Shown here piece after piece: positions 1-64,000 of a DNA stretch of 64,000 bases (position 1 is the first letter of the stretch; each line of letters begins with the position of its first letter). Location of the stretch: assembly GCF_001941625.1 (NCBI RefSeq), contig NZ_CP016076.1, forward strand, positions 806,001-870,000, given 5' to 3'. The position numbers were made by a program, and so were the translations under genes. Below the pieces are notes generated by a model that was given only the letters and a program-made list of their open reading frames with translations, made no database searches and was not told the DNA's origin. Source of the stretch: Actinoalloteichus fjordicus (GTDB lineage Bacteria > Actinomycetota > Actinomycetes > Mycobacteriales > Pseudonocardiaceae).

Positions 1-9
1 GATGCCGGG

Positions 10-762
10 ATGAGTCGAATGCGACCCGGCAGACTCGCACCCGGCGTGACCAGCCGCGCGGAGCTGGACGAGCTGGTGGTGCGGTGCGATGCCTGCCCGC
101 GCCTGGTGGCCTGGCGAGAACAGGTGGCGCGGGATCGACGTCGGGCCTACGCCGACCAGACCTATTGGGGCAGGCCGGTGCCGGGCTTCGGGGTCGACGA
201 CGCGTCGCTGGCGATCGTGGGCCTCGCCCCGGCCGCCCACGGCGGCAATCGCACCGGACGGATGTTCACCGGCGACCGTGCTGGTGACGTCCTCTACGCC
301 GCCATGCACGAGGTCGGACTCGCCTCCGCGCCGGTCTCCACGGCCCGCGACGACGACCTGCGGTTGATCGGCACCCGGATCACCGCCCCGGTGCACTGCG
401 CACCGCCCGACAACAGGCCGACGCCGGAGGAACGTGATCGATGCGGGTCGTGGCTGCGCCGAGAGCTGGAGCTGCTGCGGCCGACCCTGCGCGTCGTCGT
501 GGCGCTGGGCGGCTTCGCCTGGCAGGCCGTGGTCCCGATCCTGGCTGCCACGGGCTGGCGGGTGCCGGTGCCTCGCCCGAAGTTCGGCCACGGCGTGCGC
601 GTCGTCCTGCCCGCCCGGGACGACGGGCCCGACCTCACGGTCTTCGGCTGTTTCCATGTCAGCCAGCAGAACACCTTCACCGGCAGGCTGACCCCGGCGA
701 TGCTGCGGACGGTGCTCGCGGCGGCGGGACAGGCCGCCGGACTGCCGACGACGGCCCGGTAG
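10..762 (+). CDS. Type-5 (UDGb) uracil-DNA glycosylase
   Basis: Removes uracil and other deaminated bases from DNA at the start of base-excision repair. The 250-aa protein carries the family-5 motif GLAPAAHGGNRTGR near residues 71-84, where the usual catalytic Asp/Asn is replaced by Ala, as is typical of UDGb. A second motif HCAPPDNRPTPEE and the terminal HVSQQNTFTGRLT loop (family form HPSxQNTxTGRLT) are present. C26 and C29, with the Cys of HCAPP and of RDRCGSW, fit the four ligands of the family's 4Fe-4S cluster. The ATG at 10 is the first start visible in the window; only nine bases precede it, so an upstream start cannot be excluded. Length matches the family. Confidence 0.93.
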   Translation: MSRMRPGRLAPGVTSRAELDELVVRCDACPRLVAWREQVARDRRRAYADQTYWGRPVPGFGVDDASLAIVGLAPAAHGGNRTGRMFTGDRAGDVLYAAMHEVGLASAPVSTARDDDLRLIGTRITAPVHCAPPDNRPTPEERDRCGSWLRRELELLRPTLRVVVALGGFAWQAVVPILAATGWRVPVPRPKFGHGVRVVLPARDDGPDLTVFGCFHVSQQNTFTGRLTPAMLRTVLAAAGQAAGLPTTAR

Positions 763-1000
763 ATCGGCTTCGGAGCCTGGGGCGAGGGCCGCCGGGTTCG
801 GCCGACGGCGCGGCGAGCTCAGGGGACGGCGGTGATCGCCGACGGCGGTGACGGGGACGCCGCCAGGTCGAGACCGCTGCCTGCCGCGCCGAGTCCCGAT
901 CTCGTCGCGACCGATCTCGTCCCGCTGCTCGTACTCCCGGCCACGAGGCAGGCGGCTCGCCTCGATGACCCCCGCGTCGGCCCCGCGCGAGGCCGACGCG

Positions 1001-1534
1001 TCAGTCGACGGACGGCGGCGTGCGGGCCGCCTCGACCCGGCGAGCCCACCGTCGAGCCGATTCCGGCCAGTCGGCGGGCGGACGATGCCGGACGTCGGCG
1101 ACCAGCGCGCCGAGACCGACCGTACCCAGCCTGGTGTCCACGACGGTCGCGTCCGGCCGGAGCGCGGGCTCCAGCCCCACCCCGTCCAACGCCTCGGCCG
1201 CCAGCGGCAGCAGCCGCTCCTGCCCGGCCGCGCCGAGCGCGGACCAGTCCGCGATCTCCTCGTTGCCGGTGGCCGCCCGGAGTACGGGCGGATCGGGGTC
1301 GGGGTGCTCGGCGAGGTAGGCGTCATGCGGACGGCGCAGCTGCGTCGAGAGGAAGACGATCGCGATCGAGCTGACCGCGAGTCCGCCGCCGATGATCGCC
1401 GTGAGCGTCGAGCCCAGCCACCACCCGATGAGCAGGGTGACGAGCCCGGCGCCGCACTCGCAGCCCGCGATGACGCGAAGAATGCGCGGGCCGCGCAGGT
1501 ATTCCGGATCACCCGGCAACGCTGGGCTCACCAC
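1001..1534 (-). CDS. Small membrane protein of unknown function
   Basis: A 177-aa protein with two hydrophobic segments around residues 21-41 and 45-64, separated by a short turn, followed by a soluble acidic C-terminal half. No catalytic motif or named domain is recognisable. It is transcribed towards the uracil-DNA glycosylase and away from the DUF4129-MoxR operon, so the 174 bases at 1535-1708 form a divergent promoter region. The ATG start and codon bias look genuine. The topology, two helices plus a cytoplasmic tail, is what can be seen; any link with the neighbouring MoxR operon is a guess. Confidence 0.7.
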   Translation of the reverse strand: MVSPALPGDPEYLRGPRILRVIAGCECGAGLVTLLIGWWLGSTLTAIIGGGLAVSSIAIVFLSTQLRRPHDAYLAEHPDPDPPVLRAATGNEEIADWSALGAAGQERLLPLAAEALDGVGLEPALRPDATVVDTRLGTVGLGALVADVRHRPPADWPESARRWARRVEAARTPPSVD

Positions 1535-1708
1535 TGCCCCCTTCGAGGTCTTCGTGCTGCCGCTCGGGTCGTCCCGCCTGCGGCCGTGCCGCCGATCATG
1601 CCGGAGAAGTCCGTGGTCGGGCGATAGAGTGACGAGATCCGTTCGACGATCGGAGTCCTGATCCGAGCTCGCCTAGTCCTGCTGATCTCGGCCGTCATCC
1701 TCGTACTG

Positions 1709-2374
1709 GTGGCCATGGCGGCGGCACGGGGCCGCAGCGGGATTCCGCACAGCGGCGGCGGGCTCGTGACGGCGGCGACGACCACCCCGGCACCGGCCTC
1801 CGCGCGGCCGAACGCCGACGAGGTCTCGCCGCGCCCGGAGCCGAACGAGTGGATCGGTGCTGGCTTCGGTCTGTTCCTGTTGGTGATCCTCGCCCTGGTG
1901 ATCGTCGGTCTCGTCGGCATCCTGCTCGCCTTCCGCCTGCCCGAACGGAGACTTCGGGGCCGCGGTGCGCGTCGGCAGGCGGAGGGCGACGACGTGTCGC
2001 CCGCCGCCGGGGCTGCGTCGGCGACCGGTGCCCACGCGGCGCTGCGTGTCCTGGACGCACCGGCCGCGGGCTCGCCGGGCGATCGCGTGATCGAGGCCTG
2101 GCGGGTCTTCGAGCAGACGGCCGCCGAGGCGGGGACCCGACGGCTGGCCCCGCAGACGCCCACCGAGTTCGCCGCCGAGCTGGTCTCGGCTCGTGCGCTG
2201 CCCGCCGAGCCGGTCGCCGAACTGCGGACGCTCTACCACCGCGCTCGATTCGACCCGGCGTATCGGACCTCGGACGAGGACGTCGCCAGGGCTCGCGCGG
2301 CGCTGGCCGCACTGGCGGCGGCGCTGGACGACGCCGATCCGAAGCCTGCGCATCTCGGCGGGGGTCGCCCGTGA
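1709..2374 (+). CDS. DUF4129 domain membrane protein, first gene of a MoxR/DUF58 operon
   Basis: 221 aa from the GTG at 1709. A central hydrophobic helix (about residues 50-75) is followed by a soluble helical C-terminal domain (about 115-205) with the DUF4129 pattern RVIEAWRVFEQ, then ELRTLYHRARF and a DVARARAAL helix. DUF4129 proteins accompany MoxR ATPases and DUF58 proteins in actinobacteria; their role is not settled. The reading frame is open upstream from 1628 and encodes a strongly hydrophobic stretch (LVLLISAVILVLVA) that is cut by the GTG start, so the true N-terminus probably lies further upstream on a non-ATG/GTG codon such as CTG 1658 or ATC 1649. The stop overlaps the next GTG start by 4 bases. 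Confidence 0.82.
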   Translation: MAMAAARGRSGIPHSGGGLVTAATTTPAPASARPNADEVSPRPEPNEWIGAGFGLFLLVILALVIVGLVGILLAFRLPERRLRGRGARRQAEGDDVSPAAGAASATGAHAALRVLDAPAAGSPGDRVIEAWRVFEQTAAEAGTRRLAPQTPTEFAAELVSARALPAEPVAELRTLYHRARFDPAYRTSDEDVARARAALAALAAALDDADPKPAHLGGGRP

Positions 2375-2973
2375 GCCCGAGAGTGACCCTGGCGGCAGGC
2401 CTGCTGATCCTGGCGGCGGCGACGGTTCTGCTGGTGATGATCGCGGGCATCCCCGTCGGCTGGGCCGTCGCGGTCGCGTTGCCGCCGCTGTGCTGGCTGC
2501 TGCTGAGCCTGCGGGTCGGGCGGACCGCCGAGGCGGTGTGGCAGCCCGCGCACTCCGATGAGGACTCTCCTCGGTTCGTGCAGGCCGCCACCCTGGCAGG
2601 CCGGTTCGCGGAGGCCTCGGCCGATCAGCGCCGCTTTCGCACGAGACTCCAGCCCCGGCTGCGCGCGGTGGTGCTCACCGCGCTGCGGGGACGTCGGGAG
2701 ACGGCGGGCGTGACCGATCTCGACGACCCGAGGGCGATCGCCGCCCTCGATCCCCGGCTGCATCGCCTGCTCACCGACCCCGCCGCCCCGCTTCCCCCGC
2801 CTCGGGTGCTGACCGAGCTGCTCGCCGAGCTGGACGAGGATCGCCGACGGACGGCCGGGAGAGCCGGGGGCCGCCGTGCCGAGGGCGAGGGCACGACGTG
2901 GTGGCCGAACACCGCGCGGGCCCGGCGTCGTGGCCACGCCGTGCGGGCAGGCGCGACCGACGACCGCGGCTGA
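2371..2973 (+). CDS. Two-helix membrane protein of the MoxR operon
   Basis: 200 aa, starting at a GTG that overlaps the DUF4129 stop codon (GTGA), so translation is coupled. Residues 5-25 and 28-47 form two membrane helices. The rest is a soluble Arg- and Ala-rich region with no named motif, and a basic tail. It lies between DUF4129 and MoxR, a position usually held by a poorly characterised membrane protein in this type of actinobacterial operon. A long open frame from 1849 reads through it but has shadow-type composition upstream of 2371. Confidence 0.78.
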   Translation: MSPRVTLAAGLLILAAATVLLVMIAGIPVGWAVAVALPPLCWLLLSLRVGRTAEAVWQPAHSDEDSPRFVQAATLAGRFAEASADQRRFRTRLQPRLRAVVLTALRGRRETAGVTDLDDPRAIAALDPRLHRLLTDPAAPLPPPRVLTELLAELDEDRRRTAGRAGGRRAEGEGTTWWPNTARARRRGHAVRAGATDDRG

Positions 2974-3004
2974 GAAACCAGTTCCGCGAAGCAGGAGAGG
3001 ACAG

Positions 3005-4006
3005 ATGCCAGAGGTGACCGAGATCCCGGAGCCGCCGGACGTGCCCGCCATCGCCGCCGTCGTCGCGGAGGTGTCCGCCTCGGTGGAGTCCGTCGTCGTC
3101 GGCGCGGGCCGGAGTCTGCGACTCACCATGGCGGCCCTGCTCGCGGGCGGGCACGTCCTGCTGGAGGACGTGCCCGGCCTGGGCAAGACGCTGCTGGCGA
3201 GCAGCCTCGCCCAGTCGCTCGGCCTGGACTTCCGCCGCCTCCAGTGCACCCCCGACCTGCTGCCTGCCGACGTCACCGGCTCCTACCTCTACGACCCCAC
3301 CAGCCGGGAGTTCGCCTTCCGGCCGGGTCCGATCTTCACCGGGCTGCTGCTGGCCGACGAGATCAACCGGACGCCGCCCAAGACCCAGTCGGCGCTGCTG
3401 GAGGCGATGCAGGAGCGGCAGGTCACCATCGAGGGCACCACGATGCGGCTCGCCAGGCCGTTTCACGTGTTGGCCACGGCGAATCCCGTGGAGTACGAGG
3501 GCACCTACCCGCTGCCGGAGGCGCAGCTCGACCGCTTCCTCCTGCGGTTGGACATCGGCTATCCCGCGGCGGATGAGGAGGCGGAGGTGTTGCGCCGCAG
3601 ACTGGCCCGGCGACGCGAGGAGACCTCGCTGTCCCCGGTCATCGACGCCGGGGAGTTCACCGCGCTTCAGGCGGGGATCGAGACCGTCGACGTCGACCCC
3701 GACGTGGTGCGGTACTGCGTCGACCTGGCCTCGGCCACCCGGTCGCATCCGGCCGTCGAGGTCGGTGCCTCCCCGCGCGGCGCCCTGGCCCTGGTGCTGG
3801 TCGGGCGGGCCCTCGCCGTGCTCGACGGACGGTCCTTCGTGCTGCCGGAGGACGTCAAGGAATGTGCGGTGCCTGCGCTGGCCCACCGGCTGACCCTGCG
3901 ACCCGAGACTTGGACGACCGGCGTGACCGGCGTCGAGGTGGTGACCGAGCTGCTCGGGAAGGTGGCCGGTCCGGCCACCGGCAGGCTGCGGGCGAACAGA
4001 TCGTGA
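3005..4006 (+). CDS. MoxR family AAA+ ATPase
   Basis: A 333-aa AAA+ ATPase of the MoxR group, thought to act as chaperones that mature or insert metal cofactors into partner complexes, usually with DUF58/VWA proteins. The Walker A motif is EDVPGLGKT near residues 52-60. Walker B is the LLLADEINR segment, followed by sensor 1 (VLATANPVEYEGTYPLPEAQ) and the Arg finger region QLDRFLLR. The ATG at 3005 is preferred over the upstream GTG at 2876 because it follows the ribosome-binding site GCAGGAGAGG and keeps the family-typical N-terminus. The stop overlaps the downstream GTG by 4 bases. Confidence 0.93.
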   Translation: MPEVTEIPEPPDVPAIAAVVAEVSASVESVVVGAGRSLRLTMAALLAGGHVLLEDVPGLGKTLLASSLAQSLGLDFRRLQCTPDLLPADVTGSYLYDPTSREFAFRPGPIFTGLLLADEINRTPPKTQSALLEAMQERQVTIEGTTMRLARPFHVLATANPVEYEGTYPLPEAQLDRFLLRLDIGYPAADEEAEVLRRRLARRREETSLSPVIDAGEFTALQAGIETVDVDPDVVRYCVDLASATRSHPAVEVGASPRGALALVLVGRALAVLDGRSFVLPEDVKECAVPALAHRLTLRPETWTTGVTGVEVVTELLGKVAGPATGRLRANRS

Positions 4007-5454
4007 GCACGGCGTCGGGGGACACGGCGCGGCTCGCCCGGCTGCGTGCGGGACTGGGCCGACGAACCGGCAGCCGCTGGCAGCCCACCGACACGCTGTA
4101 TCGAGGGCTGGTGGTCGGCACCGGGCTGATCTGCGTCGGAGTGCTGCTGCATCGGTTGGAACCGGTGATCCTCGGCGCCCCGCTGCTGTTGTCCACGCTG
4201 CTCGCACTGACCGTCGCTCGATCGCCGGACGAGCATCCGACGCTACGGGTGACTCCGCCGCCTCGGGTCGCCGAGTCGGAGACGGCGACCGCGCGGATCG
4301 AGGCGGCCTGCGGCGCCGAGTGGGCGGCCGTCCGGCTGCCCACGGCGGGCCGCAGGCCGCGTCCGGCGCAGCCTGCGGCCGAGCCTGGCGTGCGGGGCCG
4401 ACTCGCGGCGGCGGCCGAGAAGCTGCGCGCGCTGTCCGCCGAGGCGGGGGAGACCGTCCACGTGCTGCCCGGCGACGGCGGCCCGTGGCGGGTGGAACTT
4501 CCTCGACGTCGGTGGGGCGAGGCGGTGGAGATGCGGCCCGACCACCTGTTCGCCGGGCCGGACGCGGTGATCGTCTACGGGCCGGTCACCGGCATCGAGG
4601 TTCGTCGCATCGTGCTGCCGCCCATCGTCGCCCTGCCTGCAGGCCCGTTGCCGCCGAGAGCGGCGGGGCTGGTGGGCGTGCACCGATCGGCGCAGCCGGG
4701 CGACGGCACCGAACTCCGCGACATCCGTCCGTTCCGCGCGGGCGACCGGCTGCGGCGGATCGACTGGCGGGTGTCGGCGCGCAGCGGCGCCTTCGACGAC
4801 ACCAGGGGCGCCGCAGGCTGGCATGTGCGGGAGCGCCACGCCGAGGCCGACGCCGAGGTCGTGCTGGCCGTGGACACGCGGGTCGACGTCGGTGCGGAGA
4901 TGGGCGAGTGGATGGCCCATTCCGCCGCCCGGTCCACGACGGGGAGCCTCGACGCGACGGTCCGGGCGGCGAGCGCCCTGGCCGCCGCCTACCTGCGCCA
5001 GGGCGACCGGGTCGGCCTGATCGACCTGGGACGTCCGCAGCTCTCGGTGCCGTGCGCGGCGGGACGACGTCAGCTGCTGCGACTGCGCGGTGCGCTGGTG
5101 ACCAGCGCGCGGCAGGCAGGCTGGGCCGCACAGCCGATCCTGAGTCCACGCCAGGTCCCGGCGGGCGCGGTGCTCATCGTGCTGTCCCCGTTCCTGGACG
5201 ACGCGGTGGTGACGCTGACCGGCCAGGCGGTCCGCCGGGGCCTGGTCTTCGGCGTCGACGTGCTGCCCGCCCCGCTGAGCGCGGACGCCTCGACACCGTG
5301 GGGCGAGGCCGTCCGGACGGTGCTGTCCCTCGAACATGCCGGGCGGCTCCGGGCCCTGGCCGAGCGCGGGGTGCGGGTCGTCGAGTGGGACTCCGACGGT
5401 GCCTCGGCGATGGCCGTGCTGCGGGGTGCCCGCCGTCGGGGCGGTCGCCGGTGA
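4003..5454 (+). CDS. DUF58 domain protein, MoxR partner
   Basis: 483 aa from the GTG at 4003, which overlaps the MoxR stop codon. Two hydrophobic segments near residues 33-68 anchor the protein. The DUF58 core lies in the middle, with the diagnostic stretch GDGTELRDIRPFRAGDRLRRIDW (positions 4701-4769). A vWA-like half follows, containing VVLAVDTR and DRVGLIDLG. DUF58 proteins are encoded next to MoxR ATPases and probably act with them as a metal-dependent adhesion/maturation module; the substrate is unknown. Coupling to both neighbours supports one functional unit. Confidence 0.88.
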   Translation: MSTASGDTARLARLRAGLGRRTGSRWQPTDTLYRGLVVGTGLICVGVLLHRLEPVILGAPLLLSTLLALTVARSPDEHPTLRVTPPPRVAESETATARIEAACGAEWAAVRLPTAGRRPRPAQPAAEPGVRGRLAAAAEKLRALSAEAGETVHVLPGDGGPWRVELPRRRWGEAVEMRPDHLFAGPDAVIVYGPVTGIEVRRIVLPPIVALPAGPLPPRAAGLVGVHRSAQPGDGTELRDIRPFRAGDRLRRIDWRVSARSGAFDDTRGAAGWHVRERHAEADAEVVLAVDTRVDVGAEMGEWMAHSAARSTTGSLDATVRAASALAAAYLRQGDRVGLIDLGRPQLSVPCAAGRRQLLRLRGALVTSARQAGWAAQPILSPRQVPAGAVLIVLSPFLDDAVVTLTGQAVRRGLVFGVDVLPAPLSADASTPWGEAVRTVLSLEHAGRLRALAERGVRVVEWDSDGASAMAVLRGARRRGGRR

Positions 5455-5530
5455 GACGAGTGCGGTCGATGCGGCCGGGAGCCCGGCGAGCAGGCGTTCG
5501 AACGGTCTGGACGACGCGGGGAGGTCCGGT

Positions 5531-6271
5531 GTGAACCAGGAGGTCGGCGGGGCTGCTGAGATCAGCGAGGTCGGAAGTGGTGCCGGGGCTCGACAGGCCC
5601 GCCTCGGCCTCGCGTCCGGCGCAGCCGGGCGGGCGTCTGGTGTCGGCGCGGGCTCCGGCACCGAGCCGGGTCCGATCGGTGTCCGCCGAGCGCCCGGCGC
5701 ATCCTCGATGAGCCCGCAGGAACCCGCCCCGGTGACGGGCGGGGTCGGAATCCCCGGCTGGGGCCTGCGCCTGCTGCTCGCGGCCTGTGCCGCCGTCGTC
5801 TGCGTCGTGGTGTCATCCGACGGGGCGGGACCCCTGGTGACCTGGGGTCTGGTGATCTCGGCTGCCCTGACGGCCGGACTGCCCGCCTCGGCATCGCCTG
5901 CGGTGTTGATCGTGGTCGCGGTGGTCGGCGTGACGTCCAACGGCGGTGACCCGCTGCGCCCCGAGGTCCTGTCGCTGATGCCGTTGCTGCACCTGACGCA
6001 TCTGCTGGCGGCGGTCACGGCCGTGCTGCCCTGGCGGTCGCGCGTCCGAGCGGCGGCGCTGCGGCCTGCCCTGCTGCGGGTGGTCGTCGTCCAACTCGTC
6101 GCCGCCGGGCTCGTCCTGGTGGTGTGGACGCTGCCGTCGACGGTGCTGCCCGCCTGGCTGGAGGTCGCCGGGCTGGTCTCCGCCGCAGGTCTGGCCGTCG
6201 TCGGGGTGTTGGCGCTGCGCCGATCGCCGAACCTGCCCAGGGACATGCCTAGCGAGCGGAATCACAGCTAG
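5531..6271 (+). CDS. Multi-spanning membrane protein closing the MoxR/DUF58 operon
   Basis: 246 aa from the GTG at 5531, preceded by GGGGAGG seven bases upstream. The first 75 residues are Gly/Ala/Ser-rich and probably disordered. Five to six hydrophobic segments follow: LLLAACAAVVCVVV, LVTWGLVISAALTAGLP, VLIVVAVVG, LLHLTHLLAAVTAV, VVVVQLVAAGLVLVVW and GLVSAAGLAVVGVLAL. No catalytic motif is visible. An alternative start is ATG 5709, which would drop the disordered leader. It is the last gene of the cluster and likely a membrane partner; function unknown. Confidence 0.8.
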   Translation: MNQEVGGAAEISEVGSGAGARQARLGLASGAAGRASGVGAGSGTEPGPIGVRRAPGASSMSPQEPAPVTGGVGIPGWGLRLLLAACAAVVCVVVSSDGAGPLVTWGLVISAALTAGLPASASPAVLIVVAVVGVTSNGGDPLRPEVLSLMPLLHLTHLLAAVTAVLPWRSRVRAAALRPALLRVVVVQLVAAGLVLVVWTLPSTVLPAWLEVAGLVSAAGLAVVGVLALRRSPNLPRDMPSERNHS

Positions 6272-6319
6272 GGGTGGTACGTCAAGCCGTCACGGCTCGC
6301 TGGTGGCAGCATCGTTGAC

Positions 6320-7645
6320 ATGGCTGGTAAGAAGGCTTCACCCACCAAGATCGTGATCTTGGGCGGCGGATATGTCGGAATGTACACAGCGTTGCGCCTC
6401 CAGGCCAAATTGAAGGCGGCGGAGGCGTCGGTGACGGTGATCGACCCGCAGCCGCACATGACCTATCAACCCTTCCTCCCCGAGGCCGCCGCCGGGTCGA
6501 TCGAGCCGAGGCACGTGGTGGTGCCGCTGCGCCGCACGCTGAAGCGGTGTCACGTGGTCACCGGCCGGGTCGCCAAGGTCGAGCACGACAAGCACACCGT
6601 CACGGTGGACATGGCCGAGGGGCACGTCGAGAAGCTGGAGTACGACGTCCTCGTGGTGGCCCTCGGGTCGGTGGCGCGCACGCTGCCGATTCCGGGACTC
6701 GCCGATCAGGGCAACTCGTTCAAGACCGTGGGGGAGGCCATCTTCCTGCGCAATCACGTCCTCTCCCGGATGGACGACGCGTCGTCGATGGCGGACGGCG
6801 AGCGCAGGCGTCGGCTGCTGACCTTCATGGTCGTCGGCGGCGGCTACGCGGGCATCGAGGCGCTGGCCGAGCTGGAGGACATGGCTCGGTACGCGACGCG
6901 CTACTACAAGACCATCAAGCCGTCCGATCTACAGTGGATCCTCGTCGAGGCCACGAACCGGGTCATGCCCGAGGTCAGCCCGCGGATGGGCGTCTACACG
7001 GTGGAACGGCTGGAGGAGCGGGGGATCAAGGTCTTCCTCGACACCAGGGTCGACGACATGACCGGCGGCGACGTCCGGCTCAGCGACGGGACCACCTTCG
7101 CCACCGACACGATCGTCTGGACGGCAGGCGTGAAGGCCAATCCGGTCCTCGCCGAGACCGATCTGCCGCGTGACGAGCGCGGCCGGGTCCGCTGCACCGC
7201 AGACCTGCGGGTGGAGGGGCTGACCGGGGTGTGGGCGGCGGGCGACTGTGCTGCGGTGCCCGATCTGTCCAAGACCGAGCAGGACCCCAACGCGACGTGC
7301 AGCCCGTCGGCGCAGCACGCCGTGCGGCAGGCCAAGCAGCTTGCGGACAACCTCGTCGCCTCGCTGCGGGGCCGACAGCCCGCACCGTATCGACACAAGT
7401 ACGCGGGATCGGTGGCCAGCCTCGGCCTGTACAAGGGCGTCGCGGACGTCTACGGGATCAAGTTGAAGGGTTTCCCCGCCTGGTTCATGCACCGCACCTA
7501 CCATGTCAGTCGGATGCCCACCTTCAACCGCAAGGCGCGCATCGTGATCGACTGGACCCTGGCGCTGCTCTTCCGGCGCGAGGTCATCTCCATGGGGCAG
7601 CTCCAGGAGCCCAAGGCAGAGTTTGCTCGTGCGGCGTCGAAGTGA
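6320..7645 (+). CDS. ndh: Type-II NADH dehydrogenase (NDH-2), FAD-dependent
   Basis: 441-aa FAD/NAD(P) oxidoreductase of the NDH-2 group, transferring electrons from NADH to menaquinone at the membrane face without pumping protons. The FAD-binding motif ILGGGYVGMYTALRL starts at residue 13. The second Rossmann motif VVGGGYAGIE lies near residue 172. The C-terminal FAD motif GVWAAGDCAAVPDL and the NDH-2 stretch CSPSAQHAVRQAKQLADNL are present. The C-terminus carries an amphipathic, Arg-rich membrane-binding segment. No clear Shine-Dalgarno sequence precedes the ATG (context gcatcgttgacATG), so the message may be leaderless. It stands alone between the MoxR operon and the ATP-grasp locus. Confidence 0.9.
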   Translation: MAGKKASPTKIVILGGGYVGMYTALRLQAKLKAAEASVTVIDPQPHMTYQPFLPEAAAGSIEPRHVVVPLRRTLKRCHVVTGRVAKVEHDKHTVTVDMAEGHVEKLEYDVLVVALGSVARTLPIPGLADQGNSFKTVGEAIFLRNHVLSRMDDASSMADGERRRRLLTFMVVGGGYAGIEALAELEDMARYATRYYKTIKPSDLQWILVEATNRVMPEVSPRMGVYTVERLEERGIKVFLDTRVDDMTGGDVRLSDGTTFATDTIVWTAGVKANPVLAETDLPRDERGRVRCTADLRVEGLTGVWAAGDCAAVPDLSKTEQDPNATCSPSAQHAVRQAKQLADNLVASLRGRQPAPYRHKYAGSVASLGLYKGVADVYGIKLKGFPAWFMHRTYHVSRMPTFNRKARIVIDWTLALLFRREVISMGQLQEPKAEFARAASK

Positions 7646-7755
7646 CCGCCCGCGTTCATCACCCTGATGGCCCAGCTCTGCACGAATGGAGGACGATCTC
7701 CCGTTGTGTGCGGCAGTGCTGACACTTTCCGTGAGTATTACTGCATTCGGCTCGT

Positions 7756-7773
7756 CCTATTGGGCCGAATAGG
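7756..7773. promoter_or_regulatory. Inverted repeat upstream of the peptide/ATP-grasp promoter
   Basis: The 18-base sequence CCTATTGGGCCGAATAGG is an almost perfect palindrome, with CCTATT and AATAGG arms around GGGCCG. It lies 22 bases before a TTGACA hexamer and 103 bases before the small ORF. An operator for an unknown regulator is the simplest reading; a short hairpin at the end of the NDH-2 transcript is possible but there is no T-tract. Confidence 0.4.
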
Positions 7774-7794
7774 CGAAGGTGTCCTAGTGCTCGC

Positions 7795-7825
7795 TTGACA
7801 CTGAGTAAGGTGCAGCTGAAACTAT
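7795..7825 (+). promoter_or_regulatory. Candidate promoter of the peptide/ATP-grasp operon
   Basis: TTGACA at 7795-7800 is a consensus -35 element. The best -10 candidate is the AT-rich AACTAT at 7820-7825, with a long 19-base spacer and poor match to TANNNT. The region is AT-rich compared with its surroundings. Confidence 0.35.
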
Positions 7826-7875
7826 CTCTGCCGGTCCGTCGCCGGCTCTCGCTGTCGAGGATGGGGGTGACCGTC

Positions 7876-7995
7876 ATGACGCTCAAGGAACTGGCTGAAC
7901 TCATCCGTCGGGGCGAGGTGACGGACGGACCGTTGGCGGAGTACCAGGAGGCCTTCGACAGGGAGCGGAAGATCTTCCGTAAGAAGGACGACTGA
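7876..7995 (+). CDS. 39-aa charged peptide, candidate precursor for the ATP-grasp ligase
   Basis: A very short gene whose stop codon is followed, after one base, by the GTG of the ATP-grasp gene. The peptide begins MTLKELAELIRRGEVTDG, a helix-forming, leader-like stretch. It ends in a run dense in Asp/Glu and Lys/Arg (LAEYQEAFDRERKIFRKKDD). MvdD-like ATP-grasp ligases join Asp/Glu side chains of a precursor to Ser/Thr or Lys side chains; here the acidic donors and Lys acceptors are in the C-terminal half, while Thr is absent there. Start alternatives in frame are ATG 7861 and GTG 7867; 7876 is chosen for the GGGGGTGA sequence a few bases upstream. A precursor role is inference from position and composition. 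Confidence 0.55.
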   Translation: MTLKELAELIRRGEVTDGPLAEYQEAFDRERKIFRKKDD

Positions 7996-7996
7996 C

Positions 7997-9145
7997 GTGG
8001 CGGACGCCGAGTGGGAGCAGGCAGCGCTGCCGCTCCCGCCCGACGCCACCGCCGACGCCGTCTCGATCAAGCCCGTCTCGACCCCGCTGGCCACGCCGCT
8101 GCTGTTACAGGGCCAGGAGTATCACTACCGCGCTCCCAGCGCCTGCCTCGACTTCCAGGAACGGATGTATCGGGCGGGTCTGGTCGAGCCGGGGGACGGC
8201 AGCCCGGTGCCCTGCGTGCTCGTCCTCGCCAGGGCGGCCGACATGGAGATGAACGAGCTGTCGCTCACCCTCGCCGAGCACGACATCCGGATGGTTCGGA
8301 TCGACGCCGATCGGTGTCTCGACCTTGCGCTGACCGTCTATCCGGACACCCCGCTGATCGAGCTGGATCAGTGGCTGCTGCGCCCGCTGCTGGTGTGGCG
8401 CCGCCACTTCGATCTCACCGCGCTGCCCATCGACCCCCGGTCGCTCTACGGCTCCTACACCCTGGACCAGTGGGGCGCCGTCGCCGACTGGCTCACCGTG
8501 CGGTCGGACTGGGGCCACGTCAACGAGCCCCGCCGCAGCGCGCGACTCGATCGGCTGACCCAGCTCGCCGACGCTCAGGCCGAGGGGCTCGCCGTACCGA
8601 GGACCGTCGTCACCACCCGCCCGGCGCGCAATCGACCCGGTGGCGCCCGGTGCATCGTCAAGACCGCGGGACGACACCTGCTCGAACCCCGGCCCGGCTC
8701 GCTGCAGGGCCTCTTCCCCCGTCCGCTGGACACCAGCCGGGCAGGCGAGTTGAGCGAGCCCGCCCCGGTGATCGTGCAGCAGTACCTGGTGGCCGATGCC
8801 GAGCTGCGCGTGTTCGTCGTCGGAGACGAGCTGATCCCCTACCGGGTGGACAAGATCGATCCGGCCCAGCTCTGGCAGGATCCGGACGCCGTCGCGGTCA
8901 CGGCCGTCGAGCTGGACCCCGTCGTCGCGCGGCGCCTGCGTGCGCTGGCCGCCCGCTGGAAGCTGGACGTCGCGGCCTTCGACCTCTTACAGGTCGACGG
9001 CGAGCATGTCTTCCTCGAGGTCAACGTGAGCTGCGACTGGCGCTGGTTCGAGAACCGCGCTGGTGAGACCAGGGTCTCGGACGCCGTCAACAGGTGGATC
9101 ATCACTCGTTTCGACGATCTGCGACGCGCCGAGCGCGTCCGGTGA
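7997..9145 (+). CDS. MvdD-like ATP-grasp ligase (graspetide-type peptide maturase candidate)
   Basis: 382 aa. The N-terminal part has the MvdC/MvdD-type Rossmann pre-grasp fold (VPCVLVLARAADMEMNELS, then RPLLVWRRHFDLTALP). The middle stretch SDWGHVNEP matches the family position where WxNxP is usual. The ATP-grasp domain shows ARCIVKTAG, VIVQQYLVADAELRVFVVG and the metal-binding end FLEVNVSCDWRWFE. Enzymes of this kind form ester or amide crosslinks in ribosomally made peptides. The gene is one base downstream of a 39-aa ORF, which is the only candidate substrate nearby; no transporter or protease gene is adjacent. Two in-frame TTA codons, at 8105-8107 and 8987-8989 (codons 37 and 331), suggest dependence on the UUA-reading tRNA. 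Confidence 0.75.
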   Translation: MADAEWEQAALPLPPDATADAVSIKPVSTPLATPLLLQGQEYHYRAPSACLDFQERMYRAGLVEPGDGSPVPCVLVLARAADMEMNELSLTLAEHDIRMVRIDADRCLDLALTVYPDTPLIELDQWLLRPLLVWRRHFDLTALPIDPRSLYGSYTLDQWGAVADWLTVRSDWGHVNEPRRSARLDRLTQLADAQAEGLAVPRTVVTTRPARNRPGGARCIVKTAGRHLLEPRPGSLQGLFPRPLDTSRAGELSEPAPVIVQQYLVADAELRVFVVGDELIPYRVDKIDPAQLWQDPDAVAVTAVELDPVVARRLRALAARWKLDVAAFDLLQVDGEHVFLEVNVSCDWRWFENRAGETRVSDAVNRWIITRFDDLRRAERVR

Positions 9146-9510
9146 CCGGAGCGCAAGAGAGTACGCGACGAGCGTAATCCCGGAAACGTTTTCACAGAAG
9201 TTCCACATAACCATGTTCGACAGCTTCGAGTGGTACTACGCTTTCGCCCGATCAGTGTCGTCATGGTCGCCCCATGGCCGCGCGATGCGGGTCGAGTCTC
9301 GTCGGGCCGGAGGAGGTGGTGCCTGAGCTGTGCGGGCAACGTCGAACGCGTAGCGCTGTCGGTATTCGGTGACCCACCGGCCGGGTGTCGTCTCTCGCCC
9401 CCGGTCGTCACACGCGGGCCGTGCCCGCAGTGGTGGTCGCCGCGTTCAGCGCACCGACGCTCTCGACGAGCAGCCAGGCACTCAGCGAAGGCGACTCCAT
9501 GCTCCGCGCT
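9146..9510. other. Gene-free stretch between ATP-grasp gene and tRNA
   Basis: No open frame here has convincing coding character. A short AT-rich segment at 9180-9215 (cggaaacgttttcacag and following) is the only compositional feature and may hold the tRNA promoter or a terminator remnant. Nothing else recognised. Confidence 0.5.
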
Positions 9511-9587
9511 GCCCCCGTAGCCCAATAGGCAGAGGCAGGCCCCTTAAAAGGGTCCCAGTGTCGGTTCGAGTCCGACCGGGGGCACCA
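9511..9587 (+). tRNA. tRNA with anticodon UAA (Leu-type) but short variable loop
   Basis: Acceptor stem GCCCCCG/CGGGGGC (9511-9517 with 9577-9583), discriminator A9584 and an encoded CCA. The D-arm has a GCC/GGC stem and a G18G19-containing loop. The anticodon stem GGCCC/GGGTC encloses the loop CTTAAAA, giving anticodon TAA at 9545-9547, which reads UUA. The T-arm is GTCGG/CCGAC with loop TTCGAGT. The variable region is only CCAGT (9555-9559). Bacterial tRNA-Leu normally has a long variable arm, so by anticodon this is tRNA-Leu but by architecture it is class I. The D-loop, one base longer than in most class I tRNAs, and A73 are Leu-like. A tRNA is near certain; its charging identity is not. 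Confidence 0.88.
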
Positions 9588-9824
9588 GCATCCTTGGTGG
9601 TGCGCCACGCGACGACGTGGTTGGTGCCGATGAAGCAGCAGCTGCGCACCGCGTGAGGGGGTCGGCCTCCACGCGGCGCAACTCATTCTTCGGCATCCAG
9701 GCTCTCGCCATTGATCCCTGTACCAGCCTGTTTCACCCTAACGAGTGTGATCGTCCCCGCCGCTCGGCGTGTATGACGCGAAGTCGGCCCTGCGGGCCGT
9801 CGCACGGGGTAGTCAGCGTTATTC

Positions 9825-11492
9825 ATGCCGCTGACCACACCTGCCGCATCCGACGGCGTCGCGTCGCCACGGGCGTCCTCCTCTGCCGCGCGTGCGCGGT
9901 TCTGGCCGATCTCGGTGATCGCACTGTCGGCCGTCGTGCTGATCTTCAACGTCGTTCGACTGATCGGCGACTCCGCACTGGTCGACGCAGGCGTGTACTT
10001 CGGCGGCGCCCGCCTGCTGCTGGAGGGCGGCGATCTCTACGGCACCCGGATCGCGGTCGCAGGCATTCAGCTGCCCTTCACCTACCCGCCCTTCGCCGCG
10101 ATCCTCTTCGTCGGCGTCTTCGCCGCGTCGCTGACTCCCGGTGTGTACCTGCTCACCGCGCTCGGCCTCGGTGGTCTGTTCCTCGCCTTGTTCCTGGTCG
10201 CCCGGCGGTTCGACGAAGGTCTGCTCGGCCCGCTCGCCTCGGCCTCGGCGTTCACCGCCGTGGCGACCTTCCTCGAACCCGTCGCCGACACGCTGGACTT
10301 CGTGCAGATCAACACGATCCTGCTCGGCATGGTGGCGCTGGACTGCCTCGGCCGCACCCGGCTGCTGCCGCGCGGCGTGCTGGTCGGGCTGGCGACGGCG
10401 ATCAAGCTGACCCCGGCCGTCTTCGTGTTGTTCTTCCTCGCCAGGCGAGACTGGCGCTCGGTCGGCTGGACGGCGGCAGGCTTTCTCGGCGCGACCGGCG
10501 TCGGCTGGCTGATCGCACCCGCGGAGTCCGCCGACTACTGGTTCACCGTCCTGGCGGACTCGGGGCGGATCGGCGACCCGGCGTATGTGGGCAATCAGTC
10601 GCTCCGAGGGCTGCTGAGCAGGCTGGTGAGTGACGAGACCCTCGTGCAGGCGCTGTGGGCCGTCACCACGGCCCTCGTGGTGGTGGCGGGCTGGCTGCTG
10701 GCGGCGAGGCTGCGCAGCCTCGGACAGGACGTCCTGGCGCTGTGTGCGGTCGCCGCGGTCGGGCTGCTCGCCTCGCCGGTCTCCTGGTCCCATCACTGGG
10801 TCTGGGCGATGCCCGTCCTGCTCGTGCTGTGGTGCAGGCCCGCCGGGATGCCACGGGAGGTGACGACGCGGCAGCCGTCGATTCCGTCTGCGCGCTCGGC
10901 CCCGCCCGACTCCCCGTCGTCGACCGCTCCGGCGGCGCGGGCGATGCGGGTCGCCGTGCCCCGACCGTCGCCCTGGTCCGCTCCGGTGCTGCTTCGGCGC
11001 GGGGTCTGTCTACTCGTGATCGCCTACCTGATCCTCGGCGTGCACTGGTGGCTGCCCCACCAGCGCGACGAGCACCTGACCTGGTCCGGCTGGCAGCAGC
11101 TCGTCGGCGGCGACTACGTGATCGCTGCGCTGATCGGACTGGTCGTCCTCGCCGTCCTCGCGCGGCGCTGGGGCAGGCCCGCCGCAGACGTCGGGCCGGA
11201 CGGGTCTGCGGTCGGCTCGGCGGCTGTTCTCCCCGGCGCTGGTCAGGCGAACCTCGGCCAGGCGGTTCCCGATCAGGCGGTTCCGGCTCAGGCGGTTCCC
11301 GATCAGGCAGGTCGGGAAGCTCGACGGTCCAGCACAGAGCCGAGCGTTTCGGAGCCTGCGTCGAAGGACCTGACCACCGCCGTGCGGCGGGGGCCTGCGA
11401 CGACCTCGGGCCCGCCGACCCTGCCCGCCCCGCGCAGCGCAACGCCCGGCCTGCCGCAGGAGTCCCGGCGCGCGCCCACGCCGGAGGCCTGA
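9825..11492 (+). CDS. GT87-type polyprenol-phosphate-dependent glycosyltransferase
   Basis: 555-aa integral membrane protein with about ten to eleven hydrophobic segments. The first periplasmic loop contains DAGVYFGGARLLLEGGDLYG, typical of GT87/DUF2029 mannosyltransferases, with the catalytic Asp expected there. Further family-like stretches are FTYPPFAAIL, QINTILLGMVALD and SPVSWSHHWVWAMP. These enzymes transfer mannose or related sugars from polyprenyl phosphate to envelope glycolipids. A proline-rich linker and a C-terminal cytoplasmic tail of 100 residues follow, including five QAVPD-like pentapeptides encoded by a 15-base tandem repeat. No ribosome-binding site is evident before ATG 9825. 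Confidence 0.85.
   Translation: MPLTTPAASDGVASPRASSSAARARFWPISVIALSAVVLIFNVVRLIGDSALVDAGVYFGGARLLLEGGDLYGTRIAVAGIQLPFTYPPFAAILFVGVFAASLTPGVYLLTALGLGGLFLALFLVARRFDEGLLGPLASASAFTAVATFLEPVADTLDFVQINTILLGMVALDCLGRTRLLPRGVLVGLATAIKLTPAVFVLFFLARRDWRSVGWTAAGFLGATGVGWLIAPAESADYWFTVLADSGRIGDPAYVGNQSLRGLLSRLVSDETLVQALWAVTTALVVVAGWLLAARLRSLGQDVLALCAVAAVGLLASPVSWSHHWVWAMPVLLVLWCRPAGMPREVTTRQPSIPSARSAPPDSPSSTAPAARAMRVAVPRPSPWSAPVLLRRGVCLLVIAYLILGVHWWLPHQRDEHLTWSGWQQLVGGDYVIAALIGLVVLAVLARRWGRPAADVGPDGSAVGSAAVLPGAGQANLGQAVPDQAVPAQAVPDQAGREARRSSTEPSVSEPASKDLTTAVRRGPATTSGPPTLPAPRSATPGLPQESRRAPTPEA
11244..11313 (+). repeat. 15-bp tandem repeat encoding a pentapeptide repeat
   Basis: Units of the form CAGGCGGTTCCCGAT occur at 11259-11273, 11274-11288 (variant ending GGCT) and 11289-11303. 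A degenerate unit precedes them at 11244 and a partial unit follows at 11304. In frame they give QANLG-QAVPD-QAVPA-QAVPD-QAGRE in the disordered tail of the GT87 protein. Unit number is likely to vary between strains. Confidence 0.8.
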
Positions 11493-11582
11493 CCTCGACG
11501 CTGGCCGGCCGGGCGGCGCGGCGCCGTAGGGCGATCGCCGCTCGGCCGAGCCCGGCCAGGATGACGACGTCCCCTTCCGTTC

Positions 11583-11610
11583 CTGACCGGACAGCTCCCA
11601 TTCCGGTCAG
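11583..11610. terminator. Hairpin between convergent GT87 and sortase genes
   Basis: CTGACCGGA (11583-11591) and TCCGGTCAG (11602-11610) form a perfect 9-bp stem with a 10-base loop, between two converging genes. There is no T-tract, as is usual for actinomycete terminators. Confidence 0.5.
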
Positions 11611-11767
11611 AGCAGAACGAGGTCGTGGGCGAAGTGTGGTGCCAGCCCGATCCGGCGCGGCACAGGGAACGTGCCTGCGCGGGGGGTCGTGGCCGGGATG
11701 CCGAGGCGACGGGCGGGTGTCCCGCAGCCCCGCAGCCGCTCGATCCGTCGAGCCGGTTCGCAGGCGA

Positions 11768-12589
11768 TCAGGCGATCGGCGTCGCCACGACGATCCGATT
11801 GTCCTCGTAGCCCAGCGCGCCGCCCTGCCAGCGTCCGCCGCAGGTCACCAGCACGATCCGATGCGGTCCGTCCTGGCCGAACAGCGCGGCGGCCCTGGCG
11901 GGCAGGTCGTCCTTGTGGACGGTGTGCACCTCGGAGATGGCGAAGCGCCAGGCCCGGCCGTCCTGATCCATCACCGAGACCTCGCGGCCGACCCTCGCGT
12001 CCCACAGCTCGGCGAACGGGCCGCGCCTGCCCTGCCAGTTCACATGGCCTGCGAAGACGGCGGCACCGGATCGGGCACCGAGTCCGGTGCCCCACCAGGT
12101 CGCCTCGTCGATGCCGTCGGGAACGGGCAGCACGCGATCCGCGCCGACCTCCTGACGGACGAGGTCGGCCGTGCCGCCGTGCGGCAGCAGGATCGTGCCG
12201 GGTCGTTGGGCCACGCGGGCAGGCGCGTCCGGAGCGGGCGGGTCCGGCGCCGCCTGCGGTGGCGGGGGAGGTGACGGGGGAGGCGGTGCCTGTGTCGCGT
12301 CCTCGCGGTCGGCGGCGGCAGGCGCCTCCACCGGCTGGTCTTCCTGCGGCTCGCCGCCCGCCTGTTCCGGCGGCACACCGAACCGCACCTCGGCGGCGCC
12401 GGGCATCGAGAGGTTATGGCCCAGCACGCTCGACAAGGGCTGCTGGACGGGATGGGCGGTGCCGGGCACCTCCATCGCCGATGGGCCGAAGAGCAGCAGG
12501 CCAGCGATGCCGACCGCACCGCCGACGGCCGCCACCCCGGCCGCGCGTCGCCACGCGGCCGGGGTGGTGGAGTCAGAGCTCAAGGACAC
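11768..12589 (-). CDS. Class F-like sortase
   Basis: 273-aa membrane-anchored transpeptidase that would attach a surface protein to the cell wall. A hydrophobic anchor spans about residues 17-37. A long Pro/Ala-rich linker (residues 75-128) follows, then the catalytic domain. The triad is H182 in FAGHVNW, C250 in VLVTCGG and R265 in YEDNRIV. Class F sortases of actinobacteria have this size and spacing. The gene ends its coupled pair with the upstream surface protein (10 bases between the adhesin stop at 12599 and this ATG at 12589), so that protein is the probable substrate. Confidence 0.9.
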   Translation of the reverse strand: MSLSSDSTTPAAWRRAAGVAAVGGAVGIAGLLLFGPSAMEVPGTAHPVQQPLSSVLGHNLSMPGAAEVRFGVPPEQAGGEPQEDQPVEAPAAADREDATQAPPPPSPPPPPQAAPDPPAPDAPARVAQRPGTILLPHGGTADLVRQEVGADRVLPVPDGIDEATWWGTGLGARSGAAVFAGHVNWQGRRGPFAELWDARVGREVSVMDQDGRAWRFAISEVHTVHKDDLPARAAALFGQDGPHRIVLVTCGGRWQGGALGYEDNRIVVATPIA

Positions 12590-12598
12590 GCGGACCGC

Positions 12599-14098
12599 CT
12601 ACTGTCGTCGGCTGTCCCGTCCGGCGATCCTGCGATGCCAGACGAGTCCTGTCAGCGTAGCGCCGATCACCGCGAGCACGCCCAGGCCGATCAGTGCCGC
12701 CGGGTTGGCCTGGGTGGTCGTGGCCGCCGCCGCCGACACGCCCTGACCGACGTCGCCTGCCGGGATCGTGCTGGGCACGGTCGGCGTCGGGTTGGGCTGG
12801 TTGGCGATGGACAGACTGAGCGTCTGCCCCGGCTCCACCGTGCCGCAGACGGTCGGCGGGTTGTCCGGATCGAACTGCTCTTCGTATCCGGGTGGCGCCG
12901 CCGTCTCGACCAGACAGATCTCCTGCGGTGTCTGGAGATCCTCGATGACGGCGATCCCGTCGGCGTCGGTGACGACCACCAGTGCCTCGCCGTCCTCACC
13001 CACCAGCGGTTCGCCGTCCTGACGGATCGCCGGGGTCGTCTCGTCGGCGCCGGTGATCCGCAGCGAGACGTCCGCGACGGCCAGCCCGGTGGCGGCGTCC
13101 ACCTTGGACACCTCGACGATGCCGGGGGCAGTCCTGGCCTCCAGCGCGGCCTCGACGGTCACGGTGTCCTCGCCGCCGGTGGTGACGACGCGCTGCACGT
13201 TGTTCGACGCGTCCGGCGGCACCCGCACCTGCGGCTGCGCCGCCGGGGTCTGCACGTTGGCGACCACGGAGGGGTTCGGCCCGGTGGGGATCACGTCGAA
13301 GACCAGCGGCGAGCCGTCCTCCGGCGTGTTCAGGTACTGGGTCGTGGTGCCGTCCTCGTCGCCCTCGAGGTCCTCCTCCTGGAGCAGGACCGTGCGCGGC
13401 GGCTCGACGATCTCCGGCTCCGCCAGCTCGGCGTCGGTGAGCTGGATCTCCACCGGGATGCCGCCGACGCCCTCGCTCGCGGTGTTGAGGACCTCGATCT
13501 GCCAGGAGTCGGCCGTCCCGATGATCTGGTCGCCCTCCGGCGCGGTCAGGTCGACCGTCCAGGGGCCCCGGTTGATCTCGGCGTCGGTCTGCATGTGGTC
13601 GATCACGGCCCGGGTGGACTCGGGCAGTTCGTTGTAGTGGAAGTCGACGTCGTACCCGATGGTGGTGTAGCCGTTGCTCGGGTCGAGGTCGGCGTCGGTG
13701 CGCGGTGACGCGGTCCAGGTGTGCATCAGGTGAGCCAGCGCCGCCGACTCGTCGTCCGACTCCGTGCCGCTGTAGCGCAGCAGCAGGTACGAGATGTTCG
13801 ACGCGATCTCCGGCGCCAGCGGGTCGCCCCACTTGGTCAGCAGATCGTCGCCGTCCACATACTCCTCGCTGGAGTCGGGCGCGCGGAAGGCGTACTGCAC
13901 GCACCAGACGTGCTCGCCGTTCCACAGATAGGACCCGACCCAGTCGTAGTCCTGCGGCTTGCCGTCGTAGGGCTGGGGCGCGGTGCGATACCCGAGTCCC
14001 TCCTCGACCTGAGCGACCGCCGTGCCTGGCACGGCGGCCAGTCCTATGGCGGTCAGCATCGAGATGCCGGCAAGACCGGCGACCAGTCTCCTCCGCAT
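12599..14098 (-). CDS. Secreted pilin-like surface protein with thioester-like and CnaB/SpaA domains
   Basis: 499 aa from the ATG at 14098, preceded by AAGGAG. An upstream extension to 14326 is open but lacks a signal sequence. The signal peptide ends near AVPGTAVAQ. Residues about 40-190 resemble a thioester (TQXA-type) domain with WCVQYAF holding the Cys, but the usual T-Q pair is replaced in AALAHLMHTW. A SpaA/CnaB domain near residues 355-445 shows the Lys of VEVSKVDAATG, the Glu of CLVETAAPPGY and the Asn of SIANQP expected for an internal isopeptide bond. A C-terminal helix and the basic tail WHRRIAGRDSRRQ complete it. No LPxTG or LAxTG motif is visible before the helix. Confidence 0.85.
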   Translation of the reverse strand: MRRRLVAGLAGISMLTAIGLAAVPGTAVAQVEEGLGYRTAPQPYDGKPQDYDWVGSYLWNGEHVWCVQYAFRAPDSSEEYVDGDDLLTKWGDPLAPEIASNISYLLLRYSGTESDDESAALAHLMHTWTASPRTDADLDPSNGYTTIGYDVDFHYNELPESTRAVIDHMQTDAEINRGPWTVDLTAPEGDQIIGTADSWQIEVLNTASEGVGGIPVEIQLTDAELAEPEIVEPPRTVLLQEEDLEGDEDGTTTQYLNTPEDGSPLVFDVIPTGPNPSVVANVQTPAAQPQVRVPPDASNNVQRVVTTGGEDTVTVEAALEARTAPGIVEVSKVDAATGLAVADVSLRITGADETTPAIRQDGEPLVGEDGEALVVVTDADGIAVIEDLQTPQEICLVETAAPPGYEEQFDPDNPPTVCGTVEPGQTLSLSIANQPNPTPTVPSTIPAGDVGQGVSAAAATTTQANPAALIGLGVLAVIGATLTGLVWHRRIAGRDSRRQ

Positions 14099-14639
14099 GA
14101 ATTCTCCTTGGGTGCGCTGCTGGTCATGTCGTCGCTGATCGGTTCTCGCCCGTCTCACCGGGTGCAGGCGGGCGGCGGGTTCGGGTCGTCGAGTGACGCC
14201 GAGTGGTCGGGGCCCGCAGACGGTTGCTCGAAGGCGGGGATCGGTCGACGGCTCGTCGAGCGCGCCGACACGCGACGTCACGATGCAGGGACGCTGTGAT
14301 GCTCGTCTGGTTACTCGCCGTGTCACAAGCCTCCTTTAGGAGGAAGTTTCCCAAGATCGGGACTGGCGCGCGGTCATCGGCTGTCGTCGGATGTCACCGT
14401 GATGGACGAGTAACGCCACGACCGGCCCTGCCCCGGCGGGCACCCTGCGCTGTTCGGCGTCTGCCCTGCAACGACGAGGTCACGGGTCGGTGACGTGATG
14501 TGCTCGTCGGACCTGCGGATACCGGGGACTCGACCCGACCGAACCGATGAGTAAAGTGGCTTTTACTCAAGAGTGGGAACCGGGCGGCAGGTTCGGCCGT
14601 TGAACCCGGTAAAGCGTGAGCACGTTCCAGGAGGACCAG
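14099..14639. other. Divergent intergenic region of the surface protein and BI-1 gene
   Basis: Carries the promoters of both flanking genes. Two palindromes are visible. CCTCC/GGAGG around TTTA lies at 14330-14343. TGAGTAAA/TTTACTCA lies at 14548-14569, about 70 bases before the BI-1 start. No gene is supported here. Confidence 0.6.
14548..14569. promoter_or_regulatory. TGAGTAAA-N6-TTTACTCA inverted repeat
   Basis: Perfect 8-bp arms (14548-14555 and 14562-14569) separated by GTGGCT, in a GC-rich background where such an AT-rich palindrome is unlikely by chance. It sits about 70 bases upstream of the BI-1 start, a usual operator position. Confidence 0.45.
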
Positions 14640-15425
14640 GTGCGCACAACCAGCAATCCCGCGTTCCGCAACCTGCCCAAGGGCGGCGGCTACGCGAACT
14701 TCGACAACTACCCGGGTGCCCAGACACAGGGCTACGGGGGGCAGCAGGGCCCGCCCGCCGCCGCCGACCGGCCGATGACCATCGACGACGTGGTCACCAA
14801 GACCGGTATGACGCTGGGCGTCCTGGCGGTCACCGCCGTGCTGACCGCGCTGACCCAGGCCTACTGGCTGGCCATCCCCGGTCTGATCGCGGGTCTGGTG
14901 CTGGGTCTGGTCAACGCCTTCAAGCGCAAGCCGAGCCCCGTGCTGATCCTGCTGTACGCGGTGGCCGAGGGCATGCTGCTCGGCGCGATCAGCGGCATGG
15001 TCGCCAGCTTCAGCGATTCCGGCGGCGCGATCGTCGGCCAGGCAGTGGTCGGCACGCTGGGCGTGTTCTTCGGCATGCTGGTGATCTACAAGACCGGTGC
15101 GATTCGCGTCACGCCGAAGCTCACCCGCTGGGTGCTCGGCGCGTTGATCGGCGTCGGCGTGCTCATGCTGGCCAACCTCGTCGCGGGCTTCTTCGTCCCC
15201 GGCGGCATGGGCCTGCGCGACGGCGGAACGCTGGCCATCATCTTCAGCCTGGTCTGCATCGGCATCGCGGCCTTCGTGTTCCTGCTCGACTTCAAGATGG
15301 CCGACGACATGATCCAGCAGGGCACCCCCTCGGTGTACGCCTGGCAGGTCGCCTTCGGTCTGACCATGACGCTGATCTGGCTGTACATCGAGATCCTGCG
15401 TCTGCTCTCGTACTTCAACGAGTAA
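14640..15425 (+). CDS. Bax inhibitor-1/YccA family membrane protein
   Basis: 261 aa with seven predicted membrane helices; BI-1/YccA proteins are small-ion channel-like membrane proteins and bacterial members modulate membrane proteolysis or calcium leak. The N-terminal stretch RTTSNPAFRNLPKGGGYANF is characteristic of the actinobacterial branch. The C-terminal helices contain LLDFKMADDMIQQG with the conserved Asp pair. Start chosen at GTG 14640 because AGGAGG lies five bases upstream; the longer form from GTG 14616 would read through that ribosome-binding site. Confidence 0.9.
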   Translation: MRTTSNPAFRNLPKGGGYANFDNYPGAQTQGYGGQQGPPAAADRPMTIDDVVTKTGMTLGVLAVTAVLTALTQAYWLAIPGLIAGLVLGLVNAFKRKPSPVLILLYAVAEGMLLGAISGMVASFSDSGGAIVGQAVVGTLGVFFGMLVIYKTGAIRVTPKLTRWVLGALIGVGVLMLANLVAGFFVPGGMGLRDGGTLAIIFSLVCIGIAAFVFLLDFKMADDMIQQGTPSVYAWQVAFGLTMTLIWLYIEILRLLSYFNE

Positions 15426-15452
15426 GTCGCTCGACGACTGCCGTGAGCCTGC

Positions 15453-15485
15453 GAAGGGCCGCCCCCGGTGTGGGGGCGGCCCTTC
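15453..15485. terminator. Strong GC-rich hairpin terminator
   Basis: AAGGGCCGCCCCC and GGGGGCGGCCCTT form a perfect 13-bp stem (extended by a G-C pair) around the loop GGTGT. It follows the BI-1 stop by about 27 bases and lies before the convergent thiolase gene, so it can serve both strands. Confidence 0.85.
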
Positions 15486-15590
15486 TGCCGTTCCGGGCTG
15501 TTCGATGCCGGGGCCGTCAGCGCCGGTCGGTCGTCGGCGATGCTGCTCGCGGCGAACCCGCGCCTGCTTCCTGCCCGCGCTCTGGCGAGT

Positions 15591-16811
15591 TCAGGACAGG
15601 CGTTCGATCACCATCGCCATGCCCTGGCCGCCGCCGACGCACATCGTCTCCAACCCGATCTGCTTGTCGTGGAAGCGCAGCGAGTTCAGCAGCGTGGTGG
15701 TGATCCGCGCCCCGGTGCTGCCGAAGGGGTGACCGATCGCGATGGCGCCGCCGTTGACGTTCAGCTTCTCCAGCGGGATGCCCAGCTCCCGATAGGAGGG
15801 GATGACCTGTGCCGCGAAGGCCTCGTTGATCTCCACGAGGTCGACGTCGTCGATAGTCATCCCCGCCCGCGCCAGCGCCTGCCGGGACGCCTCCACCGGG
15901 CCGAGTCCCATGATCTCCGGCGAGAGCGCCGAGACTCCGGTGGACACGATGCGGGCCAGCGGGGTGATGCCGAGCTGCCTGGCCTTCTCGTCACTGGTGA
16001 TGACCAGCGCCGAGGCGCCGTCGTTGAGCGGGCAGCAGTTCCCTGCGGTGACGCGGCCGTTCGGCCGGAACACCGGCTTCAGCTCCGAGACCTTCTCGTA
16101 GGTGACACCTGCCCTGGGGCCGTCGTCGGCGGCCACCACCGCGCCGCCGGGCACGGTGACCGGGGTGATGTCGGTCTTCCAGAAGCCGTTGGTTCCGGCC
16201 TGTTCGGCCAGGTTCTGCGAGCGGACGCCGAACTCGTCCATCTCCTGCCTGCTGATGCCCTTGACCAGGGCCAGGTTCTCGGCGGTCTGACCCATCGCCA
16301 TGTAGACGTCGGGCAGCTGATCGGTCTCCCTCGGGTCGTTCCACTGCTCGGCGCCCTGCTCCGCAGCGGTCTCGCCCCTGGCTATCGCGTCGGTGAACAG
16401 CGGATTGATCGTGTCGGGCCAGCTGTCGGAGTTCCCCTTGGGGTAGCGGGAGACCGTCTCGACCCCCGCGCTGATGAAGGCGTCGCCCTCGCCCGCGCGG
16501 ATGGCGTGCAGGGCCATCCGGGTGGTCTGGAGGCTGGATGCGCAGTATCGGGTCACGGTGGTGCCGGGCAGGGTGTCCTGACCGAGCAGCACCGCGACCA
16601 CGCGGGCCATGTTGAAGCCCTGCTCGCCACCGGGCAGGCCGCAGCCGAGCATCAAATCGTCGATCTCGGCCGGGTCGAGCTCGGGAACCTGGGCCAGGGC
16701 GGCGCGGATGATCTGAGTGGTGAGATCGTCCGGCCGCAGGTCGATCAGCGAGCCCTTGCGGGCGCGGCCGATCGGGGAGCGGGCGGCGGCGACGATCACG
16801 GCCTCGGGCAT
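15591..16811 (-). CDS. fadA: Acetyl-CoA C-acyltransferase (thiolase)
   Basis: 406-aa thiolase II/FadA-type enzyme of beta-oxidation or acetoacetyl-CoA formation. The nucleophile is C90 in VTRYCASSLQTTRMA. The conserved His lies in NGGAIAIGHPFGSTGAR and the acid/base Cys in METMCVGGGQGMA (ETMCVGG). Length and motif order are normal. It is the first member of a block whose order (thiolase, SGNH hydrolase, CBS, Pro-rich protein, MetB) matches the Rv1074c-Rv1079 order I recall, where the homologue is fadA3. The chain-length preference cannot be judged. Confidence 0.93.
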   Translation of the reverse strand: MPEAVIVAAARSPIGRARKGSLIDLRPDDLTTQIIRAALAQVPELDPAEIDDLMLGCGLPGGEQGFNMARVVAVLLGQDTLPGTTVTRYCASSLQTTRMALHAIRAGEGDAFISAGVETVSRYPKGNSDSWPDTINPLFTDAIARGETAAEQGAEQWNDPRETDQLPDVYMAMGQTAENLALVKGISRQEMDEFGVRSQNLAEQAGTNGFWKTDITPVTVPGGAVVAADDGPRAGVTYEKVSELKPVFRPNGRVTAGNCCPLNDGASALVITSDEKARQLGITPLARIVSTGVSALSPEIMGLGPVEASRQALARAGMTIDDVDLVEINEAFAAQVIPSYRELGIPLEKLNVNGGAIAIGHPFGSTGARITTTLLNSLRFHDKQIGLETMCVGGGQGMAMVIERLS

Positions 16812-16988
16812 GACGGAACTCCTTTGTCCCCGAAAGACGGTCCTTGTTACCGAAGAGTAGGACCTCCGGCGATCTCATGCCGTGACCGGCGTCACCAATC
16901 TCGCCCGATCAGCCGAACGCCGAAGCCGGATCACCGCCTGCACACCTGAATGCGCGGCCCGGTTGCGCCGTCCGCCCGCCCTGCTCCC

Positions 16989-18098
16989 TCAGCTGGAACG
17001 CCCGAGACGACGGTTCAGCCGATGCACGATCCGGCTCGTGGGTCGGCGGGCCTCGGCCGCGGCCGACCGGATCGGCGAGCGCGGCAGCGGGCCGCCGTCC
17101 CACATGCCTGCGGCACTGCACAGCGCGGGGAGCAGGATCGCGGCCGCAGTCTCGTACCCGGCGGCCGACGGGTGGAAGTTGTCCGCGCTGAACAGTTCGG
17201 CCGGGCGGGTCAGGAACTCCGGCGACAGCAGATCCGCCAGGGGCACGGCGATCCCGCCCGTCCGTTCGACCTCGACGCGCTGGCCCTTGGACAACGCCAG
17301 GCTCCAACTGCGGACGATGGAACGCAGCGGCTGCGCGATCGGCCGGATGGCCCCCAGATCGGGACAGGTGCCGACCACGACGCCGACGCCCGCCTCATGC
17401 AACCGCTCGACGCCGACGCCGAGCAGCGCGATCGACGTCCGCAACGGCAGCCTGGTCGTGACGTCGTTCGCGCCGATGATGATCAGCGCGACGTCGGGCG
17501 GATCGATCAGGGCGTCGTCCACCTGCTTGGCGAGATTCAGACTCGTCGAGCCGCTGACGGCGTGCGTGCGCAGCAGCACCGGACGCTCCGACTCCTCGGC
17601 CAGTCCGGTCGCCATCAGCACGCCGGGCAGTTCGGCGGCGACGGACACGCCGAGGCCCGCCGCCGAGGAGTCGCCGAGCACCGCGAAGGTGAGGACGTCC
17701 GCGCCGGACGAGCCTGTTCGGGCGGCAGCGGGCTCCGCCCCGACGCGCGCGGCGTGCTTCTGCCTGCCCGCCGTGGCCGCCGCCGACAGCCCGTCCGCCG
17801 CCGTCTCGCCGGCCGGACCGTCCTGCGGGTCCGCAGTCGCGTGTCGCGGACCGGGCGAGCCGCTCTCGCCCGCCGGGCCCTCGCCCGCGCCCCGCTGCCT
17901 GCCGCCCTCGTCATACGGTCCCGAGCCGTCGGGCAGGTAGATCCCGTCCGCTCGGAACGGATCGGTGGTCGGAATCCCGATCACCCGTCGTGCCAGTCGG
18001 GACTGTCCCGACAACAGTCCGTACGCGGCGCCGGTCAGTCCGCCCAACGCCCCGGCCGCGAGCGCGGCGCTTCGCACCACTCTCGGTATCAACATCAA
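16989..18098 (-). CDS. SGNH/GDSL-type hydrolase, secreted or membrane-anchored
   Basis: 369 aa; a lipase/esterase-like hydrolase. An N-terminal hydrophobic segment follows the basic start (MMLIPRVVRSAALAAGALGG). A long Gly/Pro/Ala-rich insert spans about residues 55-120. The SGNH blocks are AVLGDSSAAGLG (Ser), AVSGST (Gly), IIGANDVT (Asn) and DNFHPSAAGY (Asp and His). Homologues sit between fadA3 and cbs in mycobacteria (Rv1075c). The insert is longer than I would expect and probably disordered. Two adjacent ATG codons, 18098 and 18095, are possible starts. Confidence 0.88.
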   Translation of the reverse strand: MMLIPRVVRSAALAAGALGGLTGAAYGLLSGQSRLARRVIGIPTTDPFRADGIYLPDGSGPYDEGGRQRGAGEGPAGESGSPGPRHATADPQDGPAGETAADGLSAAATAGRQKHAARVGAEPAAARTGSSGADVLTFAVLGDSSAAGLGVSVAAELPGVLMATGLAEESERPVLLRTHAVSGSTSLNLAKQVDDALIDPPDVALIIIGANDVTTRLPLRTSIALLGVGVERLHEAGVGVVVGTCPDLGAIRPIAQPLRSIVRSWSLALSKGQRVEVERTGGIAVPLADLLSPEFLTRPAELFSADNFHPSAAGYETAAAILLPALCSAAGMWDGGPLPRSPIRSAAAEARRPTSRIVHRLNRRLGRSS

Positions 18099-18258
18099 CC
18101 AGCCCCCTGTTCCGCCTCTCGTTGCATCATCCTCGTTTCTCGTGCACCTGATCTGTCGTATCGATGAACAAGCCGGTCGGCGCGGCGGGCGTCGTGGGCG
18201 TTACTCCGGTTGCTCTAGGCTCGGCCCGATCTCGACGACGACGGGGAGGCTGCCTGCG

Positions 18259-19632
18259 ATGGAGTACGCCGAGCACGTGACGGACCTGGTGGGGAACACG
18301 CCGCTGGTCCGATTGGGGGCTCTGTCCGACGGCATGGCGCCGCTGGTCCTCGCCAAGGTCGAGTACTTCAATCCGGGCGGGAGCGTGAAGGACCGCATCG
18401 CCCTGCGGATGGTCGAGGCGGCCGAACGGTCCGGTGAACTGGCTCCCGGCGGCACCATCGTCGAGCCGACCTCGGGCAACACCGGCGTGGGGCTGGCGAT
18501 GTTCGCCCAGCAGCGCGGCTACCGGTGCGTGTTCGTCTGCCCGGACAAGGTCAGCGAGGACAAGCGCAACGTGCTCAAGGCCTACGGCGCCGAGGTCGTG
18601 GTCTGCCCCACCGCCGTCCCGCCGGAGCACCCCGACTCGTACTACAACGTCTCCGACCGACTGGTCACCGAGATCCCCGGCGCCTGGAAGCCCAACCAGT
18701 ACGCCAACGAGGAGAACCCGGCCTCGCACTACGCGACCACCGGCCCGGAGCTGTGGAAGCAGACCGACGGCAAGATCACGCACTTCGTGGCGGGCATCGG
18801 CACCGGCGGCACCATCTCGGGCACCGGCCGCTACCTCAAGGAGGTCTCCGGCGGTCGCGTCAAGATCATCGGCGCCGACCCGGTCGGCTCCGTCTACTCG
18901 GGCGGCACCGGCAGGCCGTACCTCGTCGAGGGTGTCGGCGAGGACTTCTGGCCCACCACCTACGACCGGGAGGTCTGCGACGAGATCATCGCGATCTCCG
19001 ACGGCGACTCGTTCGACGTCACCCGCAGGCTGGCCCGTGAGGAGGCCCTGCTGGTGGGCGGCTCCTGCGGCATGGCCGCCGCCGCCGCATTGCAGGTCGC
19101 GCGCCGGGAGGGCCCGGATGCGGTGATCGTCGTGCTGCTGCCCGACGGTGGTCGCGGCTACCTGTCGAAGGTCTTCGACGACTCGTGGATGGCCTCCTAC
19201 GGCTTCCTCTCGCCCGACCACGCCGGGGCGACGGTCGGCGACGTGCTGCGTCGCAAGGACGGCACGATGCCGGACCTCGTGCACGCCCACCCCAACGAGA
19301 CGGTGGCCGAGGCGGTCGCCGTGCTGCGTGAGTTCGGCGTCTCGCAGATGCCGGTGGTCAACGCCGAACCACCGGTGATGGCGGCCGAGGTCTCCGGCGC
19401 GGTCAACGAACGGGAGCTGCTGGAGGCCCTGTTCACCGGGCACGCCCAGCTCGCCGACCGTGTCGAGCAGCACATGTCCAAGCCGCTGCCCACCATCGGC
19501 GCGGGGGAGCCCGTCGGCACGGCGATGTCCGCACTGTCCGATGCGGACGGTGCGCTCGTGCTGGTCGACGGCAAGCCCGCCGGAGTGGTGACGCGACAGG
19601 ACGTTCTCGGCTTCATCGCAGGTCGCCCGTGA
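18259..19632 (+). CDS. cbs: Cystathionine beta-synthase
   Basis: 457-aa PLP enzyme condensing serine and homocysteine to cystathionine in reverse transsulfuration. The PLP Lys is in NPGGSVKDRIAL, the substrate loop is TSGNTGVGLA and the phosphate loop is GTGGTISGTGRYL. Two C-terminal CBS domains follow the catalytic core (about residues 335-395 and 400-455), ending DGKPAGVVTRQDVLGFI; in other organisms this region binds adenosyl compounds. The ATG at 18259 follows GGGGAGG; the longer open frame from 17965 is rejected because it would run into the divergent SGNH promoter. metB lies downstream on the same strand, with the Pro/Gln-rich gene between. Confidence 0.95.
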   Translation: MEYAEHVTDLVGNTPLVRLGALSDGMAPLVLAKVEYFNPGGSVKDRIALRMVEAAERSGELAPGGTIVEPTSGNTGVGLAMFAQQRGYRCVFVCPDKVSEDKRNVLKAYGAEVVVCPTAVPPEHPDSYYNVSDRLVTEIPGAWKPNQYANEENPASHYATTGPELWKQTDGKITHFVAGIGTGGTISGTGRYLKEVSGGRVKIIGADPVGSVYSGGTGRPYLVEGVGEDFWPTTYDREVCDEIIAISDGDSFDVTRRLAREEALLVGGSCGMAAAAALQVARREGPDAVIVVLLPDGGRGYLSKVFDDSWMASYGFLSPDHAGATVGDVLRRKDGTMPDLVHAHPNETVAEAVAVLREFGVSQMPVVNAEPPVMAAEVSGAVNERELLEALFTGHAQLADRVEQHMSKPLPTIGAGEPVGTAMSALSDADGALVLVDGKPAGVVTRQDVLGFIAGRP

Positions 19633-19785
19633 CCGTTTCCGCCTGCTTCGGCGCAATCCGTGACTGTGGGCATACCTTCATCGGTTACCGTAAGGACGCT
19701 CGTCGGCGGCTGACGTCACACTGACGGCGCTGTCGAGGGCTCGTGAACCCGACTTCGTAAACACCCTTAGGGGGTTGAACACCCG

Positions 19786-21003
19786 ATGAGCGCTCCGCAG
19801 CCGCCCCAAGGCGCGCAGCCGCAGCAGCCCGGGCAGGGGGGCGAGCCCAGCCAGGGCCAGCCGTCCAGCCCGGCAGAGACACCGGCGGGCAATCAGGTCG
19901 TCTCGACGAACCTGGACTCGGGCGACGAACCGGAGCGCACCACCGTCGTGCGCCCCGGCCAGCAGCAGGCGGCTCCGGCCACTCCCGCAGGCGGTACTCC
20001 CGCAGGCGGCAACCCGGACGCCACCCAGGTGGTCCGGCCTGGCCAGGAGGCCGCTGGGGCGTCCAACCCGGACGCCACGCAGGTGGTCCGCCCCGGCCAG
20101 CAGGGCGCCGGTGCCGCAGGCGCCAACCCGGATGCCACCCAGGTCGTGGCCGGGGGCGGTGCGCAGCCCGGCCAGTTCGGCCAGCCGCCGCAGGGTTACG
20201 GCCAGCCCCCCGGCCAACCTGGCCAGTACGGCCAGCCCGGTCAGTTCGGTCAGCCGGGTCAGCCGGGGCAGTTCGGCCAGCCGCCGCAGGGCTACGGCCA
20301 GCCGCAGGGTTACGGCCAGCCGCCGCAGGGCTATGGCCAGCCTGGTCAGCAGCAGGCCTACGGGCAGCCGGGCCAGTTCGGCCAGCCGCAGCCGGGCCAG
20401 CTCCAGCAGCAGGGCTACGGGCAGCCGCAGCAGTACGGCCAGCCGCCGCAGGGTTACGGCCAGCCTGGTCAGCAGCAGTGGGGTGCCAATCCCTACGGCC
20501 AGCAGGGCGGCTACCCGCAGTCGTATCCGGGCGGCACCGGGACGAAGTTCCTGCCGATCGCGATGTGGGGCAGCGTCGGCGTCGGCGCGCTCGGCCTGCT
20601 GCTGTCGCTGATCGGCCTGATCGGCCTCATGGGCGCGAGCAACGAGATCTCTCAACTCACGGGGGGCGATTTCAGCGTCCCCATCTGGCCGGTGATCATC
20701 GTGCTGGTGCTGTTCGCCGGCATCGGCGTCGGCGGCTGGTTCGCGGGCCAGGGCAAGGAATGGGGGCGTCTCCTCGTCACCATCGCCGGTGGTCTCAGCG
20801 TGGCGCTCAACATCTTCTCGCTGACGATCATGTTCAGCGGAGGCGGTCTGTTCCAGATTCTGCTTGTCGGCGCTGCGATCGCGCTGTGGTGGCTGCCGCA
20901 GACCGTCCAGGAGTTCAAGGTCAAGCAGCAGCTCAGCGCACAGCCGCAGCAGCAGCAGCAGAGCGGCGGCTTCCCGCAGCAGGGCCCCGGACCGGGCTAC
21001 TGA
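19786..21003 (+). CDS. Pro/Gln/Gly-rich membrane protein (Pra-like)
   Basis: 405 aa. The first 125 residues carry repeated phospho-acceptor-like elements: [10 protein letters not shown], then NPDATQVV three times. A low-complexity region of [16 protein letters not shown] repeats spans about residues 125-250. Three to four hydrophobic helices follow ([54 protein letters not shown] and a short IALWWLP segment). A Gln-rich tail closes the protein. The position between cbs and metB matches the mycobacterial proline-rich antigen Pra (Rv1078). Role unknown; the Thr repeats look like Ser/Thr kinase or FHA-recognition sites. Confidence 0.8.
20160..20480 (+). repeat. Low-complexity repeat region ([10 protein letters not shown] units)
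   Basis: Irregular repeats of CAGCCGCCGCAGGGTTACGG and CAGTTCGGCCAG units within the Pra-like gene, coding Gly-Gln-Pro-Tyr-rich sequence. Prone to length variation and misassembly. Confidence 0.75.
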
Positions 21004-21308
21004 GCCTGCGGGCAACCTCGGTGCCGAACGCGCCTCACGACGGCCTCCGGCCTCTCGGTCGGGGGCCGTCGCGCGTCTGTCGGGACCTGCACAGGCCCAC
21101 CCGTCTTCTCCTGCGCACCGCAGACCTCACGGAGCACGGGTCGGGCGAACTCCGCCGGACATCGAGGACGGCGGGCCCGTCTCCCCGGCAGGCGAAGCGG
21201 TGCGGCCTCCGCGCCGGAAAGCCGATCCGGCCCGCCACCACGCCCGCGCGCCACCCTCCGTCGTCGGGCTGCTCCGTTCGGCGGACCTGACGGCGCTACC
21301 CTTGACAG
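21004..21308. other. Intergenic region before metB with weak hairpin
   Basis: No gene. CGACGGCC (21038-21045) can pair with GGCCGTCG (21064-21071) across an 18-base loop, a possible terminator for the Pra-like gene. At the right end, TACCCT (21297-21302) sits six bases before the metB ATG without a Shine-Dalgarno sequence, which fits a leaderless metB transcript. Confidence 0.45.
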
Positions 21309-22466
21309 ATGAGTCAGCCCAGCGTTGCGCGCCACGGGTTCGCCACCAACGCCATCCACGCGGGTCAGGAGCCTGACCCGACCACCGGTTCGGTCATCGT
21401 GCCGATCCATGCGACCTCCACCTACGCCCAGGACGGCGTCGGAGGCCTGCGTGGCGGCTATGAGTACTCGCGAACAGGAAACCCGACCCGCACGGCGTTG
21501 GAGGAGTGTCTCGCGGCCCTGGAGGGCGGCAGGCATGCGCGGGCCTTCGCCTCGGGCATGGCCGCCACCGACACGGTGCTGCGGACGCTGTGCAAGCCGG
21601 GCGACCACCTGATCATCCCGGATGACGCCTACGGCGGCACCTTCCGGCTGATCGACAAGGTCTTCAGCAAGTGGGGCATCACCCACACCCCGGTCGCGGT
21701 CTCCGACCTGGACGCGATGCGGGCCGCGATCCGCCCGGAGACCAAGGCCATCTGGGTCGAGACGCCCACCAATCCGCTGCTCAACATCGCCGACATCGCC
21801 GGGCTCGCCCAGCTCGCGCGGGAGCACGGCACGCGCTTCGTGGTCGACAACACCTTCGCCACGCCGTACCTCCAGGCCCCGCTCGACCTCGGTGCCGACA
21901 TCGTCGTGCACTCCACCACCAAGTACATGGGCGGCCACTCCGACGTGATCGGCGGCGCCGTCGTCACCTCGGACGAGGAGCTGGACGCCGAGTTCGGGTT
22001 CCTGCAGAACGGCGCGGGCGCGGTGCCCGGTCCCTTCGACGCCTGGCTGACGCTGCGCGGGCTCAAGACCCTGGCCGTGCGGATGGACCGGCACTGCGAC
22101 AACGCGGAGCGGATCGTCAGCCTGCTCCTCAGCCATCCGGCGGTGACCTGGGTCGGCTACCCGGGGCTGGCCGAGCACCCCGGCCACGAGGTTGCGGTGA
22201 AGCAGATGCGGCGTCCTGGCGGCATGGTGTCCTTCCGGCTGGCAGGCGGCGTCGAGGCGGCGCTGGCGGTCTGCTCGAAGACCCGGCTGTTCACCCTCGC
22301 CGAGTCGCTGGGCGGTGTGGAGTCGCTGATCGAGCACCCCGGCAAGATGACGCACGCCAGCACGGCGGGCTCCCAGCTCGAGGTGCCTGCGGATCTGGTC
22401 CGGCTGTCCGTCGGCATCGAGGACGCCGACGACCTGATCGCCGACCTGACTGAGGCACTGGGCTGA
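21309..22466 (+). CDS. metB: Cystathionine gamma-synthase / gamma-lyase family PLP enzyme
   Basis: 385 aa of the Cys/Met metabolism PLP family. The N-terminal marker FATNAIHAGQEPD, the YSRTGNPTR phosphate-binding motif, the FASGMAATD stretch and the PLP Lys in HSTTKYMGGHSDV are all present, as is the C-terminal STAGSQ-like element. Next to cbs, it completes transsulfuration; whether it runs as synthase (O-succinylhomoserine plus cysteine) or lyase cannot be told from sequence. No ribosome-binding site is visible before the ATG. Confidence 0.93.
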   Translation: MSQPSVARHGFATNAIHAGQEPDPTTGSVIVPIHATSTYAQDGVGGLRGGYEYSRTGNPTRTALEECLAALEGGRHARAFASGMAATDTVLRTLCKPGDHLIIPDDAYGGTFRLIDKVFSKWGITHTPVAVSDLDAMRAAIRPETKAIWVETPTNPLLNIADIAGLAQLAREHGTRFVVDNTFATPYLQAPLDLGADIVVHSTTKYMGGHSDVIGGAVVTSDEELDAEFGFLQNGAGAVPGPFDAWLTLRGLKTLAVRMDRHCDNAERIVSLLLSHPAVTWVGYPGLAEHPGHEVAVKQMRRPGGMVSFRLAGGVEAALAVCSKTRLFTLAESLGGVESLIEHPGKMTHASTAGSQLEVPADLVRLSVGIEDADDLIADLTEALG

Positions 22467-22478
22467 GCTGAGATTCCG

Positions 22479-22516
22479 GGCCTGCCTGTGCTGGTCTTCT
22501 CCAGTGCAGGCAGGCC
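22479..22516. terminator. Bidirectional terminator between metB and IclR gene
   Basis: GGCCTGCCTG (22479-22488) pairs with CAGGCAGGCC (22507-22516), continued after a TG/TG mismatch by CTGG/CCAG around the loop TCTTCT. The genes converge here. Confidence 0.85.
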
Positions 22517-22575
22517 GAGCCCTCGGTGGTTAGGCGCGGTTCGGCGAGACGCGGGCCTCCGCTGACGTGCTCGGC

Positions 22576-23343
22576 TCAGCGGACCGTGCTGCCCAGCCTG
22601 CGGGAGAGTTCGGTGGCGCCGTCGCGGACCAGACGCTCCCACTCCGGCCAGGACTCCTCGCGGTGACGCACGGTGGGCACCGAGATGCTCAGCGCCGCCA
22701 CCCAGACGCCCGCGTGGTCGGTGACCGGTGCGGCGACACAGCCGACGTCCGGGTTCGACTCGCACATCTCGTAGCCCACCCCGGTGCGGCGCACCTCGGA
22801 GAGCTGGGCGCGCAGCGCCGCCGCCGAGGTGATGCTGCGCGGGGTGAGCGGGTGCAGTTCATGTGCCCGGAGTAGTGCGTCGGCCTCTTCGGGGGGCAGC
22901 CCGGCCAGCAGCACCTTGCCGACGGCGGTGCAGTGCGCGGGCAGTCGCCTGCCCACTCCGGAGATCATCCGCACCGAGTGCGTGGAGTCGATCTTGCAGA
23001 TGTAGACGACCTCCAGGCCGTCCAGCACCGCGACGTGCACCGTCTCGTCGCACTCGCGGGCGATCCGGCGGGCGACCGCGTCGCCCTCCGTGGCCAGGTC
23101 CAGGTCCTGCTGATAGCGGGCGCCCAGTTCCAGCAGCCGGAAGCCGAGCTTGTACTGCGTCTCGGCGCCGGGCTGGCGATCGAGATAGCCGCGTGCGACC
23201 AGCGTGGTGACGAGTTCGTGGACGGTGCTGCGCGGCAGCCCCAGCCTGCTCGCGACCTCCGGCGCGGACAGCGTGGACCGCTCGCCGAGGAACAGCTCCA
23301 GGATGTCCGCCGCGCGCATCACTGCGGGAACGTGTCGCGCCAT
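22576..23343 (-). CDS. IclR family transcriptional regulator
   Basis: 255 aa. The winged helix-turn-helix covers about residues 8-70 (AADILELFLGERSTLSAPEV, then LGLPRSTVHELVTTLVARGYL). The IclR effector domain follows, with RECDETVHVAVLDGLEVVY, RLPAHCTAVGKVLLAG and the C-terminal DVGCVAAPVTDHAGVWVAALSIS. IclR proteins bind small metabolites such as sugar acids. A dyad TCCGA-GTTA-TCGAA lies 149 bases upstream of its start, almost identical to two copies in the promoter region of the arabinan locus 3 kb away, so autoregulation and control of that locus are likely. Confidence 0.92.
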   Translation of the reverse strand: MARHVPAVMRAADILELFLGERSTLSAPEVASRLGLPRSTVHELVTTLVARGYLDRQPGAETQYKLGFRLLELGARYQQDLDLATEGDAVARRIARECDETVHVAVLDGLEVVYICKIDSTHSVRMISGVGRRLPAHCTAVGKVLLAGLPPEEADALLRAHELHPLTPRSITSAAALRAQLSEVRRTGVGYEMCESNPDVGCVAAPVTDHAGVWVAALSISVPTVRHREESWPEWERLVRDGATELSRRLGSTVR

Positions 23344-23490
23344 ATGCCTCTGTCCTGCCTTCCACCTCGCCGACCACTCCAGCCTACCGAGGCGTGTTCG
23401 AGTTCTCGGACGAGGACGGTCGAATCGGGAGAATCGCTGCGGTCTTCGCTGCTCTGTGACGTGCAGGTTGCGCTGCGATGCGCATTCGAT

Positions 23491-23505
23491 GTCCGAGTTA
23501 TCGAA
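23491..23505. promoter_or_regulatory. IclR-type operator candidate (GTCCGAGTTATCGAA)
   Basis: Matches the 15-base sequence repeated at 26389 and 26574 in 13 of 15 positions, keeping both half-sites TCCGA and TCGAA. It lies 149 bases upstream of the IclR start. Confidence 0.55.
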
Positions 23506-23540
23506 CCGGCGGCTGCCTGGTGGACGCGCGGGGCCGCGCG

Positions 23541-23560
23541 GCGCATCTCCTGAGATGCGC
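23541..23560. repeat. Perfect 9-bp inverted repeat
   Basis: GCGCATCTC and GAGATGCGC separated by CT. It could be a hairpin in the leader or a terminator remnant; no gene ends nearby on the + strand. Confidence 0.5.
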
Positions 23561-24112
23561 GGGGCGCTCTGCGTTCCCGCCTCGGTCGTGCTGGCCGGGT
23601 CGGCTGGGTCGCCGCTCGCTGCTCGCCGTCCGGCGGCCTGCGCTCGCGCGGAGACGGCCAGGGGCCGGTCCTTGCGTGCCCCCCGGGGTGGCGGCCTCTC
23701 CTCGGCGGCGCCTCGCGACGGTGCGTCACCGCTGCGCTGCGCAAGCCGCGCGTGGAGGGGCTGCGGCGGCGCCGTGGGGGTCCTGCGGGGCTTGTCGCGT
23801 GGCTAAGCGGTCGGCGATCGCTCGGAGGTCTCGTCGTTGTGGCCACGTGGGTGAGCTGGTGTTGTGACGGTCTGTGGAGTTTCGGGTGGGTCGTTATGGC
23901 GTGGCGGGGTGCTGGGTCACAGATGTTGGAAGCGGTGGGTGACCGGCGCTTACGGTCTGGCTTGTACGTCACGGTCCGGTCACGAGATAAGCATCAGGTA
24001 GAGGCCCTCCGGGTGTGGGAGTGAGTTCCCCCGGGATGTGTGGGCCGGTCGGTTTTCCCCCGCCGATCGCAGTGGCTGTGCCGTTTCCCCGAGACGCTTT
24101 GAAAGGTTGACG

Positions 24113-24853
24113 ATGCCCCGTACCACTCTGAACGGGCAGTTCACCACCCCGGCGACCCTGGACGGCACGACTCCCGGCACTTCCCGTACCTCGCGTTCCG
24201 GCCGTTTCTTCCGTCGCGGCGCGGGCCGCGCGGTGGTCGCCTCGACTCTGGCGGGTGCGTTCCTGTTGGGTGGCCAGCCGATGCTGGCCGGTGCCGCCGA
24301 GGACGGCGGTCCCGACAACTTCGTGGAGGTCCAGAGCACGGAGTCGGTGCTGCCTGCCTTTTATGACAATCCCGCTCGTGGGCTGACGTCGCTGGTGAAT
24401 GAGACCAAGGCGGAGGCCGATCGGGTCGCTGCCGAGGAGGCTGCGGCTGCGGAGGCGGCGGCGCGTCCGGACTTCGTGAAGCCTGCGGAGGGCACGTTCA
24501 CCTCTGGTTTCGGTGGTCGGTGGGGCACCACGCATTACGGTGTCGACATCGCCAACTCGATTGGTACGCCGGTGGTGGCGGCCACCGAGGGCACCGTGAT
24601 CAACGCGGGCCCGGCCACGGGCTTCGGCCAGTGGGTGCGGGTGCAGGCGCCGGACGGCACGATCACCGTCTACGGCCATGTGGAGTCGTTCACCGCTGCG
24701 GTGGGCCAGCAGGTGGCCGCGGGCGAGCAGATCGCCACGGTCGGCAACCGGGGCCAGTCCACCGGCCCGCACCTGCACTTCGAGGTCCAGGTCGGCGGTC
24801 AGAAGATCGACCCCCAGCCCTGGCTCGCCGAGCGCGGCATCACCCTCCAGTAA
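24113..24853 (+). CDS. M23 family peptidoglycan metallopeptidase, secreted
   Basis: 246 aa. A signal/anchor segment lies at residues 36-60 (RGAGRAVVASTLAGAFLLGG). An acidic Ala-rich helix at about 97-118 may be a short coiled coil. The LytM/M23 domain covers 122-246, with zinc ligands H141 and D145 in THYGVDIAN and the HLH motif at 220-222 in GPHLHFEVQ. It cleaves peptide crosslinks in the cell wall. Start taken at ATG 24113 after GAAAGG; the open frame from 24038 lacks a signal peptide at its start. It stands alone with its own terminator, unlinked in expression to the sugar locus. Confidence 0.93.
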   Translation: MPRTTLNGQFTTPATLDGTTPGTSRTSRSGRFFRRGAGRAVVASTLAGAFLLGGQPMLAGAAEDGGPDNFVEVQSTESVLPAFYDNPARGLTSLVNETKAEADRVAAEEAAAAEAAARPDFVKPAEGTFTSGFGGRWGTTHYGVDIANSIGTPVVAATEGTVINAGPATGFGQWVRVQAPDGTITVYGHVESFTAAVGQQVAAGEQIATVGNRGQSTGPHLHFEVQVGGQKIDPQPWLAERGITLQ

Positions 24854-24874
24854 GACCACCGAACACCCACACCG

Positions 24875-24907
24875 AGACGCCCGCCAGGACACCCTGGGCG
24901 GGCGTCT
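24875..24907 (+). terminator. Hairpin terminator of the M23 peptidase gene
   Basis: GACGCCCGCC (24876-24885) pairs perfectly with GGCGGGCGTC (24897-24906), followed by TTCGT, 22 bases after the stop codon. Confidence 0.85.
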
Positions 24908-25135
24908 TCGTGCGTCCAGACCAGGGCAACCCCCGCTGCCCTCCCCGAGGGAACGGGGGTTCTCGGCTGCATAGGGACAACCCTGCGTCAGGGGCGCGCG
25001 TCCGCCAAGCGGCTCGCAGGTGGTTGAGGGTGCCTGCGAGTCCCTTGGGGAGTGGGGGCAGGGTGTCAGCCGATGACGGATGCCCGGCGCCTCGTCGGGC
25101 TTTGACACCTCGCCGCCGTCGGCTCTGCCTGCACC

Positions 25136-26221
25136 TCACGCAGGCAGGAACAGCACCTTCTTCAGCGTCGGCGGTCGGTCGGCGAGCAGGGCCATGCCGC
25201 GTGCGTAGTCGGTGAGCGGGATGCGGTGCGACACCAGGCTCGGCAGGTCGAGAACGCCCGCCCGGAGCTGGTCGATCGCGTGCGACCAGGCGGCGGGCCC
25301 GGCGCCGAAGACGCCCCGCACGGTGAGCTGCTTGAGCGCGAAGACGTCGGGGTCCATCTCGATCGAGCCGCTGCCCGCGATGCCCTCCAACAGCACGGTG
25401 CCGCCCCGGCGGGCCAGGTCGAACGCCAGCGGGACCATGACCGCCGCGCCGGTCGCCTCGAACACGAGGTCGGCGCGGCCCGCGACGGCCGAGAGCCCGC
25501 CCGCGTCGCCGGAGCGGACGCAGCGCGTGGCGCCGAAGGACGCGGCCAGGGCGAAGTGCTGATCGCCGCGTCCCACCACGGTCAACGACTCGGGCTGGTA
25601 GGCGGCGAGCATCTGCACGGCCAGCAGGCTCAGCGTTCCGGTGCCGAGCACGGTGAACCGGCCGCCGGGCCTGGGCTGGGCGGCCAGCAGGCCCGCAGCG
25701 ACGCAGGCGGCGGGTTCCAACAGCGCACAGTCGGCGAGTTCGGTGCCTCGGGGCAGCGTGGCGGGCAGCAGGTGCACCAGTCTGCTCGGCACCACCAGGA
25801 GGCTGCTGAAGGCACCGGGGTGGGTGAAGCCGGTCTCGGCGTAGTCGGCGGTGCACAGGGTCGGCTCGCCCGCGCGGCAGCGCGCGCACACCAGACAGGA
25901 ACGGAATCCCTCGGCGACGACCGGCGCGCCGATGGGCAGGTTCTCCACCCCCGGCCCGACGTCGGCGATCCGGCCCGCCCATTCATGGCCGGGAATCACC
26001 GGATACCGGACGTAGGGCGCGGGGCGGCGGCCCTCGAACAGTTCGACGTCGCTGCCGCAGACTCCGGCCGCCGCGACCTCGATCAGCACCTCGCCCGCTG
26101 CGGGAGCGGGCACCTCGTGCTCGATCAGCCCGTGCCGCTCGGGCGCCTCGACGCGCACGGCCGCGCAACGGCGGGGCGTGGCGTGGTCGGCGGCGTGCGG
26201 AGTGACGTCTGCGTCGCTCAT
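25136..26221 (-). CDS. Zinc-dependent medium-chain alcohol/polyol dehydrogenase
   Basis: 361 aa. The catalytic zinc is bound by C55 (AAGVCGSD) and H79/E80 (IPGHEWAG). The structural zinc is bound by C109, C112, C115 and C123 (SCLVCARCRAGEPTLC). The nucleotide-binding motif VLGTGTLSLLAVQML follows. The family includes sorbitol, threonine and sugar dehydrogenases acting on secondary hydroxyls or lactols. It is divergent from the arabinan locus and shares its operator-like repeats, so a sugar or sugar alcohol released from arabinan (for example L-arabinose oxidised to the lactone) is a plausible substrate; that is inference. Confidence 0.88.
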   Translation of the reverse strand: MSDADVTPHAADHATPRRCAAVRVEAPERHGLIEHEVPAPAAGEVLIEVAAAGVCGSDVELFEGRRPAPYVRYPVIPGHEWAGRIADVGPGVENLPIGAPVVAEGFRSCLVCARCRAGEPTLCTADYAETGFTHPGAFSSLLVVPSRLVHLLPATLPRGTELADCALLEPAACVAAGLLAAQPRPGGRFTVLGTGTLSLLAVQMLAAYQPESLTVVGRGDQHFALAASFGATRCVRSGDAGGLSAVAGRADLVFEATGAAVMVPLAFDLARRGGTVLLEGIAGSGSIEMDPDVFALKQLTVRGVFGAGPAAWSHAIDQLRAGVLDLPSLVSHRIPLTDYARGMALLADRPPTLKKVLFLPA

Positions 26222-26388
26222 CGGGCACTCGCTCCCTTCCTCGGCTGAACAGCCGGTCTGCCGTTCTCGGCCTGCGCTGCGCGGTGGCGAGCGGACGGAC
26301 CTCGCGTCGTTGTGCCGGGAGGTTGGGTCGCCCGCGCGGCACCGCAGGCACGCGTTCGAAGGAGATCACAGGAAACCGCAGAAGAGAA

Positions 26389-26422
26389 GTCCGAAATATC
26401 GAACATGTGTCGAATAGTCGAC
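26389..26422. promoter_or_regulatory. Paired operator candidates upstream of the dehydrogenase
   Basis: GTCCGAAATATCGAA at 26389-26403 is repeated exactly at 26574-26588. Five bases after the first copy, GTCGA-ATAG-TCGAC (26409-26422) is a perfect dyad outside its 4-base centre. All share the pattern YCGA-N4-TCGR, suiting a dimeric IclR-type regulator binding in tandem. The pair lies 168-201 bases upstream of the dehydrogenase start. Confidence 0.6.
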
Positions 26423-26521
26423 GTCGGGGGCGCCGCCTGCGGGCAGATCGGCCCGATCCGGTCGAACCCCGAACTCCGATTCCGTCTCATCGGGGTGCGA
26501 CTGACCAGGCAAGCAGGGGGC

Positions 26522-26551
26522 TTGACGTCGCCGCCGTCTCGGCCGTAGCTT
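26522..26551 (+). promoter_or_regulatory. Promoter of the arabinan utilisation operon
   Basis: TTGACG (26522-26527) and TAGCTT (26546-26551) separated by 18 bases, a good vegetative-type promoter. The predicted start near 26558 is followed within 20 bases by the operator copy at 26574-26588, a typical roadblock or repression position. Confidence 0.6.
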
Positions 26552-26573
26552 CGTGTTCGGCTGGACAGATATG

Positions 26574-26588
26574 GTCCGAAATATCGAA
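26574..26588. promoter_or_regulatory. Second exact operator copy (GTCCGAAATATCGAA)
   Basis: Exact 15-base repeat of the sequence at 26389. It lies between the predicted transcription start and the chosen ATG at 26592, so binding here would block transcription of the U32-like/transport operon. Confidence 0.6.
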
Positions 26589-26591
26589 TGG

Positions 26592-27650
26592 ATGCCTGTG
26601 GTGACTCCAGACGAACCACGTTCGACCCCCCAGACGTCGCCCGCGTCGGCGCCGTTGGCCCGACTCGGCTACCCCGCTGCCGACAACGGACTGCCCTCCT
26701 CGCCGTTGAGCTTTCCCGACGGCGGTGCCTTCCGCGTGGAGATTCCCTCCGTCGAAGGACCGGCAGCCCTGACCGCCGTGCTCGACGAGGCCGCCGCGCG
26801 TTCCGTGCCGATCCACCGGGTCAGCCAGGGCAGCGGCGTGATGATGCAGACCGATGCCGAGATCACCGAGATGGTGCAGGCCTGCGACGCGGCGAACATC
26901 GAGCTGTGCCTGTTCCTCGGCCCGAGGGCGAGCTGGGACGCAGGCGGCGGACGCTTCACCCCGGCCGGAAACCTCGGACCGAGGGCACGCGGCGCCGAAC
27001 AGCTCGCGCAATGCCTGGAGGACGCGCTGCGCGCCGTCGAACTCGGGGTGCGCTGCCTGCTCGTCGGCGACGAGGGCGTGCTGTGGGCGCTGCACCGGCT
27101 GCGCACCGCAGGCGAGCTGCCCGCCGAGCTGACCCTCAAGGTCTCCGCGTTGATCGGGCCCGCGAACCCGGCGTCCTTCGCGCTGTTCGAGAACCTCGGC
27201 GCCGACTCCGTCAACGTGCCGGGTGATCTCAGCCTCGCCCAGCTCACGGACCTGCGGGCGGCGGGCCGCAGCGCGATCGACTTCTACCTGGAGTCGCCCG
27301 ACAACCTCGGCGGCTTCGTCCGGCACTACGACGGACCCGAGCTGGTCCGGCTCCTCGCGCCGGTCTACCTCAAGTTCGGCCTGCGCAACGCGCCCGACAT
27401 CTACCCGTCGGGCGGGCACCTGCGCGCCGCCGTCGAGCAGTCCGGCCGGGAACGGGTTCGCCGCGCCGAACTGGGCCTCGCCTTGTTGGAACGGCGCGGC
27501 CTCCTCGATCAGATGTCCCCGTTGGGCAGCAGGCTCGTCGGCCCGCTGAGCCGCTTCGCCCCGGCCCCCGCGATCTCGGACGCTGCCCCGACCACCGCCA
27601 CCTCGGCCGCCGCGACGGCGGGCGAGCCGAGCCCGGCGGCCCAGAGATGA
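26592..27650 (+). CDS. U32-peptidase-like TIM-barrel protein of the arabinan operon
   Basis: 352 aa from ATG 26592; in-frame ATG 26571 or GTG 26553 are alternatives, and none has a good ribosome-binding site because the operator repeat occupies that region. The middle of the protein reads AVELGVRCLLVGDEGVLWAL, ADSVNVPGDLSLAQLTDL and YLKFGLRNAPDI, resembling the beta/alpha-barrel of U32 peptidase-like proteins. A clear catalytic signature is not visible, so peptidase activity is not implied. The C-terminal 30 residues are Ala/Thr-rich. The stop overlaps the ATG of the solute-binding protein (ATGA), so it is co-translated with the transporter. Its role in arabinoside use is unknown. Confidence 0.65.
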   Translation: MPVVTPDEPRSTPQTSPASAPLARLGYPAADNGLPSSPLSFPDGGAFRVEIPSVEGPAALTAVLDEAAARSVPIHRVSQGSGVMMQTDAEITEMVQACDAANIELCLFLGPRASWDAGGGRFTPAGNLGPRARGAEQLAQCLEDALRAVELGVRCLLVGDEGVLWALHRLRTAGELPAELTLKVSALIGPANPASFALFENLGADSVNVPGDLSLAQLTDLRAAGRSAIDFYLESPDNLGGFVRHYDGPELVRLLAPVYLKFGLRNAPDIYPSGGHLRAAVEQSGRERVRRAELGLALLERRGLLDQMSPLGSRLVGPLSRFAPAPAISDAAPTTATSAAATAGEPSPAAQR

Positions 27651-28966
27651 CCGGGCCCGCCGTGAGCAGGCGCGGCCTGCTCACGGGCGCTCTCGGGATC
27701 GGCGCCCTCGGAGCGCTGTCGGGCTGTAGTGCCCGCACCTTCTTCGGCGGCGCCGAGGCCACCCTGCGCTACTGGAACCTCTACGCGGGCGGCGACGGCG
27801 CGATCATGCAGGAGATGCTGGACGGCTACCGCGAGGCCTACCCGGACGTTCCGTTGGAGGACGTGACGCTGGAGTGGGGCGAGCCGTACTACACGAAGCT
27901 CGCGATGGCGGGCGCGGGACAGCGCGCACCCGACGTCAGCGCCCTGCATCTGGCCCGGCTCGGCGGCTACGCGCCCGCAGGCCTGCTCGACCCCTTCGAC
28001 GAGGAGTTGCTGGCGGAGGTCGGCATCCGCGAGGAGGACTTCCCGCCCGAGCTGTGGCGTCGCTCCCAGCACGACGGCCGCATCTTCGCGATCCCCTTCG
28101 ACACCCACCCGTTCGTCCTCTACTACAACCTCGACGTCTGTCGGGAGATCGGCCTGCTCGACGCGAACGACGAGCTGCGCTCCCCAGCGGGCCCGGAGGC
28201 CGTCGTCGAGGCGTTCACCGCCGCGCGGGAGGTCACCGGCAGCCACGGTCTCGCCGTCGAGACCCTCGGCCCGAACTGCATCACCCCGTGGCGACTCTGG
28301 TACACGCTGTACCGCCAGCTCGACGGCGAACTCCTCACCCCCGACAACCTGTCCTCGGCGATCGACGACGACAAGGCGTTGCAGGCGTTGGACTTCATGC
28401 GCCAGATCACCGAGAGCGGCGGCGCCGCGCGCGAGATGGACATCAACGGCTCGGTGGCCATCTTCGGCAACGGTCAGGCCGGCTTCCACATGAACGGCGA
28501 GTGGGAGCTGACGACCTTCCGGACCACCGGCGTGCCGTTCAGCATGGCCCGCTTCCCGAAGGTCTTCGACACCGACGTCGCCCAGGCCGACTCGCACGTC
28601 TTCGTGCTGCCCCACCAGAGCGACCGCTCCGATCGCGAGCACCAGCGCCAGACCTACGAGTTCATCGCCTACATGCTCCGCGAGAGTGCGGCCTGGGGCG
28701 CGAGCGGGCACATCCCCGCCTATCAGCCCGTCGCCACCAGCCAGGAGTTCCTGTCGATGCGCCCGCAGGCGCTCTACAGCTCGGTCGCCCAGGACGTCCA
28801 GCTCGACCCGCCGGTCTGGTTCGGCGGCTCGGCATCACTGCTGTGGATCCAGTTCGGCTCCGCGTTCTCCGCCGTCCTCACCGGCCGCTCCACCCCCCGT
28901 GAGGGGCTCGACGAGGCGAAAAGCGCACTGCAAGGACTGCTCGACACCCCTGACCCGACTCGCTGA
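27647..28966 (+). CDS. Extracellular sugar-binding lipoprotein (Tat-exported)
   Basis: 439-aa solute-binding component of a CUT1-type ABC importer. The N-terminus has a twin-arginine motif SRRGLLTG (R8-R9) and a lipobox ALSGC with Cys27, so export as a folded Tat lipoprotein is predicted. The family-1 fold is supported by LRYWNLYAGGDG, YYTKLAMAGAGQRAPDVSAL and GQAGFHMNGEWEL. Its gene is translationally coupled to the U32-like gene and followed by two permeases. Likely ligand: arabino-oligosaccharides, from the enzymes encoded downstream. Confidence 0.92.
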   Translation: MTGPAVSRRGLLTGALGIGALGALSGCSARTFFGGAEATLRYWNLYAGGDGAIMQEMLDGYREAYPDVPLEDVTLEWGEPYYTKLAMAGAGQRAPDVSALHLARLGGYAPAGLLDPFDEELLAEVGIREEDFPPELWRRSQHDGRIFAIPFDTHPFVLYYNLDVCREIGLLDANDELRSPAGPEAVVEAFTAAREVTGSHGLAVETLGPNCITPWRLWYTLYRQLDGELLTPDNLSSAIDDDKALQALDFMRQITESGGAAREMDINGSVAIFGNGQAGFHMNGEWELTTFRTTGVPFSMARFPKVFDTDVAQADSHVFVLPHQSDRSDREHQRQTYEFIAYMLRESAAWGASGHIPAYQPVATSQEFLSMRPQALYSSVAQDVQLDPPVWFGGSASLLWIQFGSAFSAVLTGRSTPREGLDEAKSALQGLLDTPDPTR

Positions 28967-28987
28967 CCACATATCGGAGGTACGGCC

Positions 28988-29929
28988 ATGGCAGTGCGCA
29001 GCGTCGCGCGCCCGAGCCGTCGTGACTCGTCCGGGTCCCCAGCACACGGGACGCCTCGACGCCGTCGGGACTGGACGGGACTGCTGTTCGTGCTCCCCTT
29101 CCTCGCGTTCTTCGTCGCCTTCCTGGTCTGGCCGCTGCTCGCGGGCCTCGGGACGGCGACCACGAGCGCGGGCCTGTCCAACCCTGGCGAGTTCGTCGGA
29201 CTCGACAACTTCGTCGACGCGCTGCGTGATCCGGACGTGTGGACCTCGCTGGGCAACACGCTCTGGTTCACCCTGCTCAGTACGCCGCTGCTGGTGCTGG
29301 TCGGCCTCGTCCTCGCCCTGCTCGTCCATCAGCTGACGCCGGGCCGCTGGTTCTGGCGACTGTCGTTCTTCGCGCCGTTCCTGCTGCCCTCCAGCGTCGT
29401 CGCGCTGATCTTCGTGTGGATCTTCCAGCCCGATTTCGGCATGGCCGACGGGATGCTGGCCGCGATCGGACTGAATCCGAACATCGGCTGGCTCAGCGAT
29501 CCGTCCATGGCGATGTTCTCCATCGTCCTCACCACGACGTGGTGGACGGTCGGCTTCAACTTCCTGCTCTATCTGGCGGCGCTCCAGTCGATCCCGCAGG
29601 AGTTCTATGAGGCCGCCGCCATCGACGGCGCCGACGGGTGGCGCCGGTTATGGAGCATCACGTTGCCGCTGCTGGGGCGGACCACCGGCCTGGTGGTGGT
29701 GCTGCAACTGCTGGCCTCGTTGAAGGTGTTCGACCAGATCTACCTGATGACCAGCGGCGGGCCGGGCGACGCGACGATCCCCGTCATCCAGTACGTCTAC
29801 GAGATCGGCTTCACCAACTTCCGCATCGGCTACGCCTCGGCGATCTCATACCTCTTCTTCGCGCTGGTGCTGGTGATCGCACTCGTGCAGCTCCGACTGT
29901 TCGGCAACCGCAAGGAGTCCGGCCGATGA
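28988..29929 (+). CDS. ABC sugar permease, MalF type
   Basis: 313 aa, six predicted membrane helices after a basic N-terminus. The cytoplasmic EAA loop EAAAIDGADGWRRLWSITLP is the docking site for the ATPase and identifies a CUT1 sugar permease. GGAGG precedes the ATG. No ATPase gene is present in the locus, so a shared MsiK-type ATPase encoded elsewhere is expected, as is common in actinomycetes. A TTA codon occurs in frame at 29648-29650. The stop overlaps the start of the second permease. Confidence 0.92.
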   Translation: MAVRSVARPSRRDSSGSPAHGTPRRRRDWTGLLFVLPFLAFFVAFLVWPLLAGLGTATTSAGLSNPGEFVGLDNFVDALRDPDVWTSLGNTLWFTLLSTPLLVLVGLVLALLVHQLTPGRWFWRLSFFAPFLLPSSVVALIFVWIFQPDFGMADGMLAAIGLNPNIGWLSDPSMAMFSIVLTTTWWTVGFNFLLYLAALQSIPQEFYEAAAIDGADGWRRLWSITLPLLGRTTGLVVVLQLLASLKVFDQIYLMTSGGPGDATIPVIQYVYEIGFTNFRIGYASAISYLFFALVLVIALVQLRLFGNRKESGR

Positions 29930-30855
29930 CCGTCGACGCCCCCGCAGTGGACCGTCCCGCCGGAGACTCGGGCTCCGAGCAGCCGCCGCCCGGCGGCCGT
30001 GAGTCGGGCTCGACGACACCTCGCCGCCGACGCCCGATCAGCCTCGGCACGATCGCCCTGTTCCTGGTGACCGCAGCCCTTGCCGTGTTGTGGCTGATGC
30101 CGCTGGCCTGGGCACTGCTCACCTCGCTCAAACCGGAGGGCGAGACCACCGCGATCCCCTTGCGCTGGCTGCCCACCGAATGGACGCTGGCGGCCTACGA
30201 GTCCGTGATCGGCGGCAGCGACGTCGGTCTCTGGATGTTCAACAGCATCTTCACCGCGACGGTGACCACCGTCCTGGTGGTGCTGGTCTCCAGCATGGCG
30301 GCCTACGGCTTCGCCAGGACGACCTTCCCCGGCCGGAAGCTGCTGCTGGCGCTGACGGTGATGGGCATCATGGTCCCGCCGCAGGTGCTGATCGTCCCGC
30401 TGTTCGCCGAGATGGTCGCCCTCGGTCTCGTCGACACCTACTGGGGCGTGATCCTGCCGCAGGTGGTGGCGCCCGCGATGGTGTTCATCCTGGTCAAGTT
30501 CTTCCAAGGCCTCCCGCACGAGCTGGAGGAGGCCGCGCACATGGACGGCGCGAGCCGGTGGCGCATCTACTGGCAGATCATCATGCCGCTGTCGCGCCCG
30601 GTGCTGGCCGCGGTGTCGATCTTCACGTTCATCACCACCTGGAACAACTTCCTGTGGCCGTTCATCGTCACCACGGACCCGAACGCCATGACCCTGCCCG
30701 TCGGCCTGATCGCCGTCGAGGGCGGTTACGGGCTTCGCTACGCCGAGATCATGGCCGCCTCCATGATCGCCGCACTGCCGTTGCTGATCATCTTCGTTCT
30801 CTTTCAACGCCAGGTCGTGCGCGGTGTCGCGCACACCGGTCTTTCCGGCCAATAG
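29926..30855 (+). CDS. ABC sugar permease, MalG type
   Basis: 309 aa from the ATG at 29926, overlapping the preceding stop (ATGA). A Pro/Ser/Arg-rich cytoplasmic N-terminus of about 38 residues precedes six helices. The EAA loop is EEAAHMDGASRWRIYWQIIMP. The C-terminus FQRQVVRGVAHTGLSGQ is typical of MalG-type subunits. It forms the transmembrane pore with the preceding permease. Confidence 0.92.
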   Translation: MTVDAPAVDRPAGDSGSEQPPPGGRESGSTTPRRRRPISLGTIALFLVTAALAVLWLMPLAWALLTSLKPEGETTAIPLRWLPTEWTLAAYESVIGGSDVGLWMFNSIFTATVTTVLVVLVSSMAAYGFARTTFPGRKLLLALTVMGIMVPPQVLIVPLFAEMVALGLVDTYWGVILPQVVAPAMVFILVKFFQGLPHELEEAAHMDGASRWRIYWQIIMPLSRPVLAAVSIFTFITTWNNFLWPFIVTTDPNAMTLPVGLIAVEGGYGLRYAEIMAASMIAALPLLIIFVLFQRQVVRGVAHTGLSGQ

Positions 30856-30900
30856 GCCAGAGCCGACCCGCTGGAGATGGATTCCCGAAGGAGTGAAGAC

Positions 30901-32007
30901 ATGTCAGCAACGGAGAGACCGCACCATCGCCGATCACGCCGCGCGTTCCGCCCCGCCACCGTGCTCGCCTGCCTGGCGATGCTCGTCGTCCCGGCACTGC
31001 CCGCCGCCGCCGTCGACCAGACCCGGCGAGCGGGCCACGTCTCGACCACCACCGGAGACGACGGCCTGCTCGGCAGCCTGCCCGTCGGGGACGTCGTCGA
31101 TCCGGGCCCGCAGCAGAACTACCCGCTGCCCGGCCTGGTCACCGGCGACCTGCGTGCCCACGACCCCTCCATGGTCCGCACCCCGGAGGGCTACCGCCTC
31201 TTCGCCACCCACGACGGAGTCCAGCTGCGGACCTCGCCGGACCGCGTGAACTTCCAGCGCAATGCCGCCGCGCTGGCCTCCATCCCCCAGTGGGTGTACG
31301 ACCGCAGCCCCGGCGGCGACGTCTGGGCGCCGGACATCTCGTACCACAACGGCACCTACTGGCTGTACTACTCGGCGTCCACCTTCGGCAGCAACAACTC
31401 GGCCATCGGCCTCGCCACCAGCACCAGCGGCCAGCCGGGCAGCTGGCAGGACCGGGGTGTCGTCTACTCGACGAACTCGGGGTCGAACCACAACGCCATC
31501 GATCCCTCGCTGCTGGTCACGGGCGGGAACTGGTGGCTGTCCTTCGGCTCGCACTGGACCGGCATCAAGCTGATCCGCATCGATCCGGCCACCGGCCTGC
31601 GGCACAGCACCGATCGCACGGTGCACAGCCTGGCCTCCCGGCCCTCGGCGGGCGGCGCGGTCGAGGCGCCCTACATCCTCGAACACGACGGCGACTACTT
31701 CCTGTTCGTCTCCTTCGATCGCTGCTGCGCGGGGACCAACAGCACCTATCGGATCATGGTCGGCCGCGCGGACAACCCCACCGGCCCCTACCGCGACCGC
31801 AACGGCACTGCGATGACCAGCGGCGGCGGCACCCAGATCCTCGCCAGCCATCAGAACATCATCGGCCCCGGCGGCCAGAGCGTGCTCCGGGACTCCGACG
31901 GCGACCTGCTCGTCTACCACTACTACGACGCGAACAACTCGGGCATCGAACGGCTGGGAGTCAACCTTCTCGGCTGGGATGACCAGGGTTGGCCGTACGT
32001 CTACTGA
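30901..32007 (+). CDS. Secreted GH43 arabinan endo-1,5-alpha-L-arabinosidase
   Basis: 368 aa. The signal peptide reads FRPATVLACLAMLVVPALPAAA. The five-bladed propeller of GH43 shows catalytic base D88 in AHDPSM, pKa-modulating D201 in NAIDPSL and catalytic acid E255 in GAVEAPYI, the classic endo-arabinanase pattern. The SFDRCCAGTNSTYR stretch near the active site is also typical. It would cut arabinan outside the cell into oligomers for the ABC importer. ATG 30901 is preferred over ATG 30877 because GAAGGAG lies eight bases upstream and the signal peptide then starts correctly. Confidence 0.93.
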   Translation: MSATERPHHRRSRRAFRPATVLACLAMLVVPALPAAAVDQTRRAGHVSTTTGDDGLLGSLPVGDVVDPGPQQNYPLPGLVTGDLRAHDPSMVRTPEGYRLFATHDGVQLRTSPDRVNFQRNAAALASIPQWVYDRSPGGDVWAPDISYHNGTYWLYYSASTFGSNNSAIGLATSTSGQPGSWQDRGVVYSTNSGSNHNAIDPSLLVTGGNWWLSFGSHWTGIKLIRIDPATGLRHSTDRTVHSLASRPSAGGAVEAPYILEHDGDYFLFVSFDRCCAGTNSTYRIMVGRADNPTGPYRDRNGTAMTSGGGTQILASHQNIIGPGGQSVLRDSDGDLLVYHYYDANNSGIERLGVNLLGWDDQGWPYVY

Positions 32008-32105
32008 TCTCGGCGCGGGTGCGGGCAACCTCGTGACCAGCAGGTCCCGCACCCGCTCCGCGTCCGCCCCACCGAGTCAGTCACCCTCGAAACGGAAAGG
32101 CAGCC

Positions 32106-33635
32106 ATGCGCAACCCCACCGAGTCCGGTTCGGCGACTGCCACCGCCTCCTTCACCCTGCACCCCGACTTCGCCGTCGGCGAGGTGCATCCCCATCTGTT
32201 CGGCTCCTTCGTCGAGCACATGGGGCGCTGCGTGTACACCGGCATCTACGAGCCGGGGCACCCGTCGGCGGACGAGGACGGCCTGCGCACCGACGTTCTC
32301 GAGCTGATCAGGGAACTCGGCGTCACCCTGGTGCGGTATCCCGGCGGCAACTTCGTCTCCGGCTACCGCTGGGAGGACGGCGTCGGCCCGGCCGAGGGCA
32401 GGCCGCGCAGGCTGGAGCAGGCGTGGCGCTCGGTGGAGACCAACCAGTTCGGGTTGTCGGAGTTCATGAACTTCACCCGCAAGAGCGGCGTCGACCCGAT
32501 GATGGCCGTCAACCTCGGCACCCGAGGCGTGGAGGCGGCCCGGCAGCTCGTCGAGTACAGCAACCACCCCGGCGGCACCGAGCTGTCCGACCTGCGGCGT
32601 GCGCACGGTGACGAGAAGCCGTTCGACATCCGGCTGTGGTGTCTCGGCAACGAGCTGGACGGCCCCTGGCAGATCGGCCACAAGACCGCCGAGGAGTACG
32701 GCAGGCTCGCCGCCGAGACCGCCAAGGCGATGCGGCTGGTCGACCCGGACCTGCGGCTGGTGGCCTGCGGCAGCTCACACTCCGGCATGCCGACCTTCGG
32801 CTCCTGGGAGGAGACCGTCCTCGGCCACACCTGGGAGTACGTCGACTACATCTCCTGCCACGCCTACTACCAGGAGTTCGACGGCGACGTCGACAGCTTC
32901 TTGGCCTCCGCCGTCAACATGGAGCACTTCATCGAGAGCGTGGTCGCCAGCAGCGATCACGTGGCGGCCAAGCTGCAGAGCTCGAAGAAGCTGATGATCT
33001 CCTTCGACGAGTGGAACGTCTGGTACCAGTCGCGCCAGACTGCCGAGAAGCCCGAGCCGTGGTCCGTCGCGCCGCGGCTGATCGAGGACAACTACACCGT
33101 CACCGACGCCGTCGTGGTGGGCAGCCTGCTGATCGCGCTGCTGCGGCACTGCGACCGGGTCACCGCCGCGTGCCTCGCCCAACTCGTCAACGTCATCGCC
33201 CCGATCATGACCGAGCCGGGCGGCCCGGCCTGGCGGCAGAGCAGCTTCTACCCCTTCGCCGACGCCGCGAAGCACGGCCGAGGCCGGGTGCTGCGCGTCG
33301 AGCCGGCCAGCCCCACCCACGAGACGGCGAAGTACGGCGAGGTCGACCTGCTGCACGCCACCGCCGTGCAGGGCGAGGACGGCACGACCACGGTCTTCGC
33401 CGTGAACCGGTCCACCACTGAGGACTTGGAACTGGCCGTCGACGTGCGCAACCTCGGCGACGTCCGCGTGCTGGAGCACCGGGTGCTCGCCGACGCGGAC
33501 CGGCACGCGAGCAACACCCTGGCCGAGCCGGACCGGGTGCGCCCGACCACGCGCGAGGGCTCGACGACGGCCGACGGCCGGTTGAGCGCCGTGCTGCCGC
33601 CGTTGTCCTGGAACGTCATCCGGCTGGGCAGCTGA
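32106..33635 (+). CDS. GH51 alpha-L-arabinofuranosidase, intracellular
   Basis: 509 aa without signal peptide; releases L-arabinose from imported arabino-oligosaccharides. The acid/base is E183 in WCLGNELDGPW and the nucleophile is E302 in MISFDEWNVWY. The N-terminal VHPHLFGSFVEHMGRCVYTGI stretch (32193 onward) and a C-terminal beta-sandwich are standard for the family. A spaced operon member, 98 bases after the GH43 gene, with GGAAAGG before the ATG. Confidence 0.96.
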   Translation: MRNPTESGSATATASFTLHPDFAVGEVHPHLFGSFVEHMGRCVYTGIYEPGHPSADEDGLRTDVLELIRELGVTLVRYPGGNFVSGYRWEDGVGPAEGRPRRLEQAWRSVETNQFGLSEFMNFTRKSGVDPMMAVNLGTRGVEAARQLVEYSNHPGGTELSDLRRAHGDEKPFDIRLWCLGNELDGPWQIGHKTAEEYGRLAAETAKAMRLVDPDLRLVACGSSHSGMPTFGSWEETVLGHTWEYVDYISCHAYYQEFDGDVDSFLASAVNMEHFIESVVASSDHVAAKLQSSKKLMISFDEWNVWYQSRQTAEKPEPWSVAPRLIEDNYTVTDAVVVGSLLIALLRHCDRVTAACLAQLVNVIAPIMTEPGGPAWRQSSFYPFADAAKHGRGRVLRVEPASPTHETAKYGEVDLLHATAVQGEDGTTTVFAVNRSTTEDLELAVDVRNLGDVRVLEHRVLADADRHASNTLAEPDRVRPTTREGSTTADGRLSAVLPPLSWNVIRLGS

Positions 33636-33720
33636 TCCAGGCCGACAAGGGCATGTCACCAGAGTCGTCGACGCGCCGAGGCCCGGGTTCTCAGGTCTTG
33701 GTCGTGCGAGAAGGAGAAGG

Positions 33721-34881
33721 GTGTCAGTGAAGATCTCCAACGTCAGCACCGCCGTGCTCGGCACGCCGTGGCGGAACCTGACCTACGTCATCGTGGAGAC
33801 CGACGAGGGTCTGCGCGGCGTCGGTGAGGTGCGGATGCTCAACCACACCGACGCGCTGATCGGCTACCTTGCCGAGGCCGTCGGGAATCACGTGCTGGGC
33901 AGCGATCCGTTCGACATCGAGTCGCTGGTGTCGCGGATGTACCACAACGACTTCGGCCGGGCGGGCGAGATCGTCATGTCCGGCATCGCCGTCATCGAGA
34001 TGGCCTGCTGGGACATCATCGGCAAGGCGCTGGACCAGCCGGTGTACCGGCTGTTGGGCGGCGCGGTGCGCGACAAGATCAAGGCCTACGCCAACGGCTG
34101 GTACACCGTGGAGCGGACGCCGGAGGAGTTCCATGCCGCCGCCCGCAAGGTCGTCGACTTCGGTTACCAGGCACTGAAGTTCGACCCCTTCGGCCCCGGC
34201 CGGATGGAGTTGGACCACGCCGAGACGGTGCGCTCCATCGAGCTGGTCGAGGCCGTGCGGGACGCGGTCGGCCCCGAGGTCGAGTTGCTGGTGGAGATGC
34301 ACGGCCGCTTCACCTCGGCCACGGCGTCCCGGATCGCCCGGCTGCTGCGCCCGTACGACCCGGCGTGGCTGGAGGAGCCGACCCCGCCGGACGACATCGA
34401 GGCGCTGGCGAAGTTCTCCGCGACCGCCGAGGCACCGGTGGCGACGGGGGAGCGGCTGCACACCAGACACGAGTTCCGGCAGCTCTTCGCCTTGCAGGCG
34501 GCCGACATCATCCAGGCCGACATCTCGCACTTCGGCGGCATCCTGGAGTTGAAGAAACTCGCCGCGACGGCCGAGACCCATCACATGATGGTGGCGCCGC
34601 ACAACGTGGGCGGCGCGGTGCTCACGGCGGCCAACCTGCACCTGGCCGCCTGCACGACGAACTTCAAGATCCAGGAGCACTTCAACGACTTCGCCGACTC
34701 CTTCGTCAAGGACGTCGCACCGGGCAATCCCGAGGTCGTCGACGGCTACTTCGCCCTGCCCACCGGGCCGGGCCTGGGCATCGAGCTGGATCTGGACGCC
34801 GTGGCGGAGCACCCTCGGCAGAAGGTGAACTTCAACCTGTTCAAGGACGGGTGGCAGCGAAGGGACACGGTGACGTCGTAG
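33721..34881 (+). CDS. Enolase-superfamily sugar-acid dehydratase (GalD-like)
   Basis: 386 aa of the mandelate racemase/muconate lactonising group. Metal ligands E192 (LLVEMHGR), E218 (WLEEPTPP) and E244 (ATGERLH), with H194 and H294 (VAPHNVGG) as acid/base residues, reproduce the spacing I recall for E. coli galactonate dehydratase (D183, H185, E209, E235, H285, all shifted by nine). The KxD-type motif ALKFDPFGPG (K153) is also present. It should dehydrate an aldonate to a 2-keto-3-deoxy acid; in this locus L-arabinonate or galactonate are candidate substrates. The GTG start follows a purine-rich GAAGGAGAAGG. Confidence 0.88.
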   Translation: MSVKISNVSTAVLGTPWRNLTYVIVETDEGLRGVGEVRMLNHTDALIGYLAEAVGNHVLGSDPFDIESLVSRMYHNDFGRAGEIVMSGIAVIEMACWDIIGKALDQPVYRLLGGAVRDKIKAYANGWYTVERTPEEFHAAARKVVDFGYQALKFDPFGPGRMELDHAETVRSIELVEAVRDAVGPEVELLVEMHGRFTSATASRIARLLRPYDPAWLEEPTPPDDIEALAKFSATAEAPVATGERLHTRHEFRQLFALQAADIIQADISHFGGILELKKLAATAETHHMMVAPHNVGGAVLTAANLHLAACTTNFKIQEHFNDFADSFVKDVAPGNPEVVDGYFALPTGPGLGIELDLDAVAEHPRQKVNFNLFKDGWQRRDTVTS

Positions 34882-35013
34882 TTCGCGGGCGGTCCTGCTC
34901 GGACTGTCGGTGAGCGGTCGTGGCGATGGAGTGCGTTCTGGCGCGCCCCGTCGCCACGGCCGCTGCTGTGCTGGGGTCGTCGGCTGCTCGGTCGGGGGCT
35001 GGCGATGCTGCGA

Positions 35014-35205
35014 TCAGTTCGCGCACTTCACGGATGCCACGAAGGCGGCGAAGGCGTGCTGGTCGACGACGAGGGTGCCGCCGTCGGGGTTCTTGGTGTC
35101 TCTGATGCCGACCAGGCCCGGCGAGATGCCGACCTCGACGCAGTTTCCGTTTCCGGCGGTGCGCGTCGACGTCTTCCATCGGGCAGGTGCAGGTCCCTTG
35201 TTCAT
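35014..35205 (-). CDS. DUF397 protein (copy 2)
   Basis: 63 aa from ATG 35205, preceded on its strand by GGAGTGATC. The sequence follows the DUF397 pattern: a W-x-TSTRT-type start, GNCVEVG, VGIRDTKNPDGGTLVV and an AFAAFVASVK end. DUF397 proteins are small partners of Scr1-type XRE regulators in actinomycetes; in Streptomyces a homologous trio affects antibiotic production. It is a near duplicate of the gene just upstream (shared VGIRDTKN and DGGTLV blocks), indicating recent tandem duplication. The longer open frame from 35256 overlaps that neighbour and is not used. Confidence 0.85.
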   Translation of the reverse strand: MNKGPAPARWKTSTRTAGNGNCVEVGISPGLVGIRDTKNPDGGTLVVDQHAFAAFVASVKCAN

Positions 35206-35209
35206 TGGA

Positions 35210-35410
35210 TCACTCCTGTTTGCGAGTGGCAGCAATCTTCTGGATGAAGGCGGCAAATGTCCGCTGGTCGATGACGAGGGTGCCGCCGTCGCGGTTCTTC
35301 GTGTCGCGGATACCGACTAGGCCCGTACCGAGCCCGACCTCGACACAGTTCTCGCCGCCGGACCGTCTCGCGGTGCGCCAGGCAGACAGGGCGGGCTGTA
35401 AGTCAGCCAT
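35210..35410 (-). CDS. DUF397 protein (copy 1)
   Basis: 66 aa; begins MADLQPALSAWRTARRSGG and contains ENCVEVG, LVGIRDTKNRDGGTLVI and TFAAFIQKI. It starts two bases after the stop of the XRE regulator, so the two are co-translated, and its stop lies four bases before the start of the second copy. The arrangement regulator-DUF397-DUF397 forms one operon. The protein probably binds or antagonises the XRE regulator; this is known only by analogy. Confidence 0.9.
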   Translation of the reverse strand: MADLQPALSAWRTARRSGGENCVEVGLGTGLVGIRDTKNRDGGTLVIDQRTFAAFIQKIAATRKQE

Positions 35411-35412
35411 GA

Positions 35413-36276
35413 CTACTCCATCTCCTTCACAACGTGCCGGATGAGGTCGGCGGACTCGGCCGGGCTCATCGCCATTTCGGTCAGCGTAGAGTGCGCTGCC
35501 AGGTGAGCCTCCACCTCGGCTGGATCATCGACGATGACGGCTGATGAGATGTGCTCGATCTGTACGAGCGGGTCATCCTTGTCGCTGAACTGCAACGCGA
35601 TGAACGACCCGATCAAGCCGCGGTGCGCTCGAACCGTCGCCGCCGTGGGCAACACCTGCAAGCTGATGTTCGGTCGCTCTGCCGTGCGAATCAGATGCCG
35701 CAGTTGATCGACGAGGAGCGTGGCGCCGCCGATCGGCCGGTGAAGAACTGCTTCGTCGATGACGACGTCATAACTCACCGTGTCTCGGGACAACAGCGTC
35801 TGACGTGCCATACGGGTCGCAACCCGCGCCTCGATCTCTGCTGGGCGGCTTGCCCATGCGCCTGCAAGTTGCCGCGCGTACTCCGCCGTCTGCAGCAGTC
35901 CTGGCACGACGTCCAATGTCCATTCGACGATGCCGCTGGCCTGATCCTCCCAATCGATCCACGACTGCATGAGCGGTGACAGCCCTGGTCTGTCCCCTTC
36001 CCACCAGTGACTCTCGCTCGCCCGGCGAGCGAGGTCCATCACGTACGACGCGGCGCTACCACCGACTCCCATTGCGGCGAGCAATACGGCTGTTTCTTCT
36101 GGAGTGGGTACGCGCTCGCCAGTCTCCATTCGTCCGATGGTCGACCGGGACAGATCAGGAGTGCGGGCGGCAACGTCGTCGATCGTCATCCCTGCGTCGG
36201 TGCGCGAGCGATGGAGACTTGCCGCCAGCCCTCGCGATCGGGCGGTTCGGTTGGTTCGGGATCGCGCTCGGCTCAT
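35413..36276 (-). CDS. XRE-family regulator, Scr1/DUF5753 type
   Basis: 287 aa. The helix-turn-helix spans about residues 15-75 (LAASLHRSRTDAGMTIDDVA, RSTIGRMETGERVPTPEE). The DUF5753 domain fills the rest, with SHWWEGDRPGLSP, YDVVIDEAVLHRPIGG, PNISLQVLP and HRGLIGSFIALQF, all typical Scr1-family stretches. Such proteins occur with DUF397 partners and have been described as toxin-antitoxin-like or as activators of specialised metabolism. A perfect 14-bp palindrome GTGGGATATCCCAC 53 bases upstream of its start is a candidate binding site for autoregulation and for control of the divergent small-gene operon. Confidence 0.92.
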   Translation of the reverse strand: MSRARSRTNRTARSRGLAASLHRSRTDAGMTIDDVAARTPDLSRSTIGRMETGERVPTPEETAVLLAAMGVGGSAASYVMDLARRASESHWWEGDRPGLSPLMQSWIDWEDQASGIVEWTLDVVPGLLQTAEYARQLAGAWASRPAEIEARVATRMARQTLLSRDTVSYDVVIDEAVLHRPIGGATLLVDQLRHLIRTAERPNISLQVLPTAATVRAHRGLIGSFIALQFSDKDDPLVQIEHISSAVIVDDPAEVEAHLAAHSTLTEMAMSPAESADLIRHVVKEME

Positions 36277-36328
36277 GGCGATCAGCGTAGGAGAGCTCAG
36301 TCCCGCGCTGGATCACCCGATCGAGACG

Positions 36329-36342
36329 GTGGGATATCCCAC
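36329..36342. promoter_or_regulatory. Perfect palindrome GTGGGATATCCCAC
   Basis: A 14-bp perfect palindrome between the XRE gene and the divergent operon. On the + strand a TATGAT -10-like hexamer lies at 36363-36368, about 20 bases downstream, so a regulator bound here could cover the -35 region of the + strand promoter. Confidence 0.6.
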
Positions 36343-36375
36343 AAGTCGTGGTTCTATCTTGTTATGATCGGGAAT

Positions 36376-36432
36376 ATGCACACCTCACGGTTTCTTGACT
36401 GCATCGCCGCAAGTCACAGTGACGCCTCATGA
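36376..36432 (+). CDS. 18-codon leader peptide candidate
   Basis: An ORF of 18 residues (MHTSRFLDCIAASHSDAS) whose TGA overlaps the ATG of the first gene of the small-gene operon (ATGA at 36429-36432). It begins 8 bases after the TATGAT element, so it would be at the very 5-prime end of the message, probably leaderless. The coupling suggests translation control of the operon. Length is too short to judge by composition. Confidence 0.35.
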   Translation: MHTSRFLDCIAASHSDAS

Positions 36433-36635
36433 CCGCCCTCACCGTCGTTGGCCTGACGCTCCTCACCAGCGGAATCCCGCTGGCCGCCTACGGCTACCTG
36501 ACCCCTCGGCCCCGGCCGCGCCGTGCGCGCACGGTCTCCGTGTCCTCGATCCTCGCCCGGTGCGCCGTCGACCGGCCGCCGCCGGGCTACCGCACGGCAT
36601 TCGCCGGAACCCTGGAGCTGGGGGTGCGGTCATGA
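36429..36635 (+). CDS. Small membrane protein, first of a coupled small-gene chain
   Basis: 68 aa: one hydrophobic helix at residues 2-22 (LTVVGLTLLTSGIPLAAYGYL) followed by an Arg/Pro-rich cytoplasmic part. No known domain recognised. The start overlaps the leader peptide stop and its own stop overlaps the next ATG by four bases. The five genes of this chain overlap or abut head to tail, so they are surely one unit, divergent from the Scr1-type regulator. Confidence 0.65.
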   Translation: MTALTVVGLTLLTSGIPLAAYGYLTPRPRPRRARTVSVSSILARCAVDRPPPGYRTAFAGTLELGVRS

Positions 36636-37018
36636 CGGCGACGCACGACCCACGCCCCGTCCCGGCGGAGTGGCTGGGCTTCCTGGGCAGGCATCCGGCC
36701 GCGCTGGTCGTCGGTGCCGTCGGGCGAGTGGTCTCGCTGGAGGGAAGCCGTGCCCACAGCGGTCGGGTCGGCGCGGAGATCACCAGAGCCGTTGCCGCTC
36801 AACTGATCGAGACTTGCACCGACGGCACCCGCTGCGAATGGGCGGCGTGGTGGCAGGGCGTGACCCGCGCCCTTCGCGCCGGGCCATCCGGCGCGGGCGT
36901 CGAGATCTCCGTGTTGGAGCACGGGACGATGCTCGGCCGCTGGCGGGTGACGTCGTCGCGGCTGCCTGCGTTGACAGCGAGTCTTCGCACCGCCATTACC
37001 GAGGCGGGGAAGCCGTGA
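36632..37018 (+). CDS. Unknown 128-aa protein of the small-gene chain
   Basis: Soluble protein with HPAALVVGAVGRVVSLEGSR near the start and a Trp-containing middle (CEWAAWWQGVTRAL). No catalytic motif recognised. It starts in the overlap ATGA with the preceding gene and its stop overlaps the next ATG by one base. The frame upstream to 36395 is open but is a shadow of the first gene. Confidence 0.65.
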   Translation: MTATHDPRPVPAEWLGFLGRHPAALVVGAVGRVVSLEGSRAHSGRVGAEITRAVAAQLIETCTDGTRCEWAAWWQGVTRALRAGPSGAGVEISVLEHGTMLGRWRVTSSRLPALTASLRTAITEAGKP

Positions 37019-37242
37019 TGCGCCCGGAATGGTTCGTGCGGTCAGTGCGGCAGGGCGACACCCACCACGGGGTCGTCGAGCAGTGCGGCGGGACGGTCGT
37101 CGTCCGGCCCGCCTGCGGAGGAGAATCGTTCACCGCGCTGAACCGGTGGCCGATCCACGAGTTCTATTACGACGACCAGGAATGCCCGGACTGCCTCGGC
37201 TCGTCGCTCCGACCTCGCCTCGTGCTGGTGGCGGCATCATGA
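37018..37242 (+). CDS. Small putative zinc-binding protein of the small-gene chain
   Basis: 74 aa with four Cys: C in VVEQCGG, C in VRPACGG, and the CPDC pair in DDQECPDCLG. The pattern could bind one zinc ion. A central ALNRWPIHEFYYDDQE segment is rich in aromatic and acidic residues. Start overlaps the upstream stop by one base; its stop overlaps the next ATG. Function unknown. Confidence 0.65.
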   Translation: MRPEWFVRSVRQGDTHHGVVEQCGGTVVVRPACGGESFTALNRWPIHEFYYDDQECPDCLGSSLRPRLVLVAAS

Positions 37243-37346
37243 CGCCATCCCGAGACAACCGCACGACGCGGATCACCGCGCTGCTGCCGAATCGGGCCGC
37301 ACGAATCCGGCCCTATGTCCTGGCGATCACCGGAGGCCCGCGATGA
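37239..37346 (+). CDS. 35-aa basic peptide of the small-gene chain
   Basis: MTPSRDNRTTRITALLPNRA and a short hydrophobic end; strongly basic. It starts in an ATGA overlap with the upstream gene and its own TGA overlaps the next ATG. The existence of the gene rests on this perfect chain of overlaps; composition alone would not prove it. Confidence 0.5.
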   Translation: MTPSRDNRTTRITALLPNRAARIRPYVLAITGGPR

Positions 37347-37825
37347 CCGAGGAACGAGAGATCGCTGACGAGCCTCGACTGATCGAGCAGGTCACCCTGC
37401 CTACGGTCGGGCTCGTGTGCCAACGCCATGCGATCTTCGTCAACACTGGCGAGACCCTTCCGGCCGAAGGTGAAGCGGCGCTTGCACTCTGCGGCGTGCG
37501 CGTCACCCTCGGGCCTGCTCCCGAGGAGATGCTCCCCGGCGTGCCCGCCGAGGTCGTCGACTGCGCTGATTGTCAGGGGATCATCTGGGACGAGCCCGAC
37601 CCACGCCCTGCCCATGCCCGACCGCGCCTCTACATCCGCCGTGTCGGCACCGTGCCGGTCCACATCGTCGACGTCGAAGGCCTCACCGCCACCACGATGA
37701 CCAGCCTGTGCCGCACCGTCTTCCACCTCGGCGAGGCGCTCGAGCAGCTCGCGCCCGGTGCAGGCGCGCCCTGCACGGGGTGTCTCCTCGCCTCGTTATC
37801 GAGACCGGCCCTGCTCGCTCCTTGA
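37343..37825 (+). CDS. Unknown 160-aa protein with CxxC pairs, last of the small-gene chain
   Basis: Contains CxxC pairs in VVDCADCQG and APCTGCLLA plus an isolated Cys near GLVCQRHA, suggesting metal binding like the 74-aa neighbour. The N-terminal third reads GLVCQRHAIFVNTGE and GEAALALCGVRV. No enzyme motif recognised. A rare TTA codon lies at 37796-37798. It ends the operon; the following 132 bases lack a clear hairpin. Confidence 0.65.
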   Translation: MTEEREIADEPRLIEQVTLPTVGLVCQRHAIFVNTGETLPAEGEAALALCGVRVTLGPAPEEMLPGVPAEVVDCADCQGIIWDEPDPRPAHARPRLYIRRVGTVPVHIVDVEGLTATTMTSLCRTVFHLGEALEQLAPGAGAPCTGCLLASLSRPALLAP

Positions 37826-37957
37826 CCCTGGACGCCATCTCGTCACGGGACCGAGCACGCTCACCTGTTCGGCGCTGTCGCCGTCGTCCGCCGTCCGGCA
37901 GCATGTCGGTTCAGCCATGGGGATGACGGTCATCGAACCGGGGGAGGCGGCCCGAGA

Positions 37958-38233
37958 ATGGCGCGGAAACTGACGCTGGTGTCGAGGAATGACGGATCGG
38001 ACGCCTTCTGGGTGGTCGATCAGGCCGGAAACAAGCTGGTGGGCGAGGCGATTCCCAGCGACGTCCATCGTGGACGATGGCGGGCGGCGGTAGCCGATCC
38101 TCGGCAGGGATACAGCTTCGTCTGCGTGACCGAGCGCGGCGAGACCTTGGTCGACTATTCGCAGGTGGGCACCGAGACCTTCAGCAGCCCCCAGGACGCC
38201 ATGGCCGCCGTGGCGCGACACCGGATCGTCTGA
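37958..38233 (+). CDS. Unknown 91-aa protein
   Basis: Small soluble protein (MARKLTLVSRNDGSDAFWVV start) with aromatic beta-strand pattern and the block GEAIPSDVHRGRWR. No known domain. A 33-bp stretch coding that block recurs in degraded form at 40144-40176 beyond the kinase gene, pointing to duplication and decay. Confidence 0.6.
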   Translation: MARKLTLVSRNDGSDAFWVVDQAGNKLVGEAIPSDVHRGRWRAAVADPRQGYSFVCVTERGETLVDYSQVGTETFSSPQDAMAAVARHRIV

Positions 38234-38587
38234 CCCAACGACTGCGCCGGACGGCCTGCCCGGCGGCCTCGACCCGAGGCCGCATCGGGCCCGCGAACTC
38301 GGGAGTGGCACCGGCGGACCAGGGTAGGCGGGGATCGCGGCGGTGATGCTCCGACACCGCGACGACACCGCAGTGCTCCGAATCGGCGGCGGCGCGCATC
38401 GGCGCCCGTCTGCCCAGGCCTTCGCAGTACTGAGCCCCACGCGCCCCTACACCGCCCGTCATGGACGCCGAACGAGCAGACCTGCCCTCATCGGCGATCC
38501 CCCCGTGATCGGCGACCCGGCGCGATGCTGCGTGCGAGTCGCCGATCACGAGATCCGCCGAGCCGCCACCAGCGCTCGAGCACGGCA
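38234..38587. other. Convergent intergenic region with long inverted repeat
   Basis: No gene supported. It holds the 13-bp inverted repeat at 38504-38550 listed next, and short direct repeats of ATCGGCGA. Confidence 0.5.
38504..38550. terminator. 13-bp inverted repeat downstream of the kinase gene
   Basis: CGTGATCGGCGAC (38504-38516) and GTCGCCGATCACG (38538-38550) are perfectly complementary with a 21-base loop. It lies 38 bases beyond the kinase stop on the minus strand and between converging genes, so a terminator is likely; a regulator site is possible. Confidence 0.55.
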
Positions 38588-39973
38588 TCAGTGTGCGAGC
38601 GCCGAGCGCCGCGCGCTGGCGACGGCTGCCACCGCCGCAACGGAAGTCAACGGAGAGATGACGTATACGAGGAGCCCGCGTAGATCGCCTATCGGCACCA
38701 ACGCACCGGTCAGCACCGCCTGCAGGCTGGGAGTCAGAGTATGCAGGGCGACCACGATCCCGACCGTCACGATGATTCCGCGCCCGGCCGCTTGACGCTG
38801 AGACAGCAGTAGCACCCCCACGACGAGTAGGGCCATCTCGACGACGGCGAGCACCAGGTTCGTCCACAACAGCGCGATCGGTGCTCCGCGTTCGTCGAGG
38901 GCCCCGGCGGCCTCGAACGTGAGGAACAGCAGGCCCGGAATACACAGCAAGGGCAGCACCAGCGCGGCTGTCGATGCGGCCCTGTCCTGCCTTCTCGCCG
39001 TCGAGCGGCCCGAGTCCCGGTGAGGGTGTCCGGTCTGAGCATCGAGCAGCCGTGTGCCACCGCCGCGCCGCTGCTGCGCGGTCGGTCCGGAGCCGAGATC
39101 GATCGTGGTCTGCATGCGACGTTCATCGATCATCGTCGAGATCGTCGGTGGGAGCCAGCGGGTCGTCGTCCGACCGAATTCAGCGAGCTCGTCGATGATG
39201 TCGGCCACACTGGGGCGGCGGCCGGGGTCCTTGGCCAGGCAGCGTCGCACCGTGCCCGCCAGACGGCTCGGCAGGCCGACGAGGTCGGGTTCGTCGTGGA
39301 CGATGCGGTACACGATCGCCTCGGCAGGGCCGGTGCCGAACGGACTGCGACCGGTGGCGGCGAACGCCAGGATGAGACCGAGCGAGAACACGTCGCTGGA
39401 CGGACCGATCTCCTGACCGCGCGCCTGTTCGGGAGACATGAACGACGGGGTGCCGACGACGACGCGGGAGAGGGTGTGGGAGGTGCTGTCGAGCGCACGC
39501 GCGATGCCGAAGTCGATGACGCGGGGACCATCGTCGGCGAGGATCACGTTCGACGGCTTGAGGTCTCGGTGAACCAGGCCACAGGCGTGAATCGCGGCGA
39601 GCCCCTCGGCCAGTCCGGCTCCCAGCAGGGCGACCGCCTCAGTGGGAAGCGGTCCGTGCTTCTCGACAGCCTGCTGTAAGGACGGGCCGGGGATGTAGGC
39701 CGTGACCAGCCACGGTGGGACGTCCTCGGGGCCGGCGTCGACGACCTGGGCGGTGTAGAAGCCGCCGACCCGCCGGGCGGCGTCGACTTCCACCGCGAAG
39801 CGGCGCCGGAATTCGACGTCCTCCGCGAGTTCGGCACGCACCAGTTTGACCGCCACCTGACGGCCGCTGCGGGAGCTGCCCAGGAAGACCTGCCCCATTC
39901 CGCCGCCGCCCAGTCGCCCGCGAAGGCGATAGGCGCCCACCTGGCGTGGATCACCGTCGCGCAGGGGATCCAT
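38588..39973 (-). CDS. Membrane Ser/Thr protein kinase
   Basis: 461 aa. The kinase domain (about 12-270) shows the Gly loop GRLGGGGMGQVFLG, Lys in VAVKLVRAE, the catalytic loop HRDLKPSN, the DFG motif in VIDFGIARA and the SPEQ equivalent of APE. A linker of about 55 residues leads to four membrane helices (LVLPLLCIPGLLFLTF, LWTNLVLAVVEMALLVVGVLLL and two more). There is no PASTA or other known extracellular sensor. It is encoded alone. A TTA codon lies at 39677-39679 in the kinase domain. Confidence 0.92.
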   Translation of the reverse strand: MDPLRDGDPRQVGAYRLRGRLGGGGMGQVFLGSSRSGRQVAVKLVRAELAEDVEFRRRFAVEVDAARRVGGFYTAQVVDAGPEDVPPWLVTAYIPGPSLQQAVEKHGPLPTEAVALLGAGLAEGLAAIHACGLVHRDLKPSNVILADDGPRVIDFGIARALDSTSHTLSRVVVGTPSFMSPEQARGQEIGPSSDVFSLGLILAFAATGRSPFGTGPAEAIVYRIVHDEPDLVGLPSRLAGTVRRCLAKDPGRRPSVADIIDELAEFGRTTTRWLPPTISTMIDERRMQTTIDLGSGPTAQQRRGGGTRLLDAQTGHPHRDSGRSTARRQDRAASTAALVLPLLCIPGLLFLTFEAAGALDERGAPIALLWTNLVLAVVEMALLVVGVLLLSQRQAAGRGIIVTVGIVVALHTLTPSLQAVLTGALVPIGDLRGLLVYVISPLTSVAAVAAVASARRSALAH

Positions 39974-40028
39974 CCGGGGTCCTCCTCAGTCGTATGCGTG
40001 CTCTCTTCGGATCGGGCCGATTCTTCCA

Positions 40029-40063
40029 GGGATCAGGGATCAGGGGTCAGGGTCAGGGATCCC
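40029..40063. repeat. Short tandem repeat of GGGATCA units
   Basis: GGGATCA, GGGATCA, GGGGTCA, GGGTCA, GGGATCC in direct succession, 56 bases upstream of the kinase ATG on the minus strand. It is likely to vary in copy number. Confidence 0.75.
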
Positions 40064-40143
40064 AAGGGCATGCTCTCGACAACGGGTACCGAGGGACGAC
40101 GCATCGGACACCCACCGGGCGGTGGGTCGCGCTCGAAGCGGGC

Positions 40144-40176
40144 GGGCGAGGCGTTTCCCGCCGACGTCCATCGTGG
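40144..40176 (+). pseudogene. Degraded fragment of the 91-aa gene
   Basis: GGGCGAGGCG-T-TTCCC-GC-CGACGTCCATCGTGG matches 38041-38073 with three differences. In frame it reads GEAFPADVHRGCG against GEAIPSDVHRGRW in the intact gene. Homology fades on both sides, so only a core of the duplicate survives. Confidence 0.6.
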
Positions 40177-40991
40177 CTGCGGCAGATCCTCTGCACGGAG
40201 CACCGGTTCGCCTGGATGAGTGCGACGGCACGTTCTCGATCCCTCGCAGGCGGGTACGGAGACGTTTCACCGTGCGTGGGACTGGGCACCGTGTCCCGGG
40301 ACATCGGATCAGGCGGTGATCTCCTTTCTTGCCTAGGCAGATGCCCGGCACGCTGGGTGAGGTGGCGAAGGATTACGAAATCCACAACGAGGCGAGGGAC
40401 TCGATCCCTGGGAACGTCTTCGGGTCGGCGCCGTGCACGGCGATGTCGTTCTCCTCCCACCATCGGCCGAGACCCGCACTGCGCTCGTCAGGAACCTCGC
40501 CTAAGGGTGCGCGCGCTGAGTGCGAGGGGAGGTGCGGATATGGGGAATTCGTGGCCGAGACGCACTAGAGGTGCGCTGGCACACCGCCGCCGAGGATCTG
40601 CCCGATGAGTGGGAGGACATCACCGGCAGCCCGGACGCGCTCCTCGGGCTGCTCCGGGAGACCCCGCAGGGCTCCGCTGGCCCGTGTCCGAGCACTGGCC
40701 ACGGCGTCGAGTGGACGGGGACGGCTGCGCTTGATGCGGTCGTAGGCGCCGAGGGTGCGATCGGCCCCGCGCGCGGCACTGACGGCCGCTATGAAGCTCC
40801 GCTCAGGGGTGTCACGATCGACCGCCCGGCCGGCCTCGACACGCTGGCCTGACCGAACGCACCGACCACGGCGGGCACACCAGCAGCCCAAGCACGTACA
40901 CGGCTCTGGTCCATACCGAGACTCCGAATGGAGCAGTTTCATTCCTGACTTCGGTGGACACCTGATCACCACGCATATCGCAGGAGGGGAG

Positions 40992-41300
40992 GTGTTCGAC
41001 CACATGACCGACTCTCAGACCAGGTCGCACTTCGCGACGGCATCGGTGCGATCAGCCACCGCTACTGCTCCGGCCCCGGACGGCTCGCTGACCTCGACCG
41101 TCGATACCGGCCAGGGACGTCAGTCCCCTGGGCCTGCGGCTGTCCTGTCGCCTCCACTCGCAGAGACACCCTCGGGCGCCGCCACCCGGATCAACCCGCT
41201 TACCCAGCCCGACCGCAGTGGACTTCTCCAAGCCGAGCGTCGGCTGTCGACAGTGGTGAGTAGGGGAGTCGGGGACCCGAAGCCGAGTCCCAGACCGTGA
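40992..41300 (+). CDS. Doubtful small disordered protein
   Basis: 102 aa from GTG 40992, with a strong AGGAGGGGAGG just upstream (spacing rather short) and another possible start at ATG 41004. The sequence is Ser/Thr/Pro/Ala-rich without motif (MTDSQTRSHFATASVRSATA near the start). Third-position GC is only moderate. It may be a real but disordered protein or a chance frame in a decayed region. Confidence 0.3.
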   Translation: MFDHMTDSQTRSHFATASVRSATATAPAPDGSLTSTVDTGQGRQSPGPAAVLSPPLAETPSGAATRINPLTQPDRSGLLQAERRLSTVVSRGVGDPKPSPRP

Positions 41301-41367
41301 ACCCGCCTAGCGGGGTCGCCCAACACCGGAGATCAGTTCTCGACGGAGAAGTTCTAGGAGAAGAGCA

Positions 41368-41538
41368 ATGTCTCAGAAGTACACGGTCTCTACCGTCGCC
41401 CTCATCCTCCTCGTCATCATCGGAGTGTTCATGGCATTGGAGGTCTTCTCGACCGAAGTCGGTTCCCTCTCGATCGGAGTCGTCGGTTGCGGGGCGGCAT
41501 TGGCCTTTTTCATGATCAACAGAAAGCAGACGGAGTGA
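41368..41538 (+). CDS. 56-aa two-helix membrane protein
   Basis: Reads MSQKYTVSTVALILLVIIGV and continues with a turn (LEVFSTEVGSL) and a second helix (SIGVVGCGAALAFFMI), ending NRKQTE. AGGAG lies seven bases upstream of the ATG, and codon usage fits its length. Small hairpin membrane proteins of this kind are often toxins or regulators, but nothing more specific can be said. No partner gene is apparent. Confidence 0.65.
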   Translation: MSQKYTVSTVALILLVIIGVFMALEVFSTEVGSLSIGVVGCGAALAFFMINRKQTE

Positions 41539-41994
41539 TCGGATCTAGGTGGTTCTGAGAGGTCGCCCTCGGCGGATTGCGGCCGTTCGTCACGGGGCCG
41601 ATCCTCGATTGCGGAGTCCCGCGAGCCTGCCTGCCTGGAGGCAGGCAGGACTCCCGTCGCCGTCGCTGTTCGGGAGATCGAGCGCCGGTCGTCGCAGGCT
41701 GATCGGTCCCGGGGCCGCTCTTCGGACGCGCAGTGATGCTGGTGACTTCGTTGAGCGACGGGAGACTGTTCCTCGAAGATGCCTACGCACGCGGCGTACT
41801 GCGTCAGGTGGGTGCCGTCTACCAGTTCCGGCCCGCCCGACTTCGAGATCACCTCGCCCGTCAGTATCGAGCCCGAACCGGCCGTGCGGCGGTATGAGGC
41901 GACGCAGGTCGGCGGTATGGGGATAGTCGATCCCCGTGACACCGCAGGATGATCGGCGACTTCCGGCGAGCCGCCGACCACGACATCCTCGGTG
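41539..41994. other. Intergenic region with perfect 10-bp hairpin
   Basis: No gene supported. The hairpin at 41626-41649 lies between the small membrane protein gene and the converging SMP-30 gene. Confidence 0.5.
41626..41649. terminator. CCTGCCTGCC/GGCAGGCAGG hairpin
   Basis: Perfect 10-bp stem with loop TGGA. It is 88 bases after the 56-aa gene and about 345 bases after the SMP-30 stop on the other strand. Likely terminator of the + strand gene. Confidence 0.6.
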
Positions 41995-42864
41995 TCACTC
42001 CCGCCCGGTGAGCCCCGCGAACGGCAGCACCGGCACGCCCGATACCCCCGGTGTCACCGCGAACAACGCGCCCGCGTCGGTCTCCGGATCGCTCAAGCCG
42101 TCGCGAGACGTGGTGATGTACAGGGTGTCCAGGGCGTCCCCGCCGAACGCACACGCGGTGACCTGCCGCACCGGCAGCTCCACGACCTCCTCCAACGTCC
42201 CGTTCGTCGAGTAGCAGTGCACCGCCGAACCGCCCCACAGCGCCACCCACAGCCTGCCGTCGGCGTCGATCGCCATGCCGTCGGGCGAGCCGTGCTCGGA
42301 GTCGATCTCGATCAACGGCCGGCGATTCAGGAACTCGCCCGCGCCTGAGTCGAAGTCGAAGGCGTCGACCCGGCCGGTGGGGGTGTCGATGTAGTAGACG
42401 GTCTCGCCGTCCAGGCTCCAGTTCAGGCCGTTGGAGATCGTCACCGGCTCCAGCACCACCGAGACCGAGCCGTCGGGGTCCAGCCGGAACAGCCTGCCCC
42501 GGTCCGGCGTCGCGCCGTAGGCCATCGACCCGACGTAGAACCGGCCCTGCGGATCGCAGCCGCCCTCGTTCATCCGCACCGACGGGTCCGACCACACCTC
42601 GGGCAGCCGCTCCGGGCGGTCCGAGCCGGGCGGGATCAGCGCGAAGCCGCGTTCGACGGCGACCACCAGCCCGCCGTCCCGGACCGGCCGCACCACCGCG
42701 GCGACCTCGCCCACCTCGGTCCTGTGGACCTCGTCGAAACTCGGATCACTGGTCAGCACCCCGCCCGCGAGCATGTCCACCCAGTGCAGGACGCCACGCT
42801 GGGGATTCCACACCGGGCCCTCGCCGTGATGGGCAAGGGGGCCGGTGACCGTCGTCGCCTTCAT
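41995..42864 (-). CDS. SMP-30/gluconolactonase family lactonase
   Basis: 289-aa six-bladed propeller hydrolase of sugar lactones. The metal ligands E15 (HGEGPVW), N145 (ISNGLNW) and D195 (GSPDGMAID) and the substrate Asn N99 (VRMNEGGCD) align in order and spacing with the SMP-30 family. It could hydrolyse the lactone produced by a sugar dehydrogenase such as the one at 25136, but it lies 7 kb beyond the arabinan operon and on the other strand, so that link is inference. Start ATG 42864 follows GAGGAC. Confidence 0.92.
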   Translation of the reverse strand: MKATTVTGPLAHHGEGPVWNPQRGVLHWVDMLAGGVLTSDPSFDEVHRTEVGEVAAVVRPVRDGGLVVAVERGFALIPPGSDRPERLPEVWSDPSVRMNEGGCDPQGRFYVGSMAYGATPDRGRLFRLDPDGSVSVVLEPVTISNGLNWSLDGETVYYIDTPTGRVDAFDFDSGAGEFLNRRPLIEIDSEHGSPDGMAIDADGRLWVALWGGSAVHCYSTNGTLEEVVELPVRQVTACAFGGDALDTLYITTSRDGLSDPETDAGALFAVTPGVSGVPVLPFAGLTGRE

Positions 42865-43176
42865 CTGTCCTCGTCCTCACTCATCGACTCTCCACGATTC
42901 GGTCGGTGACCGACGACGGTGTCCGCCGAGATCACCTCCCCGCACTGTAGAGCCTGGCTGCGGCTCCTCGGCGGTGGGCGAGACCAGCGGTGATGCGTCG
43001 ACGAGCCGGGCACGAGACGGCTGCGTCAAGGTCGGCGAGGGGCGGCCGAAGCGCCTCCGGGAGCCGTGCGCGGGACTCGACAGAGGTGATCCAGCGGGAA
43101 GGACGCCGGGCGGGCGGCCGCGACTCGGCGGGGGAGACGCCCAGCCAGCGCTGTCAGTGCGCAGGCGATGCGGCGA
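42865..43176. other. Intergenic region with small palindrome
   Basis: No gene supported. GTCGGT-G-ACCGAC at 42902-42914, 38 bases upstream of the SMP-30 start, is a perfect 6-bp dyad and a possible operator of that gene. Confidence 0.4.
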
Positions 43177-43470
43177 TCAGCGGTGCAGGTCGGCGGGGAC
43201 CTTCGGCGTGTCCCGATCGGTTCGCTCCGCGCGATTGCGCAGCCGAGGGGAGGTGGGCAGCTCCTCGGCGGTCAGGCAGGAGTCGACCAGCTCCGTCACG
43301 CCGTTGCGCTCCTCATAGCGCGGGGACGGATCGCAGTCGATCCTGGAGACGGTGAAGAACGCCGCGCCCGTCAGCGCCGTGGCGGCGAGCACGCTCATCA
43401 CCAGGGAGGACACTCCGGCTTGTCTCGCCCCGAACACCGCCGTCCCTCTCCTCGTCGCAGCCAGATCCAC
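43177..43470 (-). CDS. Small exported or membrane-anchored protein
   Basis: 97 aa with one hydrophobic helix near residues 20-40 (VSSLVMSVLAATALTGAAFF) and a short exported domain containing two Cys (RIDCDPSPRYEE, ELVDSCLTAEE) that could form a disulfide. No known family. Divergent from the threonine deaminase gene. Confidence 0.55.
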   Translation of the reverse strand: MDLAATRRGTAVFGARQAGVSSLVMSVLAATALTGAAFFTVSRIDCDPSPRYEERNGVTELVDSCLTAEELPTSPRLRNRAERTDRDTPKVPADLHR

Positions 43471-43618
43471 TCCGATGGCGGATCACTCTTCCGAAGCGTA
43501 CTCGTGACTATTCATCGCTTCCCACCATCGGGTGATGTATGGCAGTCGACTCCGACGACGGGTGATTCGCGTCCTGCTCGCCCCCGATGTCCCGGATCGC
43601 CTGGCAGGATGGCCGGCC

Positions 43619-44821
43619 ATGGAGCTGGTCAGCGTCGATCGGATCAAGGCCGCCCGAAGCCTGTTGGCCGGGGTGGTTCGCGAGACTCCTCTGCGACCCT
43701 CGCGGGCGTTGGGGGATCGGTGTGACACCGAGGTGCATCTCAAGTGCGAGAACCTCCAGCGCACCGGCTCGTTCAAGATCCGAGGCGCCTATCACCGCAT
43801 CCACAACCTGTCGCCGGAGCAACGGGCGCGCGGCGTGGTGGCCGCGAGCGCAGGCAACCACGCGCAAGGCGTCGCCCTGGCGGCCTCGCTGCTCGACATC
43901 CCCTGCACGGTCTTCATGCCGGAACAGGCCTCCCTGCCCAAGATGTCGGCCACGAAGGCCTACGGCGCCGAAGTGCGGCTGGTCGGGGCGGTGCTGGAGG
44001 AGAGCCTGGCGGCGGCGACCGAGCACGCGCGGCGGACCGGGGCCGAGCTGATCCACCCCTTCGATCATGAGGACGTCGTCGCCGGGCAGGGCACCGTGGG
44101 GCTGGAGATCCTCGAACAACTGCCCGACGTGCGGACCATCGTGGTCGCCGCAGGCGGCGGCGGGCTGGTGGCGGGCATCGCCGCCGCCGTGAAGCCGCAG
44201 CGACCGGACGTGCGGATCATCGCGGCACAGGCGGCGAACGCGGCGGCCTGGCCCGCCTCGCTGGCCGCCGGGGCGCCCGTCCGGCTGGCCGAGATGCAGA
44301 CGATGGCGGACGGCATCGCCGTCGGCGAGCCCGGCGTGGTCACCTTCCGCCATGTCGCCGAACTCGTCGACGACGTGATCACCGTCAGCGAGGAGTCGCT
44401 GTCTCGGGCGCTGCTGCTCTGCCTCGAGCGGGCGAAGATGCTCGTCGAACCTGCGGGGGCCGCGGGCGTGGCGGCGATGCTCGATCACCCCGGCCGCTTC
44501 GAGGGGCCGGTGGCCGTGGTCCTTTCCGGCGGCAACATCGATCCGTTGCTGCTCCTGCACGTCATCCAGCACGGCATGACCGCAGGCGGCCGGTATCTCG
44601 CACTGAAGGTGCGCATCCCCGACCGGCCCGGCTCGCTGGCGGCCCTGCTCACCGAGGTCGGCGCCCTCGGCGCCAACGTGATCGACGTGGAGCACTCCCG
44701 AATCTCCGGGGCGCTGGCCCTTGGCGAGGTCGACGTGGCACTGAACCTGGAGACGCGGGGTCCCGATCACCGACGCGAGGTCGTCCAGCGTCTCGGGGCC
44801 GGGCACACGATCCTGCTCTGA
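43619..44821 (+). CDS. ilvA: Threonine ammonia-lyase (biosynthetic/catabolic short form) with ACT domain
   Basis: 400-aa PLP enzyme converting threonine to 2-oxobutanoate. The PLP Lys is in RTGSFKIRGAYHRI, the substrate loop is ASAGNHAQGVAL and the phosphate loop is AAGGGGLVAGI. One C-terminal ACT domain (about residues 330-400, ALKVRIPDRPGSLAALLTEV) replaces the two-domain tail of E. coli IlvA. ATG 43619 is chosen because it begins at the conserved MELVSVDRIKAAR; the frame upstream to 43532 is open but has no start signal. In streptomycetes an ilvA gene also lies near greA, from memory. Confidence 0.92.
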   Translation: MELVSVDRIKAARSLLAGVVRETPLRPSRALGDRCDTEVHLKCENLQRTGSFKIRGAYHRIHNLSPEQRARGVVAASAGNHAQGVALAASLLDIPCTVFMPEQASLPKMSATKAYGAEVRLVGAVLEESLAAATEHARRTGAELIHPFDHEDVVAGQGTVGLEILEQLPDVRTIVVAAGGGGLVAGIAAAVKPQRPDVRIIAAQAANAAAWPASLAAGAPVRLAEMQTMADGIAVGEPGVVTFRHVAELVDDVITVSEESLSRALLLCLERAKMLVEPAGAAGVAAMLDHPGRFEGPVAVVLSGGNIDPLLLLHVIQHGMTAGGRYLALKVRIPDRPGSLAALLTEVGALGANVIDVEHSRISGALALGEVDVALNLETRGPDHRREVVQRLGAGHTILL

Positions 44822-45026
44822 CGCCGCACTGTCCCTGCCAGCGACTCGTCGTCGAATCGTGCTCGCCTGTTGATGCGATCGGGTGGCGACTCTCCTCCCC
44901 GCTGCTCTGCCAGATGGTGGAATTCGCACCCTCCTCGCCGGTGATTGCGCCGAAGCAATACTGCGGGAGTCACGACGTTGCTACCTTGCGTGTCGGTCGA
45001 GGCGGTCTATCGCGGGGAGGCGGGAC

Positions 45027-45326
45027 GTGTCCGAAGGCTTCGATGTCGATCCCGAGGCGTTACGCGGCACCGGGGACGGACTGATCGCCCTGGCGGATGA
45101 CATCGGCGCGTCGGTCGGCGAACTCAGCGGCGAGTCCGCCGCCCTGGGCGGCCTCAACCAGGGATTCGAGGCCAGCACCACGCTGATCGATGCCGAATCA
45201 CAGTGGCAGGCGGCGGTCGAGACCCTCGGCGCGCGCACTGCGGCGGGCGGCGGCCTGCTCAAGGAGAACGCCGACGAGTACTCGCGACTCGATGAGGAAG
45301 CGCGCATCTCGTTCGTGCTGGAGTGA
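45027..45326 (+). CDS. WXG100-like small helical protein
   Basis: 99 aa from GTG 45027 with GGGGAGG upstream. It is helical and acidic: SEGFDVDPEALRGTGDGL, then a turn and a second helix with ESQWQAAVETLGART. The length and helix-turn-helix hairpin resemble ESX/WXG100-type substrates of type VII secretion, although the exact WxG is not present in the turn (GGLNQGFEAS). A TTA codon is codon 12 (45060-45062). It precedes the DUF1023 hydrolase on the same strand by 84 bases. Confidence 0.7.
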   Translation: MSEGFDVDPEALRGTGDGLIALADDIGASVGELSGESAALGGLNQGFEASTTLIDAESQWQAAVETLGARTAAGGGLLKENADEYSRLDEEARISFVLE

Positions 45327-45410
45327 CCACAGGTCTGGGGGACGATCGGCCGGGATGGTGGGTCCCGGCCTGGGCAGGCCTGCGCAGTCGGGCCACAGGG
45401 GAGAGAGTGG

Positions 45411-46976
45411 ATGGTCTCGTTCGGAGACTTGCGCCGTGCGGAGCCGGGCCGTTTCGAGAAGGCGGCCGAGAACTGGTCGGATCACGCCGACCGGTTGAGC
45501 CACCACGCGGATGATCTCGCCGCGAAGGTCGTGGAGCTGGACGGGTGGCACGGGGAGGCGGCCGACGCCGCCCGCGCCCACTTCGGCCGACTGCACGAAC
45601 AGTTCACCGAGGCCGCCGACACGATGGCGCAGATCCCGCCGATCCTGCTGGACCTGACGGATCAGACCACGACGGCTCGGGATCAGCTGTTGGATGTGGT
45701 GCGTCGCGCGCAGGAGGTCAGCCTCACCGTCTACGAGGACGGGCGGATCAGTGCCCCGTCACAAGGCCCTGGGCATCAAGGAGATTTCGACGACGCGGTC
45801 GCCGTTCGCGACGAACTGGTCATGTTGCTCGATACGGCCCTGCGGGACGTGTCCGAGGCCGACCAGACCGCCGCTGCCGCGCTCGCAGAACTGCTGCCTG
45901 AGATGGTCGGCCTGACCGCCCAGGCAATCGGAGCTGAAGGTCAGGTGCCGCGCGACTCCATTCCAGGGCCGAACACCGACCCAGCAGACGTCAAGGACTG
46001 GTGGGATTCGTTGAGTCCTGCCCAACAGGAGTCGTTGATCTACGCTGACAGTGATCTGGTCGGCGGCCTGGACGGCGTCCCCGCGGAGGTGCGAGATCGG
46101 GCGAATCGACTGCTGCTCGAGGAACAGCGAGCGGAGCTGGAGGACCGCCGGGAGCAGCTGGAGGCGATGACTGACCGGGGGCCTCGCAGCCAGCGGGAGC
46201 TAGATGACATCAACGAAACGCTCGCCGCCTTGGAGGACATCAGAACGCGGCTGGAGGTGCCCGAATCGGAATCTGCAGTACCGGCGTTCCTGATGAAAAT
46301 CGACATCGAAGGGAACGGTCGGGCCATTGTCGCCGCTGGAAATCCAGATGAAGCGGATAATGTCGTGACTTCGGTTCCTGGAATGACAACGGATCTAACG
46401 TCCGTTCGGATGCAGATGGAGAGGTCGGATGTGGTGCAGATGACGGCATCGATGGAGGACCGTGCGGCGGCCACCTCGGTGATCACCTGGATCGGATACG
46501 ACGCTCCGAAAAATGTTGATGCGATGGAATCAGATAGTGCGAGGAATGCGACGGCTGCCCTAATTTCATTTCAGGAAGGGCTCCGTGCTACGCATCATGG
46601 CGAGCCGTCCAATAATACAGTGATGGGCCATAGTTATGGCTCAGTGGTCATCGGGCACACTGCCTCTAGTGGTGGGATAGCTGCTGACAACCTGATCTTC
46701 GCGGGCAGCCCTGGCGTGGGTGTGGACCACGTCAGCGAGTTGGGAATTCCTGCGGAGAACGTGCACGCCACAATGGCAGACGATGATTTTATCGGTTCCA
46801 TCGAGGCCTTCGTGCACGGGAGGAGCCCTGCTGATGAGGCGTTCGGTGGGCAGGTGTTCGAATCTCCGACGCAGGGCGAGTGGTCCCCGTTAGGGACTCT
46901 CGACGCACATTCTGCATATTGGGACCCAGAATCGGATTCTTTGGAGCGGATGGGGAGGATCGTTGTCGGCCAGTAA
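45411..46976 (+). CDS. DUF1023 alpha/beta hydrolase with N-terminal WXG100-like domain
   Basis: 521 aa. Residues 1-100 form a helical hairpin with WHGEAADAARAHF in the WXG position. A linker and a coiled-coil segment (EEQRAELEDRREQLEAMTD) follow near residues 235-285. The C-terminal 230 residues are a DUF1023-type alpha/beta hydrolase with nucleophile in VMGHSYGSVV, Asp in MADDDFIG and His in LDAHSAYW. Similar proteins in actinomycetes are thought to be type VII-exported lipases or effectors. The hydrolase half has more A/T-ending codons than its surroundings and a TTA codon at 46890-46892, signs of foreign origin. The 3-prime end overlaps the next gene by 14 bases. Confidence 0.85.
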   Translation: MVSFGDLRRAEPGRFEKAAENWSDHADRLSHHADDLAAKVVELDGWHGEAADAARAHFGRLHEQFTEAADTMAQIPPILLDLTDQTTTARDQLLDVVRRAQEVSLTVYEDGRISAPSQGPGHQGDFDDAVAVRDELVMLLDTALRDVSEADQTAAAALAELLPEMVGLTAQAIGAEGQVPRDSIPGPNTDPADVKDWWDSLSPAQQESLIYADSDLVGGLDGVPAEVRDRANRLLLEEQRAELEDRREQLEAMTDRGPRSQRELDDINETLAALEDIRTRLEVPESESAVPAFLMKIDIEGNGRAIVAAGNPDEADNVVTSVPGMTTDLTSVRMQMERSDVVQMTASMEDRAAATSVITWIGYDAPKNVDAMESDSARNATAALISFQEGLRATHHGEPSNNTVMGHSYGSVVIGHTASSGGIAADNLIFAGSPGVGVDHVSELGIPAENVHATMADDDFIGSIEAFVHGRSPADEAFGGQVFESPTQGEWSPLGTLDAHSAYWDPESDSLERMGRIVVGQ

Positions 46977-47496
46977 TCTAAAGAGGAAGCTGGCTCGAGG
47001 GAAAATCATCCTGGTTGCATTGGGTGTTCTTGTGGTCATTGTGTCCGGGTTCTTGATTTTCAGAAAAGAGGTAGGTCCGGTGCCTACTATGACTGGAGTA
47101 GAAGCGGCGGAACGTGCGGAACGTCACATTCAGCGCGCCGTGGCCGCGCTGCCGGAGCTGCGTCTTACGCAGATTGGATCTCCGATGTCTGTCGAGTGTC
47201 AGGACCCTACTGATCGCGGCCCGCTGGGCCGCAGTCAGTTCACCACGCGGTACTTTCTCGATGAACTCCCTCGGGAGGACAACGACTCAAACGTAGAGGC
47301 GGTGTACCAGCACTGGATTGAAAATGGCTATCAGGTGCTGGTGGATGATCGCCCCGACCGCATCTTCATCTCGGTGCAGCACGAGGATGATGCCTTCCGT
47401 ATGTCGATCAGGGCGAGCGTGCAGGGCGATCTGTCCCTCGGCGCCTCGTCCCCCTGCATCTGGCCGAACGGAACGCCGGAGCCAGCGGCGCCGTAG
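46963..47496 (+). CDS. Membrane-anchored protein paired with the DUF1023 hydrolase
   Basis: 177 aa from a TTG start overlapping the hydrolase gene by 14 bases. A basic N-terminus (SASNLKRKLARGK) precedes one helix (IILVALGVLVVIVSGFLIF). An extracellular domain with two Cys follows (MSVECQDPT and SSPCIWPNG). The single anchor and the overlap with a possible exported enzyme suggest an immunity or chaperone role, which is inference. A/T content is high in the first 150 bases, as in the end of the hydrolase gene. Confidence 0.7.
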   Translation: MSASNLKRKLARGKIILVALGVLVVIVSGFLIFRKEVGPVPTMTGVEAAERAERHIQRAVAALPELRLTQIGSPMSVECQDPTDRGPLGRSQFTTRYFLDELPREDNDSNVEAVYQHWIENGYQVLVDDRPDRIFISVQHEDDAFRMSIRASVQGDLSLGASSPCIWPNGTPEPAAP

Positions 47497-47596
47497 CCGA
47501 GTCTCCGCGACACCGCGAATCCCCGCAGACGCGGGCCCGGAACCGGTGATCACCACCCGCGTCCCAGACCCGCGCCCCTAGCCGAGCCGTCGAACC

Positions 47597-48936
<1,340 letters not shown>

Positions 48937-48951
48937 CCCAGATGGGACGTC

Positions 48952-49452
48952 ATGAGTCGCAGCGGAGAAGACGACGCACTCGACGCGCTCGACGCACGCC
49001 TGCTGCTGTTGTTGATCGACGAGCCACGCCTCGGCGTGCTGGAGTGCGCCCGACGGCTCTCGGTCGCGCGGGGCACCGTGCAGGCCAGGCTGGAGCGGCT
49101 CACCCGACGCGGCGTGTTGACGGGCTTCCCGCCGCGCATCGACCTCGCCGCGATGGGTTATGGGTTGACGGCTTTCGCGATCCTGGAGATCTCCCAGGGC
49201 AGGCGGGGCGAGGTCGCCGAGCGGCTGACCGAGCTCGACGAGGTCTGCGAGGTCCACGCCACCACCGGACAGGGTGACCTGCTGGTGCGCATCGTCGCGC
49301 GCTCCAACGAGGACCTCCAACGGGTGATCGACGAGATGGTGGACGTCGAGTGGGTCCAGCGCACTTCGACGTCGATCGCGCTGTCCACGCCGGTCGCGCC
49401 GCGCGTCCGGCCGCTGCTGGAACGCCTGGTCCGCGACGCCGCGAAGGACTGA
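48952..49452 (+). CDS. Lrp/AsnC family transcriptional regulator of hppD
   Basis: 166 aa from ATG 48952. The HTH lies at about residues 12-60 (DALDARLLLLLIDEPRLGVL, RLSVARGTVQARLERLTRRGV). The RAM effector domain occupies the C-terminal half (FAILEISQGRRGEVAERL, EVHATTGQGDLLVRIVARS). Such regulators next to hppD respond to tyrosine or its keto acid in related bacteria. The frame upstream to 48892 is open but would overlap the operator sites. Confidence 0.92.
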   Translation: MSRSGEDDALDALDARLLLLLIDEPRLGVLECARRLSVARGTVQARLERLTRRGVLTGFPPRIDLAAMGYGLTAFAILEISQGRRGEVAERLTELDEVCEVHATTGQGDLLVRIVARSNEDLQRVIDEMVDVEWVQRTSTSIALSTPVAPRVRPLLERLVRDAAKD

Positions 49453-49665
49453 GGGACCATCGGCGCCGGGCGCCGGGCGGCGGGTCTCGCGGTGCGCGGA
49501 CGGCATCACAGCCGAGGCCCCGAACCGCATCGACGCAGATGCGGGCCGATGAGGTCGCTGTCGTCTCGGCTGCGGAACGCGCGGTTCGAGTCGATGCCGC
49601 GTCGAGCCGAATTCAGCCGGCCCGGGCCCGCCCGCCGCAGTCGCCCACCCCGCTTCTCAGATCAA

Positions 49666-49698
49666 CGGGGCCGCATCCCGAGAAGGGATACGGCCCCG
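49666..49698 (-). terminator. Terminator of greA
   Basis: CGGGGCCG-c-ATCCC pairs with GGGAT-a-CGGCCCCG around the loop GAGAA, with a single C-A mismatch. It is 20 bases past the greA stop on the minus strand. Confidence 0.85.
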
Positions 49699-49717
49699 AG
49701 GGATCGTCTGATGGTGG

Positions 49718-50215
49718 TCAGCCTGCGTAGGGCACCGCCTTGACCAGGGTGACCTTCATCGTGCCGCCGTTGGGCAGCTCGTACTCCCTGGTCTCGCCCT
49801 CCTTCGCGTCCAGCAGGGCCTGACCGAGGGGCGACGACGGCGAGTAGACCTCGAGGTTGCCCTCCCCGCCCTCCTCACGCGTCGCGAGCAGGAAGGTCTC
49901 GGTGTCCTCGTCGTCCTCGTAGCGGACGGTGAGAATCATGCCGGGCTGCGCCACGCCGGACTCGGTCGGCGTCTCGCCGACCTTGGCCACTCGCAGCAGC
50001 TCCTGGAGCTGCCGGATGCGCGCCTCAAGCTGACCCTGCTCCTCGCGGGCGGCGTGGTAACCGCCGTTCTCCTTGAGGTCGCCCTCCTCGCGAGCGGCGT
50101 TGATCTTCTCCGAGATGACCGGGCGGCTCGCGATCAGGTCGTCAAGCTCCTGCTTGAGCCTGTCGAAGGAATCCTGGGTAAGCCAGGTCACCTGGGTGTC
50201 GCTCACGGTCACCAC
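49718..50215 (-). CDS. greA: Transcription elongation factor GreA
   Basis: 165 aa; rescues backtracked RNA polymerase by stimulating transcript cleavage. The N-terminal coiled coil carries the acidic tip [20 protein letters not shown] (the Asp and Glu that position magnesium). The C-terminal FKBP-like domain includes [19 protein letters not shown]. The start could be GTG 50215 or one of two nearby downstream GTGs. It resumes the conserved block (greA, DUF4307, mca) that follows metB in mycobacteria. Confidence 0.96.
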
Positions 50216-50383
50216 TCCTCGTTCTGTCCCGAACAGGCGCCAGCCCGTCCGCAGTCATCCGGACTCCCGGCCGGATACGGAAAAACACGGCCCACCAGGG
50301 GACCGTGCTGTGCTTCGAGGCTAGCACGCCAAAAGAGGCCCGTCGCTCGTTTTCCTGCGTCGGGCCGGGCCGTGAGCTGCGGT

Positions 50384-50863
50384 TCACCCGCTTGGCCGCA
50401 TCCCCCCTCCAGGTGGAGTCAGCGCAGTGTCGATCAGGTATTCCGGCACGTCATACGAACAGCCGAACACCTCGCCGATGACCGGCGGCTGCGATGTGCG
50501 GAGCGTCGTGGTGTAGATCATCGAGCCCTCGGCGGGCGGGATGTAGACCTCGCGTCTGCCTACCTCGTCGCCGTTCTCCGCGCGGCTCTCCAGGACGCAC
50601 ACGGCGGGTCGGGATGGCTCGTCCCGAACCACCTCGAAGCTGAGATCGAGCGCGTCGTCCGAGGTGATGTCGAAGGCGATCTGCTCCGCCCGAATCGGCG
50701 GACTCCCGTAGTTGCGGTACGCCACGACAGAGGCCACCAGGCCGATGCCCACCGCGACGATGAGCGATCCGATCAACACCCATCGTGACGGCCTGCGGGT
50801 GGGGGTGCCGTAACGGCCCGCTGGCCGCTGGCGCAGCGTCGTCGACGGCGGGGTGTCGTTCAC
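50384..50863 (-). CDS. DUF4307 single-pass membrane protein
   Basis: 159 aa. The cytoplasmic N-terminus RPAGRYGTP is a marker of the actinobacterial DUF4307 family. One helix ([22 protein letters not shown]) anchors an external beta-rich domain with [22 protein letters not shown]. Always seen between greA and mca in the actinobacterial genomes I recall (Rv1081c), function unknown. Confidence 0.88.
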
Positions 50864-51007
50864 GGCCTATGCATACCTCAAGTGCGGATCGTCAGAGACG
50901 GCGGGAACAATGGCATCGTTGCTCGCGTTGACGAGTATCCCCGGACCGCCCTGGGAGGCTGCTCGCCGGGGGGCGGTTACACCTGCAGGAGGGACGACGG
51001 TCGCACC

Positions 51008-51889
51008 ATGGCTGAGAAGCTGCGATTGATGACGGTGCATGCTCACCCGGATGACGAATCGAGTAAAGGCGCAGCAACCCTGGTGCGTTATGTCGCCGAG
51101 GGCCACGACGTGATGGTCGTCACCTGTACCGGTGGCGAGGCGGGCAGCATCCTCAACCCGGCCATGGACCGTCCGGAGATCGCCGAGAACATCACGGCGG
51201 TGCGTCGCCAGGAGATGGCGGCGGCGGCAGAGATCCTCGGCGTCCAACATCGGTGGCTCGGCTTCGTCGACTCGGGGCTTCCCGAGGGCGACCCGTTGCC
51301 CCCGCTGCCCGAGGGCTGCTTCGCGCTGGTCGACCTCGACGTGTCCACCGAAGAGCTGGTCCGCGTCGTCCGCGAGTTCCGGCCGCACGTCATGGTGACC
51401 TACGACGAGAACGGCGGCTACCCGCACCCGGACCACATCCGCTGTCATGAGGTGTCGATGGCCGCGTTCGACGCGGCGGGCGACCCGGAGCGCTTCCCGT
51501 CGGCGGGCGAGCCGTGGCAGCCCAAGAAGCTCTACTACTCGCACGGGTTCTCCCGCGCGAAGATGACGACGTTCCACGAGGAGCTGATCGCGCGCGGCAT
51601 CGAGTCGCCCTACGGCGAGTGGCTTGCGAACTGGGACGAGTCGCGGCCCGACGTGATGGAGCGGGTCACGACGCGGGTGCGGTGCGAAGAGCACTTCGAG
51701 GCCCGCGACGCCGCCCTCATCGCCCATGCCACGCAGATCGATCCGAACAGCAGGTGGTTCGCCGTGCCGCTGGACGTCCAACGCGAGGTGTGGCCCACCG
51801 AGGAGTACGAACTCGTGCGGTCCCTCGTCGACGCGACCCTGCCGGAGGACGACCTGTTCGCAGGCGTACACGAGAAGGTGACGGTGTGA
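51008..51889 (+). CDS. mca: Mycothiol S-conjugate amidase
   Basis: 293-aa zinc amidase of the MshB/Mca (PIG-L) fold that cleaves mycothiol conjugates of electrophiles and drugs, releasing mercapturates. Zinc ligands are H13 and D16 in [12 protein letters not shown] and His in [11 protein letters not shown]. The length and the start [12 protein letters not shown] distinguish Mca-type enzymes. Its presence indicates mycothiol as the main thiol. ATG 51008 is chosen over the open frame from 50882. The stop overlaps the next GTG (GTGA). Confidence 0.94.
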
Positions 51890-52227
51890 TCGCCGGCGCG
51901 GGCGCGCTGGCGTGGTCGGCGCTGGCCTTCGGCGTCGACGACCCCGGCGGGCAGGGTGAGGACTTCGGCAAGTCGTCGCCGGTCGGGCTCGTCCTGATGG
52001 TGCTCTTCTTCATCGCGGTCGGGTTCCTGGTGCGGTCGATGACCAGACATCTGCGTAAGCTGCCCGCCAGCTTCGACACCCCCGAGGGCGGCGCGGACGG
52101 CAATGCCGACTCGGCCGCAGATCCGACGGCAGAGCGCGACGGCTCGGCCGAGTCCGCTCGGGTCGGTACGTCGACCGACGGCGCGAGCACCACGCGAGGC
52201 GCTGCCGGGAGCCGCGACTCCGGGTGA
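51886..52227 (+). CDS. Small single-pass membrane protein coupled to mca
   Basis: 113 aa starting in the GTGA overlap with mca. A hydrophobic N-terminus ([15 protein letters not shown]) and a helix ([20 protein letters not shown]) are followed by [10 protein letters not shown] and a disordered acidic tail. It corresponds in place and layout to Rv1083. Function unknown; the tight coupling to mca is conserved in other actinobacteria as far as I recall. Confidence 0.85.
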
Positions 52228-52402
52228 TTGCACACCACCGCCACTGCCGGTTCCCCGCCCAGGGATTCGGCGTGGCGAGTGGGTACGACCGCGGGTGAAG
52301 CGGATCGCCGTCCTGAGCAGGCGCTCGGCCCTGTCCTCCCGGTGGAACGGTTGGACGGTAAACCGCCTGCGAACGAGCGTCCTGCTGGGGAAGGATGGCA
52401 CG

Positions 52403-53860
52403 GTGCTGCTCACCGTGACCACGACTCATCAGCCCGCGACGGACCTCGGCTTCCTGCTGCACAAACATCCGGACCGGGTGCAGAGCTTCTCGGTGTCTGC
52501 GGGCTCGGCCCACGTCTTCTATCCACGGGCCGACGAGGCCGGTTGCACGGCCGCACTGCTGCTGGAGGTCGACCCGATCGCGCTGGCCCGGCGGGCGGGC
52601 CGGAGCGGACGTCAGGCCGCCGGGCTGGACTCCTACGTCAACGACCGGCCCTACGCCGCGTCCTCGATGCTCGCGGTCGCCCTGGGCTCGGTCTTCGGCA
52701 CCGCGATGCGGGGCCGTTGCGAGGCACGACCCGAGCTGGCCGAGAGCGTGCTGCCCCTGGAGATCGAGGTCCCCGCCGCGCCCGTCCGGGGCGATGCGGG
52801 CCTGCCGCACCGGCTGTTCGCCCCGTTGGGCTGGCAGGTCGACAGCACGACGCCGCCGCTGGACGAGCGCCTGCCTGCCTGGGGCGACGCGCCCTACGCC
52901 CGGCTGCGCCTGACCGGTTCGATGCGGCTCTGCGACGCACTCAACCAGCTCTACGTGCTGCTGCCGGTGCTCGACGCGGGCAAGCACTACTGGGTGGCCG
53001 AGCAGGAGGTCGACAAGCTGCTGCGTGCCGGGTCGGGCTGGCTGGCCGGACATCCCGAGCGCGAGCTGGTCACCGCTCGATACCTGGCGCATCGCGGCGA
53101 CTACGTGGCCTCGGCCCTGGGCAGGCTCGCCGACGAGGTCCCCGAGGACGAGGAGCCGGACCCGGTCGCCGACGTGCTCGCGCACCGCACCGCCCGGCGC
53201 GGCGAACATGCGCGGCAGCGGCGGCTCGCGGCGGTGACCGCGCTGCGCGCGGCCGGGGCCGCCCGCGTGCTCGATCTCGGCTGCGGCAGCGGGGAGCTGG
53301 TGGCCGACCTGCTGGCCGACCCCGGCTTCACAGCGGTCACCGGCGTCGACGTCTCGATGCGCTCGCTGCGGATCGCCGAACGACGAATCGGCGTCGACCG
53401 GCTTCCGGAGTCTCGGCGTGCTCGGCTGACCCTGCGCCAGTCGGCGCTGACCTACCTGGACGACGATCTCGTCGGCTACGACGGCGCGGCGTTGATCGAG
53501 GTCGTCGAGCATGTCGACCCCGCTCGGCTGCCCGCCCTCGAACGGGCCGTGTTCGGCCATGCCCGGCCGGGCACCGTCGTGGTGACCACCCCGAATGTGG
53601 AGTACAACGTGCTGTTCGACTCCCTGACATCGGCGGGATTCCGCCATGCCGATCACCGATTCGAGTGGACCAGGGGCGAGTTCGCGAGCTGGGCACGGCA
53701 GGTCTGTCATCGACACGGCTACCGCGTTCGCTTCGACGGGGTCGGGGCGACTCATCCGGATCTCGGGCCGCTCACCCAGCTCGCCGTGTTCAGCAGACAG
53801 GACGATCGGGGGCCCGTGGCCTCCGCGCGGTCCTCGGCGAAGGAAGGGGCGTCCGCATGA
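52403..53860 (+). CDS. hen1: RNA 3-prime-terminal ribose 2-prime-O-methyltransferase Hen1
   Basis: 485 aa. With Pnkp it repairs RNAs cut by ribotoxins and methylates the repaired end so that it cannot be cut again. The N-terminal half (VLLTVTTTHQPATDLGFLLH) is the Hen1 domain that activates the Pnkp ligase. The C-terminal half is a SAM methyltransferase with VLDLGCGSGEL and the Hen1 metal motif EVVEHVD plus HADHRFEW. GTG 52403 is chosen because the family begins with LLTxTTTHxPATDLG and GGGGAAGG lies upstream; the longer frame from 52103 overlaps the previous gene. The stop overlaps pnkp (ATGA). Confidence 0.94.
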   Translation: MLLTVTTTHQPATDLGFLLHKHPDRVQSFSVSAGSAHVFYPRADEAGCTAALLLEVDPIALARRAGRSGRQAAGLDSYVNDRPYAASSMLAVALGSVFGTAMRGRCEARPELAESVLPLEIEVPAAPVRGDAGLPHRLFAPLGWQVDSTTPPLDERLPAWGDAPYARLRLTGSMRLCDALNQLYVLLPVLDAGKHYWVAEQEVDKLLRAGSGWLAGHPERELVTARYLAHRGDYVASALGRLADEVPEDEEPDPVADVLAHRTARRGEHARQRRLAAVTALRAAGAARVLDLGCGSGELVADLLADPGFTAVTGVDVSMRSLRIAERRIGVDRLPESRRARLTLRQSALTYLDDDLVGYDGAALIEVVEHVDPARLPALERAVFGHARPGTVVVTTPNVEYNVLFDSLTSAGFRHADHRFEWTRGEFASWARQVCHRHGYRVRFDGVGATHPDLGPLTQLAVFSRQDDRGPVASARSSAKEGASA

Positions 53861-56442
53861 GCACGATCGCAGTGCCGCAGACCGCTCTCGTGGTGCTGAT
53901 CGGCGCCACTGGCGCAGGCAAGTCCACCTTCGCGCGTACGCAATTCCGACCGTCGCAGGTCCTGGCCAGCGACGCTTTCCGCGCCCTGGTCGGCGACGAC
54001 GAGAACGACCAGTCGGTGACGGTCCCCGCCTTCGAGGCCCTGCACCACGTGGCGGGTGCCCGGCTCGCTCTCGGGCGGCTCACCGTGATCGACGCGACGA
54101 ACGTGCAGCGACAGGCGAGGGCGAGCCTGGTGCGTCTGGCCAAGGAGCACGACGTGCTGCCGGTCGCCATCGTGCTGGACCTGCCCGAGGGCGTCTGCGT
54201 CCGGCGCAACGCCGAACGCGCGGATCGCGACTTCGGCGCGGACGTGGTGCGTCGGCACCGAGCCGAGCTGCGGCGGTCGATCAAGGGACTGGCCAAGGAG
54301 GGCTTCCGCCGGGTCCACGTGCTGCGCAGCCCCGAGGAGGTCGCCGACGCCGAGATCGTCCTGGAACCGCTGCGCAACGACCTGCGGGGCGAGACCGGCC
54401 CGTTCGACGTGATCGGCGACGTGCACGGCTGCCGGGCCGAGCTGGAGGCCCTGCTCGGCGACCTCGGCTACCGGCTTCGTCGCGACGCCGAGGGCCGGGC
54501 GGTGGGAGCCGAGCACCCGGCAGGGCGGCGGGTGGTGTTCGTCGGCGACCTCGTCGATCGGGGTCCGGACACTCCCGGCGTCCTGCGACTGGCGATGGGC
54601 ATGGTCTCCGACGGCACGGCCCTGTGTGTCTCGGGCAATCACGAGGCGAAACTGCTGAGAGCCCTGCAGGGCCGGAAGGTCTCGATCGGTCACGGCCTTG
54701 GCGAGTCGCTGGCCCAGCTCGCGGCGGAGCCGCCGGAGTTCACCCGGCGTGTGCAGGGCTTCTGCGACTCGCTGCTCGCGCACTACGTGCTCGACGAGGG
54801 CAGGCTCGTGGTGGCGCACGCGGGACTCCCGGAGCGCTATCACGGGCGGGCCTCCGGGCGGGTCAGGAGCTTCGCGCTGTTCGGGGACACCACCGGCGAA
54901 ACCGACGAGTACGGGCTGCCCGTCCGGTATCCGTGGGCGAACGACTATCGCGGGTCCGCGATGGTGCTCTACGGGCACACGCCCATCCCGCAGGCGGAAT
55001 GGGTGAACAACACGCTCTGCCTGGACACCGGCTGTGTGTTCGGCGGCAGGCTCACCGCGCTGCGCTATCCGGAGCGCGAGCTGGTCTCGGTGCCCGCCCA
55101 GCAGGTCTGGTACGAACCTGCCCGCCCGCTGTCCTCGCCCGCGCCCGCCGCCGAGGCAGGCGCGGACACCATGCCTGCCAGGGTCGAGCCCGACGTCCTG
55201 CGGATCGAGGACGTCGCGGGCAGGCGCACCGTGCAGACCGCGCACCACGGCCGGGTCACCGTTCGCGAGGAGCAGTCGGCGGCCGCACTGGAGGTGATCA
55301 GCCGGTTCTCTCTCGACCCGAGGTGGCTGGCCTATCTGCCGCCCACGATGGCCCCCTCGCCGACCTCGGCACGTCCCGACCTGCTGGAACACCCGGACGA
55401 GGCCTTCGCGGCCTATCGCGGGGCCGGGGTGCGCCGGGTGGTCTGCGAGGAGAAGCACATGGGCTCCCGTGCGGTGGTCCTGGTGTGTCGGGACGCCGAG
55501 ACGGCGCGGCTCAGGTTCGGCATGAGCGACGAGGAGCAGGCGGAGATCGCGGGCGCGGTCTACACCAGGACGGGCCGGTCCTTCTTCGGCGTGGCGGACA
55601 CCCGACGGCTGCTCGACCGGGTTCGGCGAGCCTGCGAGACGGCAGGGCTCTGGGCCGAGCAGGCAGGCGGGTGGCTGCTGTTCGACGTCGAGCTGCTGCC
55701 CTGGAACGCCAAGGCGGACGAGCTCATCCGGGAGAACTTCGCCGCCGTCGGCGCCGCCGCAGAGCTTGCCCTGCCCGCCGCCGTCGCGAGCCTCTCCGCT
55801 GCGGCGTCGCGAGGCGCCGACGTGGCGGAACTCCTGGCTCGCACCACGCGACGTGCCTCCGATGCTGCCGCGTTCCGCGAGGCCTACCGCCGCTACTGCG
55901 CGCCGATGTCGGGGCTTGACGACGTCCGCCTGGCGCCGTTTGAGCTCCTGGCGGCCGAGGGCTCGACCTTCGAGGACCGGCCGCATGACTGGCACCTGGC
56001 CGTCGCGGATCGGCTGGTGGCGGCCGCGCCTGCGACCTTCCGCACGACCCGCCGCGTCGAGGTCGATCTCGACGATCCCGCCGCCGTGGAGTCGGCGGTC
56101 GCCTGGTGGACGGACCTGACCGCCGAGGGCGGCGAGGGGATGGTGGTCAAGCCCGCCGACAACCTCACCAGGGCGAAGGATCGCCTGGTGCAGCCGGGCC
56201 TGAAGGTGCGTGGCAGGGAGTATCTGCGGATCGTCTACGGCCCCGACTACCTCCAGCCCGCCAACCTGACCCGGCTAAAGGACCGGAAGCTGGACACCAA
56301 GCGATCGCTGGCCCTGCGGGAGTACGCGCTGGGGCTGGAAGGCCTGGCGCGGCTCGTCGCGGGGGAGCCGCTGTGGCGGGTGCACGAGTGCGCCTTCGCG
56401 GTGCTGGCGCTGGAGTCCGATCCGGTCGATCCGAGGCTGTGA
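53857..56442 (+). CDS. pnkp: Polynucleotide kinase-phosphatase-ligase Pnkp
   Basis: 861-aa three-domain RNA repair enzyme. The 5-prime kinase has the P-loop GATGAGKS at residues 16-23. The central metallophosphatase (about 180-440) has DVIGDVHGC, FVGDLVDRGPD and SGNHEAK. The C-terminal ligase/adenylyltransferase has the nucleotidyl Lys in CEEKHMGSRAVV, FDVELLPWNAK and GMVVKPADN. It heals cut ends and, activated by Hen1, seals them. Translation is coupled to hen1 through ATGA. All catalytic elements that I can identify are intact. Confidence 0.95.
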   Translation: MSTIAVPQTALVVLIGATGAGKSTFARTQFRPSQVLASDAFRALVGDDENDQSVTVPAFEALHHVAGARLALGRLTVIDATNVQRQARASLVRLAKEHDVLPVAIVLDLPEGVCVRRNAERADRDFGADVVRRHRAELRRSIKGLAKEGFRRVHVLRSPEEVADAEIVLEPLRNDLRGETGPFDVIGDVHGCRAELEALLGDLGYRLRRDAEGRAVGAEHPAGRRVVFVGDLVDRGPDTPGVLRLAMGMVSDGTALCVSGNHEAKLLRALQGRKVSIGHGLGESLAQLAAEPPEFTRRVQGFCDSLLAHYVLDEGRLVVAHAGLPERYHGRASGRVRSFALFGDTTGETDEYGLPVRYPWANDYRGSAMVLYGHTPIPQAEWVNNTLCLDTGCVFGGRLTALRYPERELVSVPAQQVWYEPARPLSSPAPAAEAGADTMPARVEPDVLRIEDVAGRRTVQTAHHGRVTVREEQSAAALEVISRFSLDPRWLAYLPPTMAPSPTSARPDLLEHPDEAFAAYRGAGVRRVVCEEKHMGSRAVVLVCRDAETARLRFGMSDEEQAEIAGAVYTRTGRSFFGVADTRRLLDRVRRACETAGLWAEQAGGWLLFDVELLPWNAKADELIRENFAAVGAAAELALPAAVASLSAAASRGADVAELLARTTRRASDAAAFREAYRRYCAPMSGLDDVRLAPFELLAAEGSTFEDRPHDWHLAVADRLVAAAPATFRTTRRVEVDLDDPAAVESAVAWWTDLTAEGGEGMVVKPADNLTRAKDRLVQPGLKVRGREYLRIVYGPDYLQPANLTRLKDRKLDTKRSLALREYALGLEGLARLVAGEPLWRVHECAFAVLALESDPVDPRL

Positions 56443-56495
56443 GCGGGGCGGAGAGGCGACTTGCGCCTACTTCCGAAATAGTTCAGAATTGCGGT

Positions 56496-56954
56496 ATGGC
56501 CTCTGACGTGCACTGGAGTGAGTTGCAGCGTGATCCCAAGGGCGTGGCCAAGCTGACCGAGGAAGGCGACGTGCGGGTCCATAGACGAGACGGGCCCGAT
56601 CTGCTGCTGACCCGAGAAGATCGGGCCAACAGCAGGGCGGAGGGTGCGCTCGATGCGGCCCGGCTGGTACGGGGCCTGCTGTCACAACTGGATGCCCCGA
56701 AGTTGGCGAGTGCGGCGGCTGTCGAGTTCCCCTGGGTGGACGTTCTTCCAGAGCATGCTCGCCGAGCCTTCGTCGAGGACCTTGCCAGGGCATTTCGGGT
56801 ATCGGCCGAGGTCGGACGGTGGACGGTGGTCGCGCAGACGGTGCGGGAGTGGAAGGCAACCGCAGTCATCTACGCGGACCCGGAGCTGTCCGCTCAGTTG
56901 TCCGGTCCGTTGGACGGTGACTTCGGTCCGGTGCCGAATCCGATGGAGACGTGA
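56496..56954 (+). CDS. Phd/YefM-like antitoxin
   Basis: 152 aa. The N-terminal DVHWSELQRDPKGVAKLTEE and DVRVHRRDGPDLLLTRED follow the Phd/YefM fold (short helix, strand carrying the gene-specific residues). A helical C-terminal half with VDVLPEHARRAFVEDLARAF would bind the toxin. The toxin-like gene begins three bases after its stop. The pair lies just downstream of pnkp but has its own AT-rich leader (56465-56495). Confidence 0.78.
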   Translation: MASDVHWSELQRDPKGVAKLTEEGDVRVHRRDGPDLLLTREDRANSRAEGALDAARLVRGLLSQLDAPKLASAAAVEFPWVDVLPEHARRAFVEDLARAFRVSAEVGRWTVVAQTVREWKATAVIYADPELSAQLSGPLDGDFGPVPNPMET

Positions 56955-56957
56955 GCA

Positions 56958-57311
56958 GTGTCAGGAAAGCGTGGTGATCGCGCAGCACCGCCTCGACGCC
57001 CGGAGGGGTGGCTTGTCCGGTTTGCCACCTCGGAAGCGGCGAAAGGGTGGGAGGAGTTGTGTCGAGATGCGCCGTCGAACACCTGGGAAGCCTGGGTCAT
57101 CCTTTCAGAACGGCCGACGAATCCGGAGCGGCCTGAACGGCAGCATCGACTGCGTGGTGAGTTCTCGACCCGCGTCATCCGGGGCCGGGTATTTGACCAG
57201 TGGCAGTACGAGGCGACCTCGGGCGGTCGGGTCTGGTACTGCCCTGATCAGGCGCAGCGTGTCGTCTGGCTGACCCTGGCGGGAACGAGGCACCCGAAGA
57301 TCACCGACTAG
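56958..57311 (+). CDS. RelE/ParE-like toxin
   Basis: 117 aa from GTG 56958. The order of elements fits a small RelE-type ribosome-dependent RNase: a strand GWLVRFATSEAAKGWEEL, a helix, QHRLRGEFSTRVIRGRVFDQWQYE, RVWYCPDQAQRVVWL and the terminal TLAGTRHPKITD, where His and Lys are common in actinobacterial members. It is tightly coupled to the Phd-like gene. Activity cannot be confirmed from sequence. Confidence 0.75.
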   Translation: MSGKRGDRAAPPRRPEGWLVRFATSEAAKGWEELCRDAPSNTWEAWVILSERPTNPERPERQHRLRGEFSTRVIRGRVFDQWQYEATSGGRVWYCPDQAQRVVWLTLAGTRHPKITD

Positions 57312-57380
57312 AGGCTTCGGCGGCCACGTCGTTCGGCGCGATTCGTGGTCTGGCTGGACCAGCCCGTTCCTCGGCACGGC

Positions 57381-58259
57381 TCACCGCCCGAACACCCCCG
57401 AGGGCGGCAGCGGTGAGGCCGTGGCGTCGGCGTCGCCGACGGGCGTCGCGGTGCCGATGAACTCGGCGAACGCCGCGCCCTCGAGCAGCCGGGCCGCCGT
57501 CGGGTCGCCCGCCGTTCGTCTGGTCAGCTCGGCCACCGGCAGCGGCGCGGCTGAGCCCACCAGCACCAGGTTCGAGAACCGCCTGCCCCGCAGCAGCCCC
57601 GGCTCGGCCATCAGCAGAGTCTCGGGAAAGACCGAGCGCAGGGTGGCCGCCTGCCTGCGGGCGAAGGACAGCGGCGGGCCGTCGGCCACATTGACCGCGT
57701 AGACGCCGCCGGGTCGCAGCAACCCGGCGGCAGCGGTGACGAACTCCGCCGAGGTCAGATGGGCAGGCGTGCGGGCCCCGGCGAAGACGTCCACGATCAG
57801 CAGATCCACCGAGTCCGGCCGCTGTCGGGACAGCCACTCCCGTGCGTCGGCGCCGCTGACTCTGATCCTCGCCCGCTTGTCCCACGGCAGCTCGGTGCGG
57901 ACGAACTCGGTGAGGGCCTCGTCGTACTCCACCACTCGCTGTCGGGAGCCCGGTCGGGTGGCGGCGACATAGCGCGGCAGGGTGAGCGCCCCGCCGCCGA
58001 GATGGACGACGTCGAGCGCCGCGCCCGGCTGTCCGACCAGGTCGACCACGTGCCCGAGGCGTCGGACGTATTCGAAGAGCAGATAGCTCGGCTCGGCAAG
58101 GTCGACGTGGGACTGCGGGGTGCCATCGACCAGTAGTGTCCAGGCGTCGCGGCGATCCGAGTCCGGCCGCAGCACGGCCTCGCCGCCGGTCACCGTCGCG
58201 CTCCTGGCGTCGGCCGTCCACCGCGCCCGACCCCTGGCCGCCGCTCGTCCCGCGTTCAT
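57381..58259 (-). CDS. Spermidine synthase-like methyltransferase-fold protein
   Basis: 292 aa from ATG 58259; ATG 58277 would add six residues. The SAM/dcSAM-binding fold is shown by DVVHLGGGALTLPRYVAATR, VVEYDEALTEFVR and LLIVDVFAGARTPAHLTS. Spermidine synthase-like proteins without membrane part are common in actinomycetes; whether this one binds decarboxylated SAM is unclear, since the catalytic Asp sits in a DVFAG context rather than DxTDP. It converges with the toxin gene. Confidence 0.82.
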   Translation of the reverse strand: MNAGRAAARGRARWTADARSATVTGGEAVLRPDSDRRDAWTLLVDGTPQSHVDLAEPSYLLFEYVRRLGHVVDLVGQPGAALDVVHLGGGALTLPRYVAATRPGSRQRVVEYDEALTEFVRTELPWDKRARIRVSGADAREWLSRQRPDSVDLLIVDVFAGARTPAHLTSAEFVTAAAGLLRPGGVYAVNVADGPPLSFARRQAATLRSVFPETLLMAEPGLLRGRRFSNLVLVGSAAPLPVAELTRRTAGDPTAARLLEGAAFAEFIGTATPVGDADATASPLPPSGVFGR

Positions 58260-58538
58260 CCGCCCAGTGTGCGGCATCCGATCGGGTCGGCCTCGACGGT
58301 GCGGGCGCTCGAACTCCTCGGCGCGCGCAGGAACGGCGGATCTCCCGCCCACCGGACCTGCACACCGGTGCGGCCTCGCCGACGGCGAACCGCACCCGGG
58401 ACGACGGCGGCAGACTGCCGGGTCGGCACCGTGCTGCCGGGGCGGCGCGCAGGCGGTTGCGGTGCTGATACCGGCTCCGGCCGGTGTGGTGGCCGCAGGC
58501 AGCCGTCACCGGCGGCCACCCTGCCTGGTTCCGGCGGC

Positions 58539-59395
58539 TTACCGGACGGCCTCGGCGAGTTTCTCGATCTCGTTCAGGTCCGGCACGGCTGGGTGGAAGA
58601 TCAGCTCATCCGCCCCGATCGCGGAGAAGGACTCGATGGCGGCCTGGACGCCTGCCGCCCCATGGTGGACATTGCCCGCGATGAAGTCGGCGGTATCGCT
58701 CCCGACCGCCGAGTAATAGTCACGGACGTTGTCCTGCCCGGTGGCCAGGTCGTCGTGGGCGAAGTAGGCGATGGCCACGAGTCTCGGCGAGCCGTCGCGG
58801 CCTGCCTCCTTCCATGCCTGCCGCGCCGCGTCGAAGCTGGGTTCCACCATCGGGGCAGGCACCGAACCGGCGACGTATCCCTCGCCCCATTCGGCCATCC
58901 GCCGGTACGACGCGGGCGCCGATCCACCGAAGAGCAGCGGAACTGCGCGAGTGCCGGTGGGTACGGCCGAATTGGTGCCCCGCCGACAGGCCTGCCGCTC
59001 CAGACGTCCTGGTAGACCGCGAGATCGCTGTCGATGCGCTTGCCGAGCCCCTTGGCGGGCAGTCCGTCGACGACGAAGTCATCGGGTCGGTTTCCGCCGA
59101 TCCCGACGCCCAGTGTCAGCCGTCCGCCGGACAATCCGTCGATGCCCGCCAGCTCCTTGGCCAGCAGAACAGGCGGCGTGGTGGTGGCCAGCAGGACGGT
59201 GCTGGTTAAGCCGATGGTCTTGGTGACGGCGGCCGCAGCGGCCAGGGCGATGGTGTCCAGCACGGCCGGATAGGCGATTCGACCTATCGTGGCCAGCGCG
59301 GAGAAGCCGGCTCGCTCGGCTCGCGACGCCCATTCTGGAATTATCGTCGGGTTCACGTCGCGGATCTGATTGGGTATTCCGATGCCGATCTTCAT
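58539..59395 (-). pseudogene. LLM-class flavin oxidoreductase with -1 frameshift
   Basis: The N-terminal frame (from ATG 59395) reads MKIGIGIPNQIRD, IGLTSTVLLA, SGGRLTLGVGIGGN and VWSGRPVGG. The C-terminal frame continues TNSAVPTGTRAVPLLFGGSA, then RRMAEWGEGYVAGS, and ends EIEKLAEAVR at 58539. The two join if one more G is present in the GGGG run (forward CCCC at 58978-58981), restoring VGGGTNSAVP. It is therefore a broken F420/FMN-dependent oxidoreductase gene, or the run is a sequencing error. Divergent from an HxlR regulator that probably controls it. Confidence 0.82.
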
Positions 59396-59886
59396 GGTGT
59401 GCGTATTACCTTCCTGGGCGATTGAGATCCAAGGGGTCGAGTGTGCGGGCCGAACTCATGTCCCGGGCACGGTGCCGCCTTTCATGATTCCGTTTGTCGG
59501 ATGACGTCCGTCATCGGGAATGTTCCGAGTGCCGGTCCAGGCCGGGGCCGAGCACTGCCGTCACCGGCGTGCGGTCGGTGTTGCGGAGCCTGCCCGGTGT
59601 GCGGGATGCGAGCAGGCCGCCTGCGAGGGCTGGTCCGCGTGCGCTCCGTCCACTCGGGAGAGATCGCTGCGTGGCGCATGTCACCGGGCCGGTCGGAGCC
59701 CGCAGCGGATCGTGGGACCGCCCGCCGATGCCTGCGGCGCGGAACGTCGAACTCACGGGAGTGTTCACGGGCACCGCAGCTGCCGACGAGGTTGCGTGAT
59801 CATGCCGCGAGCATCCCTGCGCCCCGCCAACAGGGGCAAACAACCAGTAAGTCACTAATGTCTTGTAAGTTGGTAGGGTCTCGCGC
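59396..59886. other. Divergent region of the LLM and HxlR genes
   Basis: No gene supported. It contains GATGACG-TC-CGTCATC (59500-59515), a perfect 7-bp inverted repeat about 105 bases upstream of the LLM start, and the AT-rich direct repeat at 59847-59870 next to the HxlR gene. Confidence 0.55.
59847..59870. promoter_or_regulatory. Direct repeat GTAAGT-N12-GTAAGT
   Basis: Two GTAAGT copies (59847-59852 and 59865-59870) start 18 bases apart in an AT-rich patch 16 bases before the HxlR start; HxlR regulators often bind similar ACTTAC-type sites near their own promoters. Confidence 0.5.
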
Positions 59887-60264
59887 GTGGTGACCAGAGA
59901 ACCGCACCGGGGGCCCGCGTCGCAGGCAGGCTTCGATGCGGCCGACGAGGAGAAATGTCGGAGTTTCCTCGACGCGGTGGAACTCGTCGGCAAGAAGTGG
60001 ACGGCAGTGATGCTGCTTGCCGGAGTTCAGGGCGCCCGCCGCTTCCGCGAATACCGCAACCATGTACCCGGCATCTCGGACCGGATGCTGGCGCAGCGAT
60101 TCCGTGAACTCGAAGCCAACCGGCTCATCGAACGGACGGTGGTGCCGACGACTCCGGTGCTCGTCACCTACGTTCCGACTGAACGGGGCCGAGGGCTCCT
60201 CGCCGCGCTGCGGCCTCTCATGGAGTGGAGTCTGCTCGATCGTGACCGCTGCGATCATCGGTAA
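59887..60264 (+). CDS. HxlR family transcriptional regulator
   Basis: 125 aa. The winged helix is shown by [40 protein letters not shown] and [20 protein letters not shown], ending with [18 protein letters not shown] Cys near the start (EEKCRSF) occupies the position of the redox/aldehyde-sensing Cys known from HxlR/HypR-type proteins. It is divergent from the LLM oxidoreductase gene, a common pairing for redox or electrophile response. Confidence 0.9.
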
Positions 60265-60440
60265 GCCGCTGTAGCGGGAAAGCGAGAACCTGTCCGCCGC
60301 GCCGTGCGGCGCCGTCGGTGACGCGCTCGACTTCGCGCGGCCGGGGCCGCCGGGCCTGCGCATGCGGGAGGACCAGGCGACCGGCACCGAGCGCGGCCCT
60401 TTCCCTGTCTTCCGCGCCGCAGGCTGCCAGAGTAGGGCTC

Positions 60441-62519
<2,079 letters not shown>

Positions 62520-62589
62520 CCGGGAACAAGACGACGAGCCGCCGTGTTGGATGGGATGTAATTAAGTAATCCTTGCAACGGAGGTTCAC

Positions 62590-63222
62590 ATGTACGCACG
62601 ATTCATGGCCGCCGGACGCGGTCCGCACGGCTGGGGCGGCGGTCCCGGCCACCGCTCAGGGCGCGGCAAGGGCGGCGGGCGCGGGCGTGGCGGCTGGCAG
62701 CAGGCCGAACTGCCCTCGACCGACGACGCGGCCGCCTGGTTCGCAGGCCGTCTTCCCGACGACTGGTTCGTCGGGGCGCCGGAACTCACGGTGGACCGGG
62801 AGGAGATCCTGCTGGTCGGCGAACTGCCCGCGCTCGACGAGGCCTTCTCCGACGACGCGGCACGCGGTGCTGCCGAGTCGGGTCGGATCGCCCGCTTCCG
62901 CGAGCAGACCAGGGAGGATCGCATCGAGATCGCCCGACAGGCCGAACACCGCTACGACCGGAAGGTCGCCTGGGGCGCTCGCCTCGGCAGTACCGAAGAG
63001 CACTTCACGACGGTCTCGGTGCCGGTGATGACCAGGCTGCGTCAGTCGGAGCGGCTCGTCCTCGACACGCTGGTCGATGCCGGGGTGGCCCGTTCGCGAT
63101 CCGAGGCCCTGGCCTGGGCCGTGCGGCTGGTCGGCGAGCATGCCGACGAGTGGCTCGGTGAACTGCGTGAGGCCATGGCCGAGGTCGAGAAGCTCCGGTC
63201 CCAGGGGCCCGATCTCGGATGA
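62590..63222 (+). CDS. Unknown protein with Gly/Arg-rich start and ribbon-helix-helix-like end
   Basis: 210 aa. Residues 9-35 are Gly/Arg/His-rich (GRGPHGWGGGPGHRSGRGKG), a possible nucleic-acid-binding tail. The C-terminal 60 residues (TRLRQSERLVLDTLVDAGVA, RSRSEALAWAVRLVGEHAD) resemble a ribbon-helix-helix followed by a helix. ACGGAGG lies upstream of the ATG, and an unusually AT-rich segment at 62557-62574 (TGTAATTAAGTAATCC) may be an operator. Function unknown; a DNA-binding regulator is a fair guess. Confidence 0.7.
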   Translation: MYARFMAAGRGPHGWGGGPGHRSGRGKGGGRGRGGWQQAELPSTDDAAAWFAGRLPDDWFVGAPELTVDREEILLVGELPALDEAFSDDAARGAAESGRIARFREQTREDRIEIARQAEHRYDRKVAWGARLGSTEEHFTTVSVPVMTRLRQSERLVLDTLVDAGVARSRSEALAWAVRLVGEHADEWLGELREAMAEVEKLRSQGPDLG

Positions 63223-63394
63223 CCGACGCGCGGGGATCGCGGGGTCGGCGGCACGCATCGCCGACCCCGAGACGGTCGTCCTCCGGCTCCGGCCCGGTGG
63301 TGATCGATCGGCCGTGCGATCCCACGAGCCTGCCCGGCTCGCGAACCTCGGCGCGGCGGGCCCACGGTGTCGGCGACGATCCGCCGCACCCGGC

Positions 63395-64000
63395 TCAGGC
63401 GTACAGCACCAGCCAGATCGCCACGTAGTGGCAGAGGGCCGCGACGACCGTCGTGGCGTGGAAGAACTCGTGATAGCCGAACACCGACGGCCAGGGGTCC
63501 GGCCAGCGAGTGGCGTAGAACACCGCGCCGACCGTGTAGAACACCCCGCCGACGATCAGCAGTACGAGCGCCGCGACCCCGGCGTTGGCCCCGATCTCGG
63601 GCATCACGAAGACCGCGACCCAGCCGAGCCCGATGTAGATGGGCACGCCCACCCACCGTGGCGAATGCGGCCACAGGAGCTTCAGCGCGACGCCTGCCGC
63701 CGCGCCGCCCCAGATCACCGACAGCACGATGACCCCGGTTCCGGGGGACAGCGCCAGGAAGGCGAACGGTGTGTAGGTGCCCGCGATGAACAAGAAGATC
63801 ATCGAGTGATCGAGACGCTTCATCCACGCCCGGCTCGACGCGCTCGACCAGTGGCGTCGGTGATACAGCGCGCTGACGCCGAACAGACCGAGGACGGTCA
63901 GCACGTAGATGGTCACCGATACCGCTGCGCGTCCGGAGACCGTCGCCGCAGCCATCACGATGAGCGTGCTGCCCGCGAGCAGTGCGGTGAAGAAGGACCA
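63395..64000 (-). CDS. Hemolysin III family membrane protein (5-prime end beyond the window)
   Basis: Seven-helix TrhA/hemolysin III (PAQR-like) protein. GVSALYHRRHW, RLDHSMIFLFIAGTYTP and YHEFFHATTVVAALCHYVA contain the conserved His and Asp residues of the metal-binding site. Translation continues without stop from the internal GTG 63958 to the window edge as WSFFTALLAGSTLIV, the expected first helix, so the gene is truncated by the window at its start. It matches Rv1085c in the conserved block. Confidence 0.92.
   Translation of the reverse strand, partial: WSFFTALLAGSTLIVMAAATVSGRAAVSVTIYVLTVLGLFGVSALYHRRHWSSASSRAWMKRLDHSMIFLFIAGTYTPFAFLALSPGTGVIVLSVIWGGAAAGVALKLLWPHSPRWVGVPIYIGLGWVAVFVMPEIGANAGVAALVLLIVGGVFYTVGAVFYATRWPDPWPSVFGYHEFFHATTVVAALCHYVAIWLVLYA

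Follow-up and report, generated by a model that had tools for sequence, protein, structure and literature searches.

The window, a 64,000-nucleotide stretch of a contig of Actinoalloteichus fjordicus (NZ_CP016076.1, positions 806,001 to 870,000 of the forward strand), contains a two-gene locus: a 120-base open reading frame (ORF) encoding a 39-amino-acid precursor-like peptide and, a single base after its stop codon, a GTG-initiated gene encoding a 382-amino-acid ATP-grasp peptide ligase (Table 1). Both the arrangement and the FLEVN...DWRWFE sequence of the ligase are as described in an earlier note on this DNA. The pair is flanked upstream by ndh, which is probably context rather than a part of the pathway, and downstream by a gene for tRNA-Leu(UAA).

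Table 1. Features of the peptide–ligase locus, given as positions in the window
Feature	Position	Strand	Basis
ndh, type II NADH dehydrogenase, fixed upstream neighbour	6320..7645	+	53/53 loci of species set
18-bp imperfect palindrome CCTATTGGGCCGAATAGG, downstream of ndh	7756..7773		sequence reading and upstream alignment
Conserved promoter-like block	7794..7826	+	TTGACA 7795-7800, AACTAT 7820-7825
39-aa precursor-like peptide MTLKELAELIRRGEVTDGPLAEYQEAFDRERKIFRKKDD	7876..7995	+	120-base ORF
Invariant C-terminal KKDD codons	7981-7992	+	peptide alignment
382-aa ATP-grasp peptide ligase, GTG start	7997..9145	+	ORF, profile, structure and alignment comparisons
tRNA-Leu(UAA), fixed downstream neighbour (context)	9511..9587	+	51/53 loci of species set

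As judged by profile searches, the ligase is closest to TIGR04187 (GRASP_SAV_5884, E 2e-22), followed by TIGR04185 (MvdC, 3.5e-14) and TIGR04184 (MvdD, 1e-9), all three matches falling under the curated cut-offs (79.8 versus 350 bits for TIGR04187). The original label 'MvdD-like' is thus only roughly right: there is a match to MvdD, but two other families are nearer. Among solved structures the protein matches PsnB (7drm, 1.1e-8) and AMdnB (1.3e-5). The ATP-grasp residues are conserved, and the predicted fold is of the MdnB/MdnC/PsnB type, with graspetide synthetases ranking above RimK, and RimK and LysX/ArgX close behind. One orthologous frame (L013, from genome G023) is 650 aa long in all, owing to a large N-terminal extension that contains AQGPI repeats. 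The ligase gene of the window has TTA codons at positions 37 (8105-8107) and 331 (8987-8989), beside the tRNA that reads them; we considered a bldA-type link and rejected it as not conserved, since any TTA is found in just 18 of the 78 orthologous ligases described below.

We searched for orthologues in 100 genomes comprising the window's own and its relatives: 46 gave some ligase match at E <= 1e-3 and only 25 a close orthologue over the full length (64-93% identity for those other than the window's), with a further ligase piece at a contig edge in genome G013. Scanning one genome per species yielded 53 loci with a ligase orthologue, distributed over Allokutzneria, Actinoalloteichus, Crossiella, Solihabitans, Streptoalloteichus, Saccharothrix, Lentzea, Umezawaea, Saccharopolyspora and Longimycelium, together with one unplaced Pseudonocardiaceae and one record titled Nocardia. 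The latter (sp. NRRL S-836, L083) clusters with Lentzea in the ndh tree and is possibly misnamed. The earlier note proposed to check if the ligase is always preceded by a short ORF whose C-terminal D/E/K positions are conserved. The answer is positive: with the start codon chosen at a conserved position, a 39-40-aa ORF with a KKDD end lies upstream of the ligase at 78 of 78 orthologous loci. Because the two locus sets (53 and 25) share genomes, these are not 78 independent cases; they amount to 37 different peptides, encoded by 53 different DNA sequences. A profile built from the peptide matches 55 of 150 genomes of the family, one copy each. Across 296 genomes of the class it gives, beyond the window's own, three weak partial matches within larger frames, which we take as chance. 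A 15-aa peptide-like match in another locus (L173) sits in a longer frame and was set aside as apparently unrelated.

The KKDD sequence forms the C-terminal end of the peptide and is unchanged in all 37 distinct peptides. Across the same alignment L6, A7, R11, G13 and A21 are also invariant, positions 5 and 17 are always acidic (D/E) and position 2 is always S or T. There is no conserved Ser/Thr core, in agreement with the earlier reading, and the C-terminal half has no conserved Cys, Ser or Thr. By eye, neither the Phhx(1,2)h leader motif nor a GG site is recognisable in the alignments. The window peptide, which lacks Cys, has no Pfam match at E <= 1 and a single NCBIfam match far under the cut-off. 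The peptide gene evolves with a median pairwise dN/dS of 0.22 (548 equal-length pairs, filtered for dS 0.2-1.5). Since the small ORF accompanies the ligase at every locus, is conserved at the protein level and never changes its last four residues, the pairing is beyond chance. At 76 of the 78 loci its stop lies no more than 6 bases from the earliest possible start of the ligase, or the two overlap by 4 bases, as might be expected of a mere leader ORF for translational coupling whose product has no function; we consider this highly improbable, as conservation acts on the amino acids and synonymous variation is present at the codons of K(-4), K(-3) and D(-1), being absent at D(-2).

In a structure model of the Crossiella peptide and ligase, treated as one chain with the stop codon read through, the peptide has confident helices at 3-12 and 19-32 followed by a disordered tail bearing KKDD. 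This predicted shape agrees with a leader-like body that carries a flexible core. We consider it very likely that the peptide is the substrate of the ligase, and likely that KKDD is the part that is modified. The two confidently predicted helices could also belong to a small partner or activator of the ligase, the true substrate being encoded elsewhere: partner-dependent graspetide synthetases exist (PMC13097080), and we saw no small peptide beside another clade of related ligases (below). Such a role strikes us as unlikely, since the invariant tail is predicted to be disordered, so that conservation is not confined to the helices, and Lys and Asp are the usual donors and acceptors of the graspetide-type enzyme class.

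The chromosomal site is fixed. The two loci of the species set that lack the tRNA both end early: L079 stops within the ligase, and L051 diverges from its Lentzea relatives just before the place of the tRNA, its contig ending 93 bases further on. We queried 28 non-carrier genomes (including G013 with its ligase piece) and found a close ndh in 25; within 1.5 kb downstream of the best ndh locus, 23 of the 25 have the same tRNA, one of them on the other strand, and none of these ndh–tRNA flanks gives a convincing ligase match. A bldA-type tRNA-Leu(UAA) near ndh was seen in most family genomes examined, with or without the peptide–ligase pair. Mapped onto a quick 79-row ndh tree, presence of the pair takes 4 changes, as compared to 21.6 in shuffles. 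Ligase distances track ndh distances (mean divergence 0.24 and 0.20), with a correlation r of 0.97 for 52 loci of the species set and of 0.83 for 12 representatives. Inheritance of the pair is mostly vertical; our reading is that the pair inserted once between ndh and the tRNA, with losses afterwards, the tree itself being blind to gain versus loss. RiPP clusters commonly have a patchy distribution and diversifying cores. A core, a partner enzyme and a chromosomal site that stay constant across many genera point to a conserved physiological role. Given an invariant core and a ligase that diverges at about the rate of ndh, the product probably has a role in the physiology of the producing organism and not in warfare.

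Upstream of the peptide gene, the earlier note had described a promoter with an 18-bp palindrome. The imperfect palindrome is indeed there, but what is conserved is the promoter-like block: sequences similar to CTTGACATTGCGTAAGGTGAAACCGAGACTAC align in most of the 32 upstream regions used, whereas by eye the palindrome is retained in L003 (with a paired change) and L002 (with a mismatch in one arm) and is unrecognisable in the remaining rows. A possible 5' UTR hairpin (7829-7846 in the window, and in relatives) lies between the promoter-like block and the ribosome-binding site; it recurs in some single folds and is not uniform. An Rfam search over 7400-9900 returned the tRNA, one match far under the gathering score and nothing else.

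Considering ORFs of at least 60 aa, we compared the neighbourhoods of 13 loci (the window and 12 of the 53 in the species set). Only ndh and the ligase are common to all 13, with no shared amine-supplying or tailoring gene. The 12 non-window loci have a 499-aa protein resembling serine carboxypeptidases (Pfam S10, 3.4e-11), and 9 have an ABC-transporter ATPase resembling those of oligopeptide transporters. Within about 10 kb upstream, the carboxypeptidase-like gene is present at at least 50 and the ATPase gene at at least 27 of the 53 loci. In the window's genome the former lies just beyond the window edge, and the latter was not found in the 14 kb upstream of the window. The statement that the locus lacks transporter and protease genes thus holds for the immediate neighbours but not for this wider range in relatives. 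Both genes were considered as pathway genes and rejected: they also occur in genomes without the pair (4 of 4 and 2 of 4 non-carriers checked, respectively) and so do not look tied to it, and we take them to be old neighbours. The carboxypeptidase-like gene (11823-13280 in L189, and at least 50 of the 53 loci) sits upstream of a uracil-DNA-glycosylase-like gene and ndh, whether or not the peptide–ligase pair is present.

At some loci the pair is joined by a third gene, which lies after the ligase and encodes a SagB-type dehydrogenase. It is present at 14 of the 53 loci of the species set (the 53 include L051 and L079, both too short to show it) and at 8 of 25 in the other set, so that the description of the locus as a minimal two-gene system is correct for the window and not for all of its relatives. 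The protein is 356-382 aa long, and its start lies inside the end of the ligase gene; the three that we typed match TIGR03605 (SagB) above and TIGR04511 under the cut-off. On a ligase tree with 32 family rows, the presence of the third gene amounts to 4 changes. No SagB remnant was detected 3' of the ligase at E <= 0.1 in the window or in the 39 gene-less loci of the species set, L051 and L079, cut by contig ends, being among the latter. Elsewhere the window genome has one distant SagB-type copy at E <= 1e-20, with 36% identity (L187, 6587-7879).

By analogy with carrier-protein systems, the ligase might instead activate the terminal Asp-Asp carboxylate and join it to an outside amine or amino acid, after which SagB, or enzymes encoded elsewhere, would modify the attached unit. 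The invariant free C-terminus keeps this alternative alive. We regard it as a tentative second choice: it leaves the two invariant Lys residues with no stated role, graspetide synthetases outrank RimK in the comparison of predicted folds, and the 13 compared loci share no gene that would supply or tailor the unit.

Relatives of the ligase are also found outside the family. At E <= 1e-15 its profile matches 15 of 296 genomes of the class (the window's own included), the best outside-family match being in genome G327. A search of 150 genomes of the genus of G510 added that genome, and the two were again the sole matches among 199. In both, the sister ligase (L188 and L143) is preceded by a 25-aa peptide ending in NKSETE or NKSESE, and a PGM1-type ATP-grasp gene lies nearby; DpgA, aminotransferase, enoyl-CoA hydratase and subtilase genes were typed near the sister ligase in G510 (L188) only. 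We tried this Streptomyces-like peptide as a homologue of the KKDD family and rejected it, as 342 and 550 of 2000 shuffles score as high. Ligases of a second related clade (L181-L184, L120/L146 and related loci) directly follow a GAF-type protein, and some are also near a subtilase-like frame, both families being assigned by eye; no small peptide was seen at these loci.

The peptide–ligase pair probably makes a modified peptide. That it is a small RiPP-type system making a compact graspetide-type Lys-Asp product we hold to be about evenly balanced. The helical N-terminal region of the peptide would serve as the leader to which the ligase binds, and the ligase would use ATP to phosphorylate an Asp carboxylate in the flexible KKDD tail; attack by a neighbouring Lys amine would then form one or two Lys-Asp (isopeptide) links. 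In some relatives the SagB-type flavin dehydrogenase might then oxidise the product, the gene being absent at the window locus. That the bond is an internal Lys-Asp amide has an even chance in our estimation. The Lys-to-Asp spacing in KKDD, i to i+2 or i+3, would make a ring tighter than that of the corallotide KxxxD. Several further observations speak against a graspetide: neither Phhx(1,2)h nor GG is seen, although only about half of the precursors described in PMC8939145 have either, and the leader motif is not an absolute requirement there; the adjacent protease is missing, and the upstream carboxypeptidase-like gene also occurs in non-carriers; the predicted RimK and LysX/ArgX folds are not far behind; the similarity to the Streptomyces-like peptide is not significant; and SagB-type enzymes are described for thiazole and oxazole formation (PMC8939145), yet the KKDD peptides have no conserved Cys, Ser or Thr in their C-terminal half. 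A more speculative extension, which we doubt, is a housekeeping RiPP, vertically inherited in a large part of the family: KKDD would be locked into one fixed Lys-Asp cross-linked tail and, instead of being secreted, would act inside the cell as a cofactor, signal or carrier, the flavin oxidation being an optional step that several lineages lack. As to the earlier note, its observation is confirmed and its interpretation partly supported.

The pair shares with the graspetides microviridin, plesiocin and corallotide the predicted ligase fold, the conserved ATP-grasp residues, a precursor gene beside the ligase gene, and donor (Lys) and acceptor (Asp) residues in the C-terminal part of the peptide; in corallotide, too, a TIGR04187 ligase forms a Lys-Asp link. 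Unlike graspetides, it has an invariant four-residue KKDD core without Ser/Thr core or diversification, and it lacks both the Phhx(1,2)h leader motif and an adjacent export or protease gene. RimK ligates onto ribosomal protein S6, and LysX and ArgX onto LysW, a zinc-finger (zinc-binding) carrier protein. With these systems, and with PEARLs, which act on scaffold peptides (PMC11117183), the pair has in common an ATP-grasp or ATP-grasp-derived enzyme whose target is the C-terminal end of a peptide or small protein, which for the pair would be the KKDD tail; it differs in that the ligase model is nearer to graspetide synthetases and no further pathway gene adjoins the window pair, and the peptide, lacking Cys and any Pfam match, is not LysW-type. 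Pheganomycin-type (PGM1) clusters recall the sister ligases, which have genes for DpgA, an aminotransferase, a PGM1-like ATP-grasp and a short peptide nearby, but none of those genes is seen beside the window pair. Azoline-forming SagB RiPPs differ in having residues for cyclisation, the KKDD peptides offering no conserved Cys, Ser or Thr in the C-terminal half.

Our literature searches (KKDD with ATP-grasp; ATP-grasp with Pseudonocardiaceae and RiPP; graspetides with genus names) found no paper on the first two and, among the papers listed for the third, none mentioning 'graspetide', in a coverage that leaves out most subscription journals. The closest published description is that of branch 6 ATP-grasps by Makarova et al. 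2022 (PMC8939145), in which the precursors of clusters 367 and 1115 have neither a GG nor a Phhx(1,2)h motif and are mostly encoded beside a SagB-like gene. Compared by description, this fits the layout found here, a small precursor, an ATP-grasp and a SagB-like gene, the last at most of those loci versus the minority in our sets. Other branch 6 loci have type III PKS, aminotransferase and PGM1 genes, as beside the two sister ligases; a Streptomyces viridosporus locus with PGM1 is also described. We think that the KKDD family is already listed among these loci, again matched by description. Carter et al. 2026 (PMC13097080) report graspetide groups 27, 28 and 35 consisting of synthetase and precursor alone. 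The 'new precursor class' of the earlier note is therefore too strong. The two- and three-gene architecture has already been predicted; the available parts of the two papers give no account of the product, the invariant core or the vertical history, and the branch 6 description there mentions neither KKDD nor the ndh/tRNA-Leu(UAA) site. Branch 6 enzymes are regarded by Makarova et al. as 'possibly outside of graspetide class' (PMC8939145), which counts against a graspetide reading of our pair. The pair would also bear on what branch 6 ATP-grasps do, forming internal cross-links or adding outside units to a carrier peptide, and offers a clean two-gene system for testing.
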